From: Marinihelvus fidelis
GTDB lineage: Bacteria > Pseudomonadota > Gammaproteobacteria > Xanthomonadales > SZUA-36
Assembly (NCBI RefSeq): GCF_008725655.1
Contig: NZ_VYXP01000003.1
Coordinates: 1 to 64,000, forward strand
Direction of reading: 5' to 3'
Length of the DNA stretch: 64,000 nucleotides
Part shown: positions 1 to 64,000 of the stretch, piece after piece
How positions within the stretch are numbered: position 1 is the first letter of the stretch
Layout: every line of letters begins with the position of its first letter
The notes under the pieces: generated by a model
Told to the model about the DNA's origin: nothing
The model's input: only the letters and a program-made list of their open reading frames with translations
The model's database searches: none
Translations under genes and position numbers: made by a program

Positions 1-161
1 GGGGCGTTATCAATCTGGTCGTAAGCCTTGAACTCACCGCCACGCGCCTCGGCGCACACCTTGGTCAGCGCCGCCGTCAGCGTCGTCTTGCCGTGGTCCA
101 CGTGACCGATCGTGCCGACGTTCACGTGGGGCTTGTTACGTTCAAACTTTTCCTTGGACAT
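1..161 (-). CDS. tuf: Elongation factor Tu, N-terminal part (runs off window)
   Basis: This is the first 53 or so residues of EF-Tu, the GTPase that brings aminoacyl-tRNA to the ribosome. The start reads [19 protein letters not shown], followed by the P-loop [10 protein letters not shown] at about residues 19-28, both diagnostic of EF-Tu. The gene lies directly downstream of tRNA-Tyr, tRNA-Gly and tRNA-Thr on the same strand. That is the classic tufB arrangement, so it is probably cotranscribed with the tRNAs. Only the 5' end is in the window, so completeness cannot be judged. Confidence 0.97.
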
Positions 162-200
162 GGGTGTCTCCGCTAATACCTTTCAGTATCGAATGAAATC

Positions 201-276
<76 letters not shown>

Positions 277-326
277 ATAAAAACTGTCTGTCACTTCGCC
301 AGGCGCGTATCACGCCATCCAGGCAA

Positions 327-400
<74 letters not shown>

Positions 401-450
401 AAGCGTCGCCTTCCACACTTGCCTGCGGGTCAACTACCGCCATCAATAGA

Positions 451-535
451 TGGTGGAGGGGGGAGGATTCGAACCTCCGAAGGCATAGCCAGCAGATTTA
501 CAGTCTGCCCTCGTTGACCGCTTGAGTACCCCTCC
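451..535 (-). tRNA. tRNA-Tyr (GTA)
   Basis: An 85-nt class II tRNA with a long variable arm. The acceptor GGAGGGG pairs with CCCCTCC, followed by discriminator A and an encoded CCA. The anticodon stem GCAGA/TCTGC frames the loop CTGTAAA, giving GTA. It is the first gene of the tRNA-tuf transcript. The predicted promoter ends about 16 nt upstream of its 5' end. Confidence 0.97.
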
Positions 536-551
536 CGCAAGCAAGCCGCCT

Positions 552-580
552 ATTTTGTCTCAGCACCCTGGCCGAGTCAA
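552..580 (-). promoter_or_regulatory. Strong sigma-70-type promoter for the tRNA-Tyr/Gly/Thr-tuf operon
   Basis: On the minus strand, -35 TTGACT (580-575) is separated by exactly 17 nt from -10 CAAAAT (557-552). A GC-rich discriminator (AGGCGGC) follows, as expected for a stringently controlled stable-RNA promoter. The predicted start near 545 leaves a leader of about 10 nt before tRNA-Tyr. The rest of 541-696 shows nothing else I can support. Confidence 0.7.
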
Positions 581-696
581 TACAGATGGCGAAAAATCAG
601 CGCGAGATTGTAATGGTGAAACGACCTGCAGGCAAGGCCGAAAACCGGCCTGGTCGCAATTAATTTCAACCCGTGCCAGCCGGGACCCGACCGCAC

Positions 697-1047
697 TCAG
701 TCTTCGTCGAATTCCTCGTCGACGTAGTCATCGTCTTCGAGTTCGCCGGATGACAACTCGTCGCCGGTGACGGGCGGCACGTAGAGCTCTTCATCCTCTT
801 CCGCGCCGAACACCTCGCCGTCGAAATCGAAGTCAAAATCATCACCGCCGAAATCGTCCAGCATGTCGCGTAGCGCCTGGCGCTCGCGCATGATCTCGAT
901 CTGGCGCCAGCGCGGCGTCTGCCGCAACGACGAATGCCCCCGGCTTTCGCCGTCACGGGACCTGTCCCGCTCACGACGCGAATGTTCCGGCGCTGACGCG
1001 TCGGACTGCGACGACTTCCGTGAACCCTGATGTGAACCAGACACCAC
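697..1047 (-). CDS. Small DUF3545/PA3496-like protein
   Basis: A 116-aa protein. Its centre has the basic-aromatic pattern WRQIEIMRERQALRDML, like the small DUF3545 (PA3496-type) proteins whose role is unknown. The N-terminal third is Ser/Arg-rich and probably disordered. The C-terminal third is strongly acidic with repeated D/E-F blocks (GGDDFDFDFDGE). There is no signal peptide or membrane segment, so it is likely cytoplasmic. The ORF opens at a GTG at 1056, but GTG at 1047 has a GAGG 8 nt upstream and is preferred. Family members are usually shorter, so the acidic tail may be lineage-specific. It lies between ychF and the tRNA cluster on the same strand. Confidence 0.6.
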   Translation of the reverse strand: MVSGSHQGSRKSSQSDASAPEHSRRERDRSRDGESRGHSSLRQTPRWRQIEIMRERQALRDMLDDFGGDDFDFDFDGEVFGAEEDEELYVPPVTGDELSSGELEDDDYVDEEFDED

Positions 1048-1087
1048 GACAACCACCTCGCTCTGCGTAGGCAGGAAATTCGGCGCC

Positions 1088-1125
1088 TTTATACCCCAAA
1101 AACCGGGGTGATAAAACCTTTTTTT
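1088..1125. other. Hairpin with T-tract and TATAAA box between ychF and the DUF3545-like gene
   Basis: ACCCC (1093-1097) and GGGGT (1105-1109) form a 5-bp hairpin with a 7-nt loop. Seven Ts at 1119-1125 follow on the plus strand, so the terminator polarity is wrong for ychF, which is on the minus strand. The same segment holds TATAAA (1093-1088, minus), a possible -10 for the gene at 697-1047, but no good -35 is visible. Confidence 0.3.
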
Positions 1126-1142
1126 AACCTGTGACGGAACCG

Positions 1143-2234
1143 TTACACGTTGAAGCGGAACAGGATGACATCACCCTCACAGACGCGGTATTCCTTGCCC
1201 TCGGCACGCAGCCGCCCGGCATCCTTCGCGCCCTGCTCGCCGCCGAATTCGACATAGTCATCGAAGGCGATGACCTGTGCGCGGATAAACCCACGCTCGA
1301 AGTCGGTATGGATTCGACCCGCCGCCTGCGGCGCACTGGCGCCACGCCGCACGGTCCAGGCGCGAACCTCTTTCGGCCCGGCGGTAAAGAACGTCTGCAG
1401 GTTGAGCAGGTCGTAGCCCGCGCGAATCACGCGATTCAGGCCCGGCTCATCCTGGCCAAGCTCGGCCAGGAACTCGTCGCGCTCTTCCGGTTCCAGGCCG
1501 GCCAGCTCCGACTCGACGGCGGCACACACCGGCACCACTTCGGCGCCTTCGCTGGCCACGTGCTCGCGCAGGCGATCCAGCAGCGGGTTGTTTTCCAGCC
1601 CGGATTCGTCAACGTTGGCGATATACATGGTGGGTTTGGCGGTCAGCAGGTTCAGGCTCCTGACCAGCGGCGCATCGGCATCGCTGAGCTCCAGCGCACG
1701 GATGCCACCGGGTGCATCCAGCGCCTCTTTCAGGCGATCCATCAGCGCAACCGCGCGGGTGGCGTCCTTGTCGCCGGAACGGGCCTTCTTGGCCGCGCGA
1801 TCCTGGGCGCGCTCGATGGCTTCCAGGTCAGCAAGCTGCAGTTCCGTGCGGATGACATCCAGGTCGGCCACCGGGTCAACCCGGCCGCCCACGTGGACAA
1901 CATCATCATCTTCGAAACAGCGCACCACGTGCGCGATGGCGTCGGTCTCCCGAATGTTGCCCAGGAACTGGTTACCCAGGCCCTCGCCTTTCGAGGCGCC
2001 TTCCACCAGCCCAGCGATATCGACAAACTCCATGGTGGTCGGGACCACGCGCTCGGGAGTCACTATCGATGCCAGCTGCTGCAGGCGCGGATCCGGAACC
2101 GGGACGATACCGACATTGGGGTCGATAGTGCAGAACGGGTAGTTCTGCGCGTCGATGCCCGCCTCGGTCAGCGCGTTGAAAAGAGTCGACTTGCCCACGT
2201 TGGGCAGGCCAACGATACCACATTTAAAACCCAT
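1143..2234 (-). CDS. ychF: Obg-like ATPase YchF
   Basis: A 363-aa P-loop NTPase of the YchF/OLA1 family, a ribosome-associated ATPase that in E. coli is linked to the oxidative-stress response. Visible motifs are the N-terminal [17 protein letters not shown] (G1 P-loop), [18 protein letters not shown] (G3 and switch region) and NVDE, where GTPases have NKxD. The NVDE form fits ATP preference. The C-terminal TGS-like domain includes [20 protein letters not shown]. The length equals E. coli YchF. The start overlaps the pth stop by ATGA, so translation is probably coupled, as in the usual pth-ychF pair. Confidence 0.97.
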
Positions 2235-2833
2235 CAGGATGCTCCCCGAGCAGGCGGAGCCGGCTCCGCCGAGGTATGTAATGCCGTCATGGCGTTCTGC
2301 AATCGACCGTCCAGCACCAGGGGCAGGACATCGATCGATCGGCTTATCGCGTTATCAATGGCGCAGCGGTCATCACGACCGGGCCGCCCGAGCACGTAGC
2401 CGGTCACCGCGTCACGGTGGCCCGGATGGCCAATGCCCAGGCGCAACCGGGTAAACCCCGGATCACCCAGGTGCCTGCAGATATCCCGCAGACCGTTGTG
2501 ACCACCATGGCCGCCGCCGGACTTCAGTCGCGCCACGCCGGGATCAAGGTCGAGCTCGTCGTACGCCACCAGCAGGCGCGTCACCGGGATATCGTAATAA
2601 TCCAGCAGCGCGCGCACGGGCTGGCCGCTGTGATTCATGAAGGTGGTTGGCCGCGCAAGGATCAGGTCGTGCTCACGCCAGCGCGTGCGCAGCACCTCGG
2701 CCTGTAGTCGCGAGACCGTACGCAGGCCGGCCGCGGAGCCACCCAGCAACTCGTCCAAAAACCAAAACCCGGCATTGTGCCGGGTTTCGGTGTACTTGGG
2801 GCCCGGGTTACCGAGCCCAACGACCAGATGCAT
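2234..2833 (-). CDS. pth: Peptidyl-tRNA hydrolase
   Basis: A 199-aa enzyme that cleaves the ester bond of peptidyl-tRNAs released prematurely from ribosomes, recycling tRNA in the cytosol. The N-terminus [20 protein letters not shown] contains the catalytic His (H20) and the substrate-binding Asn (N10). The FMNHSG motif and the DELDL block carrying the active-site Asp follow, then [12 protein letters not shown]. Length is normal (E. coli 194 aa). It lies 27 nt after rplY and overlaps ychF by 1 nt (ATGA), within the conserved prs-rplY-pth-ychF operon. Confidence 0.97.
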
Positions 2834-2860
2834 GAACGGTGCTCCGTCCGTGAACCGGCC

Positions 2861-3589
2861 TTACTCTTTGTCGTCGCCGGCTTCAGCTTCGCCGTCTTCG
2901 GCATCAGCATCGCCCGCGTCTTCAGCGGTGGCCTCTTCACCAGCCGCCTCGAGCGCTTCGGCTTCTTCGGCTTCGGCAGCAGCGGCCGCACCAGTACCCT
3001 GCGACTCACTGATGTGGATCGCGTTGGCCACCATCACGTTGCTGTCCTCGTCATCGGTCAGCGACGGAACTTCAACGCCTTCCGGCAGCTTGATGTCGGC
3101 CAGCATGACCGCGGAGCCCGGCTCCAGGCCGGACAGGTCGACTTCCAGGAACTCCGGCAGGTTTGACGGCAGCGCCTCGACTTCGATTTCCGTCATCTGG
3201 TGCTGGATGACCACACCGGCGGACTTGCCCGCCTCGGATTCTTCTTCGCCGATGAAGTGCAGCGGCAGGGAGATACGCAGCTTTTCCTTGTCGGAAACGC
3301 GCATGAAATCCAGGTGCATGATCAACTGCTTGTACGGGTGACGGTGCATATCACGCACGACAACCTTCTGCGTGCGACCGTCAGCCACCTTGATCTCCAG
3401 GATGCTGGAGAAGAAGGACTCGTTCTCCGTAGCGTGCAGGATCTCGCGATGCTCAAGCGTCAGGGTAACGGCGTCTTTCTCGCCGCCGTAGATGACCGCG
3501 GGGATTTTACCCGCGCGACGCAGGCGGCGGCTCGCACCTTTCCCCACGTCCTCACGGATTTCCGCGCTGATATAAGTGTTATCAGACAT
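2861..3589 (-). CDS. rplY: 50S ribosomal protein L25, CTC form
   Basis: A 242-aa long-form (CTC, general-stress) L25, which binds 5S rRNA in the central protuberance. Residues 1-95 form the L25 domain (EIREDVGKGASRRLRRAGKIPAVIYGG). Residues about 100-190 form the TL5/CTC beta domain (RISLPLHFIGEEESEAGKSA). The last 50 residues are an Ala/Glu/Asp-rich, probably disordered tail. Many gammaproteobacteria have only the short form of about 95 aa, whereas this is the extended form. A GAGGA Shine-Dalgarno lies 8 nt before the ATG. A terminator-like hairpin sits immediately upstream in the leader (see findings). Confidence 0.95.
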   Translation of the reverse strand: MSDNTYISAEIREDVGKGASRRLRRAGKIPAVIYGGEKDAVTLTLEHREILHATENESFFSSILEIKVADGRTQKVVVRDMHRHPYKQLIMHLDFMRVSDKEKLRISLPLHFIGEEESEAGKSAGVVIQHQMTEIEVEALPSNLPEFLEVDLSGLEPGSAVMLADIKLPEGVEVPSLTDDEDSNVMVANAIHISESQGTGAAAAAEAEEAEALEAAGEEATAEDAGDADAEDGEAEAGDDKE

Positions 3590-3600
3590 TGCCTATTCCT

Positions 3601-3630
3601 CAAAAATAAAGAAACCGCTCTAAGCGGCTT
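3601..3630 (-). terminator. Intrinsic-terminator-like hairpin in the rplY leader (possible attenuator)
   Basis: On the minus strand AAGCCGC (3630-3624), loop TTAGA and GCGGTTT (3618-3612) form a 7-bp stem, followed directly by CTTTATTTTTG. It lies just upstream of the rplY Shine-Dalgarno, downstream of the predicted rplY promoter. It could terminate prs read-through or attenuate rplY. CAAGCCGC can pair alternatively with GCGGCTTG at 3675-3668. Confidence 0.55.
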
Positions 3631-3678
3631 GTTCACCCGCCCCCGCGACCAGGGACGGCATTAAAATGCAAGCCGCCT

Positions 3679-3708
3679 ATTATGACCCAGGACATTGCGC
3701 CCTGGCAA
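3679..3708 (-). promoter_or_regulatory. Promoter for rplY
   Basis: On the minus strand, -35 TTGCCA (3708-3703), an 18-nt spacer and -10 CATAAT (3684-3679). The predicted start near 3672 gives a leader of about 80 nt that carries the hairpin at 3601-3630. The discriminator AGGCGGCTTGC is identical to that of the tRNA-tuf promoter at 541-551. Confidence 0.55.
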
Positions 3709-3725
3709 GATGGCTCTTTTCAGTT

Positions 3726-4691
3726 TCAGTCGACGTAAAGCGAGCTGACCGACTCCCCCTGGGACATGCGGCGAATGGTCTCGGCCAGGATCTGGGCGAC
3801 GCTTAGCACGCGGATACGGTCACACTTGCGCGCGGCCTTGGCCAACGGGATCGTGTCGGTCACCACCAGTTCGTCCAGCGACGACGCCTCGATGTTCTTG
3901 ATGGCCGGGCCGGACAGCACGGGGTGCACGCAGTAGGCGACGACCCGCTTGGCACCCTGCTCTTTCAGTGCGCCCGCTGCGGAACACAGCGTTCCGGCGG
4001 TATCGACCATGTCATCCACCAGCACACAGGTCTTACCCTCGACCTCGCCGATGATGTTCATGACTGTTGCCACGTTCGCGCGGGGGCGACGTTTGTCAAT
4101 GATGGCCAGGTCGGCCTCCAGGCGCTTGGCGATGGCGCGGGCCCTGACGACGCCACCCACATCAGGCGACACCACGACCAGCGGCTGGGCCTGCCGCTGC
4201 CAGATATCCGCCAGCGTCAACGGCGAGGCATAAACGTTATCCACGGGGATATCGAAGAAACCCTGGATCTGGTCGGCGTGCAGGTCGATGGTCACGACCC
4301 GGTCGGTGCCGACGGCGCTGATCATCGTTGCCGCCACCTTGGCCGTGATCGGCACACGCGCAGAGCGCGGCCGGCGGTCCTGGCGTGCGTAACCGAAATA
4401 CGGCATGACCGCGGTCACACGGCTGGCGGACGCCCGCTTCAGCGCATCGACCATGACCAGCATCTCGATAAAGTTATCGGCGGTTGGTGCGCAGGTGGGC
4501 TGGATCAGGTAGACGTCGCGACCACGGATGTTCTCCATGATCTCGACCATGACTTCTCCGTCGGAAAACCGACCGACGTTGGCTTTCCCCATGGGAACGC
4601 CGAGTTCATGTGCGATGTCCTGGGCCAGCGTGGGATGCGCGTTACCCGTAAACACCATGAGGGAAGGACTGGCCAATGTTCTGTTCCCCAT
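3726..4691 (-). CDS. prs: Ribose-phosphate pyrophosphokinase (PRPP synthetase)
   Basis: A 321-aa class I enzyme that makes PRPP from ribose 5-phosphate and ATP for purine, pyrimidine, NAD, His and Trp synthesis. Motifs are [40 protein letters not shown] (flexible loop and ATP site), the metal/catalytic [17 protein letters not shown] and the PRPP loop [12 protein letters not shown]. Length is close to E. coli Prs (315). The first ATG lies only 6 nt after the CCA of tRNA-Gln and has no Shine-Dalgarno. An in-frame Met at 4658 ([13 protein letters not shown]) matches the start of other Prs proteins and is a real alternative. Confidence 0.96.
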
Positions 4692-4697
4692 TGAGTT

Positions 4698-4774
4698 TGG
4701 CTGGGACGGCAGGATTCGAACCTGCGAATGCGGGGATCAAAACCCCGTGCCTTAACCAGCTTGGCGACGTCCCA
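4698..4774 (-). tRNA. tRNA-Gln (TTG)
   Basis: A 77-nt cloverleaf on the minus strand. The acceptor TGGGACG pairs with CGTCCCA, followed by discriminator G and an encoded CCA. The anticodon loop TTTTGAT gives TTG. It is embedded between ispE (11 nt upstream) and prs (6 nt downstream), an arrangement conserved in gammaproteobacteria. It is probably cut out of a mixed mRNA/tRNA transcript. Confidence 0.97.
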
Positions 4775-4785
4775 ATCGTGATTTT

Positions 4786-5667
4786 TTATCGGCCGCCAGC
4801 GGCAACCATTTCGAGCCGGTCAAGCAAAGCGGAGCGATCCACCCCTCTCGCGGCGCGTGCATTATATCGGGTTTCCAACCGCGTTGTGACCCGCAAAGCG
4901 GCTTCTTCGTCGTCAAACGGGATAAAAAACGCACTGCCGGTGCCGGTCATGCGGGCGGGGCCCAGCTCACCCAGTTCGCGCGCCAGTTCGTCGAGTGCGG
5001 GAAGCTGCCGGCGCACGACCGCCTCGCAGTCGTTGCGGGTACCTGACATCCATGCGCGGGCATCCTGGTCACAGGTAACAGGCGCCAGGCGGGGCGTCGA
5101 TCGCGACAGCGCCGGCTCGGCGAAAACCTGCGCGGTCGACACGTGAACGCCCGGCGTGACAACGACGAAATGCGCGTTTCCCAGCCGTACAGGCCTTAGC
5201 ACTTCGCCCACGCCCTCGGCCCAGGCCGAGTACCCGCGAACGAAGACCGGCACATCCGCTCCGAGGCACAGGCCCAGTTGCGCCAGATCATCGTTCGGCA
5301 GGTGGCAGCCCCAGAGCCGGTTCAGCGCCACCAGCACCGTGGCCGCGTCACTGCTGGCGCCGCCCAGGCCGGAACCCATGGGAATGCGCTTTTCGATGCC
5401 AATCCGGGCACCGGCGCGGACCCCGCATTCTGATTGCAGCAAGCGGGCGGCACGCAGCGAAAGGTCCTGTTCCTCGCTGACCCCGGGCAGGTCGCGGGCA
5501 CGGGTGACGTAGCCGTCTTCACGGACTTCGATGTGCACATCGTCACCCCAGTCCAGCAACTGGAAGACGGTCTGGAGCTCATGATAGCCATCGGCGCGCC
5601 GGCCGGTGACGTGCAGGAACAGGTTGAGCTTGGCCGGGGCCGGCCAGGGTCGCTCAGTGTCCGGCAC
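4786..5667 (-). CDS. ispE: 4-diphosphocytidyl-2-C-methyl-D-erythritol kinase
   Basis: A 293-aa GHMP kinase that phosphorylates CDP-ME in the MEP route to isoprenoid precursors. The family signatures are PAPAKLNLFLHVTGRRADGYH near the N-terminus (K and H of the active site), the ATP loop IPMGSGLGGASSDAATVLVA and the C-terminal MTGTGSAFF. The start is the GTG at 5667, giving VPDTERPWPAPAKLN. This overlaps the lolB stop by 14 nt and gives a length close to E. coli IspE (283). The longer open frame upstream is lolB read out of frame. The lolB-ispE-tRNA-Gln-prs order supports one transcript. Confidence 0.95.
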   Translation of the reverse strand: MPDTERPWPAPAKLNLFLHVTGRRADGYHELQTVFQLLDWGDDVHIEVREDGYVTRARDLPGVSEEQDLSLRAARLLQSECGVRAGARIGIEKRIPMGSGLGGASSDAATVLVALNRLWGCHLPNDDLAQLGLCLGADVPVFVRGYSAWAEGVGEVLRPVRLGNAHFVVVTPGVHVSTAQVFAEPALSRSTPRLAPVTCDQDARAWMSGTRNDCEAVVRRQLPALDELARELGELGPARMTGTGSAFFIPFDDEEAALRVTTRLETRYNARAARGVDRSALLDRLEMVAAGGR

Positions 5668-6298
5668 CCGGCTCACCGCTGGAGAACCGCCACCGGCTGA
5701 TGGCCAGGCGTACCCGGTTGTCACCCCGGGAGGCTTCGACCTTGCGGGGCAGCCAGGCGCCCGATTCTTCGCTGTAGCGTTCGAAAAGGACCTGCCAGTC
5801 ACCCTGGTCCAATGAGACCGGCAGCCCCCGCACATCAAGCGCCACGCCGACGGGCAGGCGGCTGACGTCATCACCCTGGTGGACCAGCCCCCTGACCCAG
5901 CGGGACAGTTCCGCCACGGGTACAGGCCAGCCGACTTCGGCCATCGCCAGGGCGTCGGCCGTGGGCGCACGCAGGACACTACCATCGGACCGCGTCAGTT
6001 CTGCGCCATCGTCACTGGTGACGAGCTGCCACGCACCCTGCCCCAGGGCACCACGAAAACTGAGCACCGCGCGGTCCGGCGTTTCCTCCCACTCGATCTG
6101 GCCGCTACCGCCATCGCCATCGATGCGCAGCCCCAGCCTGCCGGTGAATGACCACTCCGTCCAGGCCGCCAGTTCGGCCGCCCGTTCGACATAAAGCTGC
6201 CGGGCCTGCCCGTCATCCACTGGCGTGGGCGTCGGTGCCCTGCCCGCACAGCCGGCAAGTAGCGCGCAGGCTGCTACCAGCGCCCACCGCAGTTTCAC
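5654..6298 (-). CDS. lolB: Outer-membrane lipoprotein LolB
   Basis: A 214-aa lipoprotein that accepts lipoproteins from LolA and inserts them into the outer membrane. It has a lipobox LLAGC with Cys at about residue 17. The mature part follows the LolB pattern WSFTGRLGLRIDGDGGSGQI, then RGALGQGAW and a late PVAELSRWVRGL. Length is normal (E. coli 207). The start is GTG at 6298, overlapping the stop of the upstream TPR gene by GTGA, which suggests coupled translation. The 3' end overlaps ispE. Confidence 0.93.
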   Translation of the reverse strand: MKLRWALVAACALLAGCAGRAPTPTPVDDGQARQLYVERAAELAAWTEWSFTGRLGLRIDGDGGSGQIEWEETPDRAVLSFRGALGQGAWQLVTSDDGAELTRSDGSVLRAPTADALAMAEVGWPVPVAELSRWVRGLVHQGDDVSRLPVGVALDVRGLPVSLDQGDWQVLFERYSEESGAWLPRKVEASRGDNRVRLAISRWRFSSGEPGAGH

Positions 6299-7986
6299 TG
6301 CGGCGGGTCCAGCCGCTTCCGGGTTTCGATCAGGGCGGCATCCTCGGGGTCAATGACCGCGCCTTCGCCCCACACTGCACGTGCGTCATCCTTGCGACCC
6401 TGCGCCCACAGCACTTCGCCCAGGTGGGCCGCGATCTCCGCATTCTGTTCCATCGCGAAAGCCCTGCGCAGGTACTGTTCGGCCTGCTCAAGTCGTCCGC
6501 GTCGGAAGGCGATCCAGCCCATCGAGTCGATAATCGCAGCCTCCTCGGGCGCCAGCGCATAGGCCGCGTTAATCAGCGTCTCGGCTTCGTCCAGGCGATC
6601 CGTCCTGTCGGCCAGGGTGTAACCCAGCGCGTTCAGTGCGTTGGGGTTGTTCGGGTCCATGTCCAGTACGAACCGCAGGTCCGCCTCGGCGGTCTCGATA
6701 TCGCCCGCCTGGACCGAGATCAGTGCGCGCGTGTAATGCAGTGGGACGCTGTCAGGGGCCATGTCGATGCCCTGCCCGAGCAGGTCGATGGCCTCCTGGT
6801 ACTGTTTCGCGTCGGACAGTAACTGCGCTTCCAGCAGGGTTGTCTCCAGGCGCACGTCAACACGCCCGGAATTGCGGGCCGACTGCAGCAAGGCACGTGC
6901 CTCGTCCAGCCGCCCGTCCTGGGCCATCAATACGGCGCGCCGTCGGGTCGCCACGGCATCATGCTCGGTACCGGCTAACTGCGTATACCAGTCGATGGCG
7001 TCCTGGTTCAGCCCCAGCAACTCGGCCGACTGCGCACCCGCGACCGCCCTTGCGGTGGCGTCCGCATCCGCCATGGTGGCGAATCCGCCATAGAGTTCCA
7101 TGGCTGCCGCCCTGTCCATGTTCTTGCTGGCAAACACCACGCGGTTGAAGCGGTTGGCGGGCGTGTCTGGCAGGGCCGCCAGCACCTCCGCCGCTTCATC
7201 CACCTCACCCTGTTGCGCCAGCAGTTCTGCCAGTGCGAATCCGGTGCCCGCGTTGTCCGGGTCCAGCTTCGCGGCGGCCCGGAATGCCTCCAGGGCTTCC
7301 GCCTGCTGGCCCTGTGTTAATGCCAGGCGGCCCATCCATACATGCAGCGGTAATTCGTCGGCCCCCGCATCGACGGCCTGTTGCGCCAACGTGGTTGCCC
7401 GGGCCATGTCGCCCGAGCGCGCGACCGCCTGGCTCTGTGCCAGCAAGGCGTAGGGGTTTCCGGACGCGCCCTGCTCTTCCACCAGCCGTTGCAACAGGTG
7501 CTCCGCCTTTTCCGCGTTGTTGGCGCGCTCCACCAGGTTCGCCACCTGTGGCCAGCCCTGCCAGGCGGTATCAGCGGTGAGCTCTAGCAGCCTGGACAGC
7601 TGCCACGCGGCCTGCTCGTAATCACCCGCAATCAGGAACGTCCGAACCGCGGTCTGGCGCGCATCGATCCGGAAGGGCGCCAGCTGGGTCCAGCGGTCGG
7701 CCGCCATGCCGGCGTACTGCCAGGCCTGGGCCTCGAGCGCGACGCGGGTGGCGCGTTCCGCGATTCCCGGCTCTTCCGACATCAGCGCAGCCTGCAGGTA
7801 GTGCTTCGCGGCTTCCTGGCCATCGCCGTCGGACGCCGCAAGCTCTGCGGCCAGCACATGGGTCATGACCGGGTCGCCCTGCACTTCTGGCGTGTCATCA
7901 GCTGCGCAAAGGGTCGGCGAGGCGCCAATCAGAAATAGCAGGGACGCAAGCCACCAGCCCATCCGCGAACGGGTCGTCAAATTCAT
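6295..7986 (-). CDS. Exported tetratricopeptide-repeat protein
   Basis: A 563-aa protein. It has a signal sequence (MNLTTRSRMGWWLASLLFLI, then SPTLCAA) followed by at least ten TPR-like helix pairs through to the C-terminus, for example DPNNPNALNALGYTLADRTD and EEAAIIDSMGWIAFRRGRLE. TPR arrays hold partner proteins together, and this one is probably periplasmic. It heads the lolB-ispE-prs operon, a position where other gammaproteobacteria also carry a TPR protein next to lolB. A role in outer-membrane assembly is inferred from context only. The start at 7986 was chosen over an upstream in-frame GTG because it gives a clean signal peptide. Confidence 0.88.
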   Translation of the reverse strand: MNLTTRSRMGWWLASLLFLIGASPTLCAADDTPEVQGDPVMTHVLAAELAASDGDGQEAAKHYLQAALMSEEPGIAERATRVALEAQAWQYAGMAADRWTQLAPFRIDARQTAVRTFLIAGDYEQAAWQLSRLLELTADTAWQGWPQVANLVERANNAEKAEHLLQRLVEEQGASGNPYALLAQSQAVARSGDMARATTLAQQAVDAGADELPLHVWMGRLALTQGQQAEALEAFRAAAKLDPDNAGTGFALAELLAQQGEVDEAAEVLAALPDTPANRFNRVVFASKNMDRAAAMELYGGFATMADADATARAVAGAQSAELLGLNQDAIDWYTQLAGTEHDAVATRRRAVLMAQDGRLDEARALLQSARNSGRVDVRLETTLLEAQLLSDAKQYQEAIDLLGQGIDMAPDSVPLHYTRALISVQAGDIETAEADLRFVLDMDPNNPNALNALGYTLADRTDRLDEAETLINAAYALAPEEAAIIDSMGWIAFRRGRLEQAEQYLRRAFAMEQNAEIAAHLGEVLWAQGRKDDARAVWGEGAVIDPEDAALIETRKRLDPPQ

Positions 7987-8017
7987 GAAACAATATCCGC
8001 TGGAATCACCAGGACAC

Positions 8018-8046
8018 AGGATACGCTGTTGACCCGCCCGAACCAA
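8018..8046 (-). promoter_or_regulatory. Promoter for the TPR-lolB-ispE operon
   Basis: On the minus strand, -35 TTGGTT (8046-8041), a 17-nt spacer and -10 TATCCT (8023-8018). The predicted start near 8011 lies about 25 nt before the ATG at 7986. It faces away from the hemA promoter. Confidence 0.45.
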
Positions 8047-8077
8047 TCCACGGGGCCAAACACGAGACCCGCCAAGC

Positions 8078-8106
8078 TTGATATCGGCGCCCCGCGACCC
8101 CAGAAT
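8078..8106 (+). promoter_or_regulatory. Promoter for hemA-prfA
   Basis: -35 TTGATA (8078-8083), an exact 17-nt spacer and -10 CAGAAT (8101-8106). The predicted start near 8113 gives a short leader before the hemA ATG at 8136. It is back-to-back with the divergent TPR-lolB promoter. Confidence 0.55.
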
Positions 8107-8135
8107 TCATCCGCGTCGCGTTCCTGAGTCTTTCC

Positions 8136-9410
8136 ATGCCCCTGCTCGCCGTCGGCATCAGCCACCACACTGCGCCCCTGGACATCCGTGAGCGCCTGGC
8201 CATAGGCGAGGCGGAGCACGAGGCAGGTTTGCGTGAGCTGTCTTCGCAGCCCGGCGTGGCCGAAGCCGTCATTGTCAGCACCTGCAACAGGACGGAGATC
8301 TACGCCGTGGTCGCCGAGGACGCGTTGTCACGGCCCGCGCAATGGCTGACCACCCGTGGCGGCCTGTCCATGGACGACGACCATCTTTATGTCTACCGGG
8401 GCGACGACGCCGTCCGTCACCTGTTTCGTGTCGCCAGCGGGCTCGATTCCATGGTCCTGGGTGAGCCGCAGATCCTGGGGCAGCTGAAGAAATCATGGCA
8501 ACTGTCCCGGGACATCGGCGCCGCCGGCCGCTTGACCGATCGACTGTTCCAGAATGCCTTTGCCATCGGCAAGAATGTCCGCACCCATACCGGAATCGGT
8601 GAACACCCGGTCTCGGTCGCCTATATCGCCACGGTGCTGGCCCGGCAGATTTTTGGCGCCCTCGGCGACAAGACCGTCCTGCTGGTGGGGGCCGGCGAAA
8701 TGATCGAGCTGTGCGGGCGGCATTTTCGTGAGCACGGCATGGGCCGGTTGCTGATCGCCAATCGCACCGTGTCCCGTGCCGAGCGTGTCGGCGCCGGCTT
8801 CGGTGCCCAGGCGCTGACGCTGGACGACCTGCCGGGGCGACTCCACGAGGCCGATATCGTCATCAGCAGCACGGCGGCCACCGAGCCGGTACTCACCACG
8901 CCGATGGTCCAGGCCGCGCTCCGCGCGCGCCGCCGCGAGCCGGTATTCATGATTGACCTGGGCGTGCCCCGGGACGTGGCCCCTGATGTCGCCGACCTGA
9001 ATGATGTCTACCTCTACACCATCGACGACCTGCGCCAGGTCGCCGACGAAAGCCAGTCACGCCGCCAGCAGGCGGCCGACGAGGCCACGGACCTGGTCAG
9101 CCAGGCCGTGGACGAGTTCCGTCGCTGGCGCCTGGGCAGGCGCGCGGCCAGCGGCCTTCGACGCATGCGCCAGGGCGCCGAGGACCATGGCACCCGCTTG
9201 GCCGAGCGCGCCATCAACCAGGTCGAGGCCGGCGCCGACCCCGCAGAGGCCATCCGGCAACTTAGCCACGCGCTGACACGAAATATCCTGCACGGCCCCA
9301 GCACGCGCCTGCGCCAGGCCGCGGAAGAAGGCCAGGACGATGTCCTGAAAGCCGCCGACTGGCTCTTCGGCCACCACGACGATAATGACGACGGAAGCAG
9401 CGAGACATGA
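8136..9410 (+). CDS. hemA: Glutamyl-tRNA reductase
   Basis: A 424-aa enzyme that reduces Glu-tRNA(Glu) to glutamate-1-semialdehyde, the first committed step of the C5 haem pathway. Motifs are [16 protein letters not shown], the catalytic Cys in [10 protein letters not shown], and [17 protein letters not shown]. The NADPH-binding Rossmann domain starts at [12 protein letters not shown], and a dimerisation helix domain sits at the C-terminus. Length matches E. coli HemA (418). The stop overlaps prfA by ATGA. The hemA-prfA pair divergent from lolB-ispE-prs is a conserved order. Confidence 0.97.
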
Positions 9411-10495
9411 AAGACAGCATTCGCACACGCCTGGCCCAGGTGGCCGGCCGGTTCGAGGAAATCGGCCTGCTGCTGTCACAGCCCGAGGTGATGGCCGACC
9501 AGTCCCGTTTCCGTGAACTGTCGCGTGAGTACGCGAGCCTGGAGGAACTGGTGCGCGCCTGGGAGCAATGGAATGACTGCCGCCAGCGCATGGCCGAGGC
9601 CAGCGACATGGTCGACGAAGCCGGAGAAGACCGGGAGATGCGCTCAATGGCCGAAGACGAGCTGGCACTGGCCAGCGATGAAGCCGAGGAACTGGAGCAA
9701 AGCCTGCAGATCCTGATGCTGCCGAAAGACCCGGACGATGAGCGCAACCTGTTTATCGAGATTCGCGCCGGCACCGGCGGCGACGAGGCGGCACTGTTTT
9801 CCGCCGACCTGTTCCGCATGTACAGCCGCTACGCGGAACAGCGCGGCTGGCAGGTCGAGCCGTTGGCCCGCAACGCCAGCGACCTGGGCGGCTACCGGGA
9901 AGTGGTCGCGCGGATCGTCGGCCAGGGCGCCTATTCGCGGCTGAAGTTTGAATCGGGCACCCATCGCGTCCAGCGCGTACCCGAAACCGAATCTCAGGGC
10001 CGCATCCATACTTCCGCCTGCACCGTCGCCATCCTGCCGGAGCATGATGAGATCGAGGATGTGTCCATCGACCCCGGCGACCTGAGAATCGACACCTTCC
10101 GCTCCTCAGGCGCAGGCGGCCAGCACGTCAACACCACGGATTCGGCCATCCGAATCACCCACCTGCCGACCGGCATCGTGGTCGAGTGCCAGGACGAGCG
10201 CTCGCAACACAAGAACCGCGCGCGCGCCATGTCGCTGTTGCACGCGCGACTACTGGAGCAGGAACGAGCCCGCCAGTCGGCTGCGGAAGCCGCCTCGCGC
10301 AAATTGCAGGTGGGTAGCGGCGACCGCTCGCAGCGCATTCGCACGTATAACTTTCCGCAGGGACGTGTCACCGACCACCGCGTGGGCCTGACGCTGTACA
10401 AACTCGATGAAATCCTGGCCGGCGAACTCGACCTGGTGGTTGAGCCGTTACTGCAGGAGCACCAGGCGGAACTGCTGGCGGAAGTGGAGCGCTAA
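9407..10495 (+). CDS. prfA: Peptide chain release factor 1
   Basis: A 362-aa class I release factor that reads UAA and UAG and triggers peptide release. The codon-recognition tripeptide region [16 protein letters not shown] has the PxT form typical of RF1. The catalytic loop is [20 protein letters not shown], whose GGQ glutamine is normally N5-methylated by PrmC. prmC usually follows prfA, but here the next gene is convergent and unrelated, so prmC must lie elsewhere. The stop overlaps the convergent DUF4105 gene by 4 nt. Confidence 0.97.
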
Positions 10496-11736
10496 GTCCC
10501 CGGAACCGTTGCCGGTCTCGATTCGCCGCCGGCCCGCCGCGGCGCCCGCCACACGATGGCTGCCGCGACCAGGCTGACCGGCGCAACCAGGGCCAGGACG
10601 TCGACGACATACTGGCCGCCCGGCCAGGCCGCGATCGCGGTCACGGCGATCACGCCGAAAACCACCACCATTACGGCGAATCGGCGCCAGGCCGGGATCA
10701 GCGCCAGCACCCACGCCGGGTTCAGCAACAACGGATTGATATTCGGGCGCGTGATCGCGTGGTCCGTGGCCAGCATCAACGCGAGCAGGCCCAGCCCCGC
10801 TGTCGCCAGCACCAATCCCCAGGCCAGCGCCACACCGGTCCCAAGCGCCGTCGGTGCGAACCTCGCCAGCAAGATCAGCAGCACGGCCAGCAACAGGCCT
10901 ACGCCGAGATAACGCGGCCAGACCACTGCCGGCTCGGCCGGCATGGCCGGTAGACGGCCCTCGGACAATACCCGGTCGCTGCTGACCAGCGGCGCCAGCC
11001 CCTGCCCTTTCAGGCGCGTGACTTCGAGCAGGCTATCCGCCAGCACGGACGGCAGGAACATCTCGTCCCAGCGCGTGGCATGGCGGTCGACCGGCTCACC
11101 CAGGCCGATTTCCAACCCCAGGTAATACACCGGGTCCACCTGGGTGGCGCGCCGGGTATGTTCGCGCAGGGTCTGGACCTCGGCCTGGTCCTGGAACTGT
11201 TGCGCCAGCAAACCGTCCAGGGCCATGTTCAGCACGTCCCGTAACCGCGTGGAGCAGTTGTCGTAGTAATAGTCGTACAGGTAGTCGCGGTTGGCCGCAT
11301 CGACCTGCGCCAGCAGGATGTCGCGCAGGTGCGCGTACTCCAGGGGCCCCAGGTCAATGGACTGCACCCGGACCGAGCGCCCGGCCTGTCGATACCAGTC
11401 CAGTTCCTGCGCGGTGGGCACCGCGGCGGCAAAATACAGCATCCGGCCCTGCACGAAACGACGCAGGAAGTTGGGTTGCTCGAAATCGAAGAAACCGAAG
11501 TTGAAGGCGTGGTCCAGGCCGCGGGCGGGCTCACGCAACCACAAGGCGTTGTGGCCGAAGCGCTCCCATATTTCGGCGCCGGGACCGTAAGTCACCAGTA
11601 GGACTTCGTAATCCCCCTCCGGAGGTGCCGGGGGCAGTGACTGGGCCTGTACCGGCGCGGTCACCAGGCCGGCCATGCACAGGAGTGCCGCCAGCCAGGC
11701 CCGCTTAAGAAGCCAGCGGCGTCCGTTCCAGGACAT
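10492..11736 (-). CDS. DUF4105 (Lnb N-terminal-like) membrane protein
   Basis: A 414-aa protein with a signal peptide (ending APVQAQ) and an extracytoplasmic DUF4105 domain. Conserved blocks are [38 protein letters not shown] and [14 protein letters not shown]. The pattern includes a Cys and His resembling a papain/NlpC-like active site, so a peptidase or amidase role is plausible but unproven. About four transmembrane helices fill the C-terminal 140 residues. The start overlaps the 3' end of corC by 32 nt, so it is translated as the corC partner. In E. coli the gene next to corC is the apolipoprotein N-acyltransferase lnt, which is absent here. Confidence 0.82.
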
Positions 11737-12565
11737 TCATTTCCATGGAGATGATGCGGCGCGAATCGGAGTCCGTCACCCGGAACTCGAAGCGGTCGTC
11801 GAGGATCATGCTTTCACCGTCCTCAGGCACCCGGCCAAACTCGGCCAGCAGCAGGCCGCCGACGGTATCGAATTCCTCGTCCGGCAACTGGCAGTGGAAC
11901 ACCTCGTTGAACTCGTCGATGGGCGTGAGCGCGTTGACGCGGTAGCGGTTATCGCCCAGCGTGGTCACCGGCGCCGCCTCTTCCTCGTCATGCTCGTCGT
12001 CGATCTCGCCGACGATTTCCTCGAGCACGTCTTCCATCGTGATCAGGCCGGACACGCCGCCGTACTCATCGACAACAATAGCCAGGTGGTTTCGCGACAG
12101 GCGGAAGTCACGCAGCAGCAGGTTCAGGTGTTTGCTCTCGGGCACCACGAGCGCCGGGCGGATGAACTCGCCCAGTTCGAAGGGCTTGTCGCTGTCGGCG
12201 AAATAGCGCAGCAGGTCCTTGGCCAGCAACACGCCCTCGACCTCGTCGCGGTCTTCGCCGATGACGGGAAAACGCGAGTGGCCGGATTCCAGGATGCGCG
12301 GCAGGAAAGCCTGCAGAGGCATGTCACGCGGCACCACCACCATGTGGGAGCGCGGCACCATGGCGTCGCGGACCTGGGTCTCGGCGACTTCCAGCGCGCC
12401 TTCCATCATGGCCAGCGAGTCGGGGTCCAGCACACCGCGCTGGAGGGATTCGTTCAGTACTTCCTTCAGTTCGACGCGGTCCCGTGGCTCGGCCTGGAAA
12501 GCCCTGGAGAGACGCTCCAGGAATCCGACGCGCCCGGAACCGCTACTCGATTGGTCATCACTCAT
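11705..12565 (-). CDS. corC: CorC/HlyC-type CBS-pair transporter-associated protein
   Basis: A 286-aa cytosolic protein with two CBS domains (VRDAMVPRSHMVVVPRDMP and VVDEYGGVSGLITMEDVLEE) and a C-terminal CorC_HlyC domain (GDNRYRVNALTPIDEFNEVF). The family is linked to Mg2+/Co2+ efflux and binds adenosine nucleotides through its CBS pair. Length equals E. coli CorC/YbeX (292). It follows ybeY after a 117-nt gap that shows no clear feature, and it overlaps the DUF4105 gene at its 3' end. The ybeZ-ybeY-corC order is conserved. Confidence 0.93.
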   Translation of the reverse strand: MSDDQSSSGSGRVGFLERLSRAFQAEPRDRVELKEVLNESLQRGVLDPDSLAMMEGALEVAETQVRDAMVPRSHMVVVPRDMPLQAFLPRILESGHSRFPVIGEDRDEVEGVLLAKDLLRYFADSDKPFELGEFIRPALVVPESKHLNLLLRDFRLSRNHLAIVVDEYGGVSGLITMEDVLEEIVGEIDDEHDEEEAAPVTTLGDNRYRVNALTPIDEFNEVFHCQLPDEEFDTVGGLLLAEFGRVPEDGESMILDDRFEFRVTDSDSRRIISMEMNVLERTPLAS

Positions 12566-12682
12566 TTGCGTATGGCAGGCAGCGCTTATCGCGCTGTCCG
12601 GATATGGGGCCGTTTTATCCCCGTCCCAAGGTTTTACCAGAATGACGGAGTGATTTCAGCCCTGTTGAGGTGGAACGGCCGG

Positions 12683-13156
12683 TCAGCTTCGCCGGTCGAT
12701 GTAAGGGTCGTCGATGCCCTGCCCCGCCAGGATGGCGATTTCCTCGGCCTCCATGCGCGCGGCGTCGGCCTCTTCGATGTGGTCATAGCCCAGCAGGTGC
12801 AGGGTGCCATGCGTGACCAGGTGGGCCCAGTGATGCGCCGGCGAAATGGCGCGCTCGGCCGCCTCTTCGCCCACCAGCGGCACGCAGATCACCAGGTCGC
12901 CCAGCGGCCGGCAGTCGAGCTCCGCGGCCACCGCTTCCGGCAGTTCGGCCGGGAAGGACAGCACGTTGGTCGGTTTGTCGCGATCCCGGTAACGCAGGTT
13001 GAAATCCCGACTTTCCTCCGCGCCGACCAGCGCGATGGCGACTTCAGCATGGTCAGTACGGCCCGCCAGCGCGGCCTCGACCCAGGCGACAAACGCGCCG
13101 TCGTCCGGCGTCTCTCCCAGGCCCTCGCTGCGGGAAACGAACACGTTATGGCCCAT
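12683..13156 (-). CDS. ybeY: Endoribonuclease YbeY
   Basis: A 157-aa zinc-dependent endoribonuclease needed for 16S rRNA 3'-end maturation and ribosome quality control. The zinc motif H-x3-H-x5-H appears as HGTLHLLGYDH. The upstream family block is DRDKPTNVLSFPAE. The ATG at 13156 shares one base with the ybeZ stop, as expected for coupled ybeZ-ybeY translation. E. coli YbeY is 155 aa. Confidence 0.96.
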   Translation of the reverse strand: MGHNVFVSRSEGLGETPDDGAFVAWVEAALAGRTDHAEVAIALVGAEESRDFNLRYRDRDKPTNVLSFPAELPEAVAAELDCRPLGDLVICVPLVGEEAAERAISPAHHWAHLVTHGTLHLLGYDHIEEADAARMEAEEIAILAGQGIDDPYIDRRS

Positions 13157-14178
13157 CAGCTGCCGGCCTGCTCGCGCGACGCCGGTGCGACACCGGTGGC
13201 GGCATCCATGTCGGCGCCGGCCGCGTCGTAGGCCTCGACGATTTTCTGCACCATCGGGTGGCGCACCACGTCGACCGACTTGAACCAGGTGAAGCTGACA
13301 CCCTCGACATCACGCAGCACCTCGATGGCCTGCTTGATGCCTGACTGCTGCCGCGACGGCAGGTCGATCTGGGTGATATCACCGGTGATGACCGCCGTCG
13401 ACCCGAAGCCGATGCGGGTCAGGAACATCTTCATCTGCTCGCGGGTGGTGTTCTGGGCTTCATCCAGGATCACGAAAGCATCGTTGAGCGTACGCCCGCG
13501 CATGAACGCAAGCGGCGCGACCTCGATGACATTGCGATCCTGCAGGCGCGCGACATGCTCGAAACCGAGCATTTCGTAAAGCGCGTCGTAGAGCGGGCGC
13601 AGGTAGGGGTCGACCTTTTGCGCCATGTCGCCGGGCAGGAAGCCCAGGCGCTCACCGGCCTCGACCGCGGGCCGCACCAGCACGATCCGCTGCACCTCGT
13701 CGCGCTTGAGCGCGGCCACGGCGCAGGCGACCGCCAGGTAAGTCTTGCCGGTACCGGCCGGGCCGATGCCGAAGTTGACCGCGTGCGCGGCAATGCGCTG
13801 CAGGTAGGCCTTCTGGTTCGGCCCGCGACCGCGGATCCGGCCACGACGGGTGTCGATGACGACCTCGCCCTGGCCCTTGCGGTCGGCGTCGTTCTCATCC
13901 GCCAGTTCGGCCACGCGCGAAGCCTGCAGGCTCAGGTTGATGGCCTCCGGCGTCAGCACCTCGCTGGCAGACTGCTCGTACAGGTCCTCCAGCAGCCGGG
14001 TGGCGGCACGGGCCGTCTTCTCGTCCTCGGCCTCGACGGTGAAAATATTGCCGCGGCAGAACAGGTCGACGCCCAGGCGCTGCTCGATCTGGCGCAGGTG
14101 CTGGTCGAACTGGCCACACAGGTTGGCCAGCCGCGCGGTATCCGCCGGTTCCAGCACCAGGGTCTGGTGATCGGCCAT
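13156..14178 (-). CDS. ybeZ: PhoH-family ATPase YbeZ
   Basis: A 340-aa PhoH-like P-loop ATPase that works with YbeY in rRNA processing. Walker A is GPAGTGKTYLAVACAVAAL at about residues 140-158 and Walker B is NDAFVILDEAQN. ITGDITQIDLP is another PhoH signature. The N-terminal 100 residues resemble a KH-like RNA-binding part. The start overlaps the miaB stop (ATGA), giving the conserved miaB-ybeZ-ybeY operon. E. coli YbeZ is 346 aa. Confidence 0.95.
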   Translation of the reverse strand: MADHQTLVLEPADTARLANLCGQFDQHLRQIEQRLGVDLFCRGNIFTVEAEDEKTARAATRLLEDLYEQSASEVLTPEAINLSLQASRVAELADENDADRKGQGEVVIDTRRGRIRGRGPNQKAYLQRIAAHAVNFGIGPAGTGKTYLAVACAVAALKRDEVQRIVLVRPAVEAGERLGFLPGDMAQKVDPYLRPLYDALYEMLGFEHVARLQDRNVIEVAPLAFMRGRTLNDAFVILDEAQNTTREQMKMFLTRIGFGSTAVITGDITQIDLPSRQQSGIKQAIEVLRDVEGVSFTWFKSVDVVRHPMVQKIVEAYDAAGADMDAATGVAPASREQAGS

Positions 14179-15530
14179 CAGGCCACCTGCTTCGCGGCGT
14201 CGTCACCGCCGGCCAGGCGGCCGCGAAGGGAATGGCTCAAGGCCTCGGTGATGACCACGTCGACGAAGTGCCCCACCAGGCGCGGGTGACCATCAAAATT
14301 GACCACGCGGTTGTTCTCGGTACGACCGGCCAGCACGTTCGGGTCCCTCTTGCTGGGGCCTTCCACCAGCACGCGCTCAACGGTGCCGACCATGGCGGCA
14401 CTGATTTCCGCGGCCTGCTCGTTGACCAGCGCCTGTAAGCGAGCCAGCCGATCCTTCTTCACGGCCATCGGTGTGTCATCCGGGAACGACGACGCCGGCG
14501 TACCCGGGCGGGCGCTGTAGATAAAGCTGAAACTCATGTCGAAGCCGACGTCGCGGATCAGCTTCATGGTCTGCTCGAAATCGGCGTCGGTCTCGCCAGG
14601 GAAACCAACGATGAAGTCGGACGACAGGCAGATACCCGGGCGCGCTTCGCGCAGGCGACGGATCTTCTGCTTGTACTCAATGGCCGTGTGGCCGCGTTTC
14701 ATCATCGACAACACGCGGTCGGAACCTGCCTGCACGGGCAGGTGCACGAAGCTGGCCAGTTCGGGGACTTCGGCAAAGGCGTCGATCAGGCTGTCGGAGA
14801 ACTCCACCGGATGCGAAGTGGTAAAGCGGATACGGTCGATGCCGTCGATCGCGGCCACGTAGTGAATCAACAGCGCCAGGTCGGCGCGGCCGCCGTCATG
14901 CATAGGGCCCAGGTAGGCGTTGACATTCTGGCCCAGCAGGTTGATCTCGCGAACACCCTGCTCCGCCAGCAGCGCGCACTCGGCGACCACGTCATCCAGC
15001 GGGCGCGAGACTTCCTCGCCGCGGGTGTACGGCACCACGCAGAACGTGCAGTACTTGCTGCAGCCTTCCATGATGGACACGAACGCGGTCGGGCCCTGCG
15101 CGCCCGGCGACGGCAGCGCGTCAAACTTCTCGATTTCCGGGAAGGAAATATCGACACTGGGCTTGCCCTTGCCACGCGTCTCCTCGATCAGCTGCGGCAG
15201 CCGGTGCAGGGTCTGCGGGCCAAACACGATATCGACCTGCGGCGCGCGCTTGACCAGCGCCTCGCCTTCCTGGCTGGCCACGCAACCACCCACGCCAATC
15301 ACCAGGTTGGGCTTGTCGGCCTTCAGCTGCTTCCAGCGCCCCAGCTGGGAAAACACTTTTTCCTGCGCCTTCTCGCGGATCGAACAGGTGTTGAGCAGGA
15401 TCACGTCCGCCTCGGACTCATCGTCCGTCAACTCCAGGCCATGCGACGCCGCCAGCACGTCCGCCATCTTGTCGGAATCGTACTCGTTCATCTGGCAACC
15501 GTGGGTCTTGATAAACAGCTTGCCGGCCAT
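14178..15530 (-). CDS. miaB: tRNA-2-methylthio-N6-dimethylallyladenosine synthase
   Basis: A 450-aa radical-SAM methylthiotransferase that converts i6A37 to ms2i6A37 in tRNAs reading UNN codons. The N-terminal UPF0004 domain carries the auxiliary 4Fe-4S cysteines ([28 protein letters not shown]). The radical-SAM motif is [17 protein letters not shown]-terminal TRAM domain ([20 protein letters not shown]) binds tRNA. The start at 15530 ([13 protein letters not shown]) fits the family, while the 16 extra upstream codons do not. Confidence 0.96.
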
Positions 15531-15623
15531 GGTGTTCGCTCGTGTCCTCGCCCAACCGGGCGCTCTGAAAAGGCGCAATAGGATACACTCCCCGGCGCTT
15601 ATAAGCTATTGGAATTGATTGAA

Positions 15624-16385
15624 ATGAACGGGGAAAGCGCACCCGGATGGCCGAACGATGCCGTGCGCCGGATTGCCGCGGCAAACAACGTGCTGGTGCT
15701 GACCGGCGCAGGCATGTCGGCCGAGAGCGGCATCGCCACCTTCCGTGACGCGCAGACCGGGCTGTGGGCGAAGTTCAGGCCGGAGGACCTGGCCACACCG
15801 CAGGCGTTTCATGAACATCCGCGCCGGGTCTGGCAGTGGTACGACGGGCGTCGGCAACAGGTCGCCGCGGCCGAGCCACATGCCGGCTACCGCGTTCTGG
15901 TCGAACTTGAGAAACGTTTCCGGCACTTCGCCATCGCCACGCAAAACGTCGATGGCCTGCATCAGCGCGCCGGAAGTCAGCGCGTGTTTGAACTGCACGG
16001 GAATATCATGCGCACGGTGTGCGCGCAAACAGGCCGACCCATTGACGACGAGTGGCTGTGTGAGCATCCCGGCGAACCGCCACCCTCCCCTTACCAACCC
16101 GGCGTATTGGCCCGCCCGGACGTGGTCTGGTTTGGTGAAACCCTGCCCGAAGGCGCCCACCGGGCGGCCGTGCGGAGTGCGGCGCAGGCCGACATCTGCC
16201 TGGTGATCGGCACATCGTCGCTGGTCTACCCGGCCGCGGGCCTGCCGGCGATCGCCGCGGAGCGCGGCGCGATGGTGATCGAGGTGAATCCCGATGAGAC
16301 GCCATTAACTGCCAGCGCCGATGTCATCATTCGAGCGCCAGCCAGCGCCGCGCTGGTGGCCCTGGCAAGTCACCTGGGCCACTAA
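15624..16385 (+). CDS. Sirtuin-family NAD-dependent protein deacylase with incomplete zinc site
   Basis: A 253-aa SIR2 deacylase that removes acyl groups from lysines using NAD+. The NAD motifs are VLTGAGMSAESGIATFRD, TQNVDGLHQRAG and the catalytic His in FELHGNI. WYDGRR holds the Y-x2-R pair typical of SIRT5/CobB-type enzymes that accept succinyl or malonyl groups. The zinc module normally has two Cys pairs. Here only one Cys remains per pair (C133 in TVCAQTG, C146 in WLCEHPG), so zinc binding is doubtful. The ATG at 15624 is preferred to a TTG at 15609. It diverges from miaB. Confidence 0.88.
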   Translation: MNGESAPGWPNDAVRRIAAANNVLVLTGAGMSAESGIATFRDAQTGLWAKFRPEDLATPQAFHEHPRRVWQWYDGRRQQVAAAEPHAGYRVLVELEKRFRHFAIATQNVDGLHQRAGSQRVFELHGNIMRTVCAQTGRPIDDEWLCEHPGEPPPSPYQPGVLARPDVVWFGETLPEGAHRAAVRSAAQADICLVIGTSSLVYPAAGLPAIAAERGAMVIEVNPDETPLTASADVIIRAPASAALVALASHLGH

Positions 16386-16407
16386 CGCGGCTAAGCGTCC
16401 GGGTGCT

Positions 16408-16914
16408 TCAGCGGTTGGGAGCGGGCGCTAACGCGTAGCCGGCCATGTTCACCGGTGGCCCCGGGTTGACCAGGCTCGTGTCGCGCAGGTTGTCGACCAG
16501 CAGGACCAGGTCGTCATCACCGGACTGCTCCGGAAACACCAGGGTCACAGACTGGCTGCTCCAGCCCTGGAAGGCAAAGCTGCCGTCACTTTCCCAGGCG
16601 CCGCTCTTGACGCGAATGTCCTCCAGCGCGGTCACGTCATAATGCTGTTCGTTCAGCCAATCGGTGACCACGACGCGCGAGTCCCAGCGGCCGAAGCGGT
16701 CGTCGTATAGGTAGGTCACCGACCAGGCGCCGTCATCCCGACGCTCGGTCAGAGTGACCTTCTTGCCCTTCAGTGCACGGTCGTCAATGCTGACTGCCTT
16801 CAATTCCACCGCCGTATCCGCCACTGGCCCAGCGACCGGTGTCGTGGTGCAACCGGTCGCGGCCACCATCACCATCACGCCCGCGAACATCATCCCTTTC
16901 ATTCCTGCCTGCAT
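16408..16914 (-). CDS. Hypothetical lipoprotein
   Basis: A 168-aa protein of unknown function. It has a signal sequence rich in Met ([17 protein letters not shown]) ending in a lipobox with Cys at residue 22, so it is probably membrane-anchored in the envelope. The mature part looks like a small beta-rich domain with alternating hydrophobic and charged strands ([20 protein letters not shown]) and has no motif I recognise. The start at 16914 has a GGAGG 9 nt upstream. The longer frame to 17016 lacks support and would hide the lipobox. It is convergent with the sirtuin gene and divergent from tdh. Confidence 0.75.
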
Positions 16915-16960
16915 CGTCCACACCCTCCTTTGCCAACCCAGCGAAACCATTCTTCCCGAG

Positions 16961-16966
16961 TATAAT
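16961..16966 (+). promoter_or_regulatory. Perfect -10 TATAAT upstream of tdh
   Basis: TATAAT lies 28 nt before the tdh ATG, but the -35 position (CCAGCG) is poor, so an activator may be needed. On the other strand the overlapping TATACT could serve the divergent lipoprotein gene. Confidence 0.4.
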
Positions 16967-16994
16967 AGCCCCCCCTGTTTTTGCGAGTTGCCCC

Positions 16995-18052
<1,058 letters not shown>

Positions 18053-18053
<1 letters not shown>

Positions 18054-19237
18054 TGACCGACCTGAAACGCCTGGACGACACCCTGGACGAGATCCGCGCG
18101 GCGGGCCTGTACAAGGACGAGCGCATCATCACCACACCGCAGGGCGTTGAGATCGCGGTCGCCGACGGCACCGAGGTACTGAACTTCTGCGCCAACAACT
18201 ACCTGGGCCTGGCCGACCACCCGGACGTGATTGCCGCCGCCAAGCAGGCGCTGGACGACCACGGCTTTGGCCTGGCCTCGGTGCGCTTTATCTGCGGCAC
18301 GCAGGACCTGCACAAGCAGCTGGAAGCCACGATCTCGGACTTCTTCGGCACTGACGACACGATTCTCTACACGTCGTGTTTCGACGCCAACGGCGGCCTG
18401 TTCGAAACGTTGCTGGGCCCGGAAGACGCGGTGATTTCCGACGCGCTGAACCACGCCTCCATCATCGACGGCATCCGCCTGTGCAAGGCGCAGCGCCATC
18501 GCTTCCCGAATTCCGACATGGCCGCGCTGGAAAAGGCGCTGCAGGACACGCAGGACTGCCGCACGAGGCTGATCGCCACCGACGGCGTGTTTTCCATGGA
18601 CGGCTTCGTGGCGAAACTGGACGAGATCACCGCGCTGGCGGAAAAGTACGACGCGCTGCTGATGGTCGACGACAGCCATGCCACCGGCTTCATGGGCGCG
18701 ACCGGCCGCGGTTCGGCCGAGCACCACGGCGTCATGGACAAGGTTGATATCTTCACCTCGACGCTGGGCAAGGCGCTGGGCGGCGGTTCCGGCGGCTTTA
18801 CCACCGGCCGGCGCGAGGTCATCGAGCTGTTACGCCAACGCTCACGCCCCTACCTGTTCTCCAACACCCTGCCCCCGCCGCTGGTGGCGGCCTCAATCAA
18901 GGTGTTCGAGATGCTGTCGGCCACCACCGAACTGCGCGACCGCCTGGAGGACAACGCCCGCTACTTCCGCCAGGCCATGACCGAAGCCGGTTTCGACATC
19001 AAGCCCGGCATCCACCCCATCGTGCCGGTGATGCTCTACGACGCGCCACTGGCGCAGGAATTCGCCTCGGCACTGCTGGCCCAGGGCATCTACGTGATCG
19101 GCTTTTTCTACCCCGTGGTGCCCCAGGGCGAGGCACGCATCCGCGTGCAACTGTCTGCGGCGCATGAGCGGCGTCACCTGGACCAGGCGGTCGAGGCGTT
19201 CACCCGGGTTGGGCGCGACCTCGGCGTGATCGACTGA
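18053..19237 (+). CDS. kbl: 2-amino-3-ketobutyrate coenzyme A ligase (glycine C-acetyltransferase)
   Basis: A 394-aa PLP enzyme of the alpha-oxoamine synthase family that splits 2-amino-3-ketobutyrate with CoA into glycine and acetyl-CoA. The PLP lysine lies in [18 protein letters not shown]. Other family blocks are [30 protein letters not shown] and the glycine-rich [16 protein letters not shown]. Length equals E. coli Kbl (398). It forms a two-gene operon with tdh and ends 5 nt before the convergent GH5 gene. Confidence 0.96.
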
Positions 19238-19241
19238 CGGA

Positions 19242-20903
19242 CTAATCCAGTTTGCCGGCACCGCGTAGCAACGCGTCGAGGCCCTGGCGGTCGAAGACCG
19301 TCAGGCTGTCGCGATCGAACAACCCGGACTGGTTGTTATCCAGTCCACCGGTATCCCAGTAGAACGGCACCAGGCCGTTGGCCAGTGACTGGCGAGTGAC
19401 GTATTCCAGCCAGTCCGCACGCGACTTCAGGTTGCGCTCGCGTTGCTCACCGGCCAGGTTATCGCGCCGCTGGGCGCCATACTCACCGATGATCACCGGT
19501 ATACCCTGTTCGACGAACTGCCGTCCCGCAACGGCCAGCAACTCATCAATGGTGTCTTCCTCGCCCCAGGTCGGGTTGCGGTCCGGCTCCGTGGGGGAAT
19601 GGTTGCCCTGCCCCCAGTAATAGAATTGCTTGCCCCAGTCCTGGTCCTCGGTCATCAGCGTAAAGTTGTACGGCGTGTAGAAATGCAGTTCTGCCATCAG
19701 GCGGTTGGGGACGGTATCCACCGGCATGCGGGTAAACAGCGCATCGGTCAGCTCGATATCCGTCTTCGGCCCCTGGATGACCAGCGTGCGGTAGGCGTTG
19801 CGGCCGCCGGTGCAACGCACGGCATCGACGAAGGCCTGGTGGTAGGCCATCAGCACGGCCATCTGCTCGCCGTTCTCCACGTGCGGCTCATTGGCGCTGG
19901 CAAACAGCACGCGATCATCGAATTCGCGGAGGTGGGTGGCGATCTGCTGCCAGTAGGCACGCTGGCGCGCCTGTACCTCGGCGCGCTTGTCCGGGGTGAC
20001 GTTGTTCTCCAGCCAGCCGCCGTCCCAATGGATGTTGACGACCACGTCCAGGTCGTTGTCGACGCCGTACTGAACCACGGTCCTGACGCGGTCCAGCCAG
20101 TCACGGTCGATACGCGCGGTGTCGGCATCGGCGTACTGGTCCCAGGCCGCGGGAATGCGGATGGCATCGAAGCCACTGGCCTTTACCAGCGCCAGCAACT
20201 CGCTTGTGACCGGCGGGTTGCCCCAGGCCGTCTCGCCGCCGATGGCCTCCATCGTGTTGCCGATGTTCCAGCCCAGTGTCATGTCGGCCGCCGCCTGGCG
20301 GGCGTCCCGTTCCATGCCGCTGACATCCGGCGCCAGCGGCGTGGTGTCGTAGTCGGGAAACGGTGACTGCGGGTCGGCGGCGCAGACCTGGCTGGCCGGT
20401 TGGCCAAACACCCGCGGCGCGGGAATACCGAACACCTTGCTGATTGCCAGGCTCTCGACCGGGCCATGCCCCCAGGCCTGGCGGGTAAAGTCTGATGGCG
20501 TGTAGCTGAATATGCCGGTTTCGTTGTCGCTGAACTCGAACACGCCACGCCCCCCGGGGTCGCGGGCCACGCTGGCCGCGTCAAACTCACCAAACAGCAT
20601 ACCCGTGGGCGACGTGAATTCGATGTCGACGCGGTTGCCCTGCGGCACACCGGTACCGGTGAGGAACAGGGGTTGTCCCTGGTCATCGTAGATGTACCAG
20701 TAGACGACGGCCAGGGGGTCGCCCCCGCCGGTGACCCCGAACTCGATGGAAAAGCCATGCCCGTTCTGTGGCGGGTTGTACCAGGAGCCCGAATGGGCCG
20801 GGCCGATGTCAGCCACGGCAGTCTGTGCCTGGGGCGCGGCGGCCGGCATGGCCAGGGTGAAGATAAGCGTGATCAGGCAGAGCCAGGGCGTGATTGTTTT
20901 CAT
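19242..20903 (-). CDS. Secreted glycoside hydrolase family 5 enzyme with N-terminal GSWYNP domain
   Basis: A 553-aa protein. A signal peptide (ending AAPQAQ) is followed by a beta-rich domain of about 150 residues beginning SGSWYNPPQNGHGFSIEFG, a module seen in many secreted gammaproteobacterial proteins of unknown role. Residues about 205-550 are a GH5 (cellulase-like) domain: LGWNIGNTMEAIGGETAWGN, VVNIHWDGGW, acid/base Glu in FASANEPH and nucleophile Glu in VIIGEYGA. It probably hydrolyses an extracellular beta-1,4-glucan or a related polysaccharide. Substrate cannot be read from sequence. No carbohydrate-utilisation neighbours are present. Confidence 0.88.
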   Translation of the reverse strand: MKTITPWLCLITLIFTLAMPAAAPQAQTAVADIGPAHSGSWYNPPQNGHGFSIEFGVTGGGDPLAVVYWYIYDDQGQPLFLTGTGVPQGNRVDIEFTSPTGMLFGEFDAASVARDPGGRGVFEFSDNETGIFSYTPSDFTRQAWGHGPVESLAISKVFGIPAPRVFGQPASQVCAADPQSPFPDYDTTPLAPDVSGMERDARQAAADMTLGWNIGNTMEAIGGETAWGNPPVTSELLALVKASGFDAIRIPAAWDQYADADTARIDRDWLDRVRTVVQYGVDNDLDVVVNIHWDGGWLENNVTPDKRAEVQARQRAYWQQIATHLREFDDRVLFASANEPHVENGEQMAVLMAYHQAFVDAVRCTGGRNAYRTLVIQGPKTDIELTDALFTRMPVDTVPNRLMAELHFYTPYNFTLMTEDQDWGKQFYYWGQGNHSPTEPDRNPTWGEEDTIDELLAVAGRQFVEQGIPVIIGEYGAQRRDNLAGEQRERNLKSRADWLEYVTRQSLANGLVPFYWDTGGLDNNQSGLFDRDSLTVFDRQGLDALLRGAGKLD

Positions 20904-20928
20904 GCCCTGATGTTAAACGTTTCAGGCG

Positions 20929-21405
20929 TTAACCGGCACCTGTTTTGTACTCACCTTTCATCAGCCGCTCGGCCGCTTCACTGCAGGCGCTGGCCAGGTC
21001 TTCCTGGTCCTGGTCGTCATCGTCGGAATGGCGGCTGTCACTGATCTCGTAGGTAAACGTGTTAGCGGTGAAGACCCGGCGCCCTTCCGGATAGGCCTCG
21101 GAGGGCTCGTAACGAAACTGCTCGGCGGCGCGCCGGGCCGAATGCTCAAATCCACGATTGCCCGCCAGCGCCTTGTGATGGCTGGTGGTGCCGTCGAGCT
21201 CGATGATGTATCCGAGCGTCAGGCAGCCGGTGATGCCCTTCTGCAGAGCCTCGACGGGGTATTTCGGGGCGACCTTGGTCGGGTTGCCCCAGTAGGGATT
21301 GTCCTCACCCGGCATAATGATGACGACATCGGCGAACTCATCCGCCGTCGCCACGGCAGCGCATGCCAGGGTAAGTAACAGCAAAACCGGAAAAACGCGA
21401 CTCAT
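20929..21405 (-). CDS. Periplasmic TonB C-terminal-domain protein
   Basis: A 158-aa exported protein. A signal peptide (MSRVFPVLLLLTLACAAVA) is followed by a TonB C-terminal-like fold: APKYPVEALQKGITGCLTLG and FEHSARRAAEQFRYEP. Unlike true TonB it has no N-terminal membrane anchor or Pro-rich spacer, so it probably does not transduce energy. Such stand-alone domains are common and of unknown function. GGAG lies 6 nt before the ATG at 21405. The longer frame upstream runs into glmM antisense sequence and is not used. Confidence 0.75.
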   Translation of the reverse strand: MSRVFPVLLLLTLACAAVATADEFADVVIIMPGEDNPYWGNPTKVAPKYPVEALQKGITGCLTLGYIIELDGTTSHHKALAGNRGFEHSARRAAEQFRYEPSEAYPEGRRVFTANTFTYEISDSRHSDDDDQDQEDLASACSEAAERLMKGEYKTGAG

Positions 21406-21461
21406 CACCCACTCCTTTGGCTGTCGACCCGGGCCAATATAGCACCCCGCGGCACGCGCGC

Positions 21462-22805
21462 TCAGGCGAGTTCTTCGCGCACTACCGATGCCAGCCGCTC
21501 GGCCAGGCGATTGATCAGGGTTTCGTCGTCGCCTTCCAGCGTGACGCGGATCAGGGGTTCCGTACCCGAAGGCCGCAGGATGACACGGCCGCGACCGTTC
21601 AGCTCCGCCTCCACGCGGCTGACTTCGCCGCGGATGCGCTCGGAGTTGTCCAGTTGCGCGCGCGCCGTGGCCGCGATGGGCACATTGATCATCGTTTGCG
21701 GCATTTTTTCCACGCCAGCGCAGAGGTCGGCCAGTGAACGACCGCTGTCGGCCATGACCTCGAGCACCTGCAGGGCGCTGACGATGCCGTCGCCGGTGCT
21801 GGTCCGGTCCAGGCAAAGAATATGACCGGAGGCCTCCCCACCCAGCTTCCAGCCTTTCTCAACCAGGGCGCGGTGGATAAAGCGGTCACCCACCGGCGTG
21901 CGCATGAACGGTATGCCGCGTTCGGCAAGGGCGAGCTCAAGCCCCAGGTTGGTCATGACCGTTCCCGCGACCCCGCCCACCAGGCGGTCGTCGTCCTGGC
22001 GGGCCGTGGCGAGCACGAACAGGATGTCGTCACCATCGACCAGGGCGCCCTGGCCATCAACCATGACCACGCGGTCGCCATCGCCGTCGAAGGCGATGCC
22101 GGCGTCGGCCCCGTGCTCCAGCACCGCGGCCTGCAGCGCCTGCGGATGGGTCGAGCCGTAGCCATCATTGATGTTCAGGCCGTCCGGCTCGTCGCCGATC
22201 ACGGTGACGCGGGCACCCAGTTCGCGCAATACCGAAGGCCCAACCCGGTAGGTTGCACCATGGGCGCAGTCGACCACCAGGTGCAGGCCGGTCAGTTGGG
22301 TCCCGAACGGCACCGTGCCCTTGCAGAACTCGATGTAGCGCCCGGCCGCGTCGTCAATGCGGCGCGCCTTGCCCATGGCGCTGGAGTCCACGGTACTGAA
22401 CGGGCGGTCGATCTCGGCCTCGATGGCGTGCTCGACCTCGTCCGGGAGTTTCTCGCCATCGGCAGAGAAAAACTTGATGCCGTTATCGTGATACGGGTTA
22501 TGCGAGGCGCTGATGACGATGCCCGCGCAGGCATACAGCGTGCGGGTCAGGTAAGCCACCGCGGGCGTGGGCATCGGGCCTAACAGGGCGATGTTCGCAC
22601 CGGCGGCGGCCAGGCCGGCCTCCAGCGCGGATTCAAACATGTAGCCGGAGATCCGGGTGTCCTTGCCGATCACCACCGCGCGGCGGTCACCTGCCGCCAG
22701 CACGGTCCCGGCGGCGCGCCCGAGCCTGAGCATGAAGTCCGCGGTGATCGGCTGTTCGCCAACGCGTCCACGGATACCGTCGGTACCAAAATATTGTTTA
22801 TTCAT
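21462..22805 (-). CDS. glmM: Phosphoglucosamine mutase
   Basis: A 447-aa enzyme converting glucosamine 6-phosphate to glucosamine 1-phosphate for UDP-GlcNAc, peptidoglycan and LPS. The phosphoserine site is in [17 protein letters not shown], the Mg2+ loop is [11 protein letters not shown], the sugar-specificity loop is GGEASGHI and the phosphate-binding loop is [11 protein letters not shown]. Length matches E. coli GlmM (445). It lies 11 nt after folP at the end of the rlmE-ftsH-folP-glmM operon. Confidence 0.97.
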
Positions 22806-22816
22806 GGACGCGGATT

Positions 22817-23636
22817 CTACTCCCTCGGGCTATCCGGCGGCGAGGTCGCCGCCAGCACCCGCAGCACATCGCGGGTCTCGCCGACGTCATGCACGCGTAT
22901 GACGGCTGCGCCGCCCTGCGCTGCCAGCAATGCCAGCGCCAGGGAGCCAGCCAGCCGCTGGTCGACATCCCGGCCCGTGATCGTGCCCAGCATGGATTTC
23001 CGTGACAGCCCGGCGAGCACCGGGTAACCGTGCGCAGCCAGGCGCGGCAGCGCGTTCAGCAGGGCAAGGTTATGCGCCAGTGTCTTGCCGAAACCGAACC
23101 CCGGGTCGAGGAGAATATCCTGGCGGGCAATGCCCGCGCCCTCGGCCACGGCCGCGCGTTCCAGCAGGTAGGCCTCGACTTCGCCGACCACATCGTCGTA
23201 GGCGGGGGCCTGCTGCATGCTGTCCGGCTGGCCCTGCATGTGCATCAGGCAGACCGGCAGGCCCGTCGCCGCGGCAGCCTCGAGCGCGCCGGGCCGTTGC
23301 AGGGCGCGGACATCGTTGATCAGCCCGGCGCCCGCCGCCGCGGCAGCGGTCATGACCTCAGGCGTACTGGTATCCACGGAGAGCGTGACGGACAACTCGG
23401 CCGCGATGGCCTCGACCACCGGGATGACCCGACGGCATTCTTCGGCGACAGACACCGGGGCGGCGCCGGGCCGCGTCGACTCACCGCCGACGTCAATGAT
23501 GTCGGCGCCCTCGGCCACCATGACACGCGCCCGGTCCAGGGCGCTGTCGATACCGGCGTGAAGGCCGCCGTCGGAAAAGGAATCGGGCGTGACATTCAGC
23601 ACGCCCATGATTCTGGGGGTATGCCTCAGGGCAGCG

Positions 23637-23662
<26 letters not shown>
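22817..23662 (-). CDS. folP: Dihydropteroate synthase
   Basis: A 281-aa TIM-barrel enzyme that condenses pABA with dihydropterin pyrophosphate in folate synthesis, and the target of sulfonamides. Motifs are [41 protein letters not shown] and GLSRKSM. The first ATG (23608) would begin inside the conserved first strand. A TTG at 23662, with GGAG 9 nt upstream, gives an 18-residue lead-in like the 17 residues of E. coli FolP and is preferred. This start overlaps the end of ftsH by 26 nt. The start is the only uncertain point. Confidence 0.93.
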
Positions 23663-25601
<1,939 letters not shown>

Positions 25602-25646
25602 CGGTCATCCTGTGTCCATTGCACACTACGCGGCGGGTCGTCCAGT

Positions 25647-26270
25647 TTACTGCACGCGGCGACCCTGTCCCAGCACGTAGACTTCGCGACTGCGCGGCCG
25701 CGACGACTTCGGTTTTCGCACCAGGACCCTGTCAAAAGCCTGGCGACAGTCTGCAAGGAAGGCATCTGAGCCTTCCCCCTGGAACATCTTCACCAGGAAA
25801 TCGCCGCCGGGCTTCAGCCATTCGACGGCAAACTGCAGCGCAAGTTCAGCCAGGTACATGGCGCGCGGCTGGTCCACCGCGGTCATACCACTCATATTGG
25901 GGGCCATGTCAGACAACACAAGATCGATGGGGCGCCCGTCGAGCAGGGCTTCGAGTTGCTGCAGCGGTTCATCTTCGGTGAAATCGCCCTCGATAATATG
26001 CGCGCCTTCCAGGGGCTCCATCGGCAGGATATCCAGCGCGAACAGCTGTCCGCCGGCGCCGATCCGCTTCAGTACCACCTGTGACCAGGCGCCCGGTGCG
26101 GCGCCCAGGTCGGCCACGCGCATGCCCGGTTTCACCAGCCGGTACTTGTCGTCCAGCTCGATCAGCTTGTAGGCCGCGCGGCCCCGCCAGCCTTCCTTCT
26201 GCGCCTGCTGTACGTAGGGGTCGTCGAAGTGTTCATTGAGCCAGCGCCGGCTGCTCTTGCTACGCGCCAT
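25647..26270 (-). CDS. rlmE: 23S rRNA (uridine-2552-2'-O) methyltransferase
   Basis: A 207-aa SAM-dependent methyltransferase (FtsJ/RrmJ) that methylates U2552 in the ribosomal A loop late in 50S assembly. The SAM motif is VADLGAAPGAWSQV. The K-D-K-E catalytic set is visible as YKLIELDDKY, LVLSDMAPNMSG, FLVKMFQGEG and SREVYVLG. E. coli RlmE is 209 aa. It is the first gene of the ftsH operon and diverges from yhbY, as in E. coli. Confidence 0.97.
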   Translation of the reverse strand: MARSKSSRRWLNEHFDDPYVQQAQKEGWRGRAAYKLIELDDKYRLVKPGMRVADLGAAPGAWSQVVLKRIGAGGQLFALDILPMEPLEGAHIIEGDFTEDEPLQQLEALLDGRPIDLVLSDMAPNMSGMTAVDQPRAMYLAELALQFAVEWLKPGGDFLVKMFQGEGSDAFLADCRQAFDRVLVRKPKSSRPRSREVYVLGQGRRVQ

Positions 26271-26326
26271 ATCGATCTTCCATCAGCATGTTAAAATGTA
26301 CCCTTCCTTCCGGACGTTCCGTCACT

Positions 26327-26623
26327 ATGGATCTCAACAACGCACAAAAGCGCTACCTGCGCGGACTCACCCATGATATCAACCCCGTGGTCATGGTGGC
26401 GTCAAATGGCCTGACGGAAAACGTCATGACCGAAATCGAACAGGCGCTGGAACGCCACGAGCTGATCAAGGTGAAGCTTCGCGGAGACCGCGAGCAACGC
26501 ACCGCCTGGGCCGCCGGGATCAGCGAGGCGACCGGCGCGACACCCGTTCACCAGATCGGCCAGGTCGCCAGCTTCTATCGACGCAATCCTAAGAAGCCGG
26601 TCATCGAACTGCCACGCCGCTGA
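26327..26623 (+). CDS. yhbY: Ribosome assembly RNA-binding protein YhbY
   Basis: A 98-aa CRM-domain RNA-binding protein that associates with pre-50S particles. The family line NAQKRYLRGLTHDINPVVMV at the start and KVKLRGDREQRTAW with a C-terminal GQVASFYRRN are clear. The ATG at 26327 gives the family length (E. coli 97 aa); the frame extends upstream but without homology. It diverges from rlmE with a 56-nt gap, which contains TTAAAATG, a possible -10. Confidence 0.94.
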   Translation: MDLNNAQKRYLRGLTHDINPVVMVASNGLTENVMTEIEQALERHELIKVKLRGDREQRTAWAAGISEATGATPVHQIGQVASFYRRNPKKPVIELPRR

Positions 26624-26629
26624 TTACAC

Positions 26630-27013
26630 ATGTCCAGCCTGAGCTTCGACGCACCGGGAGACCACGTCTATGTCCACTCCGCCAGCGCGGATGGCGTTCG
26701 CGTGGGCGAGCGCGTGTTCACGTCCACGGTCGTGCTGGCGCGCCAGGAGATCATCGAGGACTGGGGCCCGCAGCGGCTGGAGGACATCTCCGAGGCCGAC
26801 TTCGAAGCGCTTTTGCAGCGCCGGCCGGAAATGGTCCTGCTGGGTACCGGCACCGAGCAGCAGTTCCTGGAACCGCAGCGCCAGGCACCGTTCTACCGGC
26901 ACCAGGTGGGCGTCGAGGTGATGACCACGCAGGCAGCATGCCGCACGTTCAACGTGCTGGCGCTGGAAAACCGTGATGTGCTGGCGATCCTGCTGCCAAT
27001 GACAGGGGACTGA
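26630..27013 (+). CDS. Mth938/DUF498-domain protein
   Basis: A 127-aa protein of the Mth938-like (DUF498, NDUFAF3-related) fold. Its mitochondrial relatives assist complex I assembly, while the bacterial role is not settled. Signature parts are FTSTVVLARQEIIEDWGP, PEMVLLGTGTEQQFLEP and GVEVMTTQAACRTFNVL. There are no cysteine ligands beyond one and no membrane segment. It lies 6 nt after yhbY in the same direction and is probably cotranscribed. It is convergent with rpoS. Confidence 0.9.
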   Translation: MSSLSFDAPGDHVYVHSASADGVRVGERVFTSTVVLARQEIIEDWGPQRLEDISEADFEALLQRRPEMVLLGTGTEQQFLEPQRQAPFYRHQVGVEVMTTQAACRTFNVLALENRDVLAILLPMTGD

Positions 27014-27022
27014 ATCCGGCAG

Positions 27023-28006
27023 CTATTCCATGAACGGCATTTCTGAAATGCCTTCGCGCCGGGATATCTCGCGCAAACGCACCAGTGCGGCGATCTGAAC
27101 CTGCCGCACCCGCTCCCGGGTCACGCCCAGGAGCTGGCCGACCTCTTCCAGCGTCCGCCGACCCTTGCCGTGCAGGCCGAACCGGTGCTCAACCACGGTG
27201 CGCTGCTGTTTGGGCAACAGGTCCAGCCAATGATCCAGAAGCTGCCCGGCCGCACCATCAGCATAGGTCGATTCCGGGTCATGACCATTTTCGTCGGCGA
27301 TGGAGTCGAGCAGCGACCGGTCAGCACCGTTGGCCACCGGCTCATCCGCCGAGGCGGTCGGTTCATTGAAACGGAACAGGCGGTGCATGTCCTCGGCCGG
27401 GATGCCAATCTCATCGGACACCTCGTCCACCGTGGGCCGCCGGCCCAGGCGCTGCTCCATCTCGCGCGCGACGCGCAGGTAGGTGGTGAGCTCGCGGATC
27501 ACGTGGATTGGCAGCCGAACCGTGCGGCACTGGTTCATGATGGCGCGCTCGACTGACTGGCGGATCCACCACGTTGCGTAGGTCGAAAACCGGCAACCGC
27601 GCTCCGGGTCGAACTTCTCGACCGCACGGATCAGCCCCAGGTTGCCTTCTTCAATCAGGTCCAGCAGCGGCAATCCCCGGTTCATGTAGGCCCGGGCGAC
27701 CTTGACGACCAGGCGCAGGTTGGCCTGGATCATCCGTTGCCGGCTGGCCTCACAACCCTCATGCAGGGCGCGCGACAGCTCGCACTCTTCTTCGGCAGTC
27801 AGCAGCCGCGTGCGGCCAATTTCACTGAGATAGATACGGGTGACATCGCCGTGATGGGCACGACTCGAGGGACGGTGCCCGGTGTGCACCGCTGAAACTT
27901 TCAACCCGGTGCCGGCTGCACCGCGCTTGGCGGCAAACGCCGCCTCGATTACTTCGCCAGTCTTTCGGCCCACAGCTCCCTCCCCTTGGAATTGCCGGGC
28001 ATTCAT
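27023..28006 (-). CDS. rpoS: RNA polymerase sigma factor RpoS
   Basis: A 327-aa stationary-phase/general-stress sigma factor. The order is region 1.2 ([20 protein letters not shown]), region 2 ([20 protein letters not shown], then [20 protein letters not shown]), region 3 ([20 protein letters not shown]) and region 4 ([16 protein letters not shown], then [17 protein letters not shown]). Length and the nlpD neighbour separate it from RpoD and RpoH. The upstream gap (28007-28112) holds its leader. In other species the main rpoS promoter lies inside nlpD. Confidence 0.95.
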
Positions 28007-28112
28007 TACCCCGTATTACGTGCCACAACGAAGGAAGTTGGTGCACCGTGACGGGGCTAACCAAGCTATCACAGATTTACCGGCTAAAGATAGTCTGCCG
28101 GCAGGCGCCCAT

Positions 28113-28982
28113 TCAGCGCGACGGGAGGTATTGCAGGGGGTCAACCGGCTGGCCGGCACGCCTGATTTCGAAATGCAGGACCGTCTTGCCCTGGTCATTG
28201 CTGCCCATTTCGGCCAGCACCTGCCCCTGGCTGACGCGATCGCCTTCCTGGACGATGCGGCGGCGGTTATGCGCGTAGGCGCTGAGCATCATGTCGCTGT
28301 GCTTGACGATCACCAGTTCGCCGTAGCCGATCAGCCCGTTGCCGCTGTAAACCACGTCGCCGGCCGCCGTCGCCCGCACCGGGTCGCCGGACTTGCCAAC
28401 GATATCGATGCCCTTGCGCGTGGGATCCCCGGCCTTGAAGGTGCGGTACAACGGGCCATTCGCGGGCCAGGCCCACTCGGTGGGTGTCTGCCTGGACGAG
28501 GTTGCGGGCGGCGGCTTCGAGGTTGTTGTGCTCGCAGGTGGCGGCGGCTTTGGCGCTGGCTTCGAAGCGGGTTTTGACGGCTGCGGCGCCGTGGCGACCG
28601 CGGGCGCCGGCGACGATGACGCGGGGGGCTCGGCCGACCGTGTCGTGGCCCTGGGTTGGCTGACGGCGCGTGTCTGCACCGTCGTGGATGAGGCCTGCCG
28701 TGCCGGTGGCTCGTTCAGCCGCAGCACCTGGTCTGGAAAGATGGTGTAAGGCGCTGAAATCGCGTTCCAGCGGGCGATCTCGCGCCAGTCCAGGCCGTAC
28801 TTGAAAGCGATACCGTGCAGCGTGTCCCCACGATGAACGCTGTAAAGGCCATCGACCGGCAATTCGGCCCTGGGCTCATAGGAGCGGTCGACCACCGGCG
28901 CCGGCGGGTTGGATCCACAGGCCGTGAGCACCAGCACGGCAACCAGGATGAGGGCAGGCCTGGTCACACCGCGGATGTTCAT
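28113..28982 (-). CDS. nlpD: Murein hydrolase activator NlpD (LysM plus M23 lipoprotein)
   Basis: A 289-aa lipoprotein that activates the AmiC amidase at the division septum. It has lipobox LVLTAC (Cys about 22) and a LysM domain (YSVHRGDTLHGIAFKYGLDW). A long Pro/Ser/Thr/Ala-rich linker of about 75 residues leads to a C-terminal M23 peptidase-like domain (RKGIDIVGKSGDPVRATAAG). The M23 zinc ligands look degenerate (KGIDI where active enzymes have H-G-x-D), as expected for NlpD activators. The ATG at 28982 overlaps the yqaA stop (ATGA). Confidence 0.94.
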   Translation of the reverse strand: MNIRGVTRPALILVAVLVLTACGSNPPAPVVDRSYEPRAELPVDGLYSVHRGDTLHGIAFKYGLDWREIARWNAISAPYTIFPDQVLRLNEPPARQASSTTVQTRAVSQPRATTRSAEPPASSSPAPAVATAPQPSKPASKPAPKPPPPASTTTSKPPPATSSRQTPTEWAWPANGPLYRTFKAGDPTRKGIDIVGKSGDPVRATAAGDVVYSGNGLIGYGELVIVKHSDMMLSAYAHNRRRIVQEGDRVSQGQVLAEMGSNDQGKTVLHFEIRRAGQPVDPLQYLPSR

Positions 28983-29566
28983 GCGCCCTGCCCCGTGAAA
29001 TGCCATGCCAGTGCCCCGATGGCGACCAGCGCCACCGTCGCCCAGCCGATCCAGTCGACCCAGTCGCGCAGCCGCACGGCCAGTTTTTCCCCGCCCAGCC
29101 GGATCAGGCCGGCGACCAGGAAGAAGCGTCCGCCGCGCCCGACAATGGAACCCAGCACAAACGGCAGCACCGGCATCTGCAGCATGCCGGCACTGATGGT
29201 GAAGACCTTGTAGGGGATAGGCGAGAAGCCGGCCAGCAGTACGTACCAGAAGCCCCACGTATCGAAGGCGCTCACCGCGCGCTCGAAAGCCGGCGCCCAG
29301 GACGAGGCCATCAGCCAGCCCTCGATGGCCTCGAAGGCCAGGCGGCCGACCAGGTAGCCGGCGATACCTCCGGCCACGGACGCCAGGGTGCACAGCGTGG
29401 CGTAGTACCAGGCCCGCTGCGGTCGCGCCAGGCACATGGGCCCCAGCATGACATCCGGGGGCACCGGGAAAAACGACGATTCGGCGAAACTGAGCGCACC
29501 CAGGTAAGCCGGCGCGTGACGGTGCGCCGACCATGACAGGACCTTGTCGTACAGGGGCCTGAACAT
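28979..29566 (-). CDS. YqaA/DedA-like inner-membrane protein
   Basis: A 195-aa membrane protein of the VTT/DedA superfamily, YqaA type. It has about four or five hydrophobic segments. The family pattern is LGALSFAESSFFPVPPDVML near the N-terminus and a re-entrant GFSPIPYKVFTISAGML with conserved Gly/Pro/Lys. Larger DedA relatives scramble or transport phospholipid carriers, but the YqaA role is unknown. It sits between pcm (5 nt) and nlpD (ATGA overlap). E. coli has no gene between pcm and nlpD. Confidence 0.85.
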   Translation of the reverse strand: MFRPLYDKVLSWSAHRHAPAYLGALSFAESSFFPVPPDVMLGPMCLARPQRAWYYATLCTLASVAGGIAGYLVGRLAFEAIEGWLMASSWAPAFERAVSAFDTWGFWYVLLAGFSPIPYKVFTISAGMLQMPVLPFVLGSIVGRGGRFFLVAGLIRLGGEKLAVRLRDWVDWIGWATVALVAIGALAWHFTGQGA

Positions 29567-29571
29567 CGTCC

Positions 29572-30249
29572 TCAGGACAGCCCGGCAAGCATGGGCACGA
29601 AAACCACCGCGCCCAGGTCAGCGGTTTCGCAGCCGTCCTCGCCGCGCTGGATCATCAGCAGGCGCTGTTCACCATCACGCTCCAGCGGCATGACCAGCCG
29701 CCCGCCAATCGCCAGCTGGGCGACCAGGTCTTCGGGAATGGTGCGCGCCGCGGCAGTGACGATGATGCCGTCGAACGGCGCCTGGCCCGGCCAGCCCAGA
29801 TGGCCGTCGGCATGGCGCGTGCGCACATTGAAAATCTTCAGCCGGTGAAATAACTGTCGCGAGGAACGCAGCAGTTCCTTGATGCGCTCGACGGTGTACA
29901 CCTCGCTGACCAGCTGGGCCAGCACGGCGGCCTGGTAGCCGGAGCCCGTGCCCACCTCCAGTACCTTGGCCAGTGTTCCGCCGGCCAGCAGCGCCTCGGT
30001 CATGCGGGCGACGATATAGGGCTGCGAGATGGTCTGGCTCTGCCCGATCGGCAGGGCCGTGTCCTCGTAGGCGCGACTGGACAGCGCCTCGTCGACGAAC
30101 TCGTGCCGGGGCACGTTCATGATCGCGGACAGCACGCGCTCGTCGCGAATGCCATGTTCGCGCAGCCGCCCGACCAGGCGGTCACGGGTGCCGCGCGAAG
30201 TCATGCCGATGCCGGACGCGCCGGCGGACAGGCGCTGGCGATGAATCAC
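29572..30249 (-). CDS. pcm: Protein-L-isoaspartate O-methyltransferase
   Basis: A 225-aa SAM-dependent repair enzyme that methylates isoaspartyl residues in aged proteins. The substrate and SAM motifs are [37 protein letters not shown] and [14 protein letters not shown]. The frame opens with GTG at 30249, overlapping the surE stop by GTGA. An internal ATG at 30204 ([14 protein letters not shown]) matches the N-terminus of Pseudomonas and E. coli Pcm and may be the real start. The surE-pcm-nlpD-rpoS survival block is conserved. Confidence 0.95.
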
Positions 30250-31034
30250 GCTGCCCCTCCGTCCCGCTCATCGTCGGCGGCGGTCGAAATGGACGAAATC
30301 CACCCCGCAACCTGCTCCAGCGCCTGGTAGCGCGTCAGGTCCACGTGGATGGGCGTCACCGACACGTAGCCCCTGCGGATGGCATCGAAATCGGTGCCGG
30401 GGCCCGCGTCCTGCTCGCCACCGGCAGGGCCCACCCAGTACATCGGCTGGCCGCGCGGATCGACGGTCTCGATGCAGGGCTCTGCTCGATGCCGGTGACC
30501 CAGGCGCGTGACCTCGAAACCCTGGATTTCGCTCCAGGGCAGATCCGGCACGTTCACGTTCAGGATGGTGTCCGCCGGCAGCGGATCGCGCGCCAGTTGC
30601 CGGACCAGGCGGCTTGTGGCCTCGGCGGCGGTTTCAAAATGCCGCGGCTTGTCTTCGAACACCAGCGATACCGCGATCGCGGGCAGGCCCAGGAAGCGCC
30701 CTTCCATCGCCGCCGCCACGGTGCCGGAGTAGATGACATCGTCACCCAGGTTGGCGCCGTGGTTGATACCGGAAATCACCATGTCCGGGTCTTCGCTGAG
30801 CAGGCCGGTCAGGGCCAGGTGGACACAGTCCGTCGGCGTGCCCGATACCCGGAACACGCCGGGATCGACTTCGCGCAGGCGAATGGGCGACTCCAGGGTC
30901 AGCGAGTTGCTCGCGCCGCTGCAGTTGCGGTCGGGCGCCACCGTAGTGATGCGCCCAAGTTCACTGATTTTCGCCGCCAGGGTCTTGATACCCCGGGCCG
31001 ACAGGCCGTCATCGTTACTGATAAGAAAATGCAT
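30246..31034 (-). CDS. surE: 5'/3'-nucleotidase SurE
   Basis: A 262-aa metal-dependent phosphatase acting on nucleoside monophosphates and short polyphosphates. The active-site motif is the N-terminal [19 protein letters not shown] (metal-binding DD). Others are [35 protein letters not shown] and [11 protein letters not shown]. Length is near E. coli SurE (253). The start at 31034 was chosen because the signature begins there. Upstream, TACAAT (31118-31113, minus) is a possible -10 with a weak -35. The end overlaps pcm. Confidence 0.96.
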
Positions 31035-31149
31035 TCCGCTGGACTGGACCCTTGTTCTCTGGAGGTGGACCGGCCGTGTGCCGCCGCGGGCAACGAACCG
31101 TCCCGCGATGCTATTGTAAGGCCTCCACCGGCATTCTGGAACGCGGGAC

Positions 31150-31689
31150 ATGAACGGGCACGAAGATGATGACGACCACGGCGCTTTCGCGCGCGAAATG
31201 GCCGATGTCAAACCACTCGACCCGCCCGATTTCGTCGTCCATGACCTGCCCCGCCCGAAGCCGCGGCCACGCCAGCGCGAGGCCGACGAAGCCGCCGTCA
31301 TGCAGGAACTGCTCGACGACCCGCTGCCGGAAGAGGGCCTGGAGACCGGCGAGGAACTCGCCTTCCTGCGCGCCGGCTACCAGAAGCGCTACCTCGACCG
31401 GTTGCGGCGCGGGCGCTACGCGGTGCTCGACCGCATTGACCTGCATGGCATGAACGAGGCGACGGCCGAGGCGGTGCTGCTGGCCTTCATCGAAGACGCA
31501 CTGCGCCGTGGCCATGGTTGCGTCAAGGTGGTCCACGGAAAGGGCCTGCGCTCGAATGGGCGGCCGAAGTTGAAAGTGATGACGGCCCGCCTGCTGCGCC
31601 GCCATCCCGCCGTGGTGGCCTTTGCCTCCTGCCGGCCGCGACATGGTGGCACCGGCGCCGCGCTGGTGCTGCTGGCCCGACGGGCCTGA
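31150..31689 (+). CDS. Smr-domain protein
   Basis: A 179-aa protein with a charged N-terminal half and a C-terminal Smr (MutS2-related nuclease) domain at about residues 95-175. Motifs are [30 protein letters not shown] and [19 protein letters not shown]. coli SmrB cleaves mRNA at collided ribosomes. The DLHG and HGKG residues used there are both present, so a similar nuclease role is plausible. It diverges from surE and converges on sspB. Confidence 0.9.
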
Positions 31690-31691
31690 AC

Positions 31692-31706
31692 ACCGGGGCG
31701 CCCGGT
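31692..31706. terminator. Hairpin between convergent smr and sspB
   Basis: ACCGGG (31692-31697) and CCCGGT (31701-31706) form a perfect 6-bp stem with a 3-nt loop in the 23-nt gap between the two stops. It lacks a T-tract on either side, so termination is possible but not certain. Confidence 0.4.
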
Positions 31707-31712
31707 AACGGC

Positions 31713-32099
31713 TTACTTGATGACCCGCAGCCTGGGCCCGGACGGGCGGCTGGGTGGTTCGTCGGATGCGGGCGGCTCCGGATCGTCGTCACCGGCGTCG
31801 GCAAACATCATGCCCTGGCCGTTCTCACGCGCGTAAATGGCCAGGATGGCGTTCATCGGCAGCCAGATGTCGCGCGATGAGCCGGCAAAACGGGCCTGGA
31901 AGCTGACAAAACCGTTGTCCAGCTTCAGGTCGCGCGTCGCCTGCGGCGAAATGTTCAGCACCAGGCGGCCATCCTGGATGGCCTGCGGAGGCACATCGAC
32001 CTCCGCGGCGTTGACATCGACAATGACGTGAGGCGTCAGGTCGTTATCCAGGATCCACTCGTACAGACCGCGCAGCAGGTAAGGCTTGCTGGATGTCAT
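31713..32099 (-). CDS. sspB: ClpXP protease specificity-enhancing factor SspB
   Basis: A 128-aa adaptor that binds ssrA-tagged peptides and RseA fragments and hands them to ClpXP. The N-terminal substrate domain starts TSSKPYLLRGLYEWILDNDL and contains HVIVDVNAAEVDVP. A flexible acidic linker leads to the C-terminal ClpX-binding tail RLRVIK, the XB motif. All parts needed for tethering are present. It follows sspA by 31 nt on the same strand, the usual sspA-sspB pair. Confidence 0.94.
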   Translation of the reverse strand: MTSSKPYLLRGLYEWILDNDLTPHVIVDVNAAEVDVPPQAIQDGRLVLNISPQATRDLKLDNGFVSFQARFAGSSRDIWLPMNAILAIYARENGQGMMFADAGDDDPEPPASDEPPSRPSGPRLRVIK

Positions 32100-32130
32100 G
32101 GCGCTTCGCGCGTCCCTGCCCGTACACCGC

Positions 32131-32769
32131 TCAGGCGGCGTTGAGCACCAGTTCGCGCTCGGCGGTGGTCAGGCTGGCCTTGAACGACGACCGCGAAATC
32201 AGCCGCTGGATGTAGCCCTGCACCGCCGGTGCGGACTTGCCCAGGTCAATCCCGTAGGCCGGCAGGCGCCAGAACAGCGGTGCCAGCGTGCAGTCCACCA
32301 GGCTGAGCTCGTCGCTGAGCAGGAAGTCCGAGTTTTCGAACAGCTCGTTGGCGGCAATGATGCCTTCCTTCAACTGCTTCCGCGGGGCGTCGGCCTTCTT
32401 GCCGGTCGCCGCCTCGATCTGCGCCGCCAGCGCGTACCAGTCACGCAGCACACGGTAATGGACCAGGCGCAGGCGCGCGCGCGACACCGGGTCGACCGGC
32501 ATCAGCGGCGGATGCGGGTAACGCTCGTCGAGATACTCGTTGATCACGCCGGCGTCGTACAGCACCAGGTCGCGGTCGACCAGCGTCGGCGTTTCGTTGT
32601 AGGGGGTCAGCTCGGCCATGTCCTCGGCGGACGCCGCATCGGACTCGACGTCGACGATCTCGACATTGATGCCCTTCTCGGCAAGCACGAAGCGAACACG
32701 GTGACACTGGATGCAGGAAGCGGATGAATACAACGCCATGGTAGAGCGGCCTTTCACAGAAATTGACAC
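32131..32769 (-). CDS. sspA: Stringent starvation protein A
   Basis: A 212-aa GST-fold RNA polymerase-associated protein involved in the starvation and acid-stress response. The N-terminal thioredoxin-like domain has VRFVLAEKGINVEIVDVE and TPTLVDRDLVLYDAGVI. The conserved surface pocket region reads YLDERYPHPPLMPVDPVSRA. The start is taken as GTG at 32769, which has GGAG 7 nt upstream and gives the same 212-aa length and 10-residue lead-in as E. coli SspA. The ATG at 32739 is the alternative. It follows petC by 53 nt. Confidence 0.94.
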   Translation of the reverse strand: MSISVKGRSTMALYSSASCIQCHRVRFVLAEKGINVEIVDVESDAASAEDMAELTPYNETPTLVDRDLVLYDAGVINEYLDERYPHPPLMPVDPVSRARLRLVHYRVLRDWYALAAQIEAATGKKADAPRKQLKEGIIAANELFENSDFLLSDELSLVDCTLAPLFWRLPAYGIDLGKSAPAVQGYIQRLISRSSFKASLTTAERELVLNAA

Positions 32770-32822
32770 GTTAGATCTCCAACAGGAAACGGCCGGGGCG
32801 GTCACCCCGGCCGGTGACGTCC

Positions 32823-33563
32823 TTAGTGAACGTCCCGCCAGTACTCCGCTTTGAGCAGGTAGGCGATAAGGGCGAACAGGGCCAGGTAAAGCATGACCCA
32901 GACGCCGACAGTCTTGCGCTTGAGCTTGGCCGGCTCCGACGCGTAGTCGAGGAAGGCAGCCAGGTCACGCGCGGCATCCTTGTACTCGGCCGGCGACAGC
33001 GTACCCGGTTCCTCGAGTTCGAGATGGGTGATCGTGCGCACCTCGATCCCGTCTTCAACATGGGTCTCGTACACCGGTTTCTGGATGCCCTGAAGTTTCC
33101 ACATCACGTGGGGCATTGCCGCGTTCTGCAACACCGTGTTGTTCCACGCACCGTGCTCGTCGCGGTAAAACGACAGCAGGTAATTGTAGACCCAGTCGGC
33201 ACCGCGTGAGCGGCCGATCAGGGACAGGTCCGGCGGCGCCTTGCCGAACCAGCGCTCGGCGTCGTCGGCTTCCATGGCGATGCTCATGGGGTCGCCGATC
33301 TTGGCGTCGGTGAAGACCAGGTTCTGCATGACCAGGTCTTCGCCCAGGTCGAGGTCTTCAGCCAGGCGGTTGTAACGGACGTAGTCCGCGCTGTGGCAGC
33401 CCATGCAGTAGTTCACGTACAGTTTGGCGCCGCGCTGCAGCGAGCCGACATCATTGATGTTGATACCCGAAGGCGGCAATGCGCCGGCGGCGCCCGCCGC
33501 GCTGGCGGTCAGGGGCAGCGCCAGCATGGCCGCTACCAGCAGAGTCTGGAACATCGTCTTCAT
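32823..33563 (-). CDS. petC: Cytochrome c1 of the bc1 complex
   Basis: A 246-aa subunit that carries electrons from the Rieske protein to cytochrome c in complex III. A signal peptide (ending LTASAA) precedes the haem site YCMGCHS at about residue 52. A C-terminal transmembrane anchor (VWVMLYLALFALIAYLLK) holds it in the inner membrane facing the periplasm. The ATG at 33563 overlaps the petB stop (ATGA). petABC is followed by sspA-sspB, a conserved order. Confidence 0.95.
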   Translation of the reverse strand: MKTMFQTLLVAAMLALPLTASAAGAAGALPPSGININDVGSLQRGAKLYVNYCMGCHSADYVRYNRLAEDLDLGEDLVMQNLVFTDAKIGDPMSIAMEADDAERWFGKAPPDLSLIGRSRGADWVYNYLLSFYRDEHGAWNNTVLQNAAMPHVMWKLQGIQKPVYETHVEDGIEVRTITHLELEEPGTLSPAEYKDAARDLAAFLDYASEPAKLKRKTVGVWVMLYLALFALIAYLLKAEYWRDVH

Positions 33564-34807
33564 CAGTGCGTCACCCTTTCCGGAACCGGCTTGGTCTTGC
33601 CGTTCTTGCTGAGGAAGAACAACAACACGAAGAACGCGAAGTAGACAAAGGTCCACACCCGCATCTCGATGGTCTGCGCCGGCGTGCCCTCGGCCATGCC
33701 CAGCATGCCCAGGCGCACAAAGGCGATGGTGAACATGAACACCAGCACCTTGTACCACGCGCCCTTGTAGCGAATGGAACGAACCGGCGAGCGGTCCAGC
33801 CACGGCAGCAGGAACAGCACCATCACCGACACGCCCATCAGGATCACGCCCATGAGCTTGTCGGGCACGGCCTTCAGAATGGCGTAGAACGGTGTGAAGT
33901 ACCACACCGGCTTGATGTGCTCCGGCGTCACCAGCGGGTTCGCGGGCACGAAATTGTCATGCTCCAGGAACAGGCCGCCGGCATCCGGCCAGAAGAAGAT
34001 CACGAAGGCGAACACCATCAGGAACATGGCGACACCGAACAGGTCCTTCACCGTGTAGTACGGGTGGAAGGGAATGCCGTCTTTCGGCACGCCGTTCTCG
34101 TCTTTCACCTTCTTGATGTCGATGCCGTCCGGGTTGTTCGAACCCACCTCGTGCAGCGCCGTCAGGTGCAGCACCACCAGCGCGCACAGCGCCAGCGGCA
34201 GCGCGATGACATGCAGCGCGAAGAAGCGGTTCAGCGTGGCATCGGAGATGAAGAAGTCACCACGGATCCACTCGGTCAGCGGCTCGCCGATGGCCGGTAT
34301 CGCGCCGAACAGGTTGATGATCACCTGCGCGCCCCAGTAGGACATCTGGCCCCAGGGCAGCACGTAGCCGAAGAAGGCTTCGGCCATCAGCAGCAGGTAC
34401 AGCAGCATGCCGAACACCCAGATCATCTCGCGCGGCTTGCGGTGCGAACCGTACAGCAGGCTGCGGAACATGTGCAGGTAGATGACGATAAAGAAGAACG
34501 AGGCACCGGTGGAGTGCATGTAGCGGATCAGCCAGCCCCAGTCGACATCACGCATGATGTACTCGACCGATGCGAAGGCTTCCGCTGCCGACGGCTTGTA
34601 ATGCATCGTCAGGAAGATACCCGTGACGATCTGGTTGACCAGCACGACCAGGGCCAGCGAGCCCATGAAGTACCAGAAATTGAAATTCTTGGGCGCGTAG
34701 TACTTGGCCAGGTGGTCATCCCAGAACTTGGAAACGGGCAGACGCTCGTCCATCCAGTTCATGAATGCGGTCGCCTGTCGCGCCAGGCCGCTCGCCGGTT
34801 TGGACAT
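33563..34807 (-). CDS. petB: Cytochrome b of the bc1 complex
   Basis: A 414-aa, eight-or-more-helix membrane subunit with the two b haems and the Qo and Qi quinol sites. Paired His ligands are visible in the second and fourth helix regions (FIVIYLHMFRSLLYGS, then FFALHVIALPLALCALVVLH). The Qo motif reads KPVWYFTPFYAIL, the PVWY form of beta/gammaproteobacteria rather than the common PEWY. The start overlaps the petA stop and the stop overlaps petC, so three-gene translational coupling is likely. Confidence 0.96.
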   Translation of the reverse strand: MSKPASGLARQATAFMNWMDERLPVSKFWDDHLAKYYAPKNFNFWYFMGSLALVVLVNQIVTGIFLTMHYKPSAAEAFASVEYIMRDVDWGWLIRYMHSTGASFFFIVIYLHMFRSLLYGSHRKPREMIWVFGMLLYLLLMAEAFFGYVLPWGQMSYWGAQVIINLFGAIPAIGEPLTEWIRGDFFISDATLNRFFALHVIALPLALCALVVLHLTALHEVGSNNPDGIDIKKVKDENGVPKDGIPFHPYYTVKDLFGVAMFLMVFAFVIFFWPDAGGLFLEHDNFVPANPLVTPEHIKPVWYFTPFYAILKAVPDKLMGVILMGVSVMVLFLLPWLDRSPVRSIRYKGAWYKVLVFMFTIAFVRLGMLGMAEGTPAQTIEMRVWTFVYFAFFVLLFFLSKNGKTKPVPERVTH

Positions 34808-35403
34808 CAGGCCGCTCCCTCGGGGTTAACGCCGATGATGATGGTGTTGTCATCGGCAAAGCTGTAAGGCGGAATGGTCAGGTTGGTCGGCGCCGGCACA
34901 CCCTGGTAGACGCGACCGGCCATGTCGAACTTCGACTTGTGGCACGGGCAGTAGAAACCGCCCTTCCAGTCCGCCTCGAACGGCTGCGGGCCAACCTGCG
35001 GCACCAGCGTGGGCACACAGCCCAGGTGGGTGCAGTGCATGTTCACCACGAGGAACTCGGGGCGTAGCGCGCGCGGCTCACCGGTGATGTATTCCGGCTG
35101 GATCGAGTCTTCCGACATCGGGTCGCGCAGCTTGGCGTCGACCTGCGGCAGGTCGTCCAGGTTGGCCTTGCTGCGACGCAGCACGCCGATGGTCTGGCCG
35201 CGCCACTGCACCTTCAGCAACTGGCCTTCTCCCAGCTTGGCGATGTTGACCTGCACCGGCGCGCCCACGGCCTGGGCCTTCGCGCTGGGTTTCCAGGAAG
35301 AGATGAACGGTACGGCCGCCAGGCCCGCACCTACGGCGCCCACCGCCGATGTCGTGGCGACCAGAAACCGGCGCCTTTCCTTGTTCACGCCATCAGCTGA
35401 CAT
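34807..35403 (-). CDS. petA: Rieske iron-sulfur subunit of the bc1 complex
   Basis: A 198-aa 2Fe-2S protein. The N-terminal RRRFLVATTSAVGAVGAGL is a Tat-type signal anchor, as expected for a Rieske protein folded before export. The cluster ligands are in CTHLGC and CPCHKSKFD, which include the disulfide pair. It first accepts electrons from quinol at the Qo site. GGAG lies 7 nt before the ATG. It is the first gene of petABC. Confidence 0.96.
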   Translation of the reverse strand: MSADGVNKERRRFLVATTSAVGAVGAGLAAVPFISSWKPSAKAQAVGAPVQVNIAKLGEGQLLKVQWRGQTIGVLRRSKANLDDLPQVDAKLRDPMSEDSIQPEYITGEPRALRPEFLVVNMHCTHLGCVPTLVPQVGPQPFEADWKGGFYCPCHKSKFDMAGRVYQGVPAPTNLTIPPYSFADDNTIIIGVNPEGAA

Positions 35404-35471
35404 GTGCTACTCCAGGTAATTCGGCAAGAATGTTCCGAGTGCCTGACGGACTCGCCGCAGGCAAAACGGGG

Positions 35472-35501
35472 ATTTTATCCGATATGGCATATGCGCCACA
35501 A
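35472..35501 (-). promoter_or_regulatory. Promoter for petABC
   Basis: On the minus strand, -35 TTGTGG (35501-35496), an 18-nt spacer and -10 TAAAAT (35477-35472). The start would be near 35465, giving a leader of about 60 nt. A TAGAAT at 35514-35519 on the plus strand may be the -10 of the divergent protease gene. Confidence 0.45.
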
Positions 35502-35584
35502 TTGCCACGCGGCTAGAATTGCCCGAATTGGACCCTTTAATGGGTCGCAAACGGCCGAACGGCGACACCACGACCACGGGAAAC

Positions 35585-36679
35585 ATGAGCAAAACACTTC
35601 AATGGGCAGGTTTCGTCTTCCGCTCGGCCATCGCCGGGCTGGCGCTCGCGTTCCTGGTGATCATTGCCCTGCCGCAGTTGCGTGAACGCCTGCTGGCGGC
35701 GCCGGAGCCCGGCCAGGCCGCGCCACCGGCGATGACCAGCTTCGCCGGCGCCGTCGACCGTGCCGCACCTTCCGTGGTGAGCCTGTACACACAGAGCGTG
35801 GAACTGCAGGCCGTCAATCCACAGGCGCAGCGGCCCCAGTACCTGGCCCGCTACCGGCGAGACATGGGTTCCGGCGTGCTCATGAGCGAGGACGGCCTGA
35901 TCCTGACCAATAACCATGTCATCAACCAGGTGCAGAGCATCGGCGTCGCGCTGTGGGACGGCCGCATCGCCAGCGCCGAGGTGGTCGGCTCCGATCCGGC
36001 AACCGATCTCGCGGTGCTGCGCATCAATTTCACGGGGCTGCCGGCGGCGCCCCTGGCCGAGGGCAATGTCCGCGTCGGCGATGTCGTGCTGGCGATTGGT
36101 AACGCGCTGGGGCTGAGCCACACGGTGACGATGGGGATTGTCAGCGCCACCGGCCGCAATGACCTGCGTTCGCCGCTGTACGAGGACTTCATCCAGACCG
36201 ACGCGGCGATCAACGCCGGCAACAGCGGCGGCGCGCTGGTCAATGTCGAGGGCGAGGTGGTGGGTATCAACACCCGCAACCTGGGCCGCGCCGTGGGCGG
36301 CCAGAATATCGGCTTCGCGATACCCATTTCGCTGGCCCGCGACGTGATGGCGCAGATTATCGAGTACGGCTCGGTCCGCCGCGGCTGGCTGGGCGCAACC
36401 TTCCTGGACCTGCCGCTGGCCACGCTGGCGGACGGCAGCGCCGGTCGCCAGGGGGTTCGCATTCTCGAAGTCGAACCGGGCGGCCCGGCCTGGAACGCCG
36501 GCATCCGCAGTGGCGACATCCTGGTTTCGATCAACGGCACCGCAGTCGAGGACGCCCGCGCTGCACAGCTGGATATCGCCGAGCGTGACCCTGGCGACGA
36601 GGTCGAACTGGTCATCCAGCGTGAGGGCGACCGCTTCGAAACACACGCCTTCCTGATCCAGCAGCCGCCCGTACGCTAG
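35585..36679 (+). CDS. DegS/HtrA-type periplasmic serine protease
   Basis: A 364-aa membrane-anchored trypsin-like protease. There is one N-terminal transmembrane segment (AIAGLALAFLVIIALPQL), a protease domain with catalytic His (ILTNNHVI), Asp (ATDLAVLRI) and Ser (AGNSGGALVN), and a single PDZ domain (GRQGVRILEVEPGGPAWNAG). One PDZ and a membrane anchor fit DegS, which cleaves the anti-sigma factor RseA in the sigma-E response. A general quality-control role remains possible. The ATG at 35585 was preferred to an upstream TTG at 35519. It diverges from petABC. Confidence 0.9.
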   Translation: MSKTLQWAGFVFRSAIAGLALAFLVIIALPQLRERLLAAPEPGQAAPPAMTSFAGAVDRAAPSVVSLYTQSVELQAVNPQAQRPQYLARYRRDMGSGVLMSEDGLILTNNHVINQVQSIGVALWDGRIASAEVVGSDPATDLAVLRINFTGLPAAPLAEGNVRVGDVVLAIGNALGLSHTVTMGIVSATGRNDLRSPLYEDFIQTDAAINAGNSGGALVNVEGEVVGINTRNLGRAVGGQNIGFAIPISLARDVMAQIIEYGSVRRGWLGATFLDLPLATLADGSAGRQGVRILEVEPGGPAWNAGIRSGDILVSINGTAVEDARAAQLDIAERDPGDEVELVIQREGDRFETHAFLIQQPPVR

Positions 36680-36691
36680 GCGGCGCCGCGC

Positions 36692-37261
36692 TCAGGTCTT
36701 GGGCAGCGTGACCCCGCGCTGGCCCTGGTATTTGCCACCGCGGTCGCGGTACGAGGTCTCGCAGGCCTCGTCAGACTCGAAGAACAGGAACTGCGCCACG
36801 CCCTCGTTAGCGTAGATGCGCGCCGGCAGCGGCGTGGTGTTGGAAAACTCCAGAGTTACGTGCCCTTCCCACTCGGGCTCCAGCGGCGTCACGTTGACGA
36901 TGATGCCGCAGCGCGCGTAGGTCGACTTGCCCAGGCAGATGGTCAATACGTTTCGCGGAATGCGGAAATATTCCACCGTGTGTGCCAGCGCGAACGAGTT
37001 CGGCGGGATGATGCAGGCGTCGCCATGGAAGTCGACGAAGCTGTTCTCGTCGAAGTTTTTCGGGTCGACCACCGCCGAGTTGATGTTGGTGAAAATCTTG
37101 AAGTGGCTGCTGCAGCGGCCGTCGTAGCCATAGCTGGAGGTGCCGTACGACACCAGCCGGTCGCCGGCGTCATTGCGGCGCACCTGGCCGGGCTCGAAGG
37201 GGTCGATCATGCCGTGCTCTTCGGCCATGCGGCGAATCCAGCGGTCTGACTTGATACTCAA
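36692..37261 (-). CDS. dcd: dCTP deaminase
   Basis: A 189-aa trimeric enzyme that deaminates dCTP to dUTP for dTMP synthesis. It matches the long gammaproteobacterial (Pseudomonas-type) form: [18 protein letters not shown], the nucleotide site [20 protein letters not shown] with the catalytic Glu, and the C-terminal lid [14 protein letters not shown]. There is no in-frame ATG. The homologous start is a TTG at 37261 preceded by GAGAGG about 9 nt away. In SYGYDGRC, Gly occupies a site that is hydrophobic in the relatives I recall. It follows mrp by 44 nt. Confidence 0.94.
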
Positions 37262-37305
37262 TGGGGCGTTCCTCTCGTTGTTATCACCGGCGCTGCGCCG
37301 GAGGC

Positions 37306-38394
37306 TTACGCGTTGTGGACCATGATTTCCGGCAGGTCCGGCTTCAGGTTCTGTGGCTGCGCCGCCAACTGCGCGCCGGTGCGGCGGGCCAGGTCGACAT
37401 ACGATGCAGTGATCGGGCCGACGGGTTCGGCGACCACGGTGGGCCGGCCGTCGTCCAGGGCCTCGCGGATGCGCAGGTCCAGCGGCAACTGGCCCAGCAG
37501 CGGAAGTTCGAAATCGCTGGCCATGCGTTCGCCACCACCGGCACCGAAAATCGCTTCCTCGTGTCCGCACTGGCTGCACACATGCGTGGACATGTTCTCC
37601 ACCACGCCCAGCACCGCGACATCGAGCTTGCGGAACATGGCCAGCGCGCGGCGCGCGTCCAGCAGGGCGATATCCTGCGGCGTGGTGACAATGACCGCGC
37701 CGGCCACCGGGATCTTCTGCACCAGGGTCAGCTGGATATCGCCGGTCCCCGGCGGCAGGTCGATGACCAGCACGTCCAGCTCGCCCCACTCGCTTTCGCC
37801 CAGCATCTGTTGCAGCGCGGAGGTCACCATAGGGCCGCGCCAGATCATCGGCGACTCTTCTTCCACCAGGAAGCCCATGGACATGACCTTCAGGCCGTGG
37901 GCCTGGTGCGGGATGATGCGCTTGCCGTCGGTTTTCGGCTGGCCGCTCACGCCCATCATCCGTGGAATGCTGGGGCCGTAAATGTCGGCATCCAGCAGCC
38001 CCACTCGCGCGCCGTCGGCCGCCAGCGCCAGGGCCAGGTTGACCGCGGTGGTGGACTTGCCGACCCCACCCTTGCCCGAGGCCACGGCAATAATGTTGCG
38101 GATGCCGGGGTGCGGCTTCAGGTCGTTCTGGACCTTGCGCGACAGCACCCGCCAGTCGACCCGCGCGATCGCGGAACTGATCTCCGGGCTGGTCTCGAGC
38201 CGGGCCTTCACACGGGCCGCCAGTTCATCGCGCAGGCCGGCCGCCGGGTACTCGAGCCGCAGGTCAACGGCCACACGGTCGCCATCGATCCCCACGCCGC
38301 GCAGCGCGCCGGATGACACCAGGTCGCGGCCGCTGTAGCCGTCTTCCACTTCGGTGAGCAGGGCGCGCACGCCGTCTTCTGTCAGTTCAGCCAT
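37306..38394 (-). CDS. apbC: Mrp/ApbC iron-sulfur cluster carrier ATPase
   Basis: A 362-aa P-loop ATPase (Mrp/NBP35 family) that carries 4Fe-4S clusters to target proteins. An N-terminal MIP18-like domain (about residues 1-80) precedes the deviant Walker [21 protein letters not shown] and the DLPPGTGD motif. The CSQCGH pair (CxxC) is the cluster-binding site at the dimer interface. The start at 38394 gives family length. The open frame continues upstream for another 2.2 kb only because it is antisense to metG. It diverges from metG, a common pairing. Confidence 0.95.
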
Positions 38395-38526
38395 GAATCG
38401 TATCTGGAGGGTGGTTTCACAAAGGACAAATTGTACAACGCCGACCCGCCATGAGTCCGTTTCAGGTCTACGCCGGGCATGCGATAATGACCGATTCCGC
38501 ACCGACAAGACCAACGAACCGCCCGC

Positions 38527-40557
38527 ATGGACGACAACAAGCGACGCATCCTGCTCACCAGCGCCCTGCCCTACGCCAACGGCGCCATCCATATCGGCCA
38601 CATGCTGGAGTTTATCCAGACCGACATCTGGGCCCGTTTCCAGCGCGCCCAGGGCCATGAGTGCCATTTTGCCTGGGCCGACGACGCCCACGGCACGCCG
38701 ATCATGCTCAGCGCCCAGCGCCAGGGCATCACGCCGGAGCAGCTGATCGAGCGCATGAACGAGGAGCACCAGGCGGATTTCCGTGATTTCGGCCTGAGCT
38801 ACGACCATTTCTCGTCCACGCACGGCGACGCCAACCGCGAACTGGTGGAAACCATCTACACCCGCCTGCGCGACGCCGGGCACGTGACCACGAAGACGAT
38901 TTCGCAGTTCTACGATGAATCCGAGGGCATGTTCCTGCCCGACCGGTTCATCAAGGGCACCTGCCCGCGCTGCAAGACCGAGGACCAGTACGGCGACAGC
39001 TGCGAGGCCTGCGGCAGCACCTACGCGCCCACGGACCTGGTCAACCCGCGCTCGGCCGTCAGCGGCACCACCCCGGTGATGCGCGACTCGGAACATTACT
39101 TTGTGCGCCTGGCCGATTTTGAAGAACGGCTGCGTGAGTGGCTGCCCACGGGCGTGCCGCAGAGCGAGGTTGCCAACAAGCTGGGCGAGTGGTTCGAGGA
39201 CGGCCTGCGCGACTGGGATATTTCCCGCGACGCGCCGTATTTCGGCTTCCGCATCCCGGGCACGGATAACAAGTACTTTTACGTGTGGGTGGACGCGCCG
39301 GTAGGCTACATGGCCAGCTTCCGCGAACTCTGCGCGGAGAAAGGCATGGATTTCGACGCCTGGTGGGGGCCGGATTCCGACGCCGAGGTCTACCACTTCA
39401 TCGGCAAGGACATCGTCTACTTCCATACGCTGTTCTGGCCGGCCATGCTGATGGGCTCGGGCTTCCGCACGCCGACATCGGTGTTCGCGCACGGCTTCCT
39501 CACCGTCGACGGCACCAAGATGTCGAAGTCGCGCGGCACCTTCATCAAGGCCCGCACCTACCTGGACCACCTGGCCCCGGACGCGCTGCGCTACTACTTC
39601 TGCGCCAAGCTGGGCCCGGGCACGGCCGACATCGACCTGAACCTGGACGATTTTATCGCTCGCGTGAATGCCGACCTGGTGGGCAAGGTGGTGAACATCG
39701 CCAGCCGCTGCGCCGGCTTCATTCACCGCCAGCACGACGGCCAGCTGGCCGACGTACTGCCCGACCCGGCGCTGTACCAGGCCTTTATCGACGAGCGCGA
39801 AGGCATCGCCGCGGAGTTCGAGGCACGCAATTACCAGGCCGCGATCCGCCGCATCATGGCGCTCGCCGACCGTGCCAACCAGTACATCGACGAGCACAAG
39901 CCGTGGCAGATGGTGAAGGACCCGGAACAGGCCGGCGATGTGCAGGGCGTGTGCACCCAGGGCCTGAACCTGTTCCGCGTGCTGGTCACGCTTCTGGCGC
40001 CGGCCATTCCGTTCACGGCGGAGAAGTCCGCCCAGTTCCTGGGCCAGCCGGTCGCGCTGTGGTCCGACCTCGACCAGCCGCTGACCGGCGTGGCGCTGAA
40101 CCCGTTCCAGCCGCTGCTGATGCGCGTCGACCCTGACAAGGTGGCCGCGATGGTGGAGGACTCGAAGGAATCCCTGCAGGCCACCGACGGCGCTGCCGAC
40201 GCGCCCACAGCGGCGCCGGCACTGGACCTGGCAGACGAGATCGGCATCGAGGACTTCCTCAAGGTCGACCTGCGCGTGGCCCGCATTGTCCGCGCCGAGG
40301 CCATCCCCGAGGCCGAGAAACTGCTGAAGCTGACCCTCGACCTGGGCGCCGAGCAACGGACCGTGTTCGCGGGCATCAAGTCGGCCTATGAACCGGCCCA
40401 GCTGGAGGGCCGCCTGACGGTCATGGTGGCGAACCTGAAGCCGCGCAAGATGCGCTTCGGCGTGTCCGAGGGCATGGTGCTGGCGGCCGGCGGCGACGAC
40501 GGCCCGTTCATCCTGGAGCCTGACGACGGCGCGGTGCCCGGCACACGGGTGACCTGA
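38527..40557 (+). CDS. metG: Methionyl-tRNA synthetase
   Basis: A 676-aa class I synthetase that charges initiator and elongator tRNA-Met. The HIGH motif is in [13 protein letters not shown], the zinc-binding knuckles in [18 protein letters not shown] and the KMSKS loop in [12 protein letters not shown]. An anticodon-binding helical domain follows. The last 110 residues are the OB-fold tRNA-binding domain ([20 protein letters not shown]) that dimerises the protein. Length equals E. coli MetG (677). The rsx operon begins 7 nt downstream. Confidence 0.97.
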
Positions 40558-40564
40558 GTTCGCG

Positions 40565-41170
40565 ATGGCGGAGACCGTGGGCAACGCCTGGACCGGCTAC
40601 CTGCTCATCCTGGTCAGCACTGTGCTGGCCAACAATTTCGTGCTGGTGCGTTTCCTGGGGCTGTGCCCGTTCATGGGCGTGTCAACCAAGCTCGAGGGCG
40701 CAATCGGCATGTCGGCGGCCACCGCCTTCGTGCTGACCCTGAGCTCGGTGTCGTCCTACGTGGTTCACCGCTACCTGCTGCTACCGTTCGGGCTGGAATA
40801 CCTGTCCACGCTCAGCTTTATCCTGGTCATTGCCGTGACCGTGCAGGCCACGGAAATGGTCATGCGCCGGGTCAGCCCCTTGCTGTACCGGGTGCTGGGC
40901 ATTTTCCTGCCGCTGATCACCAGCAACTGCGCGGTGCTGGGCGTGGCGCTGCTGAACGTGCAGGAGCAGCACAACCTGCTCGAGTCCGCGTTGTACGGTT
41001 TCGGCGCCGCCTGCGGCTTCGCGCTGGTGCTGGTGCTGTTCACCGCCATGCGCGAGCGACTGGCGCATACCGATGTGCCGCTGGCGTTCCGCGGCGCGCC
41101 GGTCGGACTGGTCACCGCCGGCCTGATGGCGCTGGCATTCATGGGCTTCACCGGCCTGGCCAACCAGTAG
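40565..41170 (+). CDS. rsxA: Electron transport complex subunit RsxA
   Basis: A 201-aa six-helix inner-membrane subunit of the Rsx/Rnf complex. It has the conserved [20 protein letters not shown] near the N-terminus and [14 protein letters not shown] in the middle. These cysteines ligate the intramembrane 2Fe-2S cluster together with RsxE. It starts 7 nt after metG and begins the rsxABCDGE-nth run, so metG read-through may contribute to expression. In E. coli the complex keeps SoxR reduced. Confidence 0.96.
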
Positions 41171-41180
41171 CGCTGCCGCC

Positions 41181-41723
41181 ATGCTCATACCTATCCTGAT
41201 TTTCCTCGCCCTCGGCCTGGCCTTCGGCCTGGCGCTGGGCTGGACGGCCCGGCGCTTCAAAGTCGAGTCGGACCCGGTGGTCGACCAGATCGACGCCCTG
41301 TTGCCACAAACCCAGTGCGCCCAGTGCGGCTTTCCCGGCTGCCGCCCCTACGCCGAGGCCATCGCCGCCGACCAGGCCGATATCAACCAGTGCCCGCCCG
41401 GTGGCGAAGCCGGCATCCGTGCGCTGGCCGAGTTGCTGGGGCGCGAGCCCAAGCCGCTTAACCCGGAAAATGGCGAAGAGCAGCCCAAGCGGGTCGCCGT
41501 CATCGACGAGTCGGTCTGCATCGGTTGCACGCTGTGTATCCAGGCCTGCCCCGTCGACGCCATAGTCGGCGCCGCCAAGCTGATGCATACCGTGATCGCC
41601 GACGAATGCACCGGCTGCGACCTGTGCCTGCCACCCTGCCCCGTTGACTGCATCGCCATGGTCGAGCCGGAGCCGGACTTTACCGAGTGGCGCCGCCCAT
41701 CGCCTGCGGGAACGGCGACATGA
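41181..41723 (+). CDS. rsxB: Electron transport complex ferredoxin subunit RsxB
   Basis: A 180-aa subunit anchored by an N-terminal helix ([20 protein letters not shown]). A 4Fe-4S domain follows ([20 protein letters not shown], with a further Cys in INQCPPG), then two ferredoxin 4Fe-4S motifs ([16 protein letters not shown] and [15 protein letters not shown]). These relay electrons between RsxC and the membrane subunits. It ends in an ATGA overlap with rsxC. Confidence 0.96.
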
Positions 41724-43306
41724 TTCTCGACGAAGTGAACGCCGTGGGCGAGCGCCTGCACCGCTTTCCGGGCGGGTTGCGGCTTCGCCATCACAAGCAG
41801 GTCGCTTGCCAGCAACCGGTCGAGCGGCCGCCGCTGCCGGCCGTGCTGGTGGTGCCGATGCGCCAGCAGGCCGGGCCCGAGGCGACGCCGGTGGTCAGCG
41901 TAGGTGACCCGGTGCTGAAAGGGCAGCTCATTGGCGGCGACCCATCCGGCCTGGGCGCGCGCGTGCATGCGCCCTCCTCGGGGCGGGTCACGGCGGTCGA
42001 GCAGCGGCGTATCGGCCACCCCACGGGGCAGACGGGTACCTGCGTGGTGATCAAAACCGACGGCCTCGATGAATGGCCCCCCACCGAGCCGGTCCCGGAC
42101 TGGCGCGAAGCCTGTGCCGTCGACCTGCAGGCACAGATCCAGGCCGCCGGCGTGGTCGGCCTGGGGGGCGCGGTCTTTCCCACCGATCGCAAACTGGACG
42201 GCGGCCGCGCCGCCGGCATCCACACGGTCATCATCAACGGCGCGGAGTGTGAGCCGTGGATCGCCTGCGACGAGATGCTGATGCGCGAGCATCCGCGCCG
42301 GGTCGTAACCGGCACGCTGGTGCTGATGCGCGCCGCGGGCGCCGAACACGGCGTCATCGCCATCGAGGACCAGATGGGCGCGGTGGGCGCCGCGCTGGAA
42401 CGGGCGGCCGTTGAACTGGGCGATGACCGTGTCCGCGTGGTGCGTATTCCGACCATCTACCCCGAAGGGGGTGAGCGACAACTGATACAGACCCTGACCG
42501 GGCTGGAAGTCCCGGCCGGCGGCCTGCCGCAGGACCTGGGCATTCTCTGCCAGAACGTGGCCACCGCCGACGCGGCCCGCGCTGCGGTCATTGATGGCCA
42601 GCCACTGCTGGAGCGCAATGTCACGGTGACCGGCAACGGCGTGGCCCGGCCCCGTGTCCTGCGCGCCCTGCTGGGCACGCCCGTGGGCGAGCTGGTGACC
42701 GCCGCGGGTGGCTACACGCCGGGTGCCGCGCGCCTGGTGATCGGCGGCCCGATGATGGGCTACGCCCTGCACGATGACAGCGAGCCGGTGGTCAAGGCCA
42801 CGAACTGCGTGCTGGTCCTGGACCAGGCCGAGATCCGGCCGACACAGCCGGAAATGCCGTGTATCCGCTGTGGCGAATGCGCCCGCGTGTGCCCGGCGCG
42901 GCTGATGCCGCAGGACCTGCAGTTCTTCATCCGCTCCGGGCAACTGGACAGCGCCACCGATATCGGCCTTGAAGCCTGTATCGAGTGCGGTTGCTGTGAT
43001 GCGGTCTGCCCCAGCCACATCCCGCTGGCCGAGTGGTTCCGTCATGGCAAGGCCGAGAGCCGTCACCAGGCCCGTGAGCGCGCGTTTGCCGACCGCGCAC
43101 GGGAACGACACCAGGCCCGCGAGGCCCGGCTTGAGCAGGCGAAAGCGGAGAAGGCCGCCCGCATGGCGCGGCGCAAGCTGAAACTCGTCAGCGATGACGA
43201 GCGCAAGCGCCAGGTTGCCCGCGCCATCGAACGCGCCAAGGCCGCGCGTGAGAAACAGGCCGGCGCGCCACCATCCACGCCGCGCGACGGGGAGCCGGAC
43301 GAATGA
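41720..43306 (+). CDS. rsxC: Electron transport complex subunit RsxC
   Basis: A 528-aa peripheral subunit that binds NADH and FMN. Visible parts are an N-terminal sandwich ([14 protein letters not shown]), the nucleotide/FMN region [16 protein letters not shown] and [16 protein letters not shown], and two 4Fe-4S motifs ([15 protein letters not shown] and [16 protein letters not shown]). The C-terminal tail is about 90 residues of Ala/Arg/Lys/Glu-rich helix. That is much shorter than the repeat tail of E. coli RsxC (740 aa), so this is a compact version. The ATG at 41720 overlaps rsxB. The 33 upstream in-frame bases are rsxB coding. Confidence 0.95.
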
Positions 43307-44334
43307 CGCGCGCGTTTTCCAGCGGGCCCGCACCGCATATGCCCGCACCGCCGACGGTGGCCGGAGTCATGACCCAGGTGCTGATTGCACTGGTGCCCGG
43401 GATCATCGCCAGCGCCTGGTTCTTCGGGCCCGGCGTGCTGGTGCAGATCGTGCTGGCGTCGGGTTTCGCGCTGGCCTTCGAGGCGCTGTTTCTGCGCTGT
43501 CGCGGCCGCGCGCTGCAGCCGTTCATCAGCGACGGCTCGGCAGTGGTCACCGCGGTGCTGTTCGCGCTCTGTGTGCCGCCCCTCGCGCCCTGGTGGGTCG
43601 CGGCCATCGGCATGGCCGCGGCGATCGGCCTGGCCAAGCACCTGTATGGCGGCCTGGGCCAGAACCCTTTCAACCCGGCGATGGTCGGCTACGTTGTTGC
43701 CCTGGTCTGCTTTCCCGCGGCGATGACACAGTGGCTGTCACCGCGCGAGATCGCCACTGCCGTCCCCGACCTGGCGGCGGTGCTACAGGCCATTTTCACC
43801 GGCACCCTGCCTGGAACGCTCAGCATTGATGCGGTGACCCGCGCCACGCCGCTGGACAGCCTGAAAACCGGCGTCGAGGCCGGCCGTTTTGTCAGCGAAA
43901 TCCGCCAGTCGCCGGTGTTTGGCGATTTCGGTGGCCGTGGCTGGGAATGGATCGCCAATGCCTACGCGCTCGGCGGCCTGTGGTTGATGTACCGCCGCAT
44001 CATCAGCTGGCACGTGCCGGTGGCGGTCATCGGCAGCGTCCTGCTGATCAGCCTGCCGGCCTGGCTGCTGGACCCGGGCGCCAACCCGGAACCGTTGCAA
44101 CACGTGTTTTCCGGGGGGCTGGTGCTGGGCGCGTTCTTTATCGCCACCGACCCCGTGAGTGGTTGCGCCAGCCCGCGCGGGCGACTCATCTTTGGCGCCG
44201 GCGTCGGCATCATCACGCTGGTGATCCGCCGCTGGGGCGGCTACCCGGACGGCGTGGCTTTCGGAGTTTTGCTGATGAACATGGCGGCGCCGCTGATCGA
44301 CCGCTACACGCGGCCGCGGGTGTACGGACGATGA
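43303..44334 (+). CDS. rsxD: Electron transport complex subunit RsxD
   Basis: A 343-aa, roughly nine-helix membrane subunit homologous to NqrB, carrying a covalent FMN. The flavinylation region reads AVTRATPLDSLKTG, where the second Thr is the expected FMN attachment site. FYIATDPVSG-like sequence (FFIATDPVSGCASPRGR) and YGGLGQNPFNPAMVGY are conserved. It overlaps rsxC by 4 nt and rsxG by 4 nt. Confidence 0.95.
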   Translation: MTRAFSSGPAPHMPAPPTVAGVMTQVLIALVPGIIASAWFFGPGVLVQIVLASGFALAFEALFLRCRGRALQPFISDGSAVVTAVLFALCVPPLAPWWVAAIGMAAAIGLAKHLYGGLGQNPFNPAMVGYVVALVCFPAAMTQWLSPREIATAVPDLAAVLQAIFTGTLPGTLSIDAVTRATPLDSLKTGVEAGRFVSEIRQSPVFGDFGGRGWEWIANAYALGGLWLMYRRIISWHVPVAVIGSVLLISLPAWLLDPGANPEPLQHVFSGGLVLGAFFIATDPVSGCASPRGRLIFGAGVGIITLVIRRWGGYPDGVAFGVLLMNMAAPLIDRYTRPRVYGR

Positions 44335-44960
44335 GTGAAGACAGCGCCCTGCGCAGCGGCCTGACCCTGGCGCTGATTGCCGTGGCCGGCGTCGCGCTGC
44401 TGACCGCCGTGCACATGCTGACCGATGACCGCATCGCGGCGCAGCAGCGTGATGCCGTGGCCCGCCGCCTGGCCCAGGTGCTGGCGCCGGACCGCTACGA
44501 CAACGACCTGCTACACGATGTGATCGAGGTCACCGACCCGGAGACCTTCGGCCACCCGGGCCCGGCGCGCGTCTTTCGCGCCCGCCGGAACGGCGAGCCG
44601 GTCGCCGTAATCATGGAGGTCACGGCCCCGAACGGCTATAACGGCGCCATCGACCTGCTGGTCGGGGTGCTGGCCGATGGCACGGTCAGCGGCGTACGCG
44701 TGGTCAGGCACCGCGAAACCCCGGGGCTGGGTGACCCCATCGAAGCGCGCCGCAGCGACTGGATTACGCGCTTCAACGGCCGCGCCCTGGGCGATCCACC
44801 GGCCGAGGGCTGGGCAGTGCACCGCGACGGCGGCGAGTTCGACCAGTTCACCGGCGCGACCATCACACCGCGCGCGGTGGTCGCCGCCATCCGCCGCGCA
44901 CTGGTCTACGAACAGCAGCACCGACAGGCGCTTTACCAGGGGGACGAGGGCAATGAATGA
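44331..44960 (+). CDS. rsxG: Electron transport complex subunit RsxG
   Basis: A 209-aa protein with one N-terminal membrane helix and a periplasmic FMN-binding domain. The flavin attachment motif appears as DQFTGATITPRAVV, where FMN is linked through a phosphodiester to the Thr of (S/T)GAT. The preceding blocks IDLLVGVLADGTVSGVRVV and HRETPGLGDPIEA match the family. ApbE would be needed to attach flavin; it is not in this window. It starts in an ATGA overlap with rsxD. Confidence 0.95.
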   Translation: MSEDSALRSGLTLALIAVAGVALLTAVHMLTDDRIAAQQRDAVARRLAQVLAPDRYDNDLLHDVIEVTDPETFGHPGPARVFRARRNGEPVAVIMEVTAPNGYNGAIDLLVGVLADGTVSGVRVVRHRETPGLGDPIEARRSDWITRFNGRALGDPPAEGWAVHRDGGEFDQFTGATITPRAVVAAIRRALVYEQQHRQALYQGDEGNE

Positions 44961-45654
44961 CAACGGGCCATCCATGGGCACCCTGTTCACCGACGCGGCA
45001 TGGCGGCAAAACACCGGCCTGGTGGTGTTGCTGGGCCTGTGCCCCTTGCTGGCCGTGTCCGGCACCGTCATCAACGGACTGGGCCTGGGCCTGGCGACCA
45101 CGTTCGTGTTGTTGGTCTCCAACCTGTCGGTGTCGCTACTACGCGGCTGGCTGCGCCCGGAGATCCGCATTCCCGCATTCGTGCTGATCATCGCCTCGGC
45201 AGTCACCGCCATCGACCTGCTGATGCAGGCCTGGTTCCACGACCTCTACAGCGTACTGGGCATCTTCATTCCATTGATCGTCACCAACTGCGCCATCATC
45301 GGACGCGCCGAGGCATTCGCGGCACGCAACCGCCCGCTGGCCGCCGCCGTCGACGGCATTGGCACCGGGCTGGGTTTCTGTCTGACCCTGGTGGCGCTGG
45401 GTGCGCTGCGCGAACTGGCCGGGCACGGCACGCTGTTCGCCGGCGCGGAGATGATGTTTGGCGACTGGGCCCGGCATATCGAGATTCCGGTCATCCCCAA
45501 TCACCCGGGCTTCCTGCTGGCGATCCTGCCGCCGGGCGCGTTTATCGGCCTGGGCCTGCTGATCGCCGCGCGCAACGCCCTGCTGGCGCGACGCGAGCGG
45601 CGGCAGGCCGAACCCCTGTCCACTGAACGGCCGACGCTGGGAGAACAGGCATGA
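44953..45654 (+). CDS. rsxE: Electron transport complex subunit RsxE
   Basis: A 233-aa six-helix inner-membrane subunit, the inverted-topology partner of RsxA. Conserved parts are NTGLVVLLGLCPLLAVS and IPLIVTNCAIIGRAEAFA, which carry the Cys residues for the shared 2Fe-2S cluster. The start overlaps rsxG by 8 nt and the end overlaps nth by 4 nt, so the whole run from rsxB to nth is translationally linked. Confidence 0.95.
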   Translation: MNDNGPSMGTLFTDAAWRQNTGLVVLLGLCPLLAVSGTVINGLGLGLATTFVLLVSNLSVSLLRGWLRPEIRIPAFVLIIASAVTAIDLLMQAWFHDLYSVLGIFIPLIVTNCAIIGRAEAFAARNRPLAAAVDGIGTGLGFCLTLVALGALRELAGHGTLFAGAEMMFGDWARHIEIPVIPNHPGFLLAILPPGAFIGLGLLIAARNALLARRERRQAEPLSTERPTLGEQA

Positions 45655-46304
45655 ACGCCGCCGACCGCCACGAGTTTTTCCGCCGCCTGCGTGAGCACGA
45701 CCCGAAACCGACCACGGAATTGAACTACGACTCCGCGTTCGAGTTGCTGATCGCCGTGATCCTGTCCGCGCAGGCCACCGATGTCGGCGTCAACAAGGCC
45801 ACCGCGCGCCTGTTCCCGGTGGCCAACACGCCGCAGGCGATTCTCGACCTGGGCCTGGACGGGCTGAAGTCCTATGTCCGCACCATCGGGCTGTATAACG
45901 CCAAGGCCACCAATATCATCGCCACCTGTGAAATCCTGCTGCGCGAGCATGGCGGCGAAGTGCCACAGACCCGCGAAGCGCTACAGGCCCTGCCCGGCGT
46001 CGGCCGAAAGACCGCCAACGTGGTCCTGAACACGGCCTTCGGGCAGCCCACCATGGCTGTCGACACGCATATCTTCCGCGTCTCCAACCGCACCGGCCTG
46101 GCGCCCGGCAAGACCCCGCTGGCCGTGGAAAAGAAGCTGCTGAAGAACGTGCCCGCCGAGTTTCTCCAGGACGCCCATCACTGGCTGATCCTGCACGGGC
46201 GCTACACCTGCATCGCCCGCAAGCCCAAATGCGGCGAATGCCTGGTGGCCGACCTGTGCCGCCACGCAAAGGCCGAGGCGCGCAAGGCCGCGCGGGCCCA
46301 ATAG
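45651..46304 (+). CDS. nth: Endonuclease III
   Basis: A 217-aa bifunctional DNA glycosylase/AP lyase that removes oxidised pyrimidines. The helix-hairpin-helix is LPGVGRKTANVVLNTAFG with the catalytic Lys, and the catalytic Asp is in VDTHIFRVSNR. The 4Fe-4S loop C-x6-C-x2-C-x5-C reads CIARKPKCGECLVADLC. Length matches E. coli Nth (211). It closes the rsx operon, as in E. coli. Confidence 0.97.
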   Translation: MNAADRHEFFRRLREHDPKPTTELNYDSAFELLIAVILSAQATDVGVNKATARLFPVANTPQAILDLGLDGLKSYVRTIGLYNAKATNIIATCEILLREHGGEVPQTREALQALPGVGRKTANVVLNTAFGQPTMAVDTHIFRVSNRTGLAPGKTPLAVEKKLLKNVPAEFLQDAHHWLILHGRYTCIARKPKCGECLVADLCRHAKAEARKAARAQ

Positions 46305-46347
46305 CCCCCGACCTTCGTCCTGTCGCCGAAATGGCTCCGCCCAGCCC

Positions 46348-46368
46348 TTCGGTGCCGAACATTCGGCA
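46348..46368. promoter_or_regulatory. Overlapping inverted repeats upstream of the RiPP operon
   Basis: The segment reads TTCGG-TG-CCGAA-CA-TTCGG, with a 12-nt inverted repeat (46348-46359) overlapping a 16-nt one (46353-46368, TGCCGAA/TTCGGCA). It lies in the 249-nt gap between nth and the precursor gene. It may be an operator or a pair of exclusive hairpins. The rest of the gap shows no clear sigma-70 promoter. Confidence 0.4.
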
Positions 46369-46513
46369 ATCAATGTAATCATCTTCCATGGATGCCGGTC
46401 TGTTGACCTGACCGACCCCGGCGCGTACCCAGGCCCCTGGTTCTGCTAGGCTTGGGCGAACGGCGCGGTCGATTTTCGCGAACAGATCGCGCCCAGGCGC
46501 ATGGCGCCGTACC

Positions 46514-46528
46514 CGGGGGTTGCCCCCG
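46514..46528 (+). other. GC hairpin just upstream of the precursor Shine-Dalgarno
   Basis: CGGGGG (46514-46519), loop TTG and CCCCCG (46523-46528) form a very stable 6-bp hairpin about 13 nt before the GGAGG ribosome-binding site of the gene at 46554. It could protect the 5' end of the mRNA or modulate initiation. Confidence 0.45.
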
Positions 46529-46553
46529 ACAACCTGAAATGGAGGTTCTACCC

Positions 46554-46889
46554 ATGACCAAGAAAACCAACCTGATCAAGCCCGTTTCCACCATTGCCGG
46601 TTTCGCACTGGTGTCTACCCTGGCCCTGGGCGGCAACGCCATGGCCGCTGAAGCCGATTTTGAACTGGCCGACCTCGAGCAGGGCTACATGGTCGCCGGC
46701 GAAGACAAGGACAAGGAAGGCAAGTGCGGCGAAGGCAAATGCGGTGACAAGGAAGGCAAGGACAAGGACGGCAAGTGCGGTGAAGGCAAGTGCGGCGACA
46801 AGGAAGGCAAGGACAAGGACGGCAAGTGTGGTGAAGGCAAGTGCGGCGACAAGGAAGACAAGGGTGAAGAAGGCAGCTGCGGCGCCTGA
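46554..46889 (+). CDS. Secreted Cys-rich RiPP precursor, HvfA-like
   Basis: A 111-aa precursor. A Sec signal peptide ([20 protein letters not shown], ending GGNAMA) is followed by a leader-like stretch ([18 protein letters not shown]). The core is three 17-residue repeats (residues 55-105) plus EGSCGA. It has seven Cys (58, 63, 75, 80, 92, 97, 109): four EGKCG, two DGKCG and one EGSCG. EGKCG cysteines are the known targets of MNIO enzymes in Haemophilus HvfA-type peptides, which become copper-binding heterocycles. GGAGG lies 8 nt before the ATG. Lys/Asp/Glu/Gly make up almost all of the rest of the core. Confidence 0.88.
46716..46868 (+). repeat. Three 51-nt tandem repeats encoding the peptide core
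   Basis: Three in-frame 51-nt units encode (E/D)[12 protein letters not shown](G/D)K(D/G)(K/E). Units 2 and 3 differ from each other by only a few bases. The third unit decays at its end before the final EGSCG. Such repeats expand or contract by slippage, so core length may vary between strains. Confidence 0.9.
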
Positions 46890-46915
46890 TTACCCGGCCT
46901 GGCCCGATTCCTGAA

Positions 46916-47797
46916 ATGAACCGTAAGACCTACCCTGTTTCCGGAACGGGACTGGGACTGAGGCGGGCCCTGCTGGGCCCGCTTCAGGCCTTGCCGCCCG
47001 GCCAGCTGGAGCGCGCCATCGACTTCATGGAAGTGGCGCCCGAGAACTGGATCGGCGTGGGTGGCCGCCGTGGCAAGGCGCTGCGTGCGTTCACCGAACG
47101 TTTTCCGTTTGTCTGCCATGGCCTGTCGCTGTCGCTGGGTGGCCCCGCGCCGCTGGACGAGACCCTGCTGCGGCGCATCCGTGACTTCCTCGACGAGCAC
47201 GACATCCGCTGCTACACCGAGCATCTGAGCTACTGCAGCGACGCCGGCCAGCTCTATGACCTGATGCCGATTCCGTTCACGGCCGAGGCGGTTGAATGGG
47301 TGGCCGCGCGCATCCGCCGCGCGCAGGACATCCTGGGCCGGCGCATTGGCATCGAAAACGTCTCGTACTATGCCGCGCCCGGCGCGGAAATGAGTGAATC
47401 CGAATTCATCAACGCGGTGGTCCGCGAGGCCGACTGCGACCTGTTGCTGGACGTCAACAATATCTACGTCAACGCCATTAACCACGGCTACGACGCGGCG
47501 GCGTTCCTGCGCAGCATGCCCGGGGACCGCGTGGTCTACGGCCATATCGCTGGGCACTTCGAGGAAGCCGAAGACCTGCGCGTGGATACCCACGGCGCTG
47601 CCGTCATCGACGGCGTCTGGTCGTTGCTGGACCAGGCCTACGAGGCCTTCGGCGTCTACCCTACCCTGCTGGAGCGCGACTTCAACTTTCCGGATATCGA
47701 CGAACTGCTGGCGGAAACCGCGATGATCCGCGCCGCGCAGTCACGTGCTCAGCCTGCTCATGTTGCCGCAACGGGGGCAGAACGCGCCCATGGCTGA
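46916..47797 (+). CDS. MNIO-family (DUF692) multinuclear iron oxidase, HvfB/BufB-like
   Basis: A 293-aa TIM-barrel enzyme of the MNIO family, which uses two or three iron ions and O2 to modify Cys in precursor peptides. Metal-ligand motifs in order are [68 protein letters not shown] and [10 protein letters not shown]. All the expected His, Glu and Asp positions look intact. It lies 26 nt after the precursor and overlaps the partner gene by 8 nt. The precursor makes the modification of EGKCG cysteines the obvious role. The exact product is not readable from sequence. Confidence 0.92.
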
Positions 47798-48554
47798 GCG
47801 CCTGGCCCAGCAACTCAACGACTTTGCGGCCCACGTGCGCAGCCCACACCTGCACCCGCCGCCGGATGACGTCGAAGACCGGCGCATGGCCATCTACCGC
47901 GACCTGTACCGGCGCAACCTGGCGTCGTTTATCGAGGGCAGCTTTCCGGTGCTTTACCGGCTCCTGGATGAGGACAAGTGGCGAACTTTAATTCGCGATT
48001 TTTCAGACACCCATCGTTGCCAGACACCGCTGTTTCCGGAGATTCCCCGGGAGTTCCTGCGCTACCTTCAGGACGAACGGGGCGAGCAACCGGATGATCC
48101 GCCATTCCTGCTGGAACTGGCCCATTACGAGTGGGTGGAACTGGCCCTGGACCTGGACCCGCAGGACCTTGAAGCCATCCCCGCCCAAGCCGACGGCGAC
48201 CTGGTCGACGGCGTCCCCGTGCTTTCGCCGCTGGCCTGGCCCCTGGCCTACCGCTACCCGGTGCACGAGATCCGCCCCGAGTTCCAGCCCGACAGCCCCC
48301 CGGCCGAACCAACGCTGCTATTGGTTTACCGTGACCGCGGCGACCGGGTGCGTTTCACCCGGCTCAACCCGCTGACCGCGGGCCTGCTGGCCGAACTGCA
48401 GGCCAACCCCGACCACACCGGCCGCCAGGCCATCACGGCCGTGGCCAGGGCCAACGGTCACCCCGATCCCGACGCGATGGTCGAGGCCGGCACCCGGTTG
48501 CTGGGCGGCCTGCGCGAGCGCGATGTCATTCTTGGCGCGCGCCCCGACCCTTAA
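47790..48554 (+). CDS. DUF2063 partner protein of the MNIO enzyme, HvfC/BufC-like
   Basis: A 254-aa protein with an N-terminal DUF2063 domain ([46 protein letters not shown]) and a C-terminal winged-helix-like part. In related systems this protein binds the precursor leader and forms a complex with the MNIO enzyme. It may also recruit the substrate in the cytosol before export. The ATG at 47790 overlaps the MNIO stop by 8 nt. An upstream GTG at 47745 is the alternative start. Confidence 0.87.
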
Positions 48555-48571
48555 ACCACCAGGAGAACCCC

Positions 48572-49258
48572 ATGGCCCTCTTCGACCTTTATGACGGGTT
48601 GACCGCCCGCCTGCGCACCGCCGGCGAGGCCGTCTGGCCACTGGCCCTGCGCGCCATCCTGTTCTGGGAGTTCTGGGAAGCCGGCATCACCAAGTATCGC
48701 GGTGAGAACTGGTTTGCGGACATCCCCTGGGCCGACTGGCAGAAGGGTTTCCCGGCGCCATTCGAATGGCTGCCGGTGAGCCTGAACTGGACCCTGGCGA
48801 CCTGGGGCGAGATCGTGTTCTCGGTGATGCTGCTGCTGGGTTTGTTCACGCGCTTCGCCGCGGTGTCCTTGCTGGTCATCACCGCGGTCGCGACGGCCGC
48901 CGTGCACTGGCCGGCCGAATGGGATGGACTGGCCGGGCTCTGGCAGGGCTATGTCATCAGCGCCGATGGCGCAGGCAACTACAAGCTGCCCCTGCTGTTC
49001 ACGGTCATGCTGTTGCCACTGGTGTTCCACGGCGCTGGCACGCTGAGCCTGGACCGGCTGCTGGTCGCCCTAACCCACCGCACCGACCGGTTGGACGACC
49101 GCACGGCCGACCTGCAGGCCACCGGCCTGGCGCTGGCCGTGATCGGGCTGGTGCTGGTATGGGTGGTGCCGGCCTGGGGCGGCGTAGCGCTGGGCCTGGC
49201 GGCGCTGGCGCTGATTTTCCCCCAGTTCATGGGCAACCCGTTACGGCCGAATTTCTGA
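48572..49258 (+). CDS. DoxX-family membrane protein, HvfD-like
   Basis: A 228-aa protein with four or five transmembrane segments ([41 protein letters not shown] and a C-terminal pair). DoxX proteins are small quinone- or redox-linked membrane proteins. One is a standard fourth member of HvfABCD-type operons, where its role is unknown. GGAG precedes the ATG. It ends the operon and overlaps the convergent TraB/GumN gene by 18 nt. Confidence 0.85.
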
Positions 49259-50155
49259 CGCCTCATCGAGCCCATTCAATGGCAGTGCGAGCGGTTTGAG
49301 TTCGAAGCCCGCGCGGCCTAGCCCTTGCACCAGTCCGGTCTCGCCGGGCAGGTGCAACGCGCCGACGGCGATAAACGTGCAACCCTCCCGCAGCAGCGGT
49401 ACGGCGTTGTTAACCATGCGCTCATTACGCCGGTCAATGCCCTCGGCCTGGAAGTAGGCCTGGGTTTCCGCGCTCAGCGTGGCCATCTGCTCGTCGGATT
49501 CGGCCAGCAGGCTGGCCATCGAGCCTTCCAGGTAGGTGTCCACAAGCCCGGTATGAATCTCGGCTACGCGGTCGACCTCGGCGACGGCCTGGTCAAGCAT
49601 CTCGATCTGGGCCTCCACGGTCAGCTCTTCCATGAACGCGAGCTGCTGCTCCAGCGTCTCCAGGCCGACGACGTCCAGGCCTGCGCCTGCGGCGCGCAGC
49701 GACAGCGAGAAGTCCATGAACAACCCGGAGCGCGGCGGCGGCATGCTCAGCATCATCATCACCGCCCAGGGCTTCAGGCGTCGCGCCGCGAACTCCGGCA
49801 CGCCATATCCGGCCAGCGCCGCCGTGACCTGCTCGAACCGTTGCTGGCCGAGCATGGCGGCCAGGTCCTGGCCCTCGGGCAACTGCATCGTCCGGGTCAG
49901 CTCGGCCATGGTCGGCAGGTCGGGTACCAGTTCCATGGCGAAGGTTTCACAGCTTCCCAGCGTGTCCAGGAAGGACTCTGTGTAATCGAGCACGCGCGGG
50001 TCCTCGCTATGCACGGTCCCCAGCAGGTAGCCCGCCGTCTCTCCATCACGCTCGACGGCCCAGTACAGCGCGTCCGCCCGGGCCGTGCCGGCGCCCACGC
50101 ATAGCCCCAGCACCAGGGCGAGCCCGACTACGGCATGTTTCCGTATGCTGATCAT
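49241..50155 (-). CDS. TraB/GumN-family periplasmic protein
   Basis: A 304-aa exported protein with a signal peptide (ending GAGTARA) and a TraB/GumN (erythromycin esterase/Tiki-like) fold. The family motifs are [24 protein letters not shown], a central helical region with PWAVMMMLS and the C-terminal [17 protein letters not shown]. The GTVH and GALH His residues belong to the putative metalloprotease site described for Tiki relatives. Bacterial function is unknown. It is convergent with the MNIO cluster and divergent from rnt. Confidence 0.88.
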
Positions 50156-50209
50156 GGCAAACTATGCACTCCGCACGTTTTCACGCTTTCCATCCGACAA
50201 GGATTCATT

Positions 50210-50815
50210 ATGCCGCTCATCTCCGAACGATTCAGGGGTTTCCTGCCCGTTGTCGTCGACATTGAAACCGGGGGCTTCAACGCCGCCACCGACGCCGTGC
50301 TCGAAATCGCCGCCTGCATCATCGCGATGGATGATTTCGGCCGCCTGAAAATCGCGGATACCATCAGCGTGGACGTGGCCCCGTTCGACGGCGCCAACAT
50401 CGACCCGCGCGCGCTGGACTTCACCGGCATCGACCTGGATGACCCGAAACGCGAACCGCTGCCCGAACGCGAAGCCTTGCAGCGCATTTCCCAGCCGGTG
50501 CGCAAGGAAGTCCGCGCCACCGGCTGCCAGCGCGCCATCCTGGTGGGCCATAACCCGGCGTTCGACCTGGGTTTCCTCAACGCAGCCATCGCCCGAACCG
50601 ACTTCAAGCGCAGCCCGTTCCACCCCTTCAGCAGCTTCGACACCGCCACCCTGGGCGGCCTGGCGTTCGGCCAGACCGTACTCGCCCGTGCCGCCGAAGC
50701 CGCCGGCCTGGACTGGGACGCCTCCGCAGCCCACTCCGCCGAGTACGACGCCACCCGCACCGCCGAACTGTTCTGCAAAATCGTCAACATGTGGAAGCTG
50801 AAGGGTGACGCGTGA
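50210..50815 (+). CDS. rnt: Ribonuclease T
   Basis: A 201-aa DEDD-family 3'-5' exoribonuclease that trims tRNA and other stable RNA 3' ends. The catalytic residues are visible in order: [10 protein letters not shown] (Asp, Glu), [12 protein letters not shown] (Asp) and [13 protein letters not shown] (His, Asp, DEDDh type). Length is near E. coli RNase T (215). The ATG at 50210 has AAGGA upstream. It diverges from the TraB/GumN gene. Confidence 0.95.
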
Positions 50816-50852
50816 CAGGCTGCCACCCATCCCGCCTGGCAGCAACAATCAC

Positions 50853-50900
50853 TTCTTTCGCGCCTTTTGCGCCCTTCGCGAAATTTGCGTCCCGCTTTTG
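50853..50900. repeat. Short-period TTYGCG repeat element between rnt and yip1
   Basis: Four imperfect units of about 9-10 nt (TTTCGCGCC, TTTTGCGCC, CTTCGCGAAA, TTTGCGTCC) follow one another in the 211-nt gap. It resembles a GCGAAAG/GCGCAAAG-type intergenic repeat that I recall from other bacterial genomes. A 6-bp hairpin (GCTGCC/GGCAGC) precedes it. Confidence 0.45.
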
Positions 50901-50970
50901 ACAACCTCCCCACCACACAACCCACGCCACACCAAAGCGACTCGCCCCCCCAACCAATGACCTTCGGAAT

Positions 50971-50999
50971 ATGTAAAACGATTAATTACCCGATATGAT
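50971..50999 (+). promoter_or_regulatory. Possible promoter for the Yip1-MacAB-like operon
   Basis: -10 TATGAT (50994-50999) with a 17-nt spacer from a weak -35 ATGTAA (50971-50976), in an unusually AT-rich patch. The start would be near 51006, 21 nt before the ATG. GGAGG precedes the ATG. Confidence 0.35.
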
Positions 51000-51026
51000 C
51001 CCCCCACAAAGAGGGAGGATCGTTCC

Positions 51027-51731
51027 ATGTCAGACAACAATTACACCGTATTCAACGCGATGGTCGACATCGTCGCGTCCCCCGGCAAGGCGCTGGACGC
51101 CGCCAAGGCCAATCCACGCTGGTTCTGGTGGCCGCTGCTGGTCAGCATCGTGGTGTCGACCGCCGCGTTCGTCTATTACTTCACCTGGGTGGACTACGAA
51201 TGGTTGATCGAGGAGACCATTCGCAGCGTGCCCGCTGCCGACCGGGCCGCGGCTGAACCGGCCATTCGCAGCTTCATGAGCCCCGGCACCAGCATCCTGT
51301 CGACCGTGGCCGTCATCGTCATCATTACCTTCGCGATCTACGCCATCCAGGCGGTCTACCTGCACCTGGCCAACAAGCTGTCCACCGGCGCCGAGGTCAG
51401 CTACGGCCAGTGGTTCGGTTTCAGTGCGTGGACGGCGTTTGTCATGGTGCTGGGCAGTGTCGCCGCGTTCGTGGTGATGTTCCTGGCCGACTCCAACCAG
51501 CTGGCGCAGCATGACCTGACACCCTTGTCGCTGAATGCCCTGCTGATTCACGCCAAGCCGGGTGACCCCTGGTTCGCCTGGGGCAATTCGCTGACGCTGT
51601 TCAACATCTGGACGCTGGTACTGATGACCATCGGCTATCACCGCTGGACCGGTGCCGGCATGGTGAAGTCAGCAATCATCGCCTGCCTGCCGTGGGTGCT
51701 GATTTTCGGAACCTGGGCCGCGCTGATCTGA
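51027..51731 (+). CDS. YIP1-family membrane protein
   Basis: A 234-aa inner-membrane protein with five hydrophobic segments (WFWWPLLVSIVVSTAAFVYY, ILSTVAVIVIITFAIYAIQA, FGFSAWTAFVMVLGSVAAFV and two more at the C-terminus). The layout AMVDIVASPGKALDAAKANP followed by membrane helices is typical of bacterial YIP1-domain proteins. Their function is not established. It lies 13 nt before the efflux adaptor gene, so it is probably cotranscribed with the MacAB-like exporter. It may be an accessory to it. Confidence 0.82.
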   Translation: MSDNNYTVFNAMVDIVASPGKALDAAKANPRWFWWPLLVSIVVSTAAFVYYFTWVDYEWLIEETIRSVPAADRAAAEPAIRSFMSPGTSILSTVAVIVIITFAIYAIQAVYLHLANKLSTGAEVSYGQWFGFSAWTAFVMVLGSVAAFVVMFLADSNQLAQHDLTPLSLNALLIHAKPGDPWFAWGNSLTLFNIWTLVLMTIGYHRWTGAGMVKSAIIACLPWVLIFGTWAALI

Positions 51732-51744
51732 GCGGGACCCAACG

Positions 51745-52980
51745 ATGAAAAAACTGCTGATTTTTGCGGGGCTGGCCGTGCTGCTGGTCGGCCTGCCGCT
51801 GATCTCGAAAATGAACCGCGGCGGTGACGCCGAGACGGTCGAGGTGCACGCGGTGGGCGTGGAGGCCATCAAGAGCTCCATTCTGGCCTCGGGCACCCTG
51901 GCCTTTCGCGAGCAGGTCCAGTTGCGCTCGGAAGTGATCGCCCGGGCGACCGCCGTGCTGGTCGAGGAATCTGACCCGGTCGGCCGCGGCGAACTGGTCA
52001 TCACCCTGGACACGGAGTCCTACGACGCCCAGGTCGAGCAGGCCGAGGCCAGCGTCCGCATCCAGCAACTGGGGATTGAGCGCCAGCGCCATGTCGTCAC
52101 CGACCTGGAGCGTCAGTACCGCAACGCCGAGCGGCTGGTGGGCCAGAAACTCATCGACCAGGACAGCTTCGATGCCCTGGGCAACCGCCTGGAAGTGGCG
52201 CGCGTGGAACTGCGCTCACAGCAGGAAGCCCTGTCACAGGCCCGCGCCGCGCTGGCCCAGTCGCAGGACCTGCTGGCCAAGACGCAGATCGTCTCACCCA
52301 TTGACGGCATCGTGATTGCTGTCGACATCAAGCCAGGTGAGACGGTCATCGCGGGCACGACCAACATTCCCGGCTCCACGTTGATGACCATTGCCGACCC
52401 GTCGGAGATGCTGGTGGAGGTGCTGGTCGACGAGGCCAATATCGCCTCGGTGCGCGAAGGCCAGGGTGCGTCGATATTCGCCGCCGCGTGGCCGGATACC
52501 GCGCTCACCGGCACGGTGGAGTCCATCGCGCCGACGGCGCGGCAGAACGCCGGCCAGCAGGGACTGACCTTCCTGGTCAAGATCCTGCTTGATGAGCAGG
52601 ACGAGATCGAGGTGCGCTCGGGCATGAGCGCGCGCGCCGAGATCCACACCGAGTCCAGTGATTCCGCGCTGTCCGTACCCATCCAGGCCGTGCGCTACGA
52701 CGACGAGGCCGACAGCGAAACGGAATCCGGCACGACTGAAGAGTCGACCACCTACGTGTTCGTGTTCGAAGACGGCGTCGCTCGCCGGCGCGAGGTCGAT
52801 ACCGGCATTTCCAGCGACAGCAGCCAGGAGATCCTCGCCGGGCTGGAGGAAGGTGAGCTGGTCATCACCGGCCCATTCCGTACCCTGCGCACGCTGGATG
52901 ACGGTGACCCGGTCGAGCGCGCCGAGGACGATGGCGAAGACGCCGGCGACAGTGACGATGACGGCGACACCGACGACTGA
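51745..52980 (+). CDS. MacA-like periplasmic adaptor (membrane fusion protein)
   Basis: A 411-aa HlyD/MacA-family adaptor. The order is an N-terminal membrane anchor (LLIFAGLAVLLVGLPLI), a biotinyl-lipoyl half (VGRGELVITLDTESYDAQVE), a coiled-coil hairpin (about residues 95-180) and the second lipoyl half (IVSPIDGIVIAVDIKPGE). Beta-barrel domains and a strongly acidic tail (DDGEDAGDSDDDGDTDD) follow. Adaptors of this type link an inner-membrane ABC exporter to an outer-membrane channel. The acidic tail is unusual. Its TGA overlaps the next ATG. Confidence 0.9.
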   Translation: MKKLLIFAGLAVLLVGLPLISKMNRGGDAETVEVHAVGVEAIKSSILASGTLAFREQVQLRSEVIARATAVLVEESDPVGRGELVITLDTESYDAQVEQAEASVRIQQLGIERQRHVVTDLERQYRNAERLVGQKLIDQDSFDALGNRLEVARVELRSQQEALSQARAALAQSQDLLAKTQIVSPIDGIVIAVDIKPGETVIAGTTNIPGSTLMTIADPSEMLVEVLVDEANIASVREGQGASIFAAAWPDTALTGTVESIAPTARQNAGQQGLTFLVKILLDEQDEIEVRSGMSARAEIHTESSDSALSVPIQAVRYDDEADSETESGTTEESTTYVFVFEDGVARRREVDTGISSDSSQEILAGLEEGELVITGPFRTLRTLDDGDPVERAEDDGEDAGDSDDDGDTDD

Positions 52981-53714
52981 TGCCGGACACCGCAACTGAC
53001 ATCGCCATTCGCTTCCGCGGCGTGGCGCGGCGCTACGAGATGGGCGACCAGGTGGTCAACGCGCTGGACGGCGTCGACCTGGACATCCATCGCAACGAGT
53101 ACGTCGCCATTGTCGGTGCGTCCGGCTCCGGCAAGTCGACGATGATGAACATCATCGGCTGCCTGGACCGGCCCACCGAGGGCGAGTACCGGCTCGAGGA
53201 CCAGGACGTCGGCGCGATGAACGAGATGGACCTGGCGCGGGTGCGCAACCGCGAAATCGGCTTCGTGTTCCAGAGCTTTAACCTGCTGCCGCGCGCCAAC
53301 GCGCTGAAGAACGTCATGCAGCCGCTGGTGTTTCGCGGCGTGAAGATGGACGAGCGTAAACAAATGGCGCGACAGTCACTGGAGCGGGTTGGCCTGGGCG
53401 ACCGCGTCGATCACCTGCCGAACCAGCTGTCCGGCGGCCAGCGCCAGCGCGTCGCCATTGCCCGCGCCCTGGTTGGCGAGCCGGCCATCCTGCTCGCCGA
53501 TGAGCCCACCGGCAACCTCGACAGCCGCACCACCATCGAGATCATGCGCCTGTTCGACGCCCTGCACGTGGCCGGACAGACCATCATCATGGTCACCCAC
53601 GAAACCGATATCGCCGAGCACTGCGAGCGCGTGGTTCGCCTGGAAGACGGCCGCGTGGCCGAGGACTACCGCAACGCGCAGCGCCGCCGCGCATTGCCGG
53701 AGGGCGCGGCCTGA
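52980..53714 (+). CDS. MacB-type ABC transporter ATP-binding protein
   Basis: A 244-aa ATPase of the MacB/LolD/FtsE group. Walker A is GASGSGKSTMMN, the Q-loop is VFQSFNLLPR, the signature is LSGGQRQRVAIARAL, Walker B is ILLADEPTGNLD and the H-loop is MVTHE. It powers the permease encoded just downstream. In E. coli MacB the ATPase and permease are one polypeptide, but here they are separate genes. Confidence 0.93.
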   Translation: MPDTATDIAIRFRGVARRYEMGDQVVNALDGVDLDIHRNEYVAIVGASGSGKSTMMNIIGCLDRPTEGEYRLEDQDVGAMNEMDLARVRNREIGFVFQSFNLLPRANALKNVMQPLVFRGVKMDERKQMARQSLERVGLGDRVDHLPNQLSGGQRQRVAIARALVGEPAILLADEPTGNLDSRTTIEIMRLFDALHVAGQTIIMVTHETDIAEHCERVVRLEDGRVAEDYRNAQRRRALPEGAA

Positions 53715-53730
53715 TGAGGTGCCCGGGCTG

Positions 53731-54960
53731 ATGTTCATGCTGCTGGAAAGCCTGCGCTCGGCGCTCGATTCCATTCGCGCCCATGGCTTCAGGTCCGTGC
53801 TGACCTCGCTGGGCATCATCATCGGCGTCATGTCGGTGATCGCCGTGGTGTCGATCGTGCAGGGCCTGTCACACACCGTGAACCAGCAGTTCGAGGGCCT
53901 GGGCAGCAACACGCTGACGGTGCGCTCCTACACCCCCTTCCGCAAGGCGCTGCAGGGCCAGATCGCCAAGCTCCGACACGAGGACATGGAGATCATCGAA
54001 CAGCGGGTCGACGGCATCTCCCATGTCACGCCCATCCTGTTCACCCAGAGCGGCAGCCAGGGCCAGGTGTCCTACCGCTCGCAGGACACCTTCTCGCAGG
54101 TGTTCGGCGTGGGCCCCGCCTATCTCGAGGTGAACGGCGTGTATCCCGAATCCGGCCGCGGCTTCGCCCGTGACGACGACCTGCGCCGGCGGCTGGTCTG
54201 CCTGCTCGGCCAGGACGTCGTCGAAGAGCTGGAGATGCCCGAGGACCCGGTGGGCGCGTATTTCCGCGTCAACAGCGAATGGTGCAAGGTCATCGGCGTC
54301 ATGGAACGGCGCGGCGAGCTGCTGGGCTTTTCCCAGGACAACTACGTGCTGATGCCCTATGGCACCGCGCGGCGCATCCAGGGCACCACGCGCGATCTCG
54401 ATATCCAGGTGCAACTGCAGGTGAACGACCTGGAGCAGATGGACGAGATCACGGCGCGGATCCGCCGGCTGCTGCGCGACGCGCACGGCCTGAAGAAAGG
54501 CGATGACGACGATTTCCGCGTTCAGACCTCCGAGCAGCTGACGGAGTCGTTCAACCAGATCATCTCGACGATTACCGCGGCGGTTGGCGGCATCGTCGGC
54601 GTATCGCTGCTGGTGGGCGGCATCGGCATCATGAACATCATGCTGGTGTCGGTCACCGAGCGCACGCGCGAAATCGGCATTCTCAAGGCGCTGGGCGCGA
54701 CGCGCCGGGACATCATGCTGCAGTTCCTGATCGAGGCCGTGCTGCTGTGCCTGGTGGGCGGGGTCATCGGTATCGCGCTGGGATATGGCATCGGCGCCTT
54801 CGCCTCGGCAATGCTGCCCGGGTTCCCGCCGGCGCATGTGCCGGCCTGGGCCATCGCCCTGAGTTTCGGCTTCAGTGCCGGGGTCGGCATCATCTTCGGC
54901 ATTATCCCGGCTGCCAAGGCCTCGCAGCTCGACCCGATCGACGCGCTGCGTTACGAGTAA
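53731..54960 (+). CDS. MacB-type ABC transporter permease
   Basis: A 409-aa permease with four transmembrane helices in the MacB arrangement. One N-terminal helix (VLTSLGIIIGVMSVIAVVSI) is followed by a large periplasmic MacB_PCD domain of about 220 residues. Three C-terminal FtsX-domain helices follow (GIVGVSLLVGGIGIMNIMLV, LLCLVGGVIGIALGYGIGAF and the last one near AIALSFGFSAGVGIIFG). VSVTERTREIGILKALGATR is the coupling-helix signature. Substrate is unknown. An outer-membrane TolC partner is not in the window. Confidence 0.92.
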   Translation: MFMLLESLRSALDSIRAHGFRSVLTSLGIIIGVMSVIAVVSIVQGLSHTVNQQFEGLGSNTLTVRSYTPFRKALQGQIAKLRHEDMEIIEQRVDGISHVTPILFTQSGSQGQVSYRSQDTFSQVFGVGPAYLEVNGVYPESGRGFARDDDLRRRLVCLLGQDVVEELEMPEDPVGAYFRVNSEWCKVIGVMERRGELLGFSQDNYVLMPYGTARRIQGTTRDLDIQVQLQVNDLEQMDEITARIRRLLRDAHGLKKGDDDDFRVQTSEQLTESFNQIISTITAAVGGIVGVSLLVGGIGIMNIMLVSVTERTREIGILKALGATRRDIMLQFLIEAVLLCLVGGVIGIALGYGIGAFASAMLPGFPPAHVPAWAIALSFGFSAGVGIIFGIIPAAKASQLDPIDALRYE

Positions 54961-54966
54961 CGCGGG

Positions 54967-56502
54967 CTATTCGGGGCCGTAGCCGCCACCACCCGGCGTA
55001 CAAACAGTCAGCACCTGGCCGCGCCTGACCCCGCGGCTGGTCTTGCCGGGCAGCTGCTCCCCATCCAGGCGGTTCTCGCCGGGCTGGCCCGGTTGCCCGC
55101 CGGCCAGGCCCCACGGTGCGTGCAGGCGCCGTTCGCTGATGATCGACAGCTGCGCATCATCCAGAAACTCGTACTCGCGCACCAGGCCGTCGCCACCGTG
55201 CCACTGGCCGCCGCCGCCGGAACCCTGCCGCTGCGCGTAGCGCCGCACCCGCAAGGGGTAATGGCGCTCCAGCACCTCCACCGGGGTGTTCAGCGTGTTG
55301 GTCATGTGACTGTGACGCGCGCTGAGCCCATCCCAGCCGGGCCCCGCACCGTGTCCGCCGGCCAGGGTCTCGTAGTAGTCCCAGCCATCCGCACCGGCAC
55401 GCCCCATGGCCAGGTTGTTCATGCTGCCCTGGCTGGCGGCGGGAATGCGCCCCGGCAATGCCTGCGCCAGTGCGCCGCAGACCACGTCGACAATGCGGGT
55501 GCTGGTCTCGACGTTACCGGCAGCCACCGCGGCGGGTGCGCGCGCATTGACGACGGACCCTTCCGGCGCCACCAGGCGCACGGCGCGGAAAGCGCCGGCA
55601 CAGGACGGCACCTGCGCAGGCATCAGGCAGCGCAAGACATAGACAACGGCCGCCGCCGTCACCGCCAGCGGGCAGTTCAGGTTGCCGCTGACCTGCGCCG
55701 AAGTGCCGTCGAAATCAACTTCGACCCCGCCTTCGCCGGCGCGAATCCGCACGGCGATGGTGATCGCCCGGGTGCCGGCGCCATCATCATCGAGGACATC
55801 GGAAAATGTGTATTCCCCGGCTGGTATGTCGGCCAGGGCCGCGCGGGCGACCCGCTCGGCATAGTCATTGAGCGCATCGACACGGGCCTGGAAGGCAGCC
55901 AGGCCGGCTTCCATGACCAACGCACGCAATCGGCCCACGCCCAGCTGGCAGGCACCCAGTTGGGCATCGAAGTCACCGCCGGCGCCGCGTGCGCCACCGC
56001 CCGGCAGCGCGCGCCAGGTCGCCGCCTGGCGCTCACCCGCCCGGAACAGCAGCGAAGGCGGGATCAGCACGCCCTCCTCTTCCAGCCGCGTACTGACCGG
56101 CATGGAACCCGGTGCGTCGGCGCCAATATCGGCATGGTGTGCGCGGTTGGCGCTGAAACCGCATAACTCATCGTCAGCGAACACGGGTGCGACCAGGGTG
56201 ATGTCGGGCAGGTGGGTACCGCCGTTGAAGGGGTCGTTCAGCACCAGCACATCGCCATCGGACCAGGTCCGGGAGGCGGCCAGCGCCGTCATGGCCTGCG
56301 CCATGCTGCCCAGGTGGACGGGAATATGGGTGGCCTGGCCAAGCAGCCCACCGTGGCGGTCGAACAACGCGCAGGAATAGTCCTTGCGGTCGCGTATATT
56401 GGGCGAAAGCGCGACGCGCCCGAGCAGCGCGCCCATTTCCTCGCAGATCGCGGCGACGCGGCTGGCGAACAGCCCCAGCTCGATGCTGTCGTGGGCGTCC
56501 AC
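54967..56502 (-). CDS. Orphan hydantoinase B / 5-oxoprolinase B-like protein
   Basis: A 511-aa HyuB-family protein. Clear family blocks are SPNIRDRKDYSCALFDRHG, HIPVHLGSMAQAM, VLNDPFNGGTHLPDITLV, VEVDFDGTSAQVSGNLNCPL and GGGGQWHGGDGLVREYEFL. In known enzymes subunit B works with subunit A to open 5-oxoproline or hydantoin rings using ATP. No HyuA gene is present nearby. The start is taken as GTG at 56502, 20 nt after the purE stop, without a clear Shine-Dalgarno. It is convergent with the MacB-like permease. Confidence 0.85.
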   Translation of the reverse strand: MDAHDSIELGLFASRVAAICEEMGALLGRVALSPNIRDRKDYSCALFDRHGGLLGQATHIPVHLGSMAQAMTALAASRTWSDGDVLVLNDPFNGGTHLPDITLVAPVFADDELCGFSANRAHHADIGADAPGSMPVSTRLEEEGVLIPPSLLFRAGERQAATWRALPGGGARGAGGDFDAQLGACQLGVGRLRALVMEAGLAAFQARVDALNDYAERVARAALADIPAGEYTFSDVLDDDGAGTRAITIAVRIRAGEGGVEVDFDGTSAQVSGNLNCPLAVTAAAVVYVLRCLMPAQVPSCAGAFRAVRLVAPEGSVVNARAPAAVAAGNVETSTRIVDVVCGALAQALPGRIPAASQGSMNNLAMGRAGADGWDYYETLAGGHGAGPGWDGLSARHSHMTNTLNTPVEVLERHYPLRVRRYAQRQGSGGGGQWHGGDGLVREYEFLDDAQLSIISERRLHAPWGLAGGQPGQPGENRLDGEQLPGKTSRGVRRGQVLTVCTPGGGGYGPE

Positions 56503-56521
56503 CAGCCGCGACCGCGCGGGA

Positions 56522-57019
56522 TCAGGCCTGTTTCGGGTCGACCGCGGCCAGGATGGCGTCGCGCTTCTCGGCGCGTGCTTCCTCGATGGCGCGACGGATC
56601 TCCGGGTAACGCAGGCCCAGGATGGCGGCGGCGAAGAAGGCCGCGTTGATGGCGCCCGGCTTGCCGATGGCCAGCGTACCCACCGGAATACCCGGCGGCA
56701 TCTGCACGATGGAGTACAGCGCGTCCTGGCCACCCAGCGGGCCGGACACCAGCGGCACACCCAGCACCGGCAACGTGGTCTTGGCGGCCAGCACACCCGG
56801 CAGCGCCGCGGCCATGCCGGCGCCGGCGATCAGCACCTCGATGCCACGCTCAGGGGCGGTGGCGGCGTATTCGAACGCCTGTTCCGGCGTACGGTGTGCC
56901 GACAGCACACGGGCCTCGTTGGCGATGCCCAGGCTGTCCAGGGTCTTCGCGGCGTGCTGCATGACTTCCCAGTCTGAATGGGAGCCCATGATGATGCCTA
57001 CAAGGTTGTTGTCACTCAC
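56522..57019 (-). CDS. purE: N5-carboxyaminoimidazole ribonucleotide mutase
   Basis: A 165-aa class I PurE that converts N5-CAIR to CAIR in purine synthesis. Signatures are [30 protein letters not shown] (substrate loop), [18 protein letters not shown] and [16 protein letters not shown]. The GTG at 57019 has AGGA 6 nt upstream and begins at the family start. An ATG at 57034 is less well supported. purK, the usual partner, is not adjacent; a hydantoinase B gene follows instead. Confidence 0.95.
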
Positions 57020-57152
57020 GGTCGTTCCTCTCATGGAGTTAAAAATCGTAAACCGCCATTGTACCAATCACGGCGCCCGGACGGCACTCCAACCGGCCAC
57101 GTACCGTGATGCATTGCGTACAATAGGCACATCGAATTCAATGGAATGTGTC

Positions 57153-57419
57153 ATGCCCATCGACGCCAAGTTGCTGGAAATTCTGTGCTGCCCCGTCTCC
57201 CATTCGCCGCTGGGGCGACTGCCCGAAGAGGCACTGCGCAAACTCAATGCCGACATCGCGGCCGGCAGCGTGCTGCGCACCGATGGCCAGCCCGTGTCCG
57301 ACACACTGGACGAGGCCCTGCTCACCGAGGATCGCAAGGTCATCTACCCGGTGCGTGACGGTATTCCCATCCTGCTCGAAGAAGAAGCCATCGGCACGAC
57401 CCAGTTCAAGGCCTTCTGA
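57153..57419 (+). CDS. Trm112/UPF0434-family protein
   Basis: An 88-aa small zinc-ribbon-like protein. The family pattern is DAKLLEILCCPVSHSPL at the start and VIYPVRDGIPILLEEEAI at the end, as in E. coli YcaR. The usual second Cys pair is reduced here, with only one CC near the N-terminus. Archaeal and eukaryotic Trm112 activates methyltransferases; the bacterial role is unclear. The ATG at 57153 fits homologues. A 133-nt gap separates it from divergent purE. Confidence 0.85.
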   Translation: MPIDAKLLEILCCPVSHSPLGRLPEEALRKLNADIAAGSVLRTDGQPVSDTLDEALLTEDRKVIYPVRDGIPILLEEEAIGTTQFKAF

Positions 57420-57421
57420 GC

Positions 57422-58270
57422 ATGACGGGGCCCACGGTGCCGGGTTGTGTCGACGATGATGTGCTGCGCGCGCTGGCCGAGGACATCGGCGACGGCGACC
57501 TGACCGCCGCCCTGGTCCCCACCGGTACGCGGCTGCGCACCCGTGTCATCATCCGTGAACCCGCCGTGCTGGCCGGACGGCCCTGGTTCGATGCCGTATT
57601 CCGCCACCTTGACGGCGATGTGGCCATTGACTGGCGCGTTGATGATGGCGATGCCCTGTCCCCGGACCAGGTGCTGTGCGAGCTCGACGGCGACGCCCGC
57701 ACACTGCTCAGCGGCGAACGCACCGCACTGAACTTCATCCAGACCCTCTCGTCCGCGGCCACGCTGACGCGCGCCTACGTGGAACGCGTCGCCGGCACCG
57801 GCGCGGTGATCCTGGACACCCGCAAGACTGTGCCCGGCCTGCGCCTGGCGCAGAAGTACGCGGTCCGCTGCGGCGGTGGGCAGAATCACCGCATCGGGCT
57901 GTTCGACGCCATCCTGGTGAAGGAAAACCACATCAGCGCGGCCGGCTCAATCACCGCCGCGGTGGAGCGTGCCCGCGCCACCACCCGCGATGTGCTGGTC
58001 GAAGTGGAAGTCGAGACCCTGGCGCAACTCGACGAGGCCTGCCGTGGCGGCGCCGACCGCGCCTTGCTCGACAATTTCGGTTTGGACAACCTGTCCGCGG
58101 CGGTCGCCGCCCACGGCGGCGATATCCAGCTCGAGGCGTCCGGCAACATCACCCTGGACAGCATCCGCGAGGTCGCCGAAACCGGCGTGGATTTCATCTC
58201 CACCGGCGCCATCACCAAGCACGTCCGGGCCATCGACTTTTCCATGCGATACATCGGGGAAACGCCATGA
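57422..58270 (+). CDS. nadC: Quinolinate phosphoribosyltransferase
   Basis: A 282-aa decarboxylating enzyme that joins quinolinate to PRPP giving nicotinate mononucleotide in de novo NAD synthesis. Substrate-binding motifs are DTRKTVPGLRLAQKYAVRCG, GGGQNHRIGLFDAILVKENH, EVEVETLAQLDEA and LEASGNITLDSIREVA. The start is 2 nt after the Trm112-like stop. The end overlaps the next gene by ATGA, so all three genes are probably one operon. Confidence 0.96.
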   Translation: MTGPTVPGCVDDDVLRALAEDIGDGDLTAALVPTGTRLRTRVIIREPAVLAGRPWFDAVFRHLDGDVAIDWRVDDGDALSPDQVLCELDGDARTLLSGERTALNFIQTLSSAATLTRAYVERVAGTGAVILDTRKTVPGLRLAQKYAVRCGGGQNHRIGLFDAILVKENHISAAGSITAAVERARATTRDVLVEVEVETLAQLDEACRGGADRALLDNFGLDNLSAAVAAHGGDIQLEASGNITLDSIREVAETGVDFISTGAITKHVRAIDFSMRYIGETP

Positions 58271-59316
58271 TCAAGCACGCCCTGGCCGCCATTGCGCCGG
58301 CCCTCGCCCTGCTGGCCGTCACCACGGCGGCGACCACCCAGGATGACGCGCCGAAACCGGCGAAGATTTTCACCACTGACAACGTGCTCGCGGTGACCAT
58401 CAAGGGCCCCTGGCGCACCATTGGCCGCAACAAGAATTCCGGCGAGGAATGGCAGGGTGAGTTCAGTTACAGTGCCGATGGCGCCACGGTTACCCTCCCG
58501 GTGTCACTGCGGGCCCGGGGCCTGACCCGGCTGGATGTCTGCGACTTTCCGCCGCTACGGATCGGCTTCGACAAGCAGGCCTCGAAAGGCACGACGTTTC
58601 GTGGCGCCGGTAACCTGAAGCTGGTCACCCACTGCCTGAAGCAGGAAAAGTACCAGGCCTACCCGGTCAAGGAATACCTGGCCTACCGCATCTACAACCA
58701 GGTCACCGAGCTGAGCTACCGGGTCCAGGGCATGGACATCCGCTACATCGACACGGAAACCGGCCGCGAGACCGAGCGTTTCGGCTTCCTGATCGAGGAC
58801 CCGGACGACGTCGCCAAGCGCAATGGGCTGCTCAAGCTGGATATTGAGGGCACCATCCCACCGGCGCTGGATGCCGATGAGACCTCGCTGTTCATGGTCT
58901 TCCAGTACCTGATTTCCAACCTCGACTGGTCAGTACTGGGCGGCCCGGACGAATACTGCTGTCACAACGCCAGGCTGGCCGGCAAGGCGATCGATGAGCG
59001 GCCGGTCTACGCCCTGCCCTATGATTTCGATTCCTCGGGTTTTGTCGACGCGCACTACGCCTCGCCGCCGGACGGCCTGCGGGTCCGCAACCTGCGCCAG
59101 CGCCTGTTCCGTGGTTTTTGCATGCATAACGACGCGGTGCCCGGCGCGGTGCAGGCCATTCGCGAGCAGCGCGAGGCCATCATGGCCATGGTGAACAACG
59201 AGCCACGGCTGGACGGCCGCAGCATGGACAGCGCCGTGCGCTTCCTGGACAGTTTCTTTGAGCGCGTCGACAGCGCCGACGGCATCGCCTCGCTTACCGA
59301 CAGTTGTCGGGGCTGA
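58267..59316 (+). CDS. Secreted CotH-like (kinase-fold) protein
   Basis: A 349-aa exported protein with a signal peptide (AIAPALALLAVTTAATTQ). From about residue 130 it follows a CotH-kinase-like plan: VKEYLAYRIYNQVTELSYRV, RFGFLIEDPDDVAKRNG, YLISNLDWSVLGG with a following HN, and LPYDFDSSGFVDAHY. CotH proteins in Bacillus spores are secretory-pathway-type protein kinases. The similarity is recognised by pattern, not by a search, so the function stays provisional. Two paired Cys residues (YCCHN) are notable. It overlaps nadC by ATGA and the convergent phosphatase gene by 23 nt. Confidence 0.65.
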   Translation: MIKHALAAIAPALALLAVTTAATTQDDAPKPAKIFTTDNVLAVTIKGPWRTIGRNKNSGEEWQGEFSYSADGATVTLPVSLRARGLTRLDVCDFPPLRIGFDKQASKGTTFRGAGNLKLVTHCLKQEKYQAYPVKEYLAYRIYNQVTELSYRVQGMDIRYIDTETGRETERFGFLIEDPDDVAKRNGLLKLDIEGTIPPALDADETSLFMVFQYLISNLDWSVLGGPDEYCCHNARLAGKAIDERPVYALPYDFDSSGFVDAHYASPPDGLRVRNLRQRLFRGFCMHNDAVPGAVQAIREQREAIMAMVNNEPRLDGRSMDSAVRFLDSFFERVDSADGIASLTDSCRG

Positions 59317-60541
59317 GCCAGGCCTCGAGCTGCACCGCCTCGGCATCTTCGGGGTCGACCGCCGGCGCCGCCGCGGCCTCGCCGCTACTGCTGGACGCGG
59401 CCGATTGCAACTTCTGCAGCCTGGATTGCAGGTGCGCGTTGGCCGGGTTCATGGCCACGACGCGTTGCAGGTACCCCAACCGTTCGTCGTTGCCCACAGG
59501 TAACGGCAATTCGCCCCCCGGGTAATGCGCGATGGCGCCGCCATCGACCAGTTCCAGGAACGCCACGTGGCCCCCGTAATGGTCGGCGATGCCGGTGTCA
59601 TTCAGAACCACCCGGCCATCGAAGCGCGGCCAGACCACCCCCTGGGTCGGCGTGTGGCCAACGACGATACGGGCCACGCCATAGCGTTCAAGAATGGCGT
59701 CCAGCATGGGCCCGCGCTGTACTTCCGAATCCGTGGCCAGCCCGCGGTACCACAGCGGCCCCAGCTCATCGGTGGCGATGCCCGGCTTGCTGTAATCGAA
59801 ATCGGCGAGTTCCGCGTGCACATCGCGCGTGTAGTCCGCCAGTTCCAGCTGGCAGTACTTGGCGCTGAGGCCGCCGTGCAGGAACAGCGTGTCATTCACC
59901 CGCAGCACCACCGGCGCCGCCAGCACGCGCTGGCCGTACTCACCCTGCGCGGACCAGGCCTGGCGATGCTCCACCCAGCCCAAAGGATGCTCCTTCTCCC
60001 AGTCCTTGCGGAACGCCTTCAGGTCCAGGCCTTCCACCGACGACGGGTCGCGCGCGGCCATGGTCTCGACATGATGCTCGAACTGCAGGTCCTGGTAGCG
60101 CTTCGAGTTGCGCGTTTCGAACTCGGCGTACTCGCCGGGCGTGACGTAGCGCAGGTCGCCATAAACATTCATGGCCTCGTGGTTACCGATCAGCAAGTGC
60201 ACGCGGCCGCCGTCATCGGCCGCCTGGCCCTGCAATTCGACCAGGTGATCGATAATTCGCCGCGTGTCGGGGCCCCGGTCCGGAATATCGCCGGTCTGGA
60301 CCAGGTGGGTGGCGCCGCCTGTCCAGCGGTCCCGGCGGTCGACCAGTCCGGCCAGTTGCATGACCCGCATGTACTGGTCGTAGTCGCCGTGCAGGTCACC
60401 GATGGCGACGACACGCTCGACCCCTTCCCAGTGATAGTCACCCACCTTGCGTGCCTCGGCGAACGCCGCGGCAGACAACAGGCCGGCGAGCGCCGCGAAG
60501 GCCAGCATCGCCGTGACTGCGCCAAATGGTGATCGTTTCAT
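59294..60541 (-). CDS. Secreted Shewanella-like PPP-family phosphatase
   Basis: A 415-aa metallophosphoesterase with a signal peptide (AALAGLLSAAAFAEA). Metal-site motifs in PPP order are IGDLHGDYDQY, VQTGDIPDRGPDTR, LIGNHEAMNVYGD, LFLHGGLSAKY and VVGHTPTQGVVWPRF. This is the Shelph-type layout, related to protein Ser/Thr or Tyr phosphatases. The signal peptide places it in the periplasm or outside. A tail rich in Ser/Ala/Glu follows. It lies 13 nt after the DUF4956 gene and is convergent with the CotH-like gene. Confidence 0.88.
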   Translation of the reverse strand: MKRSPFGAVTAMLAFAALAGLLSAAAFAEARKVGDYHWEGVERVVAIGDLHGDYDQYMRVMQLAGLVDRRDRWTGGATHLVQTGDIPDRGPDTRRIIDHLVELQGQAADDGGRVHLLIGNHEAMNVYGDLRYVTPGEYAEFETRNSKRYQDLQFEHHVETMAARDPSSVEGLDLKAFRKDWEKEHPLGWVEHRQAWSAQGEYGQRVLAAPVVLRVNDTLFLHGGLSAKYCQLELADYTRDVHAELADFDYSKPGIATDELGPLWYRGLATDSEVQRGPMLDAILERYGVARIVVGHTPTQGVVWPRFDGRVVLNDTGIADHYGGHVAFLELVDGGAIAHYPGGELPLPVGNDERLGYLQRVVAMNPANAHLQSRLQKLQSAASSSSGEAAAAPAVDPEDAEAVQLEAWLSPDNCR

Positions 60542-60554
60542 GCCTGCCTCCGTG

Positions 60555-61214
60555 TTATTCGAAGATGCCCGGGTCCTGCTCTTCCTCGCTGCGCGAGCGC
60601 CGCATATAGGTCTTGGCCTCGTCGTAGCCGCCGTAGTTCACCGTCCACAGCACCAGGAAGACGTAATTGAAAATCAGGGTCATGATGGCGGCGATCATGA
60701 GCATGCCGATGCCGGCCGCCAGGCCGACACCCACGCTGAGGAAAATGAACACCGAGTCCGCCGTTGACTTCATCGTATTGCGGAACCGCACGCCGGCCAC
60801 AACGCCGGTCAGGCTGAAGGCCAGCGCCAGGCTGTTGTGTACCATCAGCACGATGCCGGTGATCGCGATTGGCAGCACGATCATGGTCTCGAGCAGGGAC
60901 TGGTCGAGCTTAGAGCGCCGCCGCACCGCCATGTAGACCCAGGACACCGGCAGCATGATGGCGATCGCCCCGAGGATGGCCACCGTCAGCCACAGCAGGC
61001 CACCGAACTCCGTGTTGACGTTGGAGGCGTGAATCTGCACGCCGATAAAGCCGGTCGGGTCATCCTCCTGGCTGATCAGGTTCTCGATCACGCCCAGCGG
61101 CAGGTGGTCATGCAGGTCGGGGACGAAGTAATACCCGACCAGCAGCAGCACGGCCCAGAAGGCATAGTAGGCGGTCAGGCGGATGAACAGGTTGATGTCG
61201 CGCAATTCACGCAT
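60555..61214 (-). CDS. DUF4956 membrane protein
   Basis: A 219-aa inner-membrane protein with about five helices: LTAYYAFWAVLLLVGYYFV, LLWLTVAILGAIAIMLPVSW, LLETMIVLPIAITGIVLMVH and two more. The DUF4956 signature is SLALAFSLTGVVAGVRFRNTMKS, with conserved Arg and Lys, followed by SVFIFLSVGVGLAAGIG. The family is often encoded near CotH-type and VTC-type (polyphosphate polymerase-like) genes. Its function is unknown. It is probably cotranscribed with the phosphatase gene. Confidence 0.85.
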   Translation of the reverse strand: MRELRDINLFIRLTAYYAFWAVLLLVGYYFVPDLHDHLPLGVIENLISQEDDPTGFIGVQIHASNVNTEFGGLLWLTVAILGAIAIMLPVSWVYMAVRRRSKLDQSLLETMIVLPIAITGIVLMVHNSLALAFSLTGVVAGVRFRNTMKSTADSVFIFLSVGVGLAAGIGMLMIAAIMTLIFNYVFLVLWTVNYGGYDEAKTYMRRSRSEEEQDPGIFE

Positions 61215-61283
61215 GGGCGCTCCCCTTTTGTCCTAGCATAGCCGAACGCGCCGGCCGGTGTGATGCCGCCGGACGACGCACGC

Positions 61284-62468
61284 TCAAGCCAGCAGCGCCC
61301 AGGGCAGGAACTGCAACGGCGTGCCCGGCTCGATGGCCAGGCCAGGCGGCTGGATCGCCAGGCCGTCCGCCCAGCTCGCGCCCAACAGGATGCCGCTGGA
61401 CTGGTTGGTATAGGCCTCCAGCCCCCGCCCGGTATGGCGCACACGGAGGTAGCACTGGCGGTCCGGCGCGGGCGCGGTAAATGCCGCATCCACCATTAGC
61501 GGCGCGGTCTCCGCCGGCAGCGCCCCCTGGCAGGCCGCCAGGAACGGCCGGGCTATAATCATCGCGGTCACCAGCGCCGAGGCGGGGTTGCCGGGCAAGC
61601 CCAGGAACGGCGTCTCGCCGATGCGGCCATAGGCCAGCGGCTTGCCCGGTTTCATGGCGATTCTCCACAACGACAGCTGGCCAATGGTTTCCAGCACGGC
61701 CTTGACGTGATCCTCCTCGCCCACGGAAACGCCGCCACAGGACAGCACCACGTCGGCCTGGTCGGCCGCGTGCGAGAAGCGCTCGGCAATCACTTCAGGC
61801 CGGTCGGGCGCGACGCCCATATCGACCACGTCGAACCCCCACTGCCCGAGCAACGCGCCCAGCAGGTAACGGTTGGAGTTGAAAATCTTGCCGGGTCCGG
61901 CCTCGGCGCCGGGTTCGACCAGTTCGTCCCCGTTGGCGACAACCGCCACCCGCAGGCGCCGGCGCACCGGCAGCGCCGCGCAGCCGACCGATGCCGCCAC
62001 GCCGATGTCCTGGGCCAGCAGGCGGCGCCCCGCGGGCAACACGTTCGCGCCCCTGGCGGTATCCTGGCCGCGCGCACGGACGTGATCGCCGGCGACCGGC
62101 TGCTTCAGAACCCGCACGCCGTCATCATCGACGCGGCAGTTTTCCTGCATGGCCACGGCGTCGGCACCGTTGGGCAACTCGGCGCCGGTAAAGATTCGTG
62201 TCACGGTGTGGGGCGTGTGATCCCCACCCACCTGCCCGGCGGCCACCCGCCCACCCAGCGGTAACGGTTGGTCCGCCCCGCGCCAGTCCGCCGCGGCCAG
62301 GGCGTAGCCGTCCATGGCCGAATTGTCGGCCGGCGGCACGTCCACTGTTGCGACCAGCGGCACGGCCAGGACACGACCGCGCGCGGCGGCCAGCGGCACA
62401 GGCTCCGAAGCGGGCGGCCCTGGTGCATCCGCCAGCAGGCGGGCGATGGCCTGCTCGACGCTCAGCAT
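61284..62468 (-). CDS. moeA: Molybdopterin molybdotransferase
   Basis: A 394-aa enzyme that inserts molybdate into adenylylated molybdopterin. Motifs are [70 protein letters not shown] and [13 protein letters not shown]. Length is near E. coli MoeA (411). It overlaps moaB by 7 nt at the end of a molybdenum-cofactor block that also holds moaB and mobA. Confidence 0.95.
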
Positions 62469-62986
62469 CCCACGGCGGCGCCCGTGTGGCAGACGAAATT
62501 ACAGGGGCGATGCCGCGCATCCAGCTGCTCGGCAAGGATGCGGTTCCAGGCCGTGCGGCAAGCGCCGGTCGAGCCCGGCACGCAGAACACCAGCGTGCGG
62601 TTGGCCAGCCCGGCGATGGCGCGCGACTGGATTGTCGAGGTACCGATTTCCTCGAAAGACAGTTGCCTGAACAGTTCGCCAAAGCCTTCGATGGGGCGGT
62701 CGAACAGCGGCGCCAGCGCCTCCGGCGTGGAGTCCCGGTCACTCATGCCGGTACCGCCGGTGGTGATCACCACGTCGACCACCGGGTCGGCGATCCACGC
62801 GGACACGATCGCGCGCATGGCGTAGATGTCATCGCGGCAGAGCTGGCGGTCGGCCAGCCGGTGCCCGGCGGCCGTCGCCAGCGATTCCAGCGCCGCGCCG
62901 GACGTGTCGGTTTCGAAATTGCGGCTGTCGGACACCGTCAGTATCGCGACCCGCAGGGGAATGAATGCCTTCGCATTGTCGGCCAT
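62462..62986 (-). CDS. moaB: Molybdopterin adenylyltransferase MoaB
   Basis: A 174-aa MoaB/MogA-fold protein that adenylates molybdopterin before metal insertion by MoeA. Signatures are [38 protein letters not shown] and [17 protein letters not shown]. Length matches E. coli MoaB (170). It ends in an overlap with moeA, so the two partner steps are translationally linked. Confidence 0.93.
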
Positions 62987-63017
62987 GTCGGCAGTCCTCG
63001 GGGAAAGTCAAAAATCT

Positions 63018-63671
63018 TCAGGCCTGCGGGTGACCCGGGTCAAGCCACTGCCGCGCCTGTGCCAGGTCTTCCGGTGTATTGACGTTGAAGAACGGCGGTG
63101 GCGAGGCCGGCGGCCAGGTGACGCGGACATGCGGCTGGGCATCGGCCACGCCCATCAGGCCCAGCCCACCGGGGTCGGCCAGGGCCTCGTCCACAGCCGG
63201 CGCCAGGTCGGTGTGCCACAGGGAAAAGGTCGGCTGCGGGTGGCCGTCGTCCTCGGCCATGGACAGGCGGACGCCGTCGCGCCGGGCTGCCTCCAGCAGT
63301 CGCGATGCCAGGTCCGGCGGCAGGAATGGCGCGTCGCAGGGGACCAGCAGCAGCCACTCGCAGCCGGTGTCCTGCTGCAGCCAGTGCAGCCCTGCCTGCA
63401 GGCCGGCCAGCGGCCCGCGGTGATGAGGCTCCAGGTCCGCCAGGCAGGCGCTGATCCGCTCCTGCGCCCTGCCCGCCGTGGCCGCGGCGTCTTGTGCCTG
63501 GCCGCCAGGCCCGGCCGCCAGCGCCAGCGGCCCGACCTGTGGCGACAGGCGCCGGATCACGTGCCCCGCCAGGGTGTCATCATTCAGCGACAGGCCCGCC
63601 TTGGCGGCCTGCCCCAGCCGCCGTGCCTGGCCACCAGCCAGAATCAGCCCGGCGACAGGCGCATCGTTCAC
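63018..63671 (-). CDS. mobA: Molybdenum cofactor guanylyltransferase
   Basis: A 217-aa nucleotidyltransferase that links GMP to Mo-molybdopterin, forming the MGD cofactor used by formate dehydrogenases. The GTP loop is GLILAGGQARRLGQAAK, the metal-site Asp lies in LLVPCDAPFLPPDLA and HHRGPLAGLQAGLHWL is conserved. The start is GTG at 63671, overlapping the upstream stop by GTGA. There are 31 nt before moaB. Confidence 0.92.
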   Translation of the reverse strand: MNDAPVAGLILAGGQARRLGQAAKAGLSLNDDTLAGHVIRRLSPQVGPLALAAGPGGQAQDAAATAGRAQERISACLADLEPHHRGPLAGLQAGLHWLQQDTGCEWLLLVPCDAPFLPPDLASRLLEAARRDGVRLSMAEDDGHPQPTFSLWHTDLAPAVDEALADPGGLGLMGVADAQPHVRVTWPPASPPPFFNVNTPEDLAQARQWLDPGHPQA

Positions 63672-63892
63672 GACGCGGCCGTCTTTTCTGTGAGCTGCCG
63701 CACGCCAAGCAACGCAGTTTCCACGAGCTCGTCGCCGCCGCTATCCGCGTGCGCCACCAGCCGTTGGCGCATGGCCGGCGCCCAGAACCGTCGCATGTGG
63801 TCGGCCACGCGCACCGGCGCGTCGTCATAGGCCGCCAGGTTGCGGGCGATGTCGTTGGCCATGGTAACCAGGTGACGGAGTTCGGCATCCAT
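63668..63892 (-). CDS. fdsD: Formate dehydrogenase delta subunit, FdsD-like
   Basis: A 74-aa protein matching the small delta subunit of soluble NAD-dependent formate dehydrogenase: LRHLVTMANDIARNLAAY, VADHMRRFWAPAMRQRL and a late Leu-rich helix. The delta subunit is needed for active enzyme but its exact role is not settled. It lies between fdhD (upstream, 10 nt) and mobA (GTGA overlap). This suggests the catalytic fds genes lie just beyond the right edge. Confidence 0.82.
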   Translation of the reverse strand: MDAELRHLVTMANDIARNLAAYDDAPVRVADHMRRFWAPAMRQRLVAHADSGGDELVETALLGVRQLTEKTAAS

Positions 63893-63902
63893 GCGCCCGA
63901 GT

Positions 63903-64000
63903 CTACCCGTTTACGACGCGTCCGGGCGCGGTGTAAATGTTGTGCCGCCCCGGGCGCGCAAAGCCGACCAGGGACAGGCCGCAGTGTTCGGCATAGGCAA
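63903..64000 (-). CDS. fdhD: Formate dehydrogenase sulfurtransferase FdhD, C-terminal end (partial)
   Basis: The last 31 codons of a minus-strand gene ending at TAG (63905-63903). They read AYAEHCGLSLVGFARPGRHN followed by IYTAPGRVVNG. The LVGFARPGRxNIYT tail is typical of FdhD, which transfers sulfur to the molybdenum cofactor of formate dehydrogenase. The rest lies outside the window. The downstream FdsD-like gene supports the call. Confidence 0.75.
   Translation of the reverse strand, partial: AYAEHCGLSLVGFARPGRHNIYTAPGRVVNG

Follow-up and report, generated by a model that had tools for sequence, protein, structure and literature searches.

A probable hvfABCX operon of the EGKCG class in Marinihelvus fidelis, preceded by a conserved promoter-like element

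Does the four-gene locus at positions 46554–49258 of a 64,000-nucleotide stretch of the Marinihelvus fidelis genome (hereafter the window) make a new copper-handling peptide, or does it belong to a class already described? The initial annotation placed genes for a precursor, an MNIO enzyme, a DUF2063 protein and a DoxX protein next to one another, and all four open reading frames were recovered with the same boundaries, on the forward strand. hvfA (46554–46889) encodes a 111-residue precursor (NF050137, 72.3 bits, cut-off 19.5) and hvfB (46916–47797) an MNIO (DUF692, PF05114) peptide maturase (NF003818, 430.6 bits, cut-off 360). hvfC (47790–48554) encodes a DUF2063/PME1 partner with a RiPP recognition element (NF050145, 308.6 bits, cut-off 142; PF09836 and PF22106 also above cut-off) and hvfX (48572–49258) a DoxX-family membrane protein (NF050144, 124.4 bits, cut-off 80; PF07681, 62.2 bits). 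The NCBIfam models for the HvfA domain (KCGExKCG_twice), HvfB, HvfC and HvfX are thus each exceeded at their curated cut-offs, and the family call of HvfABC plus DoxX, with MNIO and DUF2063 proteins acting on EGKCG cysteines and a link to copper, was right. Placement of hvfB in DUF692, set beforehand as a refuting check, was upheld by a PF05114 score of 337.7 bits. We consider it highly likely that the locus forms an EGKCG/oxazolin-type hvfABCX operon, within the captophorin class.

The genes are tightly packed, with 26 nt between hvfA and hvfB, an 8-nt overlap of hvfB with hvfC (ATG start at 47790) and 17 nt between hvfC and hvfX. The Shine-Dalgarno sequence of hvfA, GGAGGTT (approximately 46541–46547, forward strand), is kept in relatives in an alignment of the upstream regions. 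Directly upstream, as annotated, lies the endonuclease III gene nth (45651–46304, forward strand; TIGR01083, 278.9 bits), a conserved neighbour outside the pathway; judging from translations, rsx/rnf-like electron transport genes lead directly into it (41348–46304). Downstream of hvfX, a profile search identified a TraB/PrgY/GumN-like gene on the opposite strand.

HvfA runs from a basic start through a hydrophobic stretch ending in AMA to a leader and then a cysteine-bearing core. The Sec-type signal/leader spans approximately residues 1–31 (AMA|AE) as judged from sequence alone, and a conserved 16-residue leader motif lies between signal and core. The core carries seven cysteines (residues 58, 63, 75, 80, 92, 97 and 109) in four EGKCG, two DGKCG and one EGSCG motifs, and its gene contains a 51-nt (17-residue) tandem repeat with 93% matches, giving three 17-residue units. 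The score for the narrow HvfA equivalog model NF050188 (63.9 bits) is below the cut-off of 95, so the strict equivalog name does not apply. The precursor had been thought richer in modification sites than its relatives and novel in repeat design. Neither impression survived comparison: 97 homologous precursors, a few of them cut by contig ends or gaps, hold 3–16 cysteines and mostly 5–10, which makes seven an ordinary number, fontiphorin also has seven, and repeats of 17 residues that each hold two KCG motifs have been described. An unusually site-rich precursor was rejected on these counts. In two related loci (L005 and L035) a run of N interrupts the repeats of the precursor gene, the kind of assembly gap that tandem repeats typically cause. 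In two others (L052 and L061) an EF-hand-like insert (DADGDGSITKEEF) separates the KCG repeats of the EGKCG precursor; EF-hand fusions of such precursors have already been described, but at the C-terminus.

The nearest solved structure to HvfB is 3BWW, an MNIO from Histophilus somni (E 6.4e-68), and HvfC has a solved relative in 3DEE (NGO1945; E 1.8e-9). A solved homologue and the sequence profiles together are enough to establish the fold. The annotation's statement that the metal-ligand motifs are intact was confirmed by an alignment of 106 MNIOs, in which the metal and catalytic columns are invariant: Arg16, Arg17, His68, His103, Glu147, Asp179, Asn181, Asn182, His210, His214, Asp224, His226, Glu253 and Asp255. 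Phe256 is present in 105 of the 106. In FonB, Arg15, Arg16 and Phe250 have been linked to substrate choice and Asp249 to catalysis; in the HvfB of a characterised relative, N175, D242 and H244 are essential. Reading of the alignment by motif assigns Arg16/Arg17 and Asp255-Phe256 of HvfB as the equivalents of FonB Arg15/Arg16 and Asp249/Phe250, and the Asn, Asp and His matching N175, D242 and H244 are also present. The genome encodes one MNIO and one precursor, which pairs the two.

Peptides of the EGKCG class, namely oxazolin, fontiphorin, bulbicupramide and Buf_EGKCG (the 'captophorins'), have their cysteines converted to 5-thiooxazoles and bind Cu(I). Each cysteine loses four hydrogens in forming the 5-thiooxazole (PMC13097082), and HvfB depends on HvfC to reach its active, mixed-valent di-iron state (PMC13419390). 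The oxazolone/thioamide products that the initial annotation named for characterised relatives give way to the 5-thiooxazole assignment of these two studies (PMC13097082, PMC13419390). By analogy, HvfC would bind the HvfA leader and present the precursor to HvfB, whose mixed-valent di-iron centre would use O2 for a four-electron oxidation (−4 H) of each xGKCG cysteine to a 5-thiooxazole. The modified peptide would then leave through Sec with removal of its signal peptide, bind periplasmic or extracellular Cu(I), and buffer copper during copper or oxidative envelope stress; HvfX may serve as a membrane accessory at an unspecified step. FonBC modifies EGKCG and DGKCG motifs fully, and full modification of both types would cover six of the seven cysteines in HvfA.

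Of 39 genomes from the same GTDB family, 35 encode an HvfB homologue; these include all six genomes of the genus and every one of the 22 with near-complete, uncontaminated assemblies. In almost every family locus whose sequence extends far enough, a precursor gene and nth come before the HvfB gene; across all loci with sufficient upstream sequence, nth is upstream in 55 of 92. The named relatives are chiefly Lysobacterales MAGs, along with other Gammaproteobacteria including Microbulbifer. Relative to the closest relative, dN/dS is 0.08 for hvfA, 0.17 for hvfB, 0.18 for hvfC and 0.16 for hvfX (0.10 for nth). All four hvf genes are under purifying selection, and these ratios support the coding reading of the four frames. 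Since the locus is universal in good family genomes and lies beside nth, its inheritance is traceable.

How might the operon be controlled? The initial annotation saw no recognisable regulator nearby. This holds for the adjacent genes, but hvfA has a conserved ECF-type promoter-like element ahead of it. The element, TGTAAT-N16-CGGTC (46374–46400, forward strand), has two blocks that could serve as the −35 and −10 of an ECF-sigma promoter, and it lies 154–180 nt upstream of hvfA, from where transcription would probably start. Of 26 unique upstream regions from the same GTDB family, 21 have these blocks at this spacing (20 from a search of 80 regions plus that of L027, recovered later), and the bases between the TGTAA and CGG blocks vary across relatives. 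Among the 80 unique hvfA upstream regions, whose counts are not independent because the sequences are related, TGTAA and CG[GT] are separated by a gap of 17 in 23, compared with 0–2 for gaps of 12–16 and 18–24; the background elsewhere is 0.0044 per 330 bases. TGTAAT-N16-CGGTC occurs once in its own genome, where no other site of the kind is credible. A second genomic match to TGTAA-N17-CGGTC, at C10:38766, was not counted, since it lies before a PhoU/PitA-like gene pair and resembles a direct repeat of the Pho-box kind. Across the 39 family genomes, TGTAATAAT-N13-CGG has 24 matches (placed by coordinates, and for genome G006 by reading the DNA), 17 of which lie before hvfA; those read among the other seven are followed by no obvious gene and resemble chance matches.

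Conservation before hvfA in 21 of 26 regions, combined with the lack of another credible genomic site, suggests ECF-sigma control of the operon. A scan of 46200–49400 for sigma-70 promoters found none. The homologous operon of H. influenzae is RpoE2-dependent under HOCl, and in Caulobacter a sigma-F element, GTAACC-N16-CGAA, drives DUF2282/MNIO/DUF2063/DoxX genes; the latter resembles the element here in block form and spacing, although the distance differs by one base. The genome encodes 14 proteins with sigma-70 region 2, and one such protein (27530–27733, reverse strand; 78 bits, 330-residue open frame) is found in the same window. With the candidate promoter, control of the EGKCG class can be tested in a lineage that has no sigma factor gene beside the locus. 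By eye, relatives show a GC-rich hairpin approximately 20–40 nt ahead of the hvfA start, but we do not claim it as a further element, because its folding energy does not surpass that of a control stretch nearby (mean z −0.93 versus −0.80 in the family). The hairpin site here is at approximately 46511–46528; its sequence differs in each relative and is sometimes followed by a T run.

The seventh HvfA cysteine lies in an EGSCG motif. A text search of the MNIO papers available to us found no mention of EGSCG. FonBC tolerates Ala, Arg and Thr at motif position 3, and Ser is absent from the variants listed in the part of that source available to us; given this tolerance, the EGSCG cysteine is likely modified as well. 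EGSCG replaces most or all EGKCG motifs in Wenzhouxiangella and relatives (L090, L092 and L095) and in five further loci (L012, L014, L021, L024 and L030). Among homologous precursors, most Ser/Thr-Cys motifs stand alone (82 of 116 outside a five-residue doublet), and most Lys-Cys motifs lie in doublets (458 of 578). We tentatively raise the possibility, which we hold to be somewhat less than even, that in this Lysobacterales family the operon is under an ECF-type promoter that serves almost nothing else (TGTAAT-N16-CGGTC, in essence a single site in each genome), and that its precursors have evolved into a distinct sub-type of thiooxazole peptide through partial replacement of Lys-Cys by EGSCG, almost complete in Wenzhouxiangella-like genomes.

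The physiological role of the peptide can be read in more than one way. Buf1 aids growth under copper excess, but for the homologous Microbulbifer cluster laboratory expression was not seen and a role in copper protection is not established (PMC12538549), so a copper-stress role is not settled. The peptide might instead act chiefly in defence against oxidative or thiol stress (HOCl or metal-catalysed oxidation), with copper binding secondary. HOCl induction of the H. influenzae operon through RpoE2, the link of DoxX to thiol redox and the lack of a confident copper-protection assignment in Microbulbifer all favour such a role, whereas Cu(I) binding by the characterised EGKCG peptides and the growth benefit from Buf1 in copper excess argue against it; we regard it as a minority reading, with perhaps one chance in a few. 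Copper acquisition by a methanobactin-like chalkophore appears very improbable. Methanobactin is made by MNIO enzymes and MbnB is a distant homologue of HvfB, but the MbnB model TIGR04159 gives 47.3 bits and does not approach its cut-off of 325, neither of the flanking genes examined (nth, the TraB/GumN-like gene) is a copper-import gene, and relatives respond to excess metal or oxidants rather than to copper starvation.

Could the product be a bufferin (Buf1/DUF2282 or Buf2 type) and not a peptide of the EGKCG class? Such systems have a signal peptide and the same MNIO, DUF2063 and DoxX proteins in common with this locus, and HvfB also matches MNIO_BufB. That match (NF050167, 254 bits) stays below its cut-off of 310, unlike the score of HvfB against its own model; the precursor has no DUF2282 match and carries the EGKCG repeat instead, and HvfB has both arginines and the phenylalanine characteristic of Lys-Cys MNIOs. 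As far as sequence families go, this reading is already refuted, and we give it the smallest chance of all, with the proviso that bufferins in the wide sense include the EGKCG class. The EGKCG-type assignment is thus preferred, with copper buffering as the proposed role.

The annotation's suggestion of a new metallophore or bufferin is not supported either, in that the precursor falls in a published EGKCG class with an ordinary number of cysteines and a described repeat. Three corrections to the earlier reading, the 5-thiooxazole chemistry and the ECF-type element among them, leave the claim of a new product unsupported. More than 20,000 clusters have been reported for this class, with sets of this kind known in thousands of related bacteria, a described cluster has the same four-gene core, and the locus is one further ordinary member; the promoter-like element before hvfA is possibly a new detail. 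Among the closest known systems is fontiphorin (fonABC of Fontimonas thermophila), which likewise has an EGKCG-type precursor with seven cysteine sites, converted to seven thiooxazoles (PMC13097082), an MNIO with the same Arg-Arg and Asp-Phe substrate residues, and a PME1/DUF2063 partner. The fon cluster lacks the DoxX gene represented here by hvfX, and HvfA differs in having two DGKCG and one EGSCG motifs. Oxazolin (hvfABCX of nontypeable Haemophilus influenzae) shares all four genes, paired EGKCG motifs and a signal peptide, but its precursor has six cysteines in three 11-residue units, in contrast to the seven of HvfA, which does not reach the NF050188 equivalog. Bulbicupramide (mmrABC of Microbulbifer) has cassettes of two EGKCG motifs each, as here, and thiooxazoles (a tentative assignment) with Cu(I) binding would be common to both; it differs in having 5–8 cysteines and Lys-rich spacers, and none of the Microbulbifer loci collected showed nth upstream. 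The bufferins Buf1 (DUF2282) and Buf2 are alike in partner proteins and, for Buf1, in thiooxazole chemistry, but they belong to a different precursor family, and the MNIO here falls below the BufB cut-off.

Follow-up and report, generated by a model that had tools for sequence, protein, structure and literature searches.

A recurrent gene neighbourhood for a CotH-like protein, a Shelph-type phosphatase and a DUF4956 protein in Proteobacteria, and its possible role as an envelope phosphorylation module

Gene layout and protein families of the locus

Three neighbouring genes of Marinihelvus fidelis, coding for a CotH-like protein, a Shelph-type phosphatase and a DUF4956 protein (58267-61214), raise the question of whether they form one functional module, and of what such a module would act on. 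The window, that is, the whole stretch of DNA analyzed, comprises 64,000 nt (positions 1-64,000 of the forward strand of NZ_VYXP01000003.1, assembly GCF_008725655.1). The layout described in the original prediction, with three open reading frames and facing coding ends that overlap by 23 nt, was right in all its details. The start codon of the CotH-like gene (58267..59316, plus strand; 349 aa) overlaps the stop codon of nadC (ATGA), and its end overlaps that of the phosphatase gene (59294..60541, minus strand; 415 aa) at 59294..59316, both stop codons included. The gene for the DUF4956 membrane protein (60555..61214, minus strand; 219 aa) is separated from the phosphatase gene by 13 nt. The third-codon-position GC of these genes was 0.85, 0.83 and 0.90, respectively. 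By Pfam search, the genes adjoining the module in the window encode a QPRTase (nadC), a Trm112 protein and a MoeA-type protein, with no pel genes among them, and no coat protein is linked to the CotH-like gene in the window. The scans for regulatory elements gave nothing usable (one promoter site against 0.6 expected, three terminators against 2.2 expected), and the Rfam scan found no RNA element. A defence system was also considered and discarded, as no PADLOC model matched at E <= 0.1.

The window CotH-like protein presented no worthwhile match in Pfam, in NCBIfam or, by direct sequence search, in the PDB, and for this reason its name rests on the predicted structure and on its relatives. 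The AlphaFold2 model (pLDDT 84, pTM 0.83) had the CotH kinase of Bacillus cereus (5jd9/5jda) as top match in Foldseek (E 2.2e-10), and 5jd9 was also ranked first by VIA (Z 19.3, rmsd 3.4, 270 residues aligned), the next best match reaching 12.8. The PI4KII and HipA/HipT folds were found at Z 11-12, with PI4KII directly after CotH and CtkA. Fam20-type secretory kinases share with the window protein a kinase-like fold in an exported protein; their structures, at Z about 10-11, are clearly further from it than CotH is.

At the sequence level, the case for CotH is weak. PF08757 was absent from the window protein even at E <= 1 (gathering score, 23.8 bits); it was matched at this threshold by five of the 49 family members, and only one of them, L128, passed the gathering score (27.9 bits). 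The hhalign comparison of 25 relatives with 11 Pfam-positive CotH domains gave a probability of 0.6%, and that of the 49 relatives with CotH gave 6.7% over 67 columns. A relaxed local run produced a full-length, colinear alignment with CotH (P 0.017), and a global run shrank to 4 columns. When the PDB sequences were searched with the CotH-like profile, no match was obtained, Fam20 included. The sequence-only proof failed, and the CotH identity was decided by the structure model. Given its missing PF08757 match, we regard the protein as CotH-like and do not file it as a member of that family.

The likeness to the Bacillus CotH kinase lies in the predicted fold and in an Asp/Asn/Asp catalytic set that appears to be in register, D220, N234 and D253 being placed by the weak relaxed alignment mentioned above and by the PF08757 hit in L128. 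CotH is reported to retain counterparts of PKA D166, N171 and D184 (PMC12189002), and its D228Q variant to be catalytically inactive (PMC7821199). Among the 49 sequences, E136, N234, D253 and D255 are invariant, D220 is kept in 48 (Glu in the other) and K118 in 46 (Arg in two, Pro in one). The catalytic-loop region extends over residues 218-234 (58918..58968, plus strand; N218, D220, C231, C232, H233 and N234), and the metal-Asp region, the counterpart of the PWDYD of CotH, over residues 253-255 (59023..59031, plus strand). Unlike the CotH kinase, the window family has six near-invariant cysteines, in columns conserved in at least 48 of the 49 sequences, as well as an inserted CCHN stretch in the catalytic loop, and the window protein lacks a PF08757 match and is linked to a phosphatase instead of a coat protein. 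It could be argued that the protein is a pseudokinase or has a structural function, and that the targets of the phosphatase lie elsewhere, given that it has no Pfam or NCBIfam match and that one relative carries Glu in place of the catalytic Asp. We consider this unlikely, because the catalytic set is almost invariant in 49 divergent sequences and a dead enzyme would not need it.

The second protein matched PF00149 with 50.1 bits (cut-off 21.5). In the phmmer search against the PDB its best matches were the Shelph structures 2z72/1v73 (E 5.6e-37), with 2z72, 1v73 and 2zbm in the range of E 1e-36 to 1e-37, and the next match after this Shewanella-like set was 5vjv, a Rhizobiales-like phosphatase, at E 1e-4. 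Judged by these scores, the Shewanella enzyme appears to be the closest to the window phosphatase. It should be mentioned that these closest solved relatives bear the names protein-tyrosine-phosphatase or psychrophilic phosphatase I. Of the motifs used to define Shelphs and bacterial PPPs in PMC535813, GDXHG, GDXXDRG and GNH(E/D) are present as GDLHG (residues 48-52; 60386..60400), GDIPDRG (residues 84-90; 60272..60292) and GNHE (residues 119-122; 60176..60187), all on the minus strand. At (I/L/V)D(S/T)G the window phosphatase reads NDTG, in which Asp, Thr and Gly are present and the first position differs. Glu replaces the metal-binding His in six of 30 phosphatases.

Both proteins are predicted to be exported. 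A signal-peptide-like start was found in the CotH-like protein at about residues 1-24 (58267..58338, plus strand), and similar starts are present in 46 of 49 CotH-like relatives and in 29 of 30 phosphatase relatives, as judged by hydropathy and an AxA-like check rather than by a dedicated cleavage-site program. The predicted export, together with the genetic tie to a CotH-like gene, distinguishes the window phosphatase from the known Shelphs.

The 219-aa protein matched PF16316 with 33.6 bits (cut-off 30.6), over profile positions 3-109 of 169, and its AlphaFold2 model (pLDDT 79, pTM 0.76) presents about six long helices. Foldseek gave no match to this model below E 0.78. The best VIA rows were MATE transporters, at Z 8.7 over 134 residues; such a Z is in the common range of the tool for helical proteins, and no conclusion on a transport role was drawn. 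The assignments made in the original prediction, namely a CotH-like protein, a Shelph-type phosphatase, the export of both and a DUF4956 protein, were thus borne out by the structural comparisons, by the PF00149, PDB and motif evidence, by the signal-like starts and by the PF16316 match above its gathering score, respectively.

Linkage of the three families across Proteobacteria

In 80 species loci with a CotH-like gene, the phosphatase gene was found nearby in 66, the DUF4956 gene in 45 and both in 38; the incomplete loci carried the phosphatase without DUF4956 (28), DUF4956 without the phosphatase (7) or neither (7). The 38 complete loci showed five gene orders, with at least four changes on the tree. 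Linked loci span the Alpha- and Gammaproteobacteria, and culturable strains of Sphingomonas, Qipengyuania, Erythrobacter and Sphingomicrobium carry the module in whole or in part. The Alphaproteobacteria are at least as varied in this respect, and the module is not confined to the Gammaproteobacteria. The exact 23-nt overlap was seen again in 20 of 47 convergent loci, a count made after removing L128, whose phosphatase is divergent, from 48 entries. Because the arrangement recurs in relatives, overlap included, it is more than chance.

The orthologous phosphatase (E < 1e-85 among relatives, E < 1e-100 in the phylum set) was present in all 33 CotH-like-positive genomes of the family; a CotH-like match in genome G056 (E 2e-4, three internal stops) was left out of the co-occurrence count. 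Furthermore, strong matches to all three families were found in the same two of 398 genomes spread over the phylum. A wider phosphatase profile hit 143 of the 398 genomes at E <= 0.001, mostly through short, weak matches to other PPPs. The families co-occur far beyond chance, and neither of the outcomes named in the original prediction as contrary to it, a lack of CotH similarity or a chance-level co-occurrence, was found.

The partners are separable, which is evidence against the module reading: there are incomplete loci, the nearest relative has lost DUF4956, and three family genomes carry the phosphatase without a CotH-like gene. That either partner may be missing would also suit three chance neighbours with unrelated roles. 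However, this explanation is very improbable, as the linkage survives several rearrangements in two classes and the three families meet in the same two genomes of the phylum set.

No recurrent substrate gene was found in the cluster, and the other recurrent neighbours in the gammaproteobacterial loci are housekeeping genes. A tblastn search with two queries gave no plasmid-borne relative. A propeller gene was near the window's relatives in none of 46 genomes, although this set had no positive control and shows little.

Relation to the CotH-VTC-DUF4956 module

CotH, VTC (a polyphosphate polymerase) and DUF4956 make up an already known module. In streptococci and clostridia, CotH, polyphosphate polymerase, DUF4956 and DUF4832 genes adjoin pel genes, as described in PMC7112168. 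We found the CotH, VTC and DUF4956 combination in four other loci, and DUF4956 with a VTC domain in five (L143, L163-L166), so that the occurrence of DUF4956 beside CotH and VTC elsewhere, as originally predicted, holds as background. The locus studied here resembles this module in the linkage of a CotH-fold protein to a DUF4956 protein and differs from it in having a Shelph phosphatase, no VTC and no pel neighbours. In addition, the model of the window DUF4956 protein has one more helix and a loop at the N-terminus, and it lacks a folded C-terminal domain.

A phosphate-polymer system had been put forward as an alternative; in such a system, DUF4956 would handle the anionic polymer and the other two proteins would modify or trim it. 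The five loci that join DUF4956 and VTC speak for it, as does a gene that scores 284.6 bits for polyphosphate kinase 2 and adjoins DUF4956 in a Sphingomonas alba locus (L112). Nevertheless, VTC was found neither in the own genome nor, with one exception that lacks the CotH-like gene (G033), in the 101 relatives searched; moreover, PPK2 lies beside DUF4956 in few loci and forms no recurrent cluster of five or more. We hold a polyphosphate role to be improbable.

Kinase-fold proteins may also act on lipids, sugars or nucleotides. Instead of a protein, the CotH-like enzyme could phosphorylate an exopolysaccharide, a lipid or a nucleotide; the module would then tune a surface polysaccharide, in the way of CotH and a membrane protein at the pel locus of streptococci. 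In Streptococcus intermedius, according to PMC12345266, deletion of SIR_1594 (CotH-like) gave less Pel, deletion of SIR_1592 (a TM protein with an ACT domain) gave more Pel, and each caused more than 50% aggregation loss in 10% ASM. These phenotypes, the streptococcal and clostridial loci with CotH and DUF4956 next to pel (PMC7112168) and the position of the PI4KII folds directly behind CotH and CtkA are in line with such a target. On the other side, polysaccharide genes neither adjoin the window module nor appear among the recurrent neighbours, and the reading of SIR_1592 as a DUF4956 protein is ours, that name being absent from the passages available of PMC12345266. A non-protein target is, in our opinion, rather doubtful.

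A possible envelope phosphorylation circuit

Here, a phosphatase, and not VTC, accompanies the kinase-fold gene, and we favour the reading as a writer/eraser circuit of the envelope. Whether the three genes constitute one cell-envelope module, in which an exported kinase is opposed by an exported phosphatase with the support of DUF4956, is an evenly balanced proposition. Exported and stabilised by disulphides, the CotH-like protein would be an atypical kinase whose substrate, a protein or a glycan of the cell surface, lies in the envelope; the Shelph-type phosphatase, likewise exported, would take the phosphate off again. The inner-membrane DUF4956 protein would assist the kinase and may do so by providing a phosphate donor on the outer side of the cytoplasmic boundary or by coupling the kinase to the export of its substrate. 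This reading draws on the CotH fold of the model, the conserved active-site residues, the signal-like starts and the maintained linkage. Against it stand the lack of a recurrent substrate gene, the separability of the partners, the range of non-protein targets open to kinase-fold proteins, the Glu in place of the metal-binding His in six of 30 phosphatases and the weak sequence-level case for CotH.

The periplasm is not known to hold ATP, which also weighs against this reading, and how exported kinases could work without available ATP is an open question. Compact and widely distributed, the module combines an enzyme of kinase fold, a phosphatase that would oppose it and one conserved membrane partner, and it makes this question testable in culturable hosts. 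We found no description of a module of CotH-like, phosphatase and DUF4956 genes in the open-access literature searched, in which three papers mention DUF4956, nor an open-access paper that pairs CotH with SdiA-regulated.

The linkage in many Proteobacteria suggests that phosphate may be added and removed outside the cytoplasm, and a family missed by current annotation gains, through its model, a putative structural identity. More tentatively, it is possible that Gram-negative bacteria have a reversible extracytoplasmic circuit in which a CotH-type kinase and a PPP phosphatase act as writer and eraser and DUF4956 brings the donor. The uncharacterised DUF4956 is tied to proteins of CotH fold in two settings that differ, with VTC and with the phosphatase, and the bringing of a phosphate donor would explain its presence in both.

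Layout and linkage of the module

The genes for the CotH-like protein (58267-59316, plus strand, 349 aa), the phosphatase (59294-60541, minus strand, 415 aa) and the DUF4956 protein (60555-61214, minus strand, 219 aa) were recovered by ORF analysis at exactly the positions of the original prediction, and their third-position GC (0.83-0.90) indicates that all three are coding. As had also been proposed, the facing coding ends of the first two share 23 nt with both stops counted (59294-59316, both strands); 13 nt separate the phosphatase and DUF4956 genes. The CotH-like start lies within the nadC stop (ATGA, 58267-58270), so the gene may be translated together with housekeeping genes, an operon of a Trm112-like gene and nadC. 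The shared 59294-59316 stretch specifies the conserved C-terminal Cys-Arg-Gly of the CotH-like protein and, on the opposite strand, the phosphatase end.

CotH-like relatives were found in 37 of the 101 genomes searched, or 36 after dropping one with internal stops. Of the 39 genomes in the window family, 33 have the CotH-like gene and 36 an orthologous phosphatase (E < 1e-85 among relatives); all 33 are among those 36, and 25 of the 33 carry DUF4956. Only one of the six CotH-like-negative family genomes (G033) has DUF4956, of a different type and beside VTC. Three of the 62 genomes from other families have the CotH-like gene (G042, G090, G095), and it is these three that have DUF4956. Over the 101 genomes, 35 have both CotH-like and phosphatase genes, one the CotH-like gene only, four the phosphatase only and 61 neither; the association gives p 2e-21, and Fisher p 0.002 within the family, both values being too small because the genomes are related. 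In a set of 398 genomes sampled across the phylum, only the window genome and G345 have the CotH-like family, and window-type DUF4956 and orthologous phosphatase match strongly in these same two, adjacent in both; weaker DUF4956 matches appear in four additional genomes. The joint occurrence of the three families, a check set by the original prediction, was found in relatives and in the phylum set.

A public-genome scan confirmed 170 CotH-like candidates, and the loci of the best 80 were surveyed by hmmsearch with profiles built from relatives. In these best 80 of 170, some cut by contig ends, 66 loci carry the phosphatase and 45 carry DUF4956; 38 have the two together and seven lack both. The window order, CotH-like> <phosphatase <DUF4956, is found in 19 loci, one of them having two CotH-like copies, phosphatase> CotH-like> <DUF4956 in 13, DUF4956> CotH-like> <phosphatase in three, DUF4956> phosphatase> CotH-like> in two and a divergent arrangement in one. 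These five orders require at least four changes on the tree of the 80 CotH-like proteins, so the genes were kept together while their order shifted. Coding overlap is present in 40 of the 47 convergent pairs of this set, and is exactly 23 nt in 20 of the 47. The module is real and conserved, and it is very unlikely that its members are chance neighbours. It is not restricted to Gammaproteobacteria: besides Lysobacterales-type Gammaproteobacteria and Wenzhouxiangella, the organisms in the set include Hyphomonadaceae, Parvularculaceae, Sphingomonas, Erythrobacteraceae and Sphingomicrobium.

Fold and residues of the CotH-like protein

The protein has no meaningful match in Pfam, NCBIfam or PDB sequences, and the Pfam CotH model (PF08757) has zero matches across the whole window genome. 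Its AlphaFold2 model (25 aligned sequences; mean pLDDT 84, pTM 0.83) matched Bacillus cereus CotH kinase in Foldseek against PDB (E 2.2e-10 and 2.8e-10), and besides CotH kinase no match fell below E 0.001. VIA-align against 5jd9 gave Z 19.3 and rmsd 3.4 over 270 residues, the runners-up being Helicobacter CtkA (Z 12.8), PI4KII (12.2), HipT (about 11) and Fam20 (about 10.9). The sequence link is faint: hhalign of the relatives against CotH gave a probability of only 0.6% and 6.7%, five of 49 members matched PF08757 at E <= 1, and one (L128) passed the Pfam cut-off (27.9 bits, catalytic region). We therefore use the name CotH-like and do not place the protein within PF08757; the proposed CotH identity holds for the predicted fold but not for family membership.

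Across 49 diverse sequences, E136, N218, H233, N234, D253 and D255 are invariant, D220 is kept in 48 (Glu in the other) and K118 in 46 (Arg in two, Pro in one); together these are likely the kinase residues. In the model K118 is within a strand and E136 within the following helix, and we infer, without coordinates, that they may be the counterpart of the strand-3 lysine/helix-C glutamate pair. D220, N234 and D253 align in register with the CotH catalytic region. A passage of a review states that CotH retains counterparts of PKA D166, N171 and D184 (PMC12189002), and the D228Q variant of B. subtilis CotH is described as catalytically inactive in a passage of PMC7821199. Set beside this conservation, the alternative of a dead kinase is unlikely.

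Cys 92, 123, 285 and 347 are present in all 49 sequences and Cys 231 and 232 in 48, and 46 of 49 have a signal-peptide-like start by a simple hydropathy test with no control set. Both features fit a predicted exported protein with disulphide bonds. Some relatives (G026 and others) have up to six CotH-like genes per genome, several remote from the phosphatase.

Phosphatase, DUF4956 and a fourth gene

The window phosphatase matches PF00149 at 50.1 bits, and among PDB entries it is closest to three Shewanella enzymes, 2z72, 1v73 and 2zbm (E about 1e-36), named there protein-tyrosine-phosphatase or psychrophilic phosphatase I. It carries the PPP motifs GDLHG, GDIPDRG and GNHE, and NDTG at the site of the bacterial (I/L/V)D(S/T)G; the sections of PMC535813 that define these bacterial motifs describe the Shewanella enzyme as Tyr-specific and PPP specificity as not predictable. 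A signal-like start was seen in 29 of 30 relatives (the same hydropathy test, no control set). In six of 30 aligned phosphatases (L100, L108, L116, L120, L123, L127) the metal-binding His of GDXHG is replaced by Glu (GDLEG), so the metal site need not be the same in every member.

The DUF4956 protein matches PF16316 at 33.6 bits (cut-off 30.6), over positions 3-109 of 169 only. Its model (pLDDT 79, pTM 0.76) has six long helices (2-30, 69-97, 105-124, 129-147, 151-169, 172-191) and an unfolded tail, and found no convincing match among PDB structures. In the nearest relative, G001, the CotH-like and phosphatase genes are intact; no DUF4956 gene was found anywhere in that genome, and only a remnant matching about the last 20 residues adjoins moeA (L031:6923-6982).

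A fourth gene, whose product is about 280 aa long and looks exported, is present in 22 of the best 80 of 170 loci, mostly alphaproteobacterial (L103:9042-9866, with 21 other loci alike). In the loci inspected it sits between the other module genes and DUF4956, and two of three tested passed the Pfam SdiA-regulated cut-off.

Relation to known systems and proposed function

DUF4956 adjoining CotH or VTC, as stated in the original prediction, was seen in G136, G210, G218, G269 and G033. A Pfam-recognised CotH gene accompanies DUF4956 and a VTC-domain gene (94.7 to 125.9 bits) in G136 (two loci), G210 and G218, and CotH (26.0 bits) adjoins DUF4956 in G269. In G033 the other-type DUF4956 adjoins a VTC polyphosphate polymerase gene (L143:7987-9621), and the CotH-like gene is missing from the phosphatase locus. 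The pair of CotH fold and DUF4956 thus occurs in two settings, accompanied either by a polyphosphate polymerase or by a phosphatase. A VTC-based form of the phosphate-polymer system offered as an alternative is disfavoured: VTC is absent from the window genome and present in one of the 101 genomes searched.

The simplest reading is that the exported CotH-like protein, a putative kinase, would probably phosphorylate an envelope target on which the exported phosphatase would act in the opposite sense, with DUF4956 as a possible membrane partner of the kinase. The genes, their linkage, the predicted fold, the conserved residues and the export-like starts are shown here, while enzyme activity, target, opposed action and phosphate donor are presumed; the donor is the weakest point of this proposal. 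The best rival is a role in surface polysaccharide. In the relevant part of PMC7112168, the pel cluster of streptococci and clostridia is adjoined by CotH, polyphosphate polymerase, DUF4956 and DUF4832 genes, with a variant of the arrangement in bifidobacteria. According to a passage of PMC12345266, in Streptococcus intermedius deletion of a CotH-like gene lowers Pel, deletion of a membrane-protein gene raises it and either deletion reduces aggregation; the name DUF4956 is not used in that paper.

CotH kinases, Shelph phosphatases and the CotH-DUF4956 pairing were already known. No description of the three-part combination or of the cysteine-rich CotH-like family was found in the literature searched. 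In Sphingomonas alba a polyphosphate kinase 2 gene follows DUF4956 (L112:9705-10613), and the same arrangement was seen by eye at a further locus, L140.
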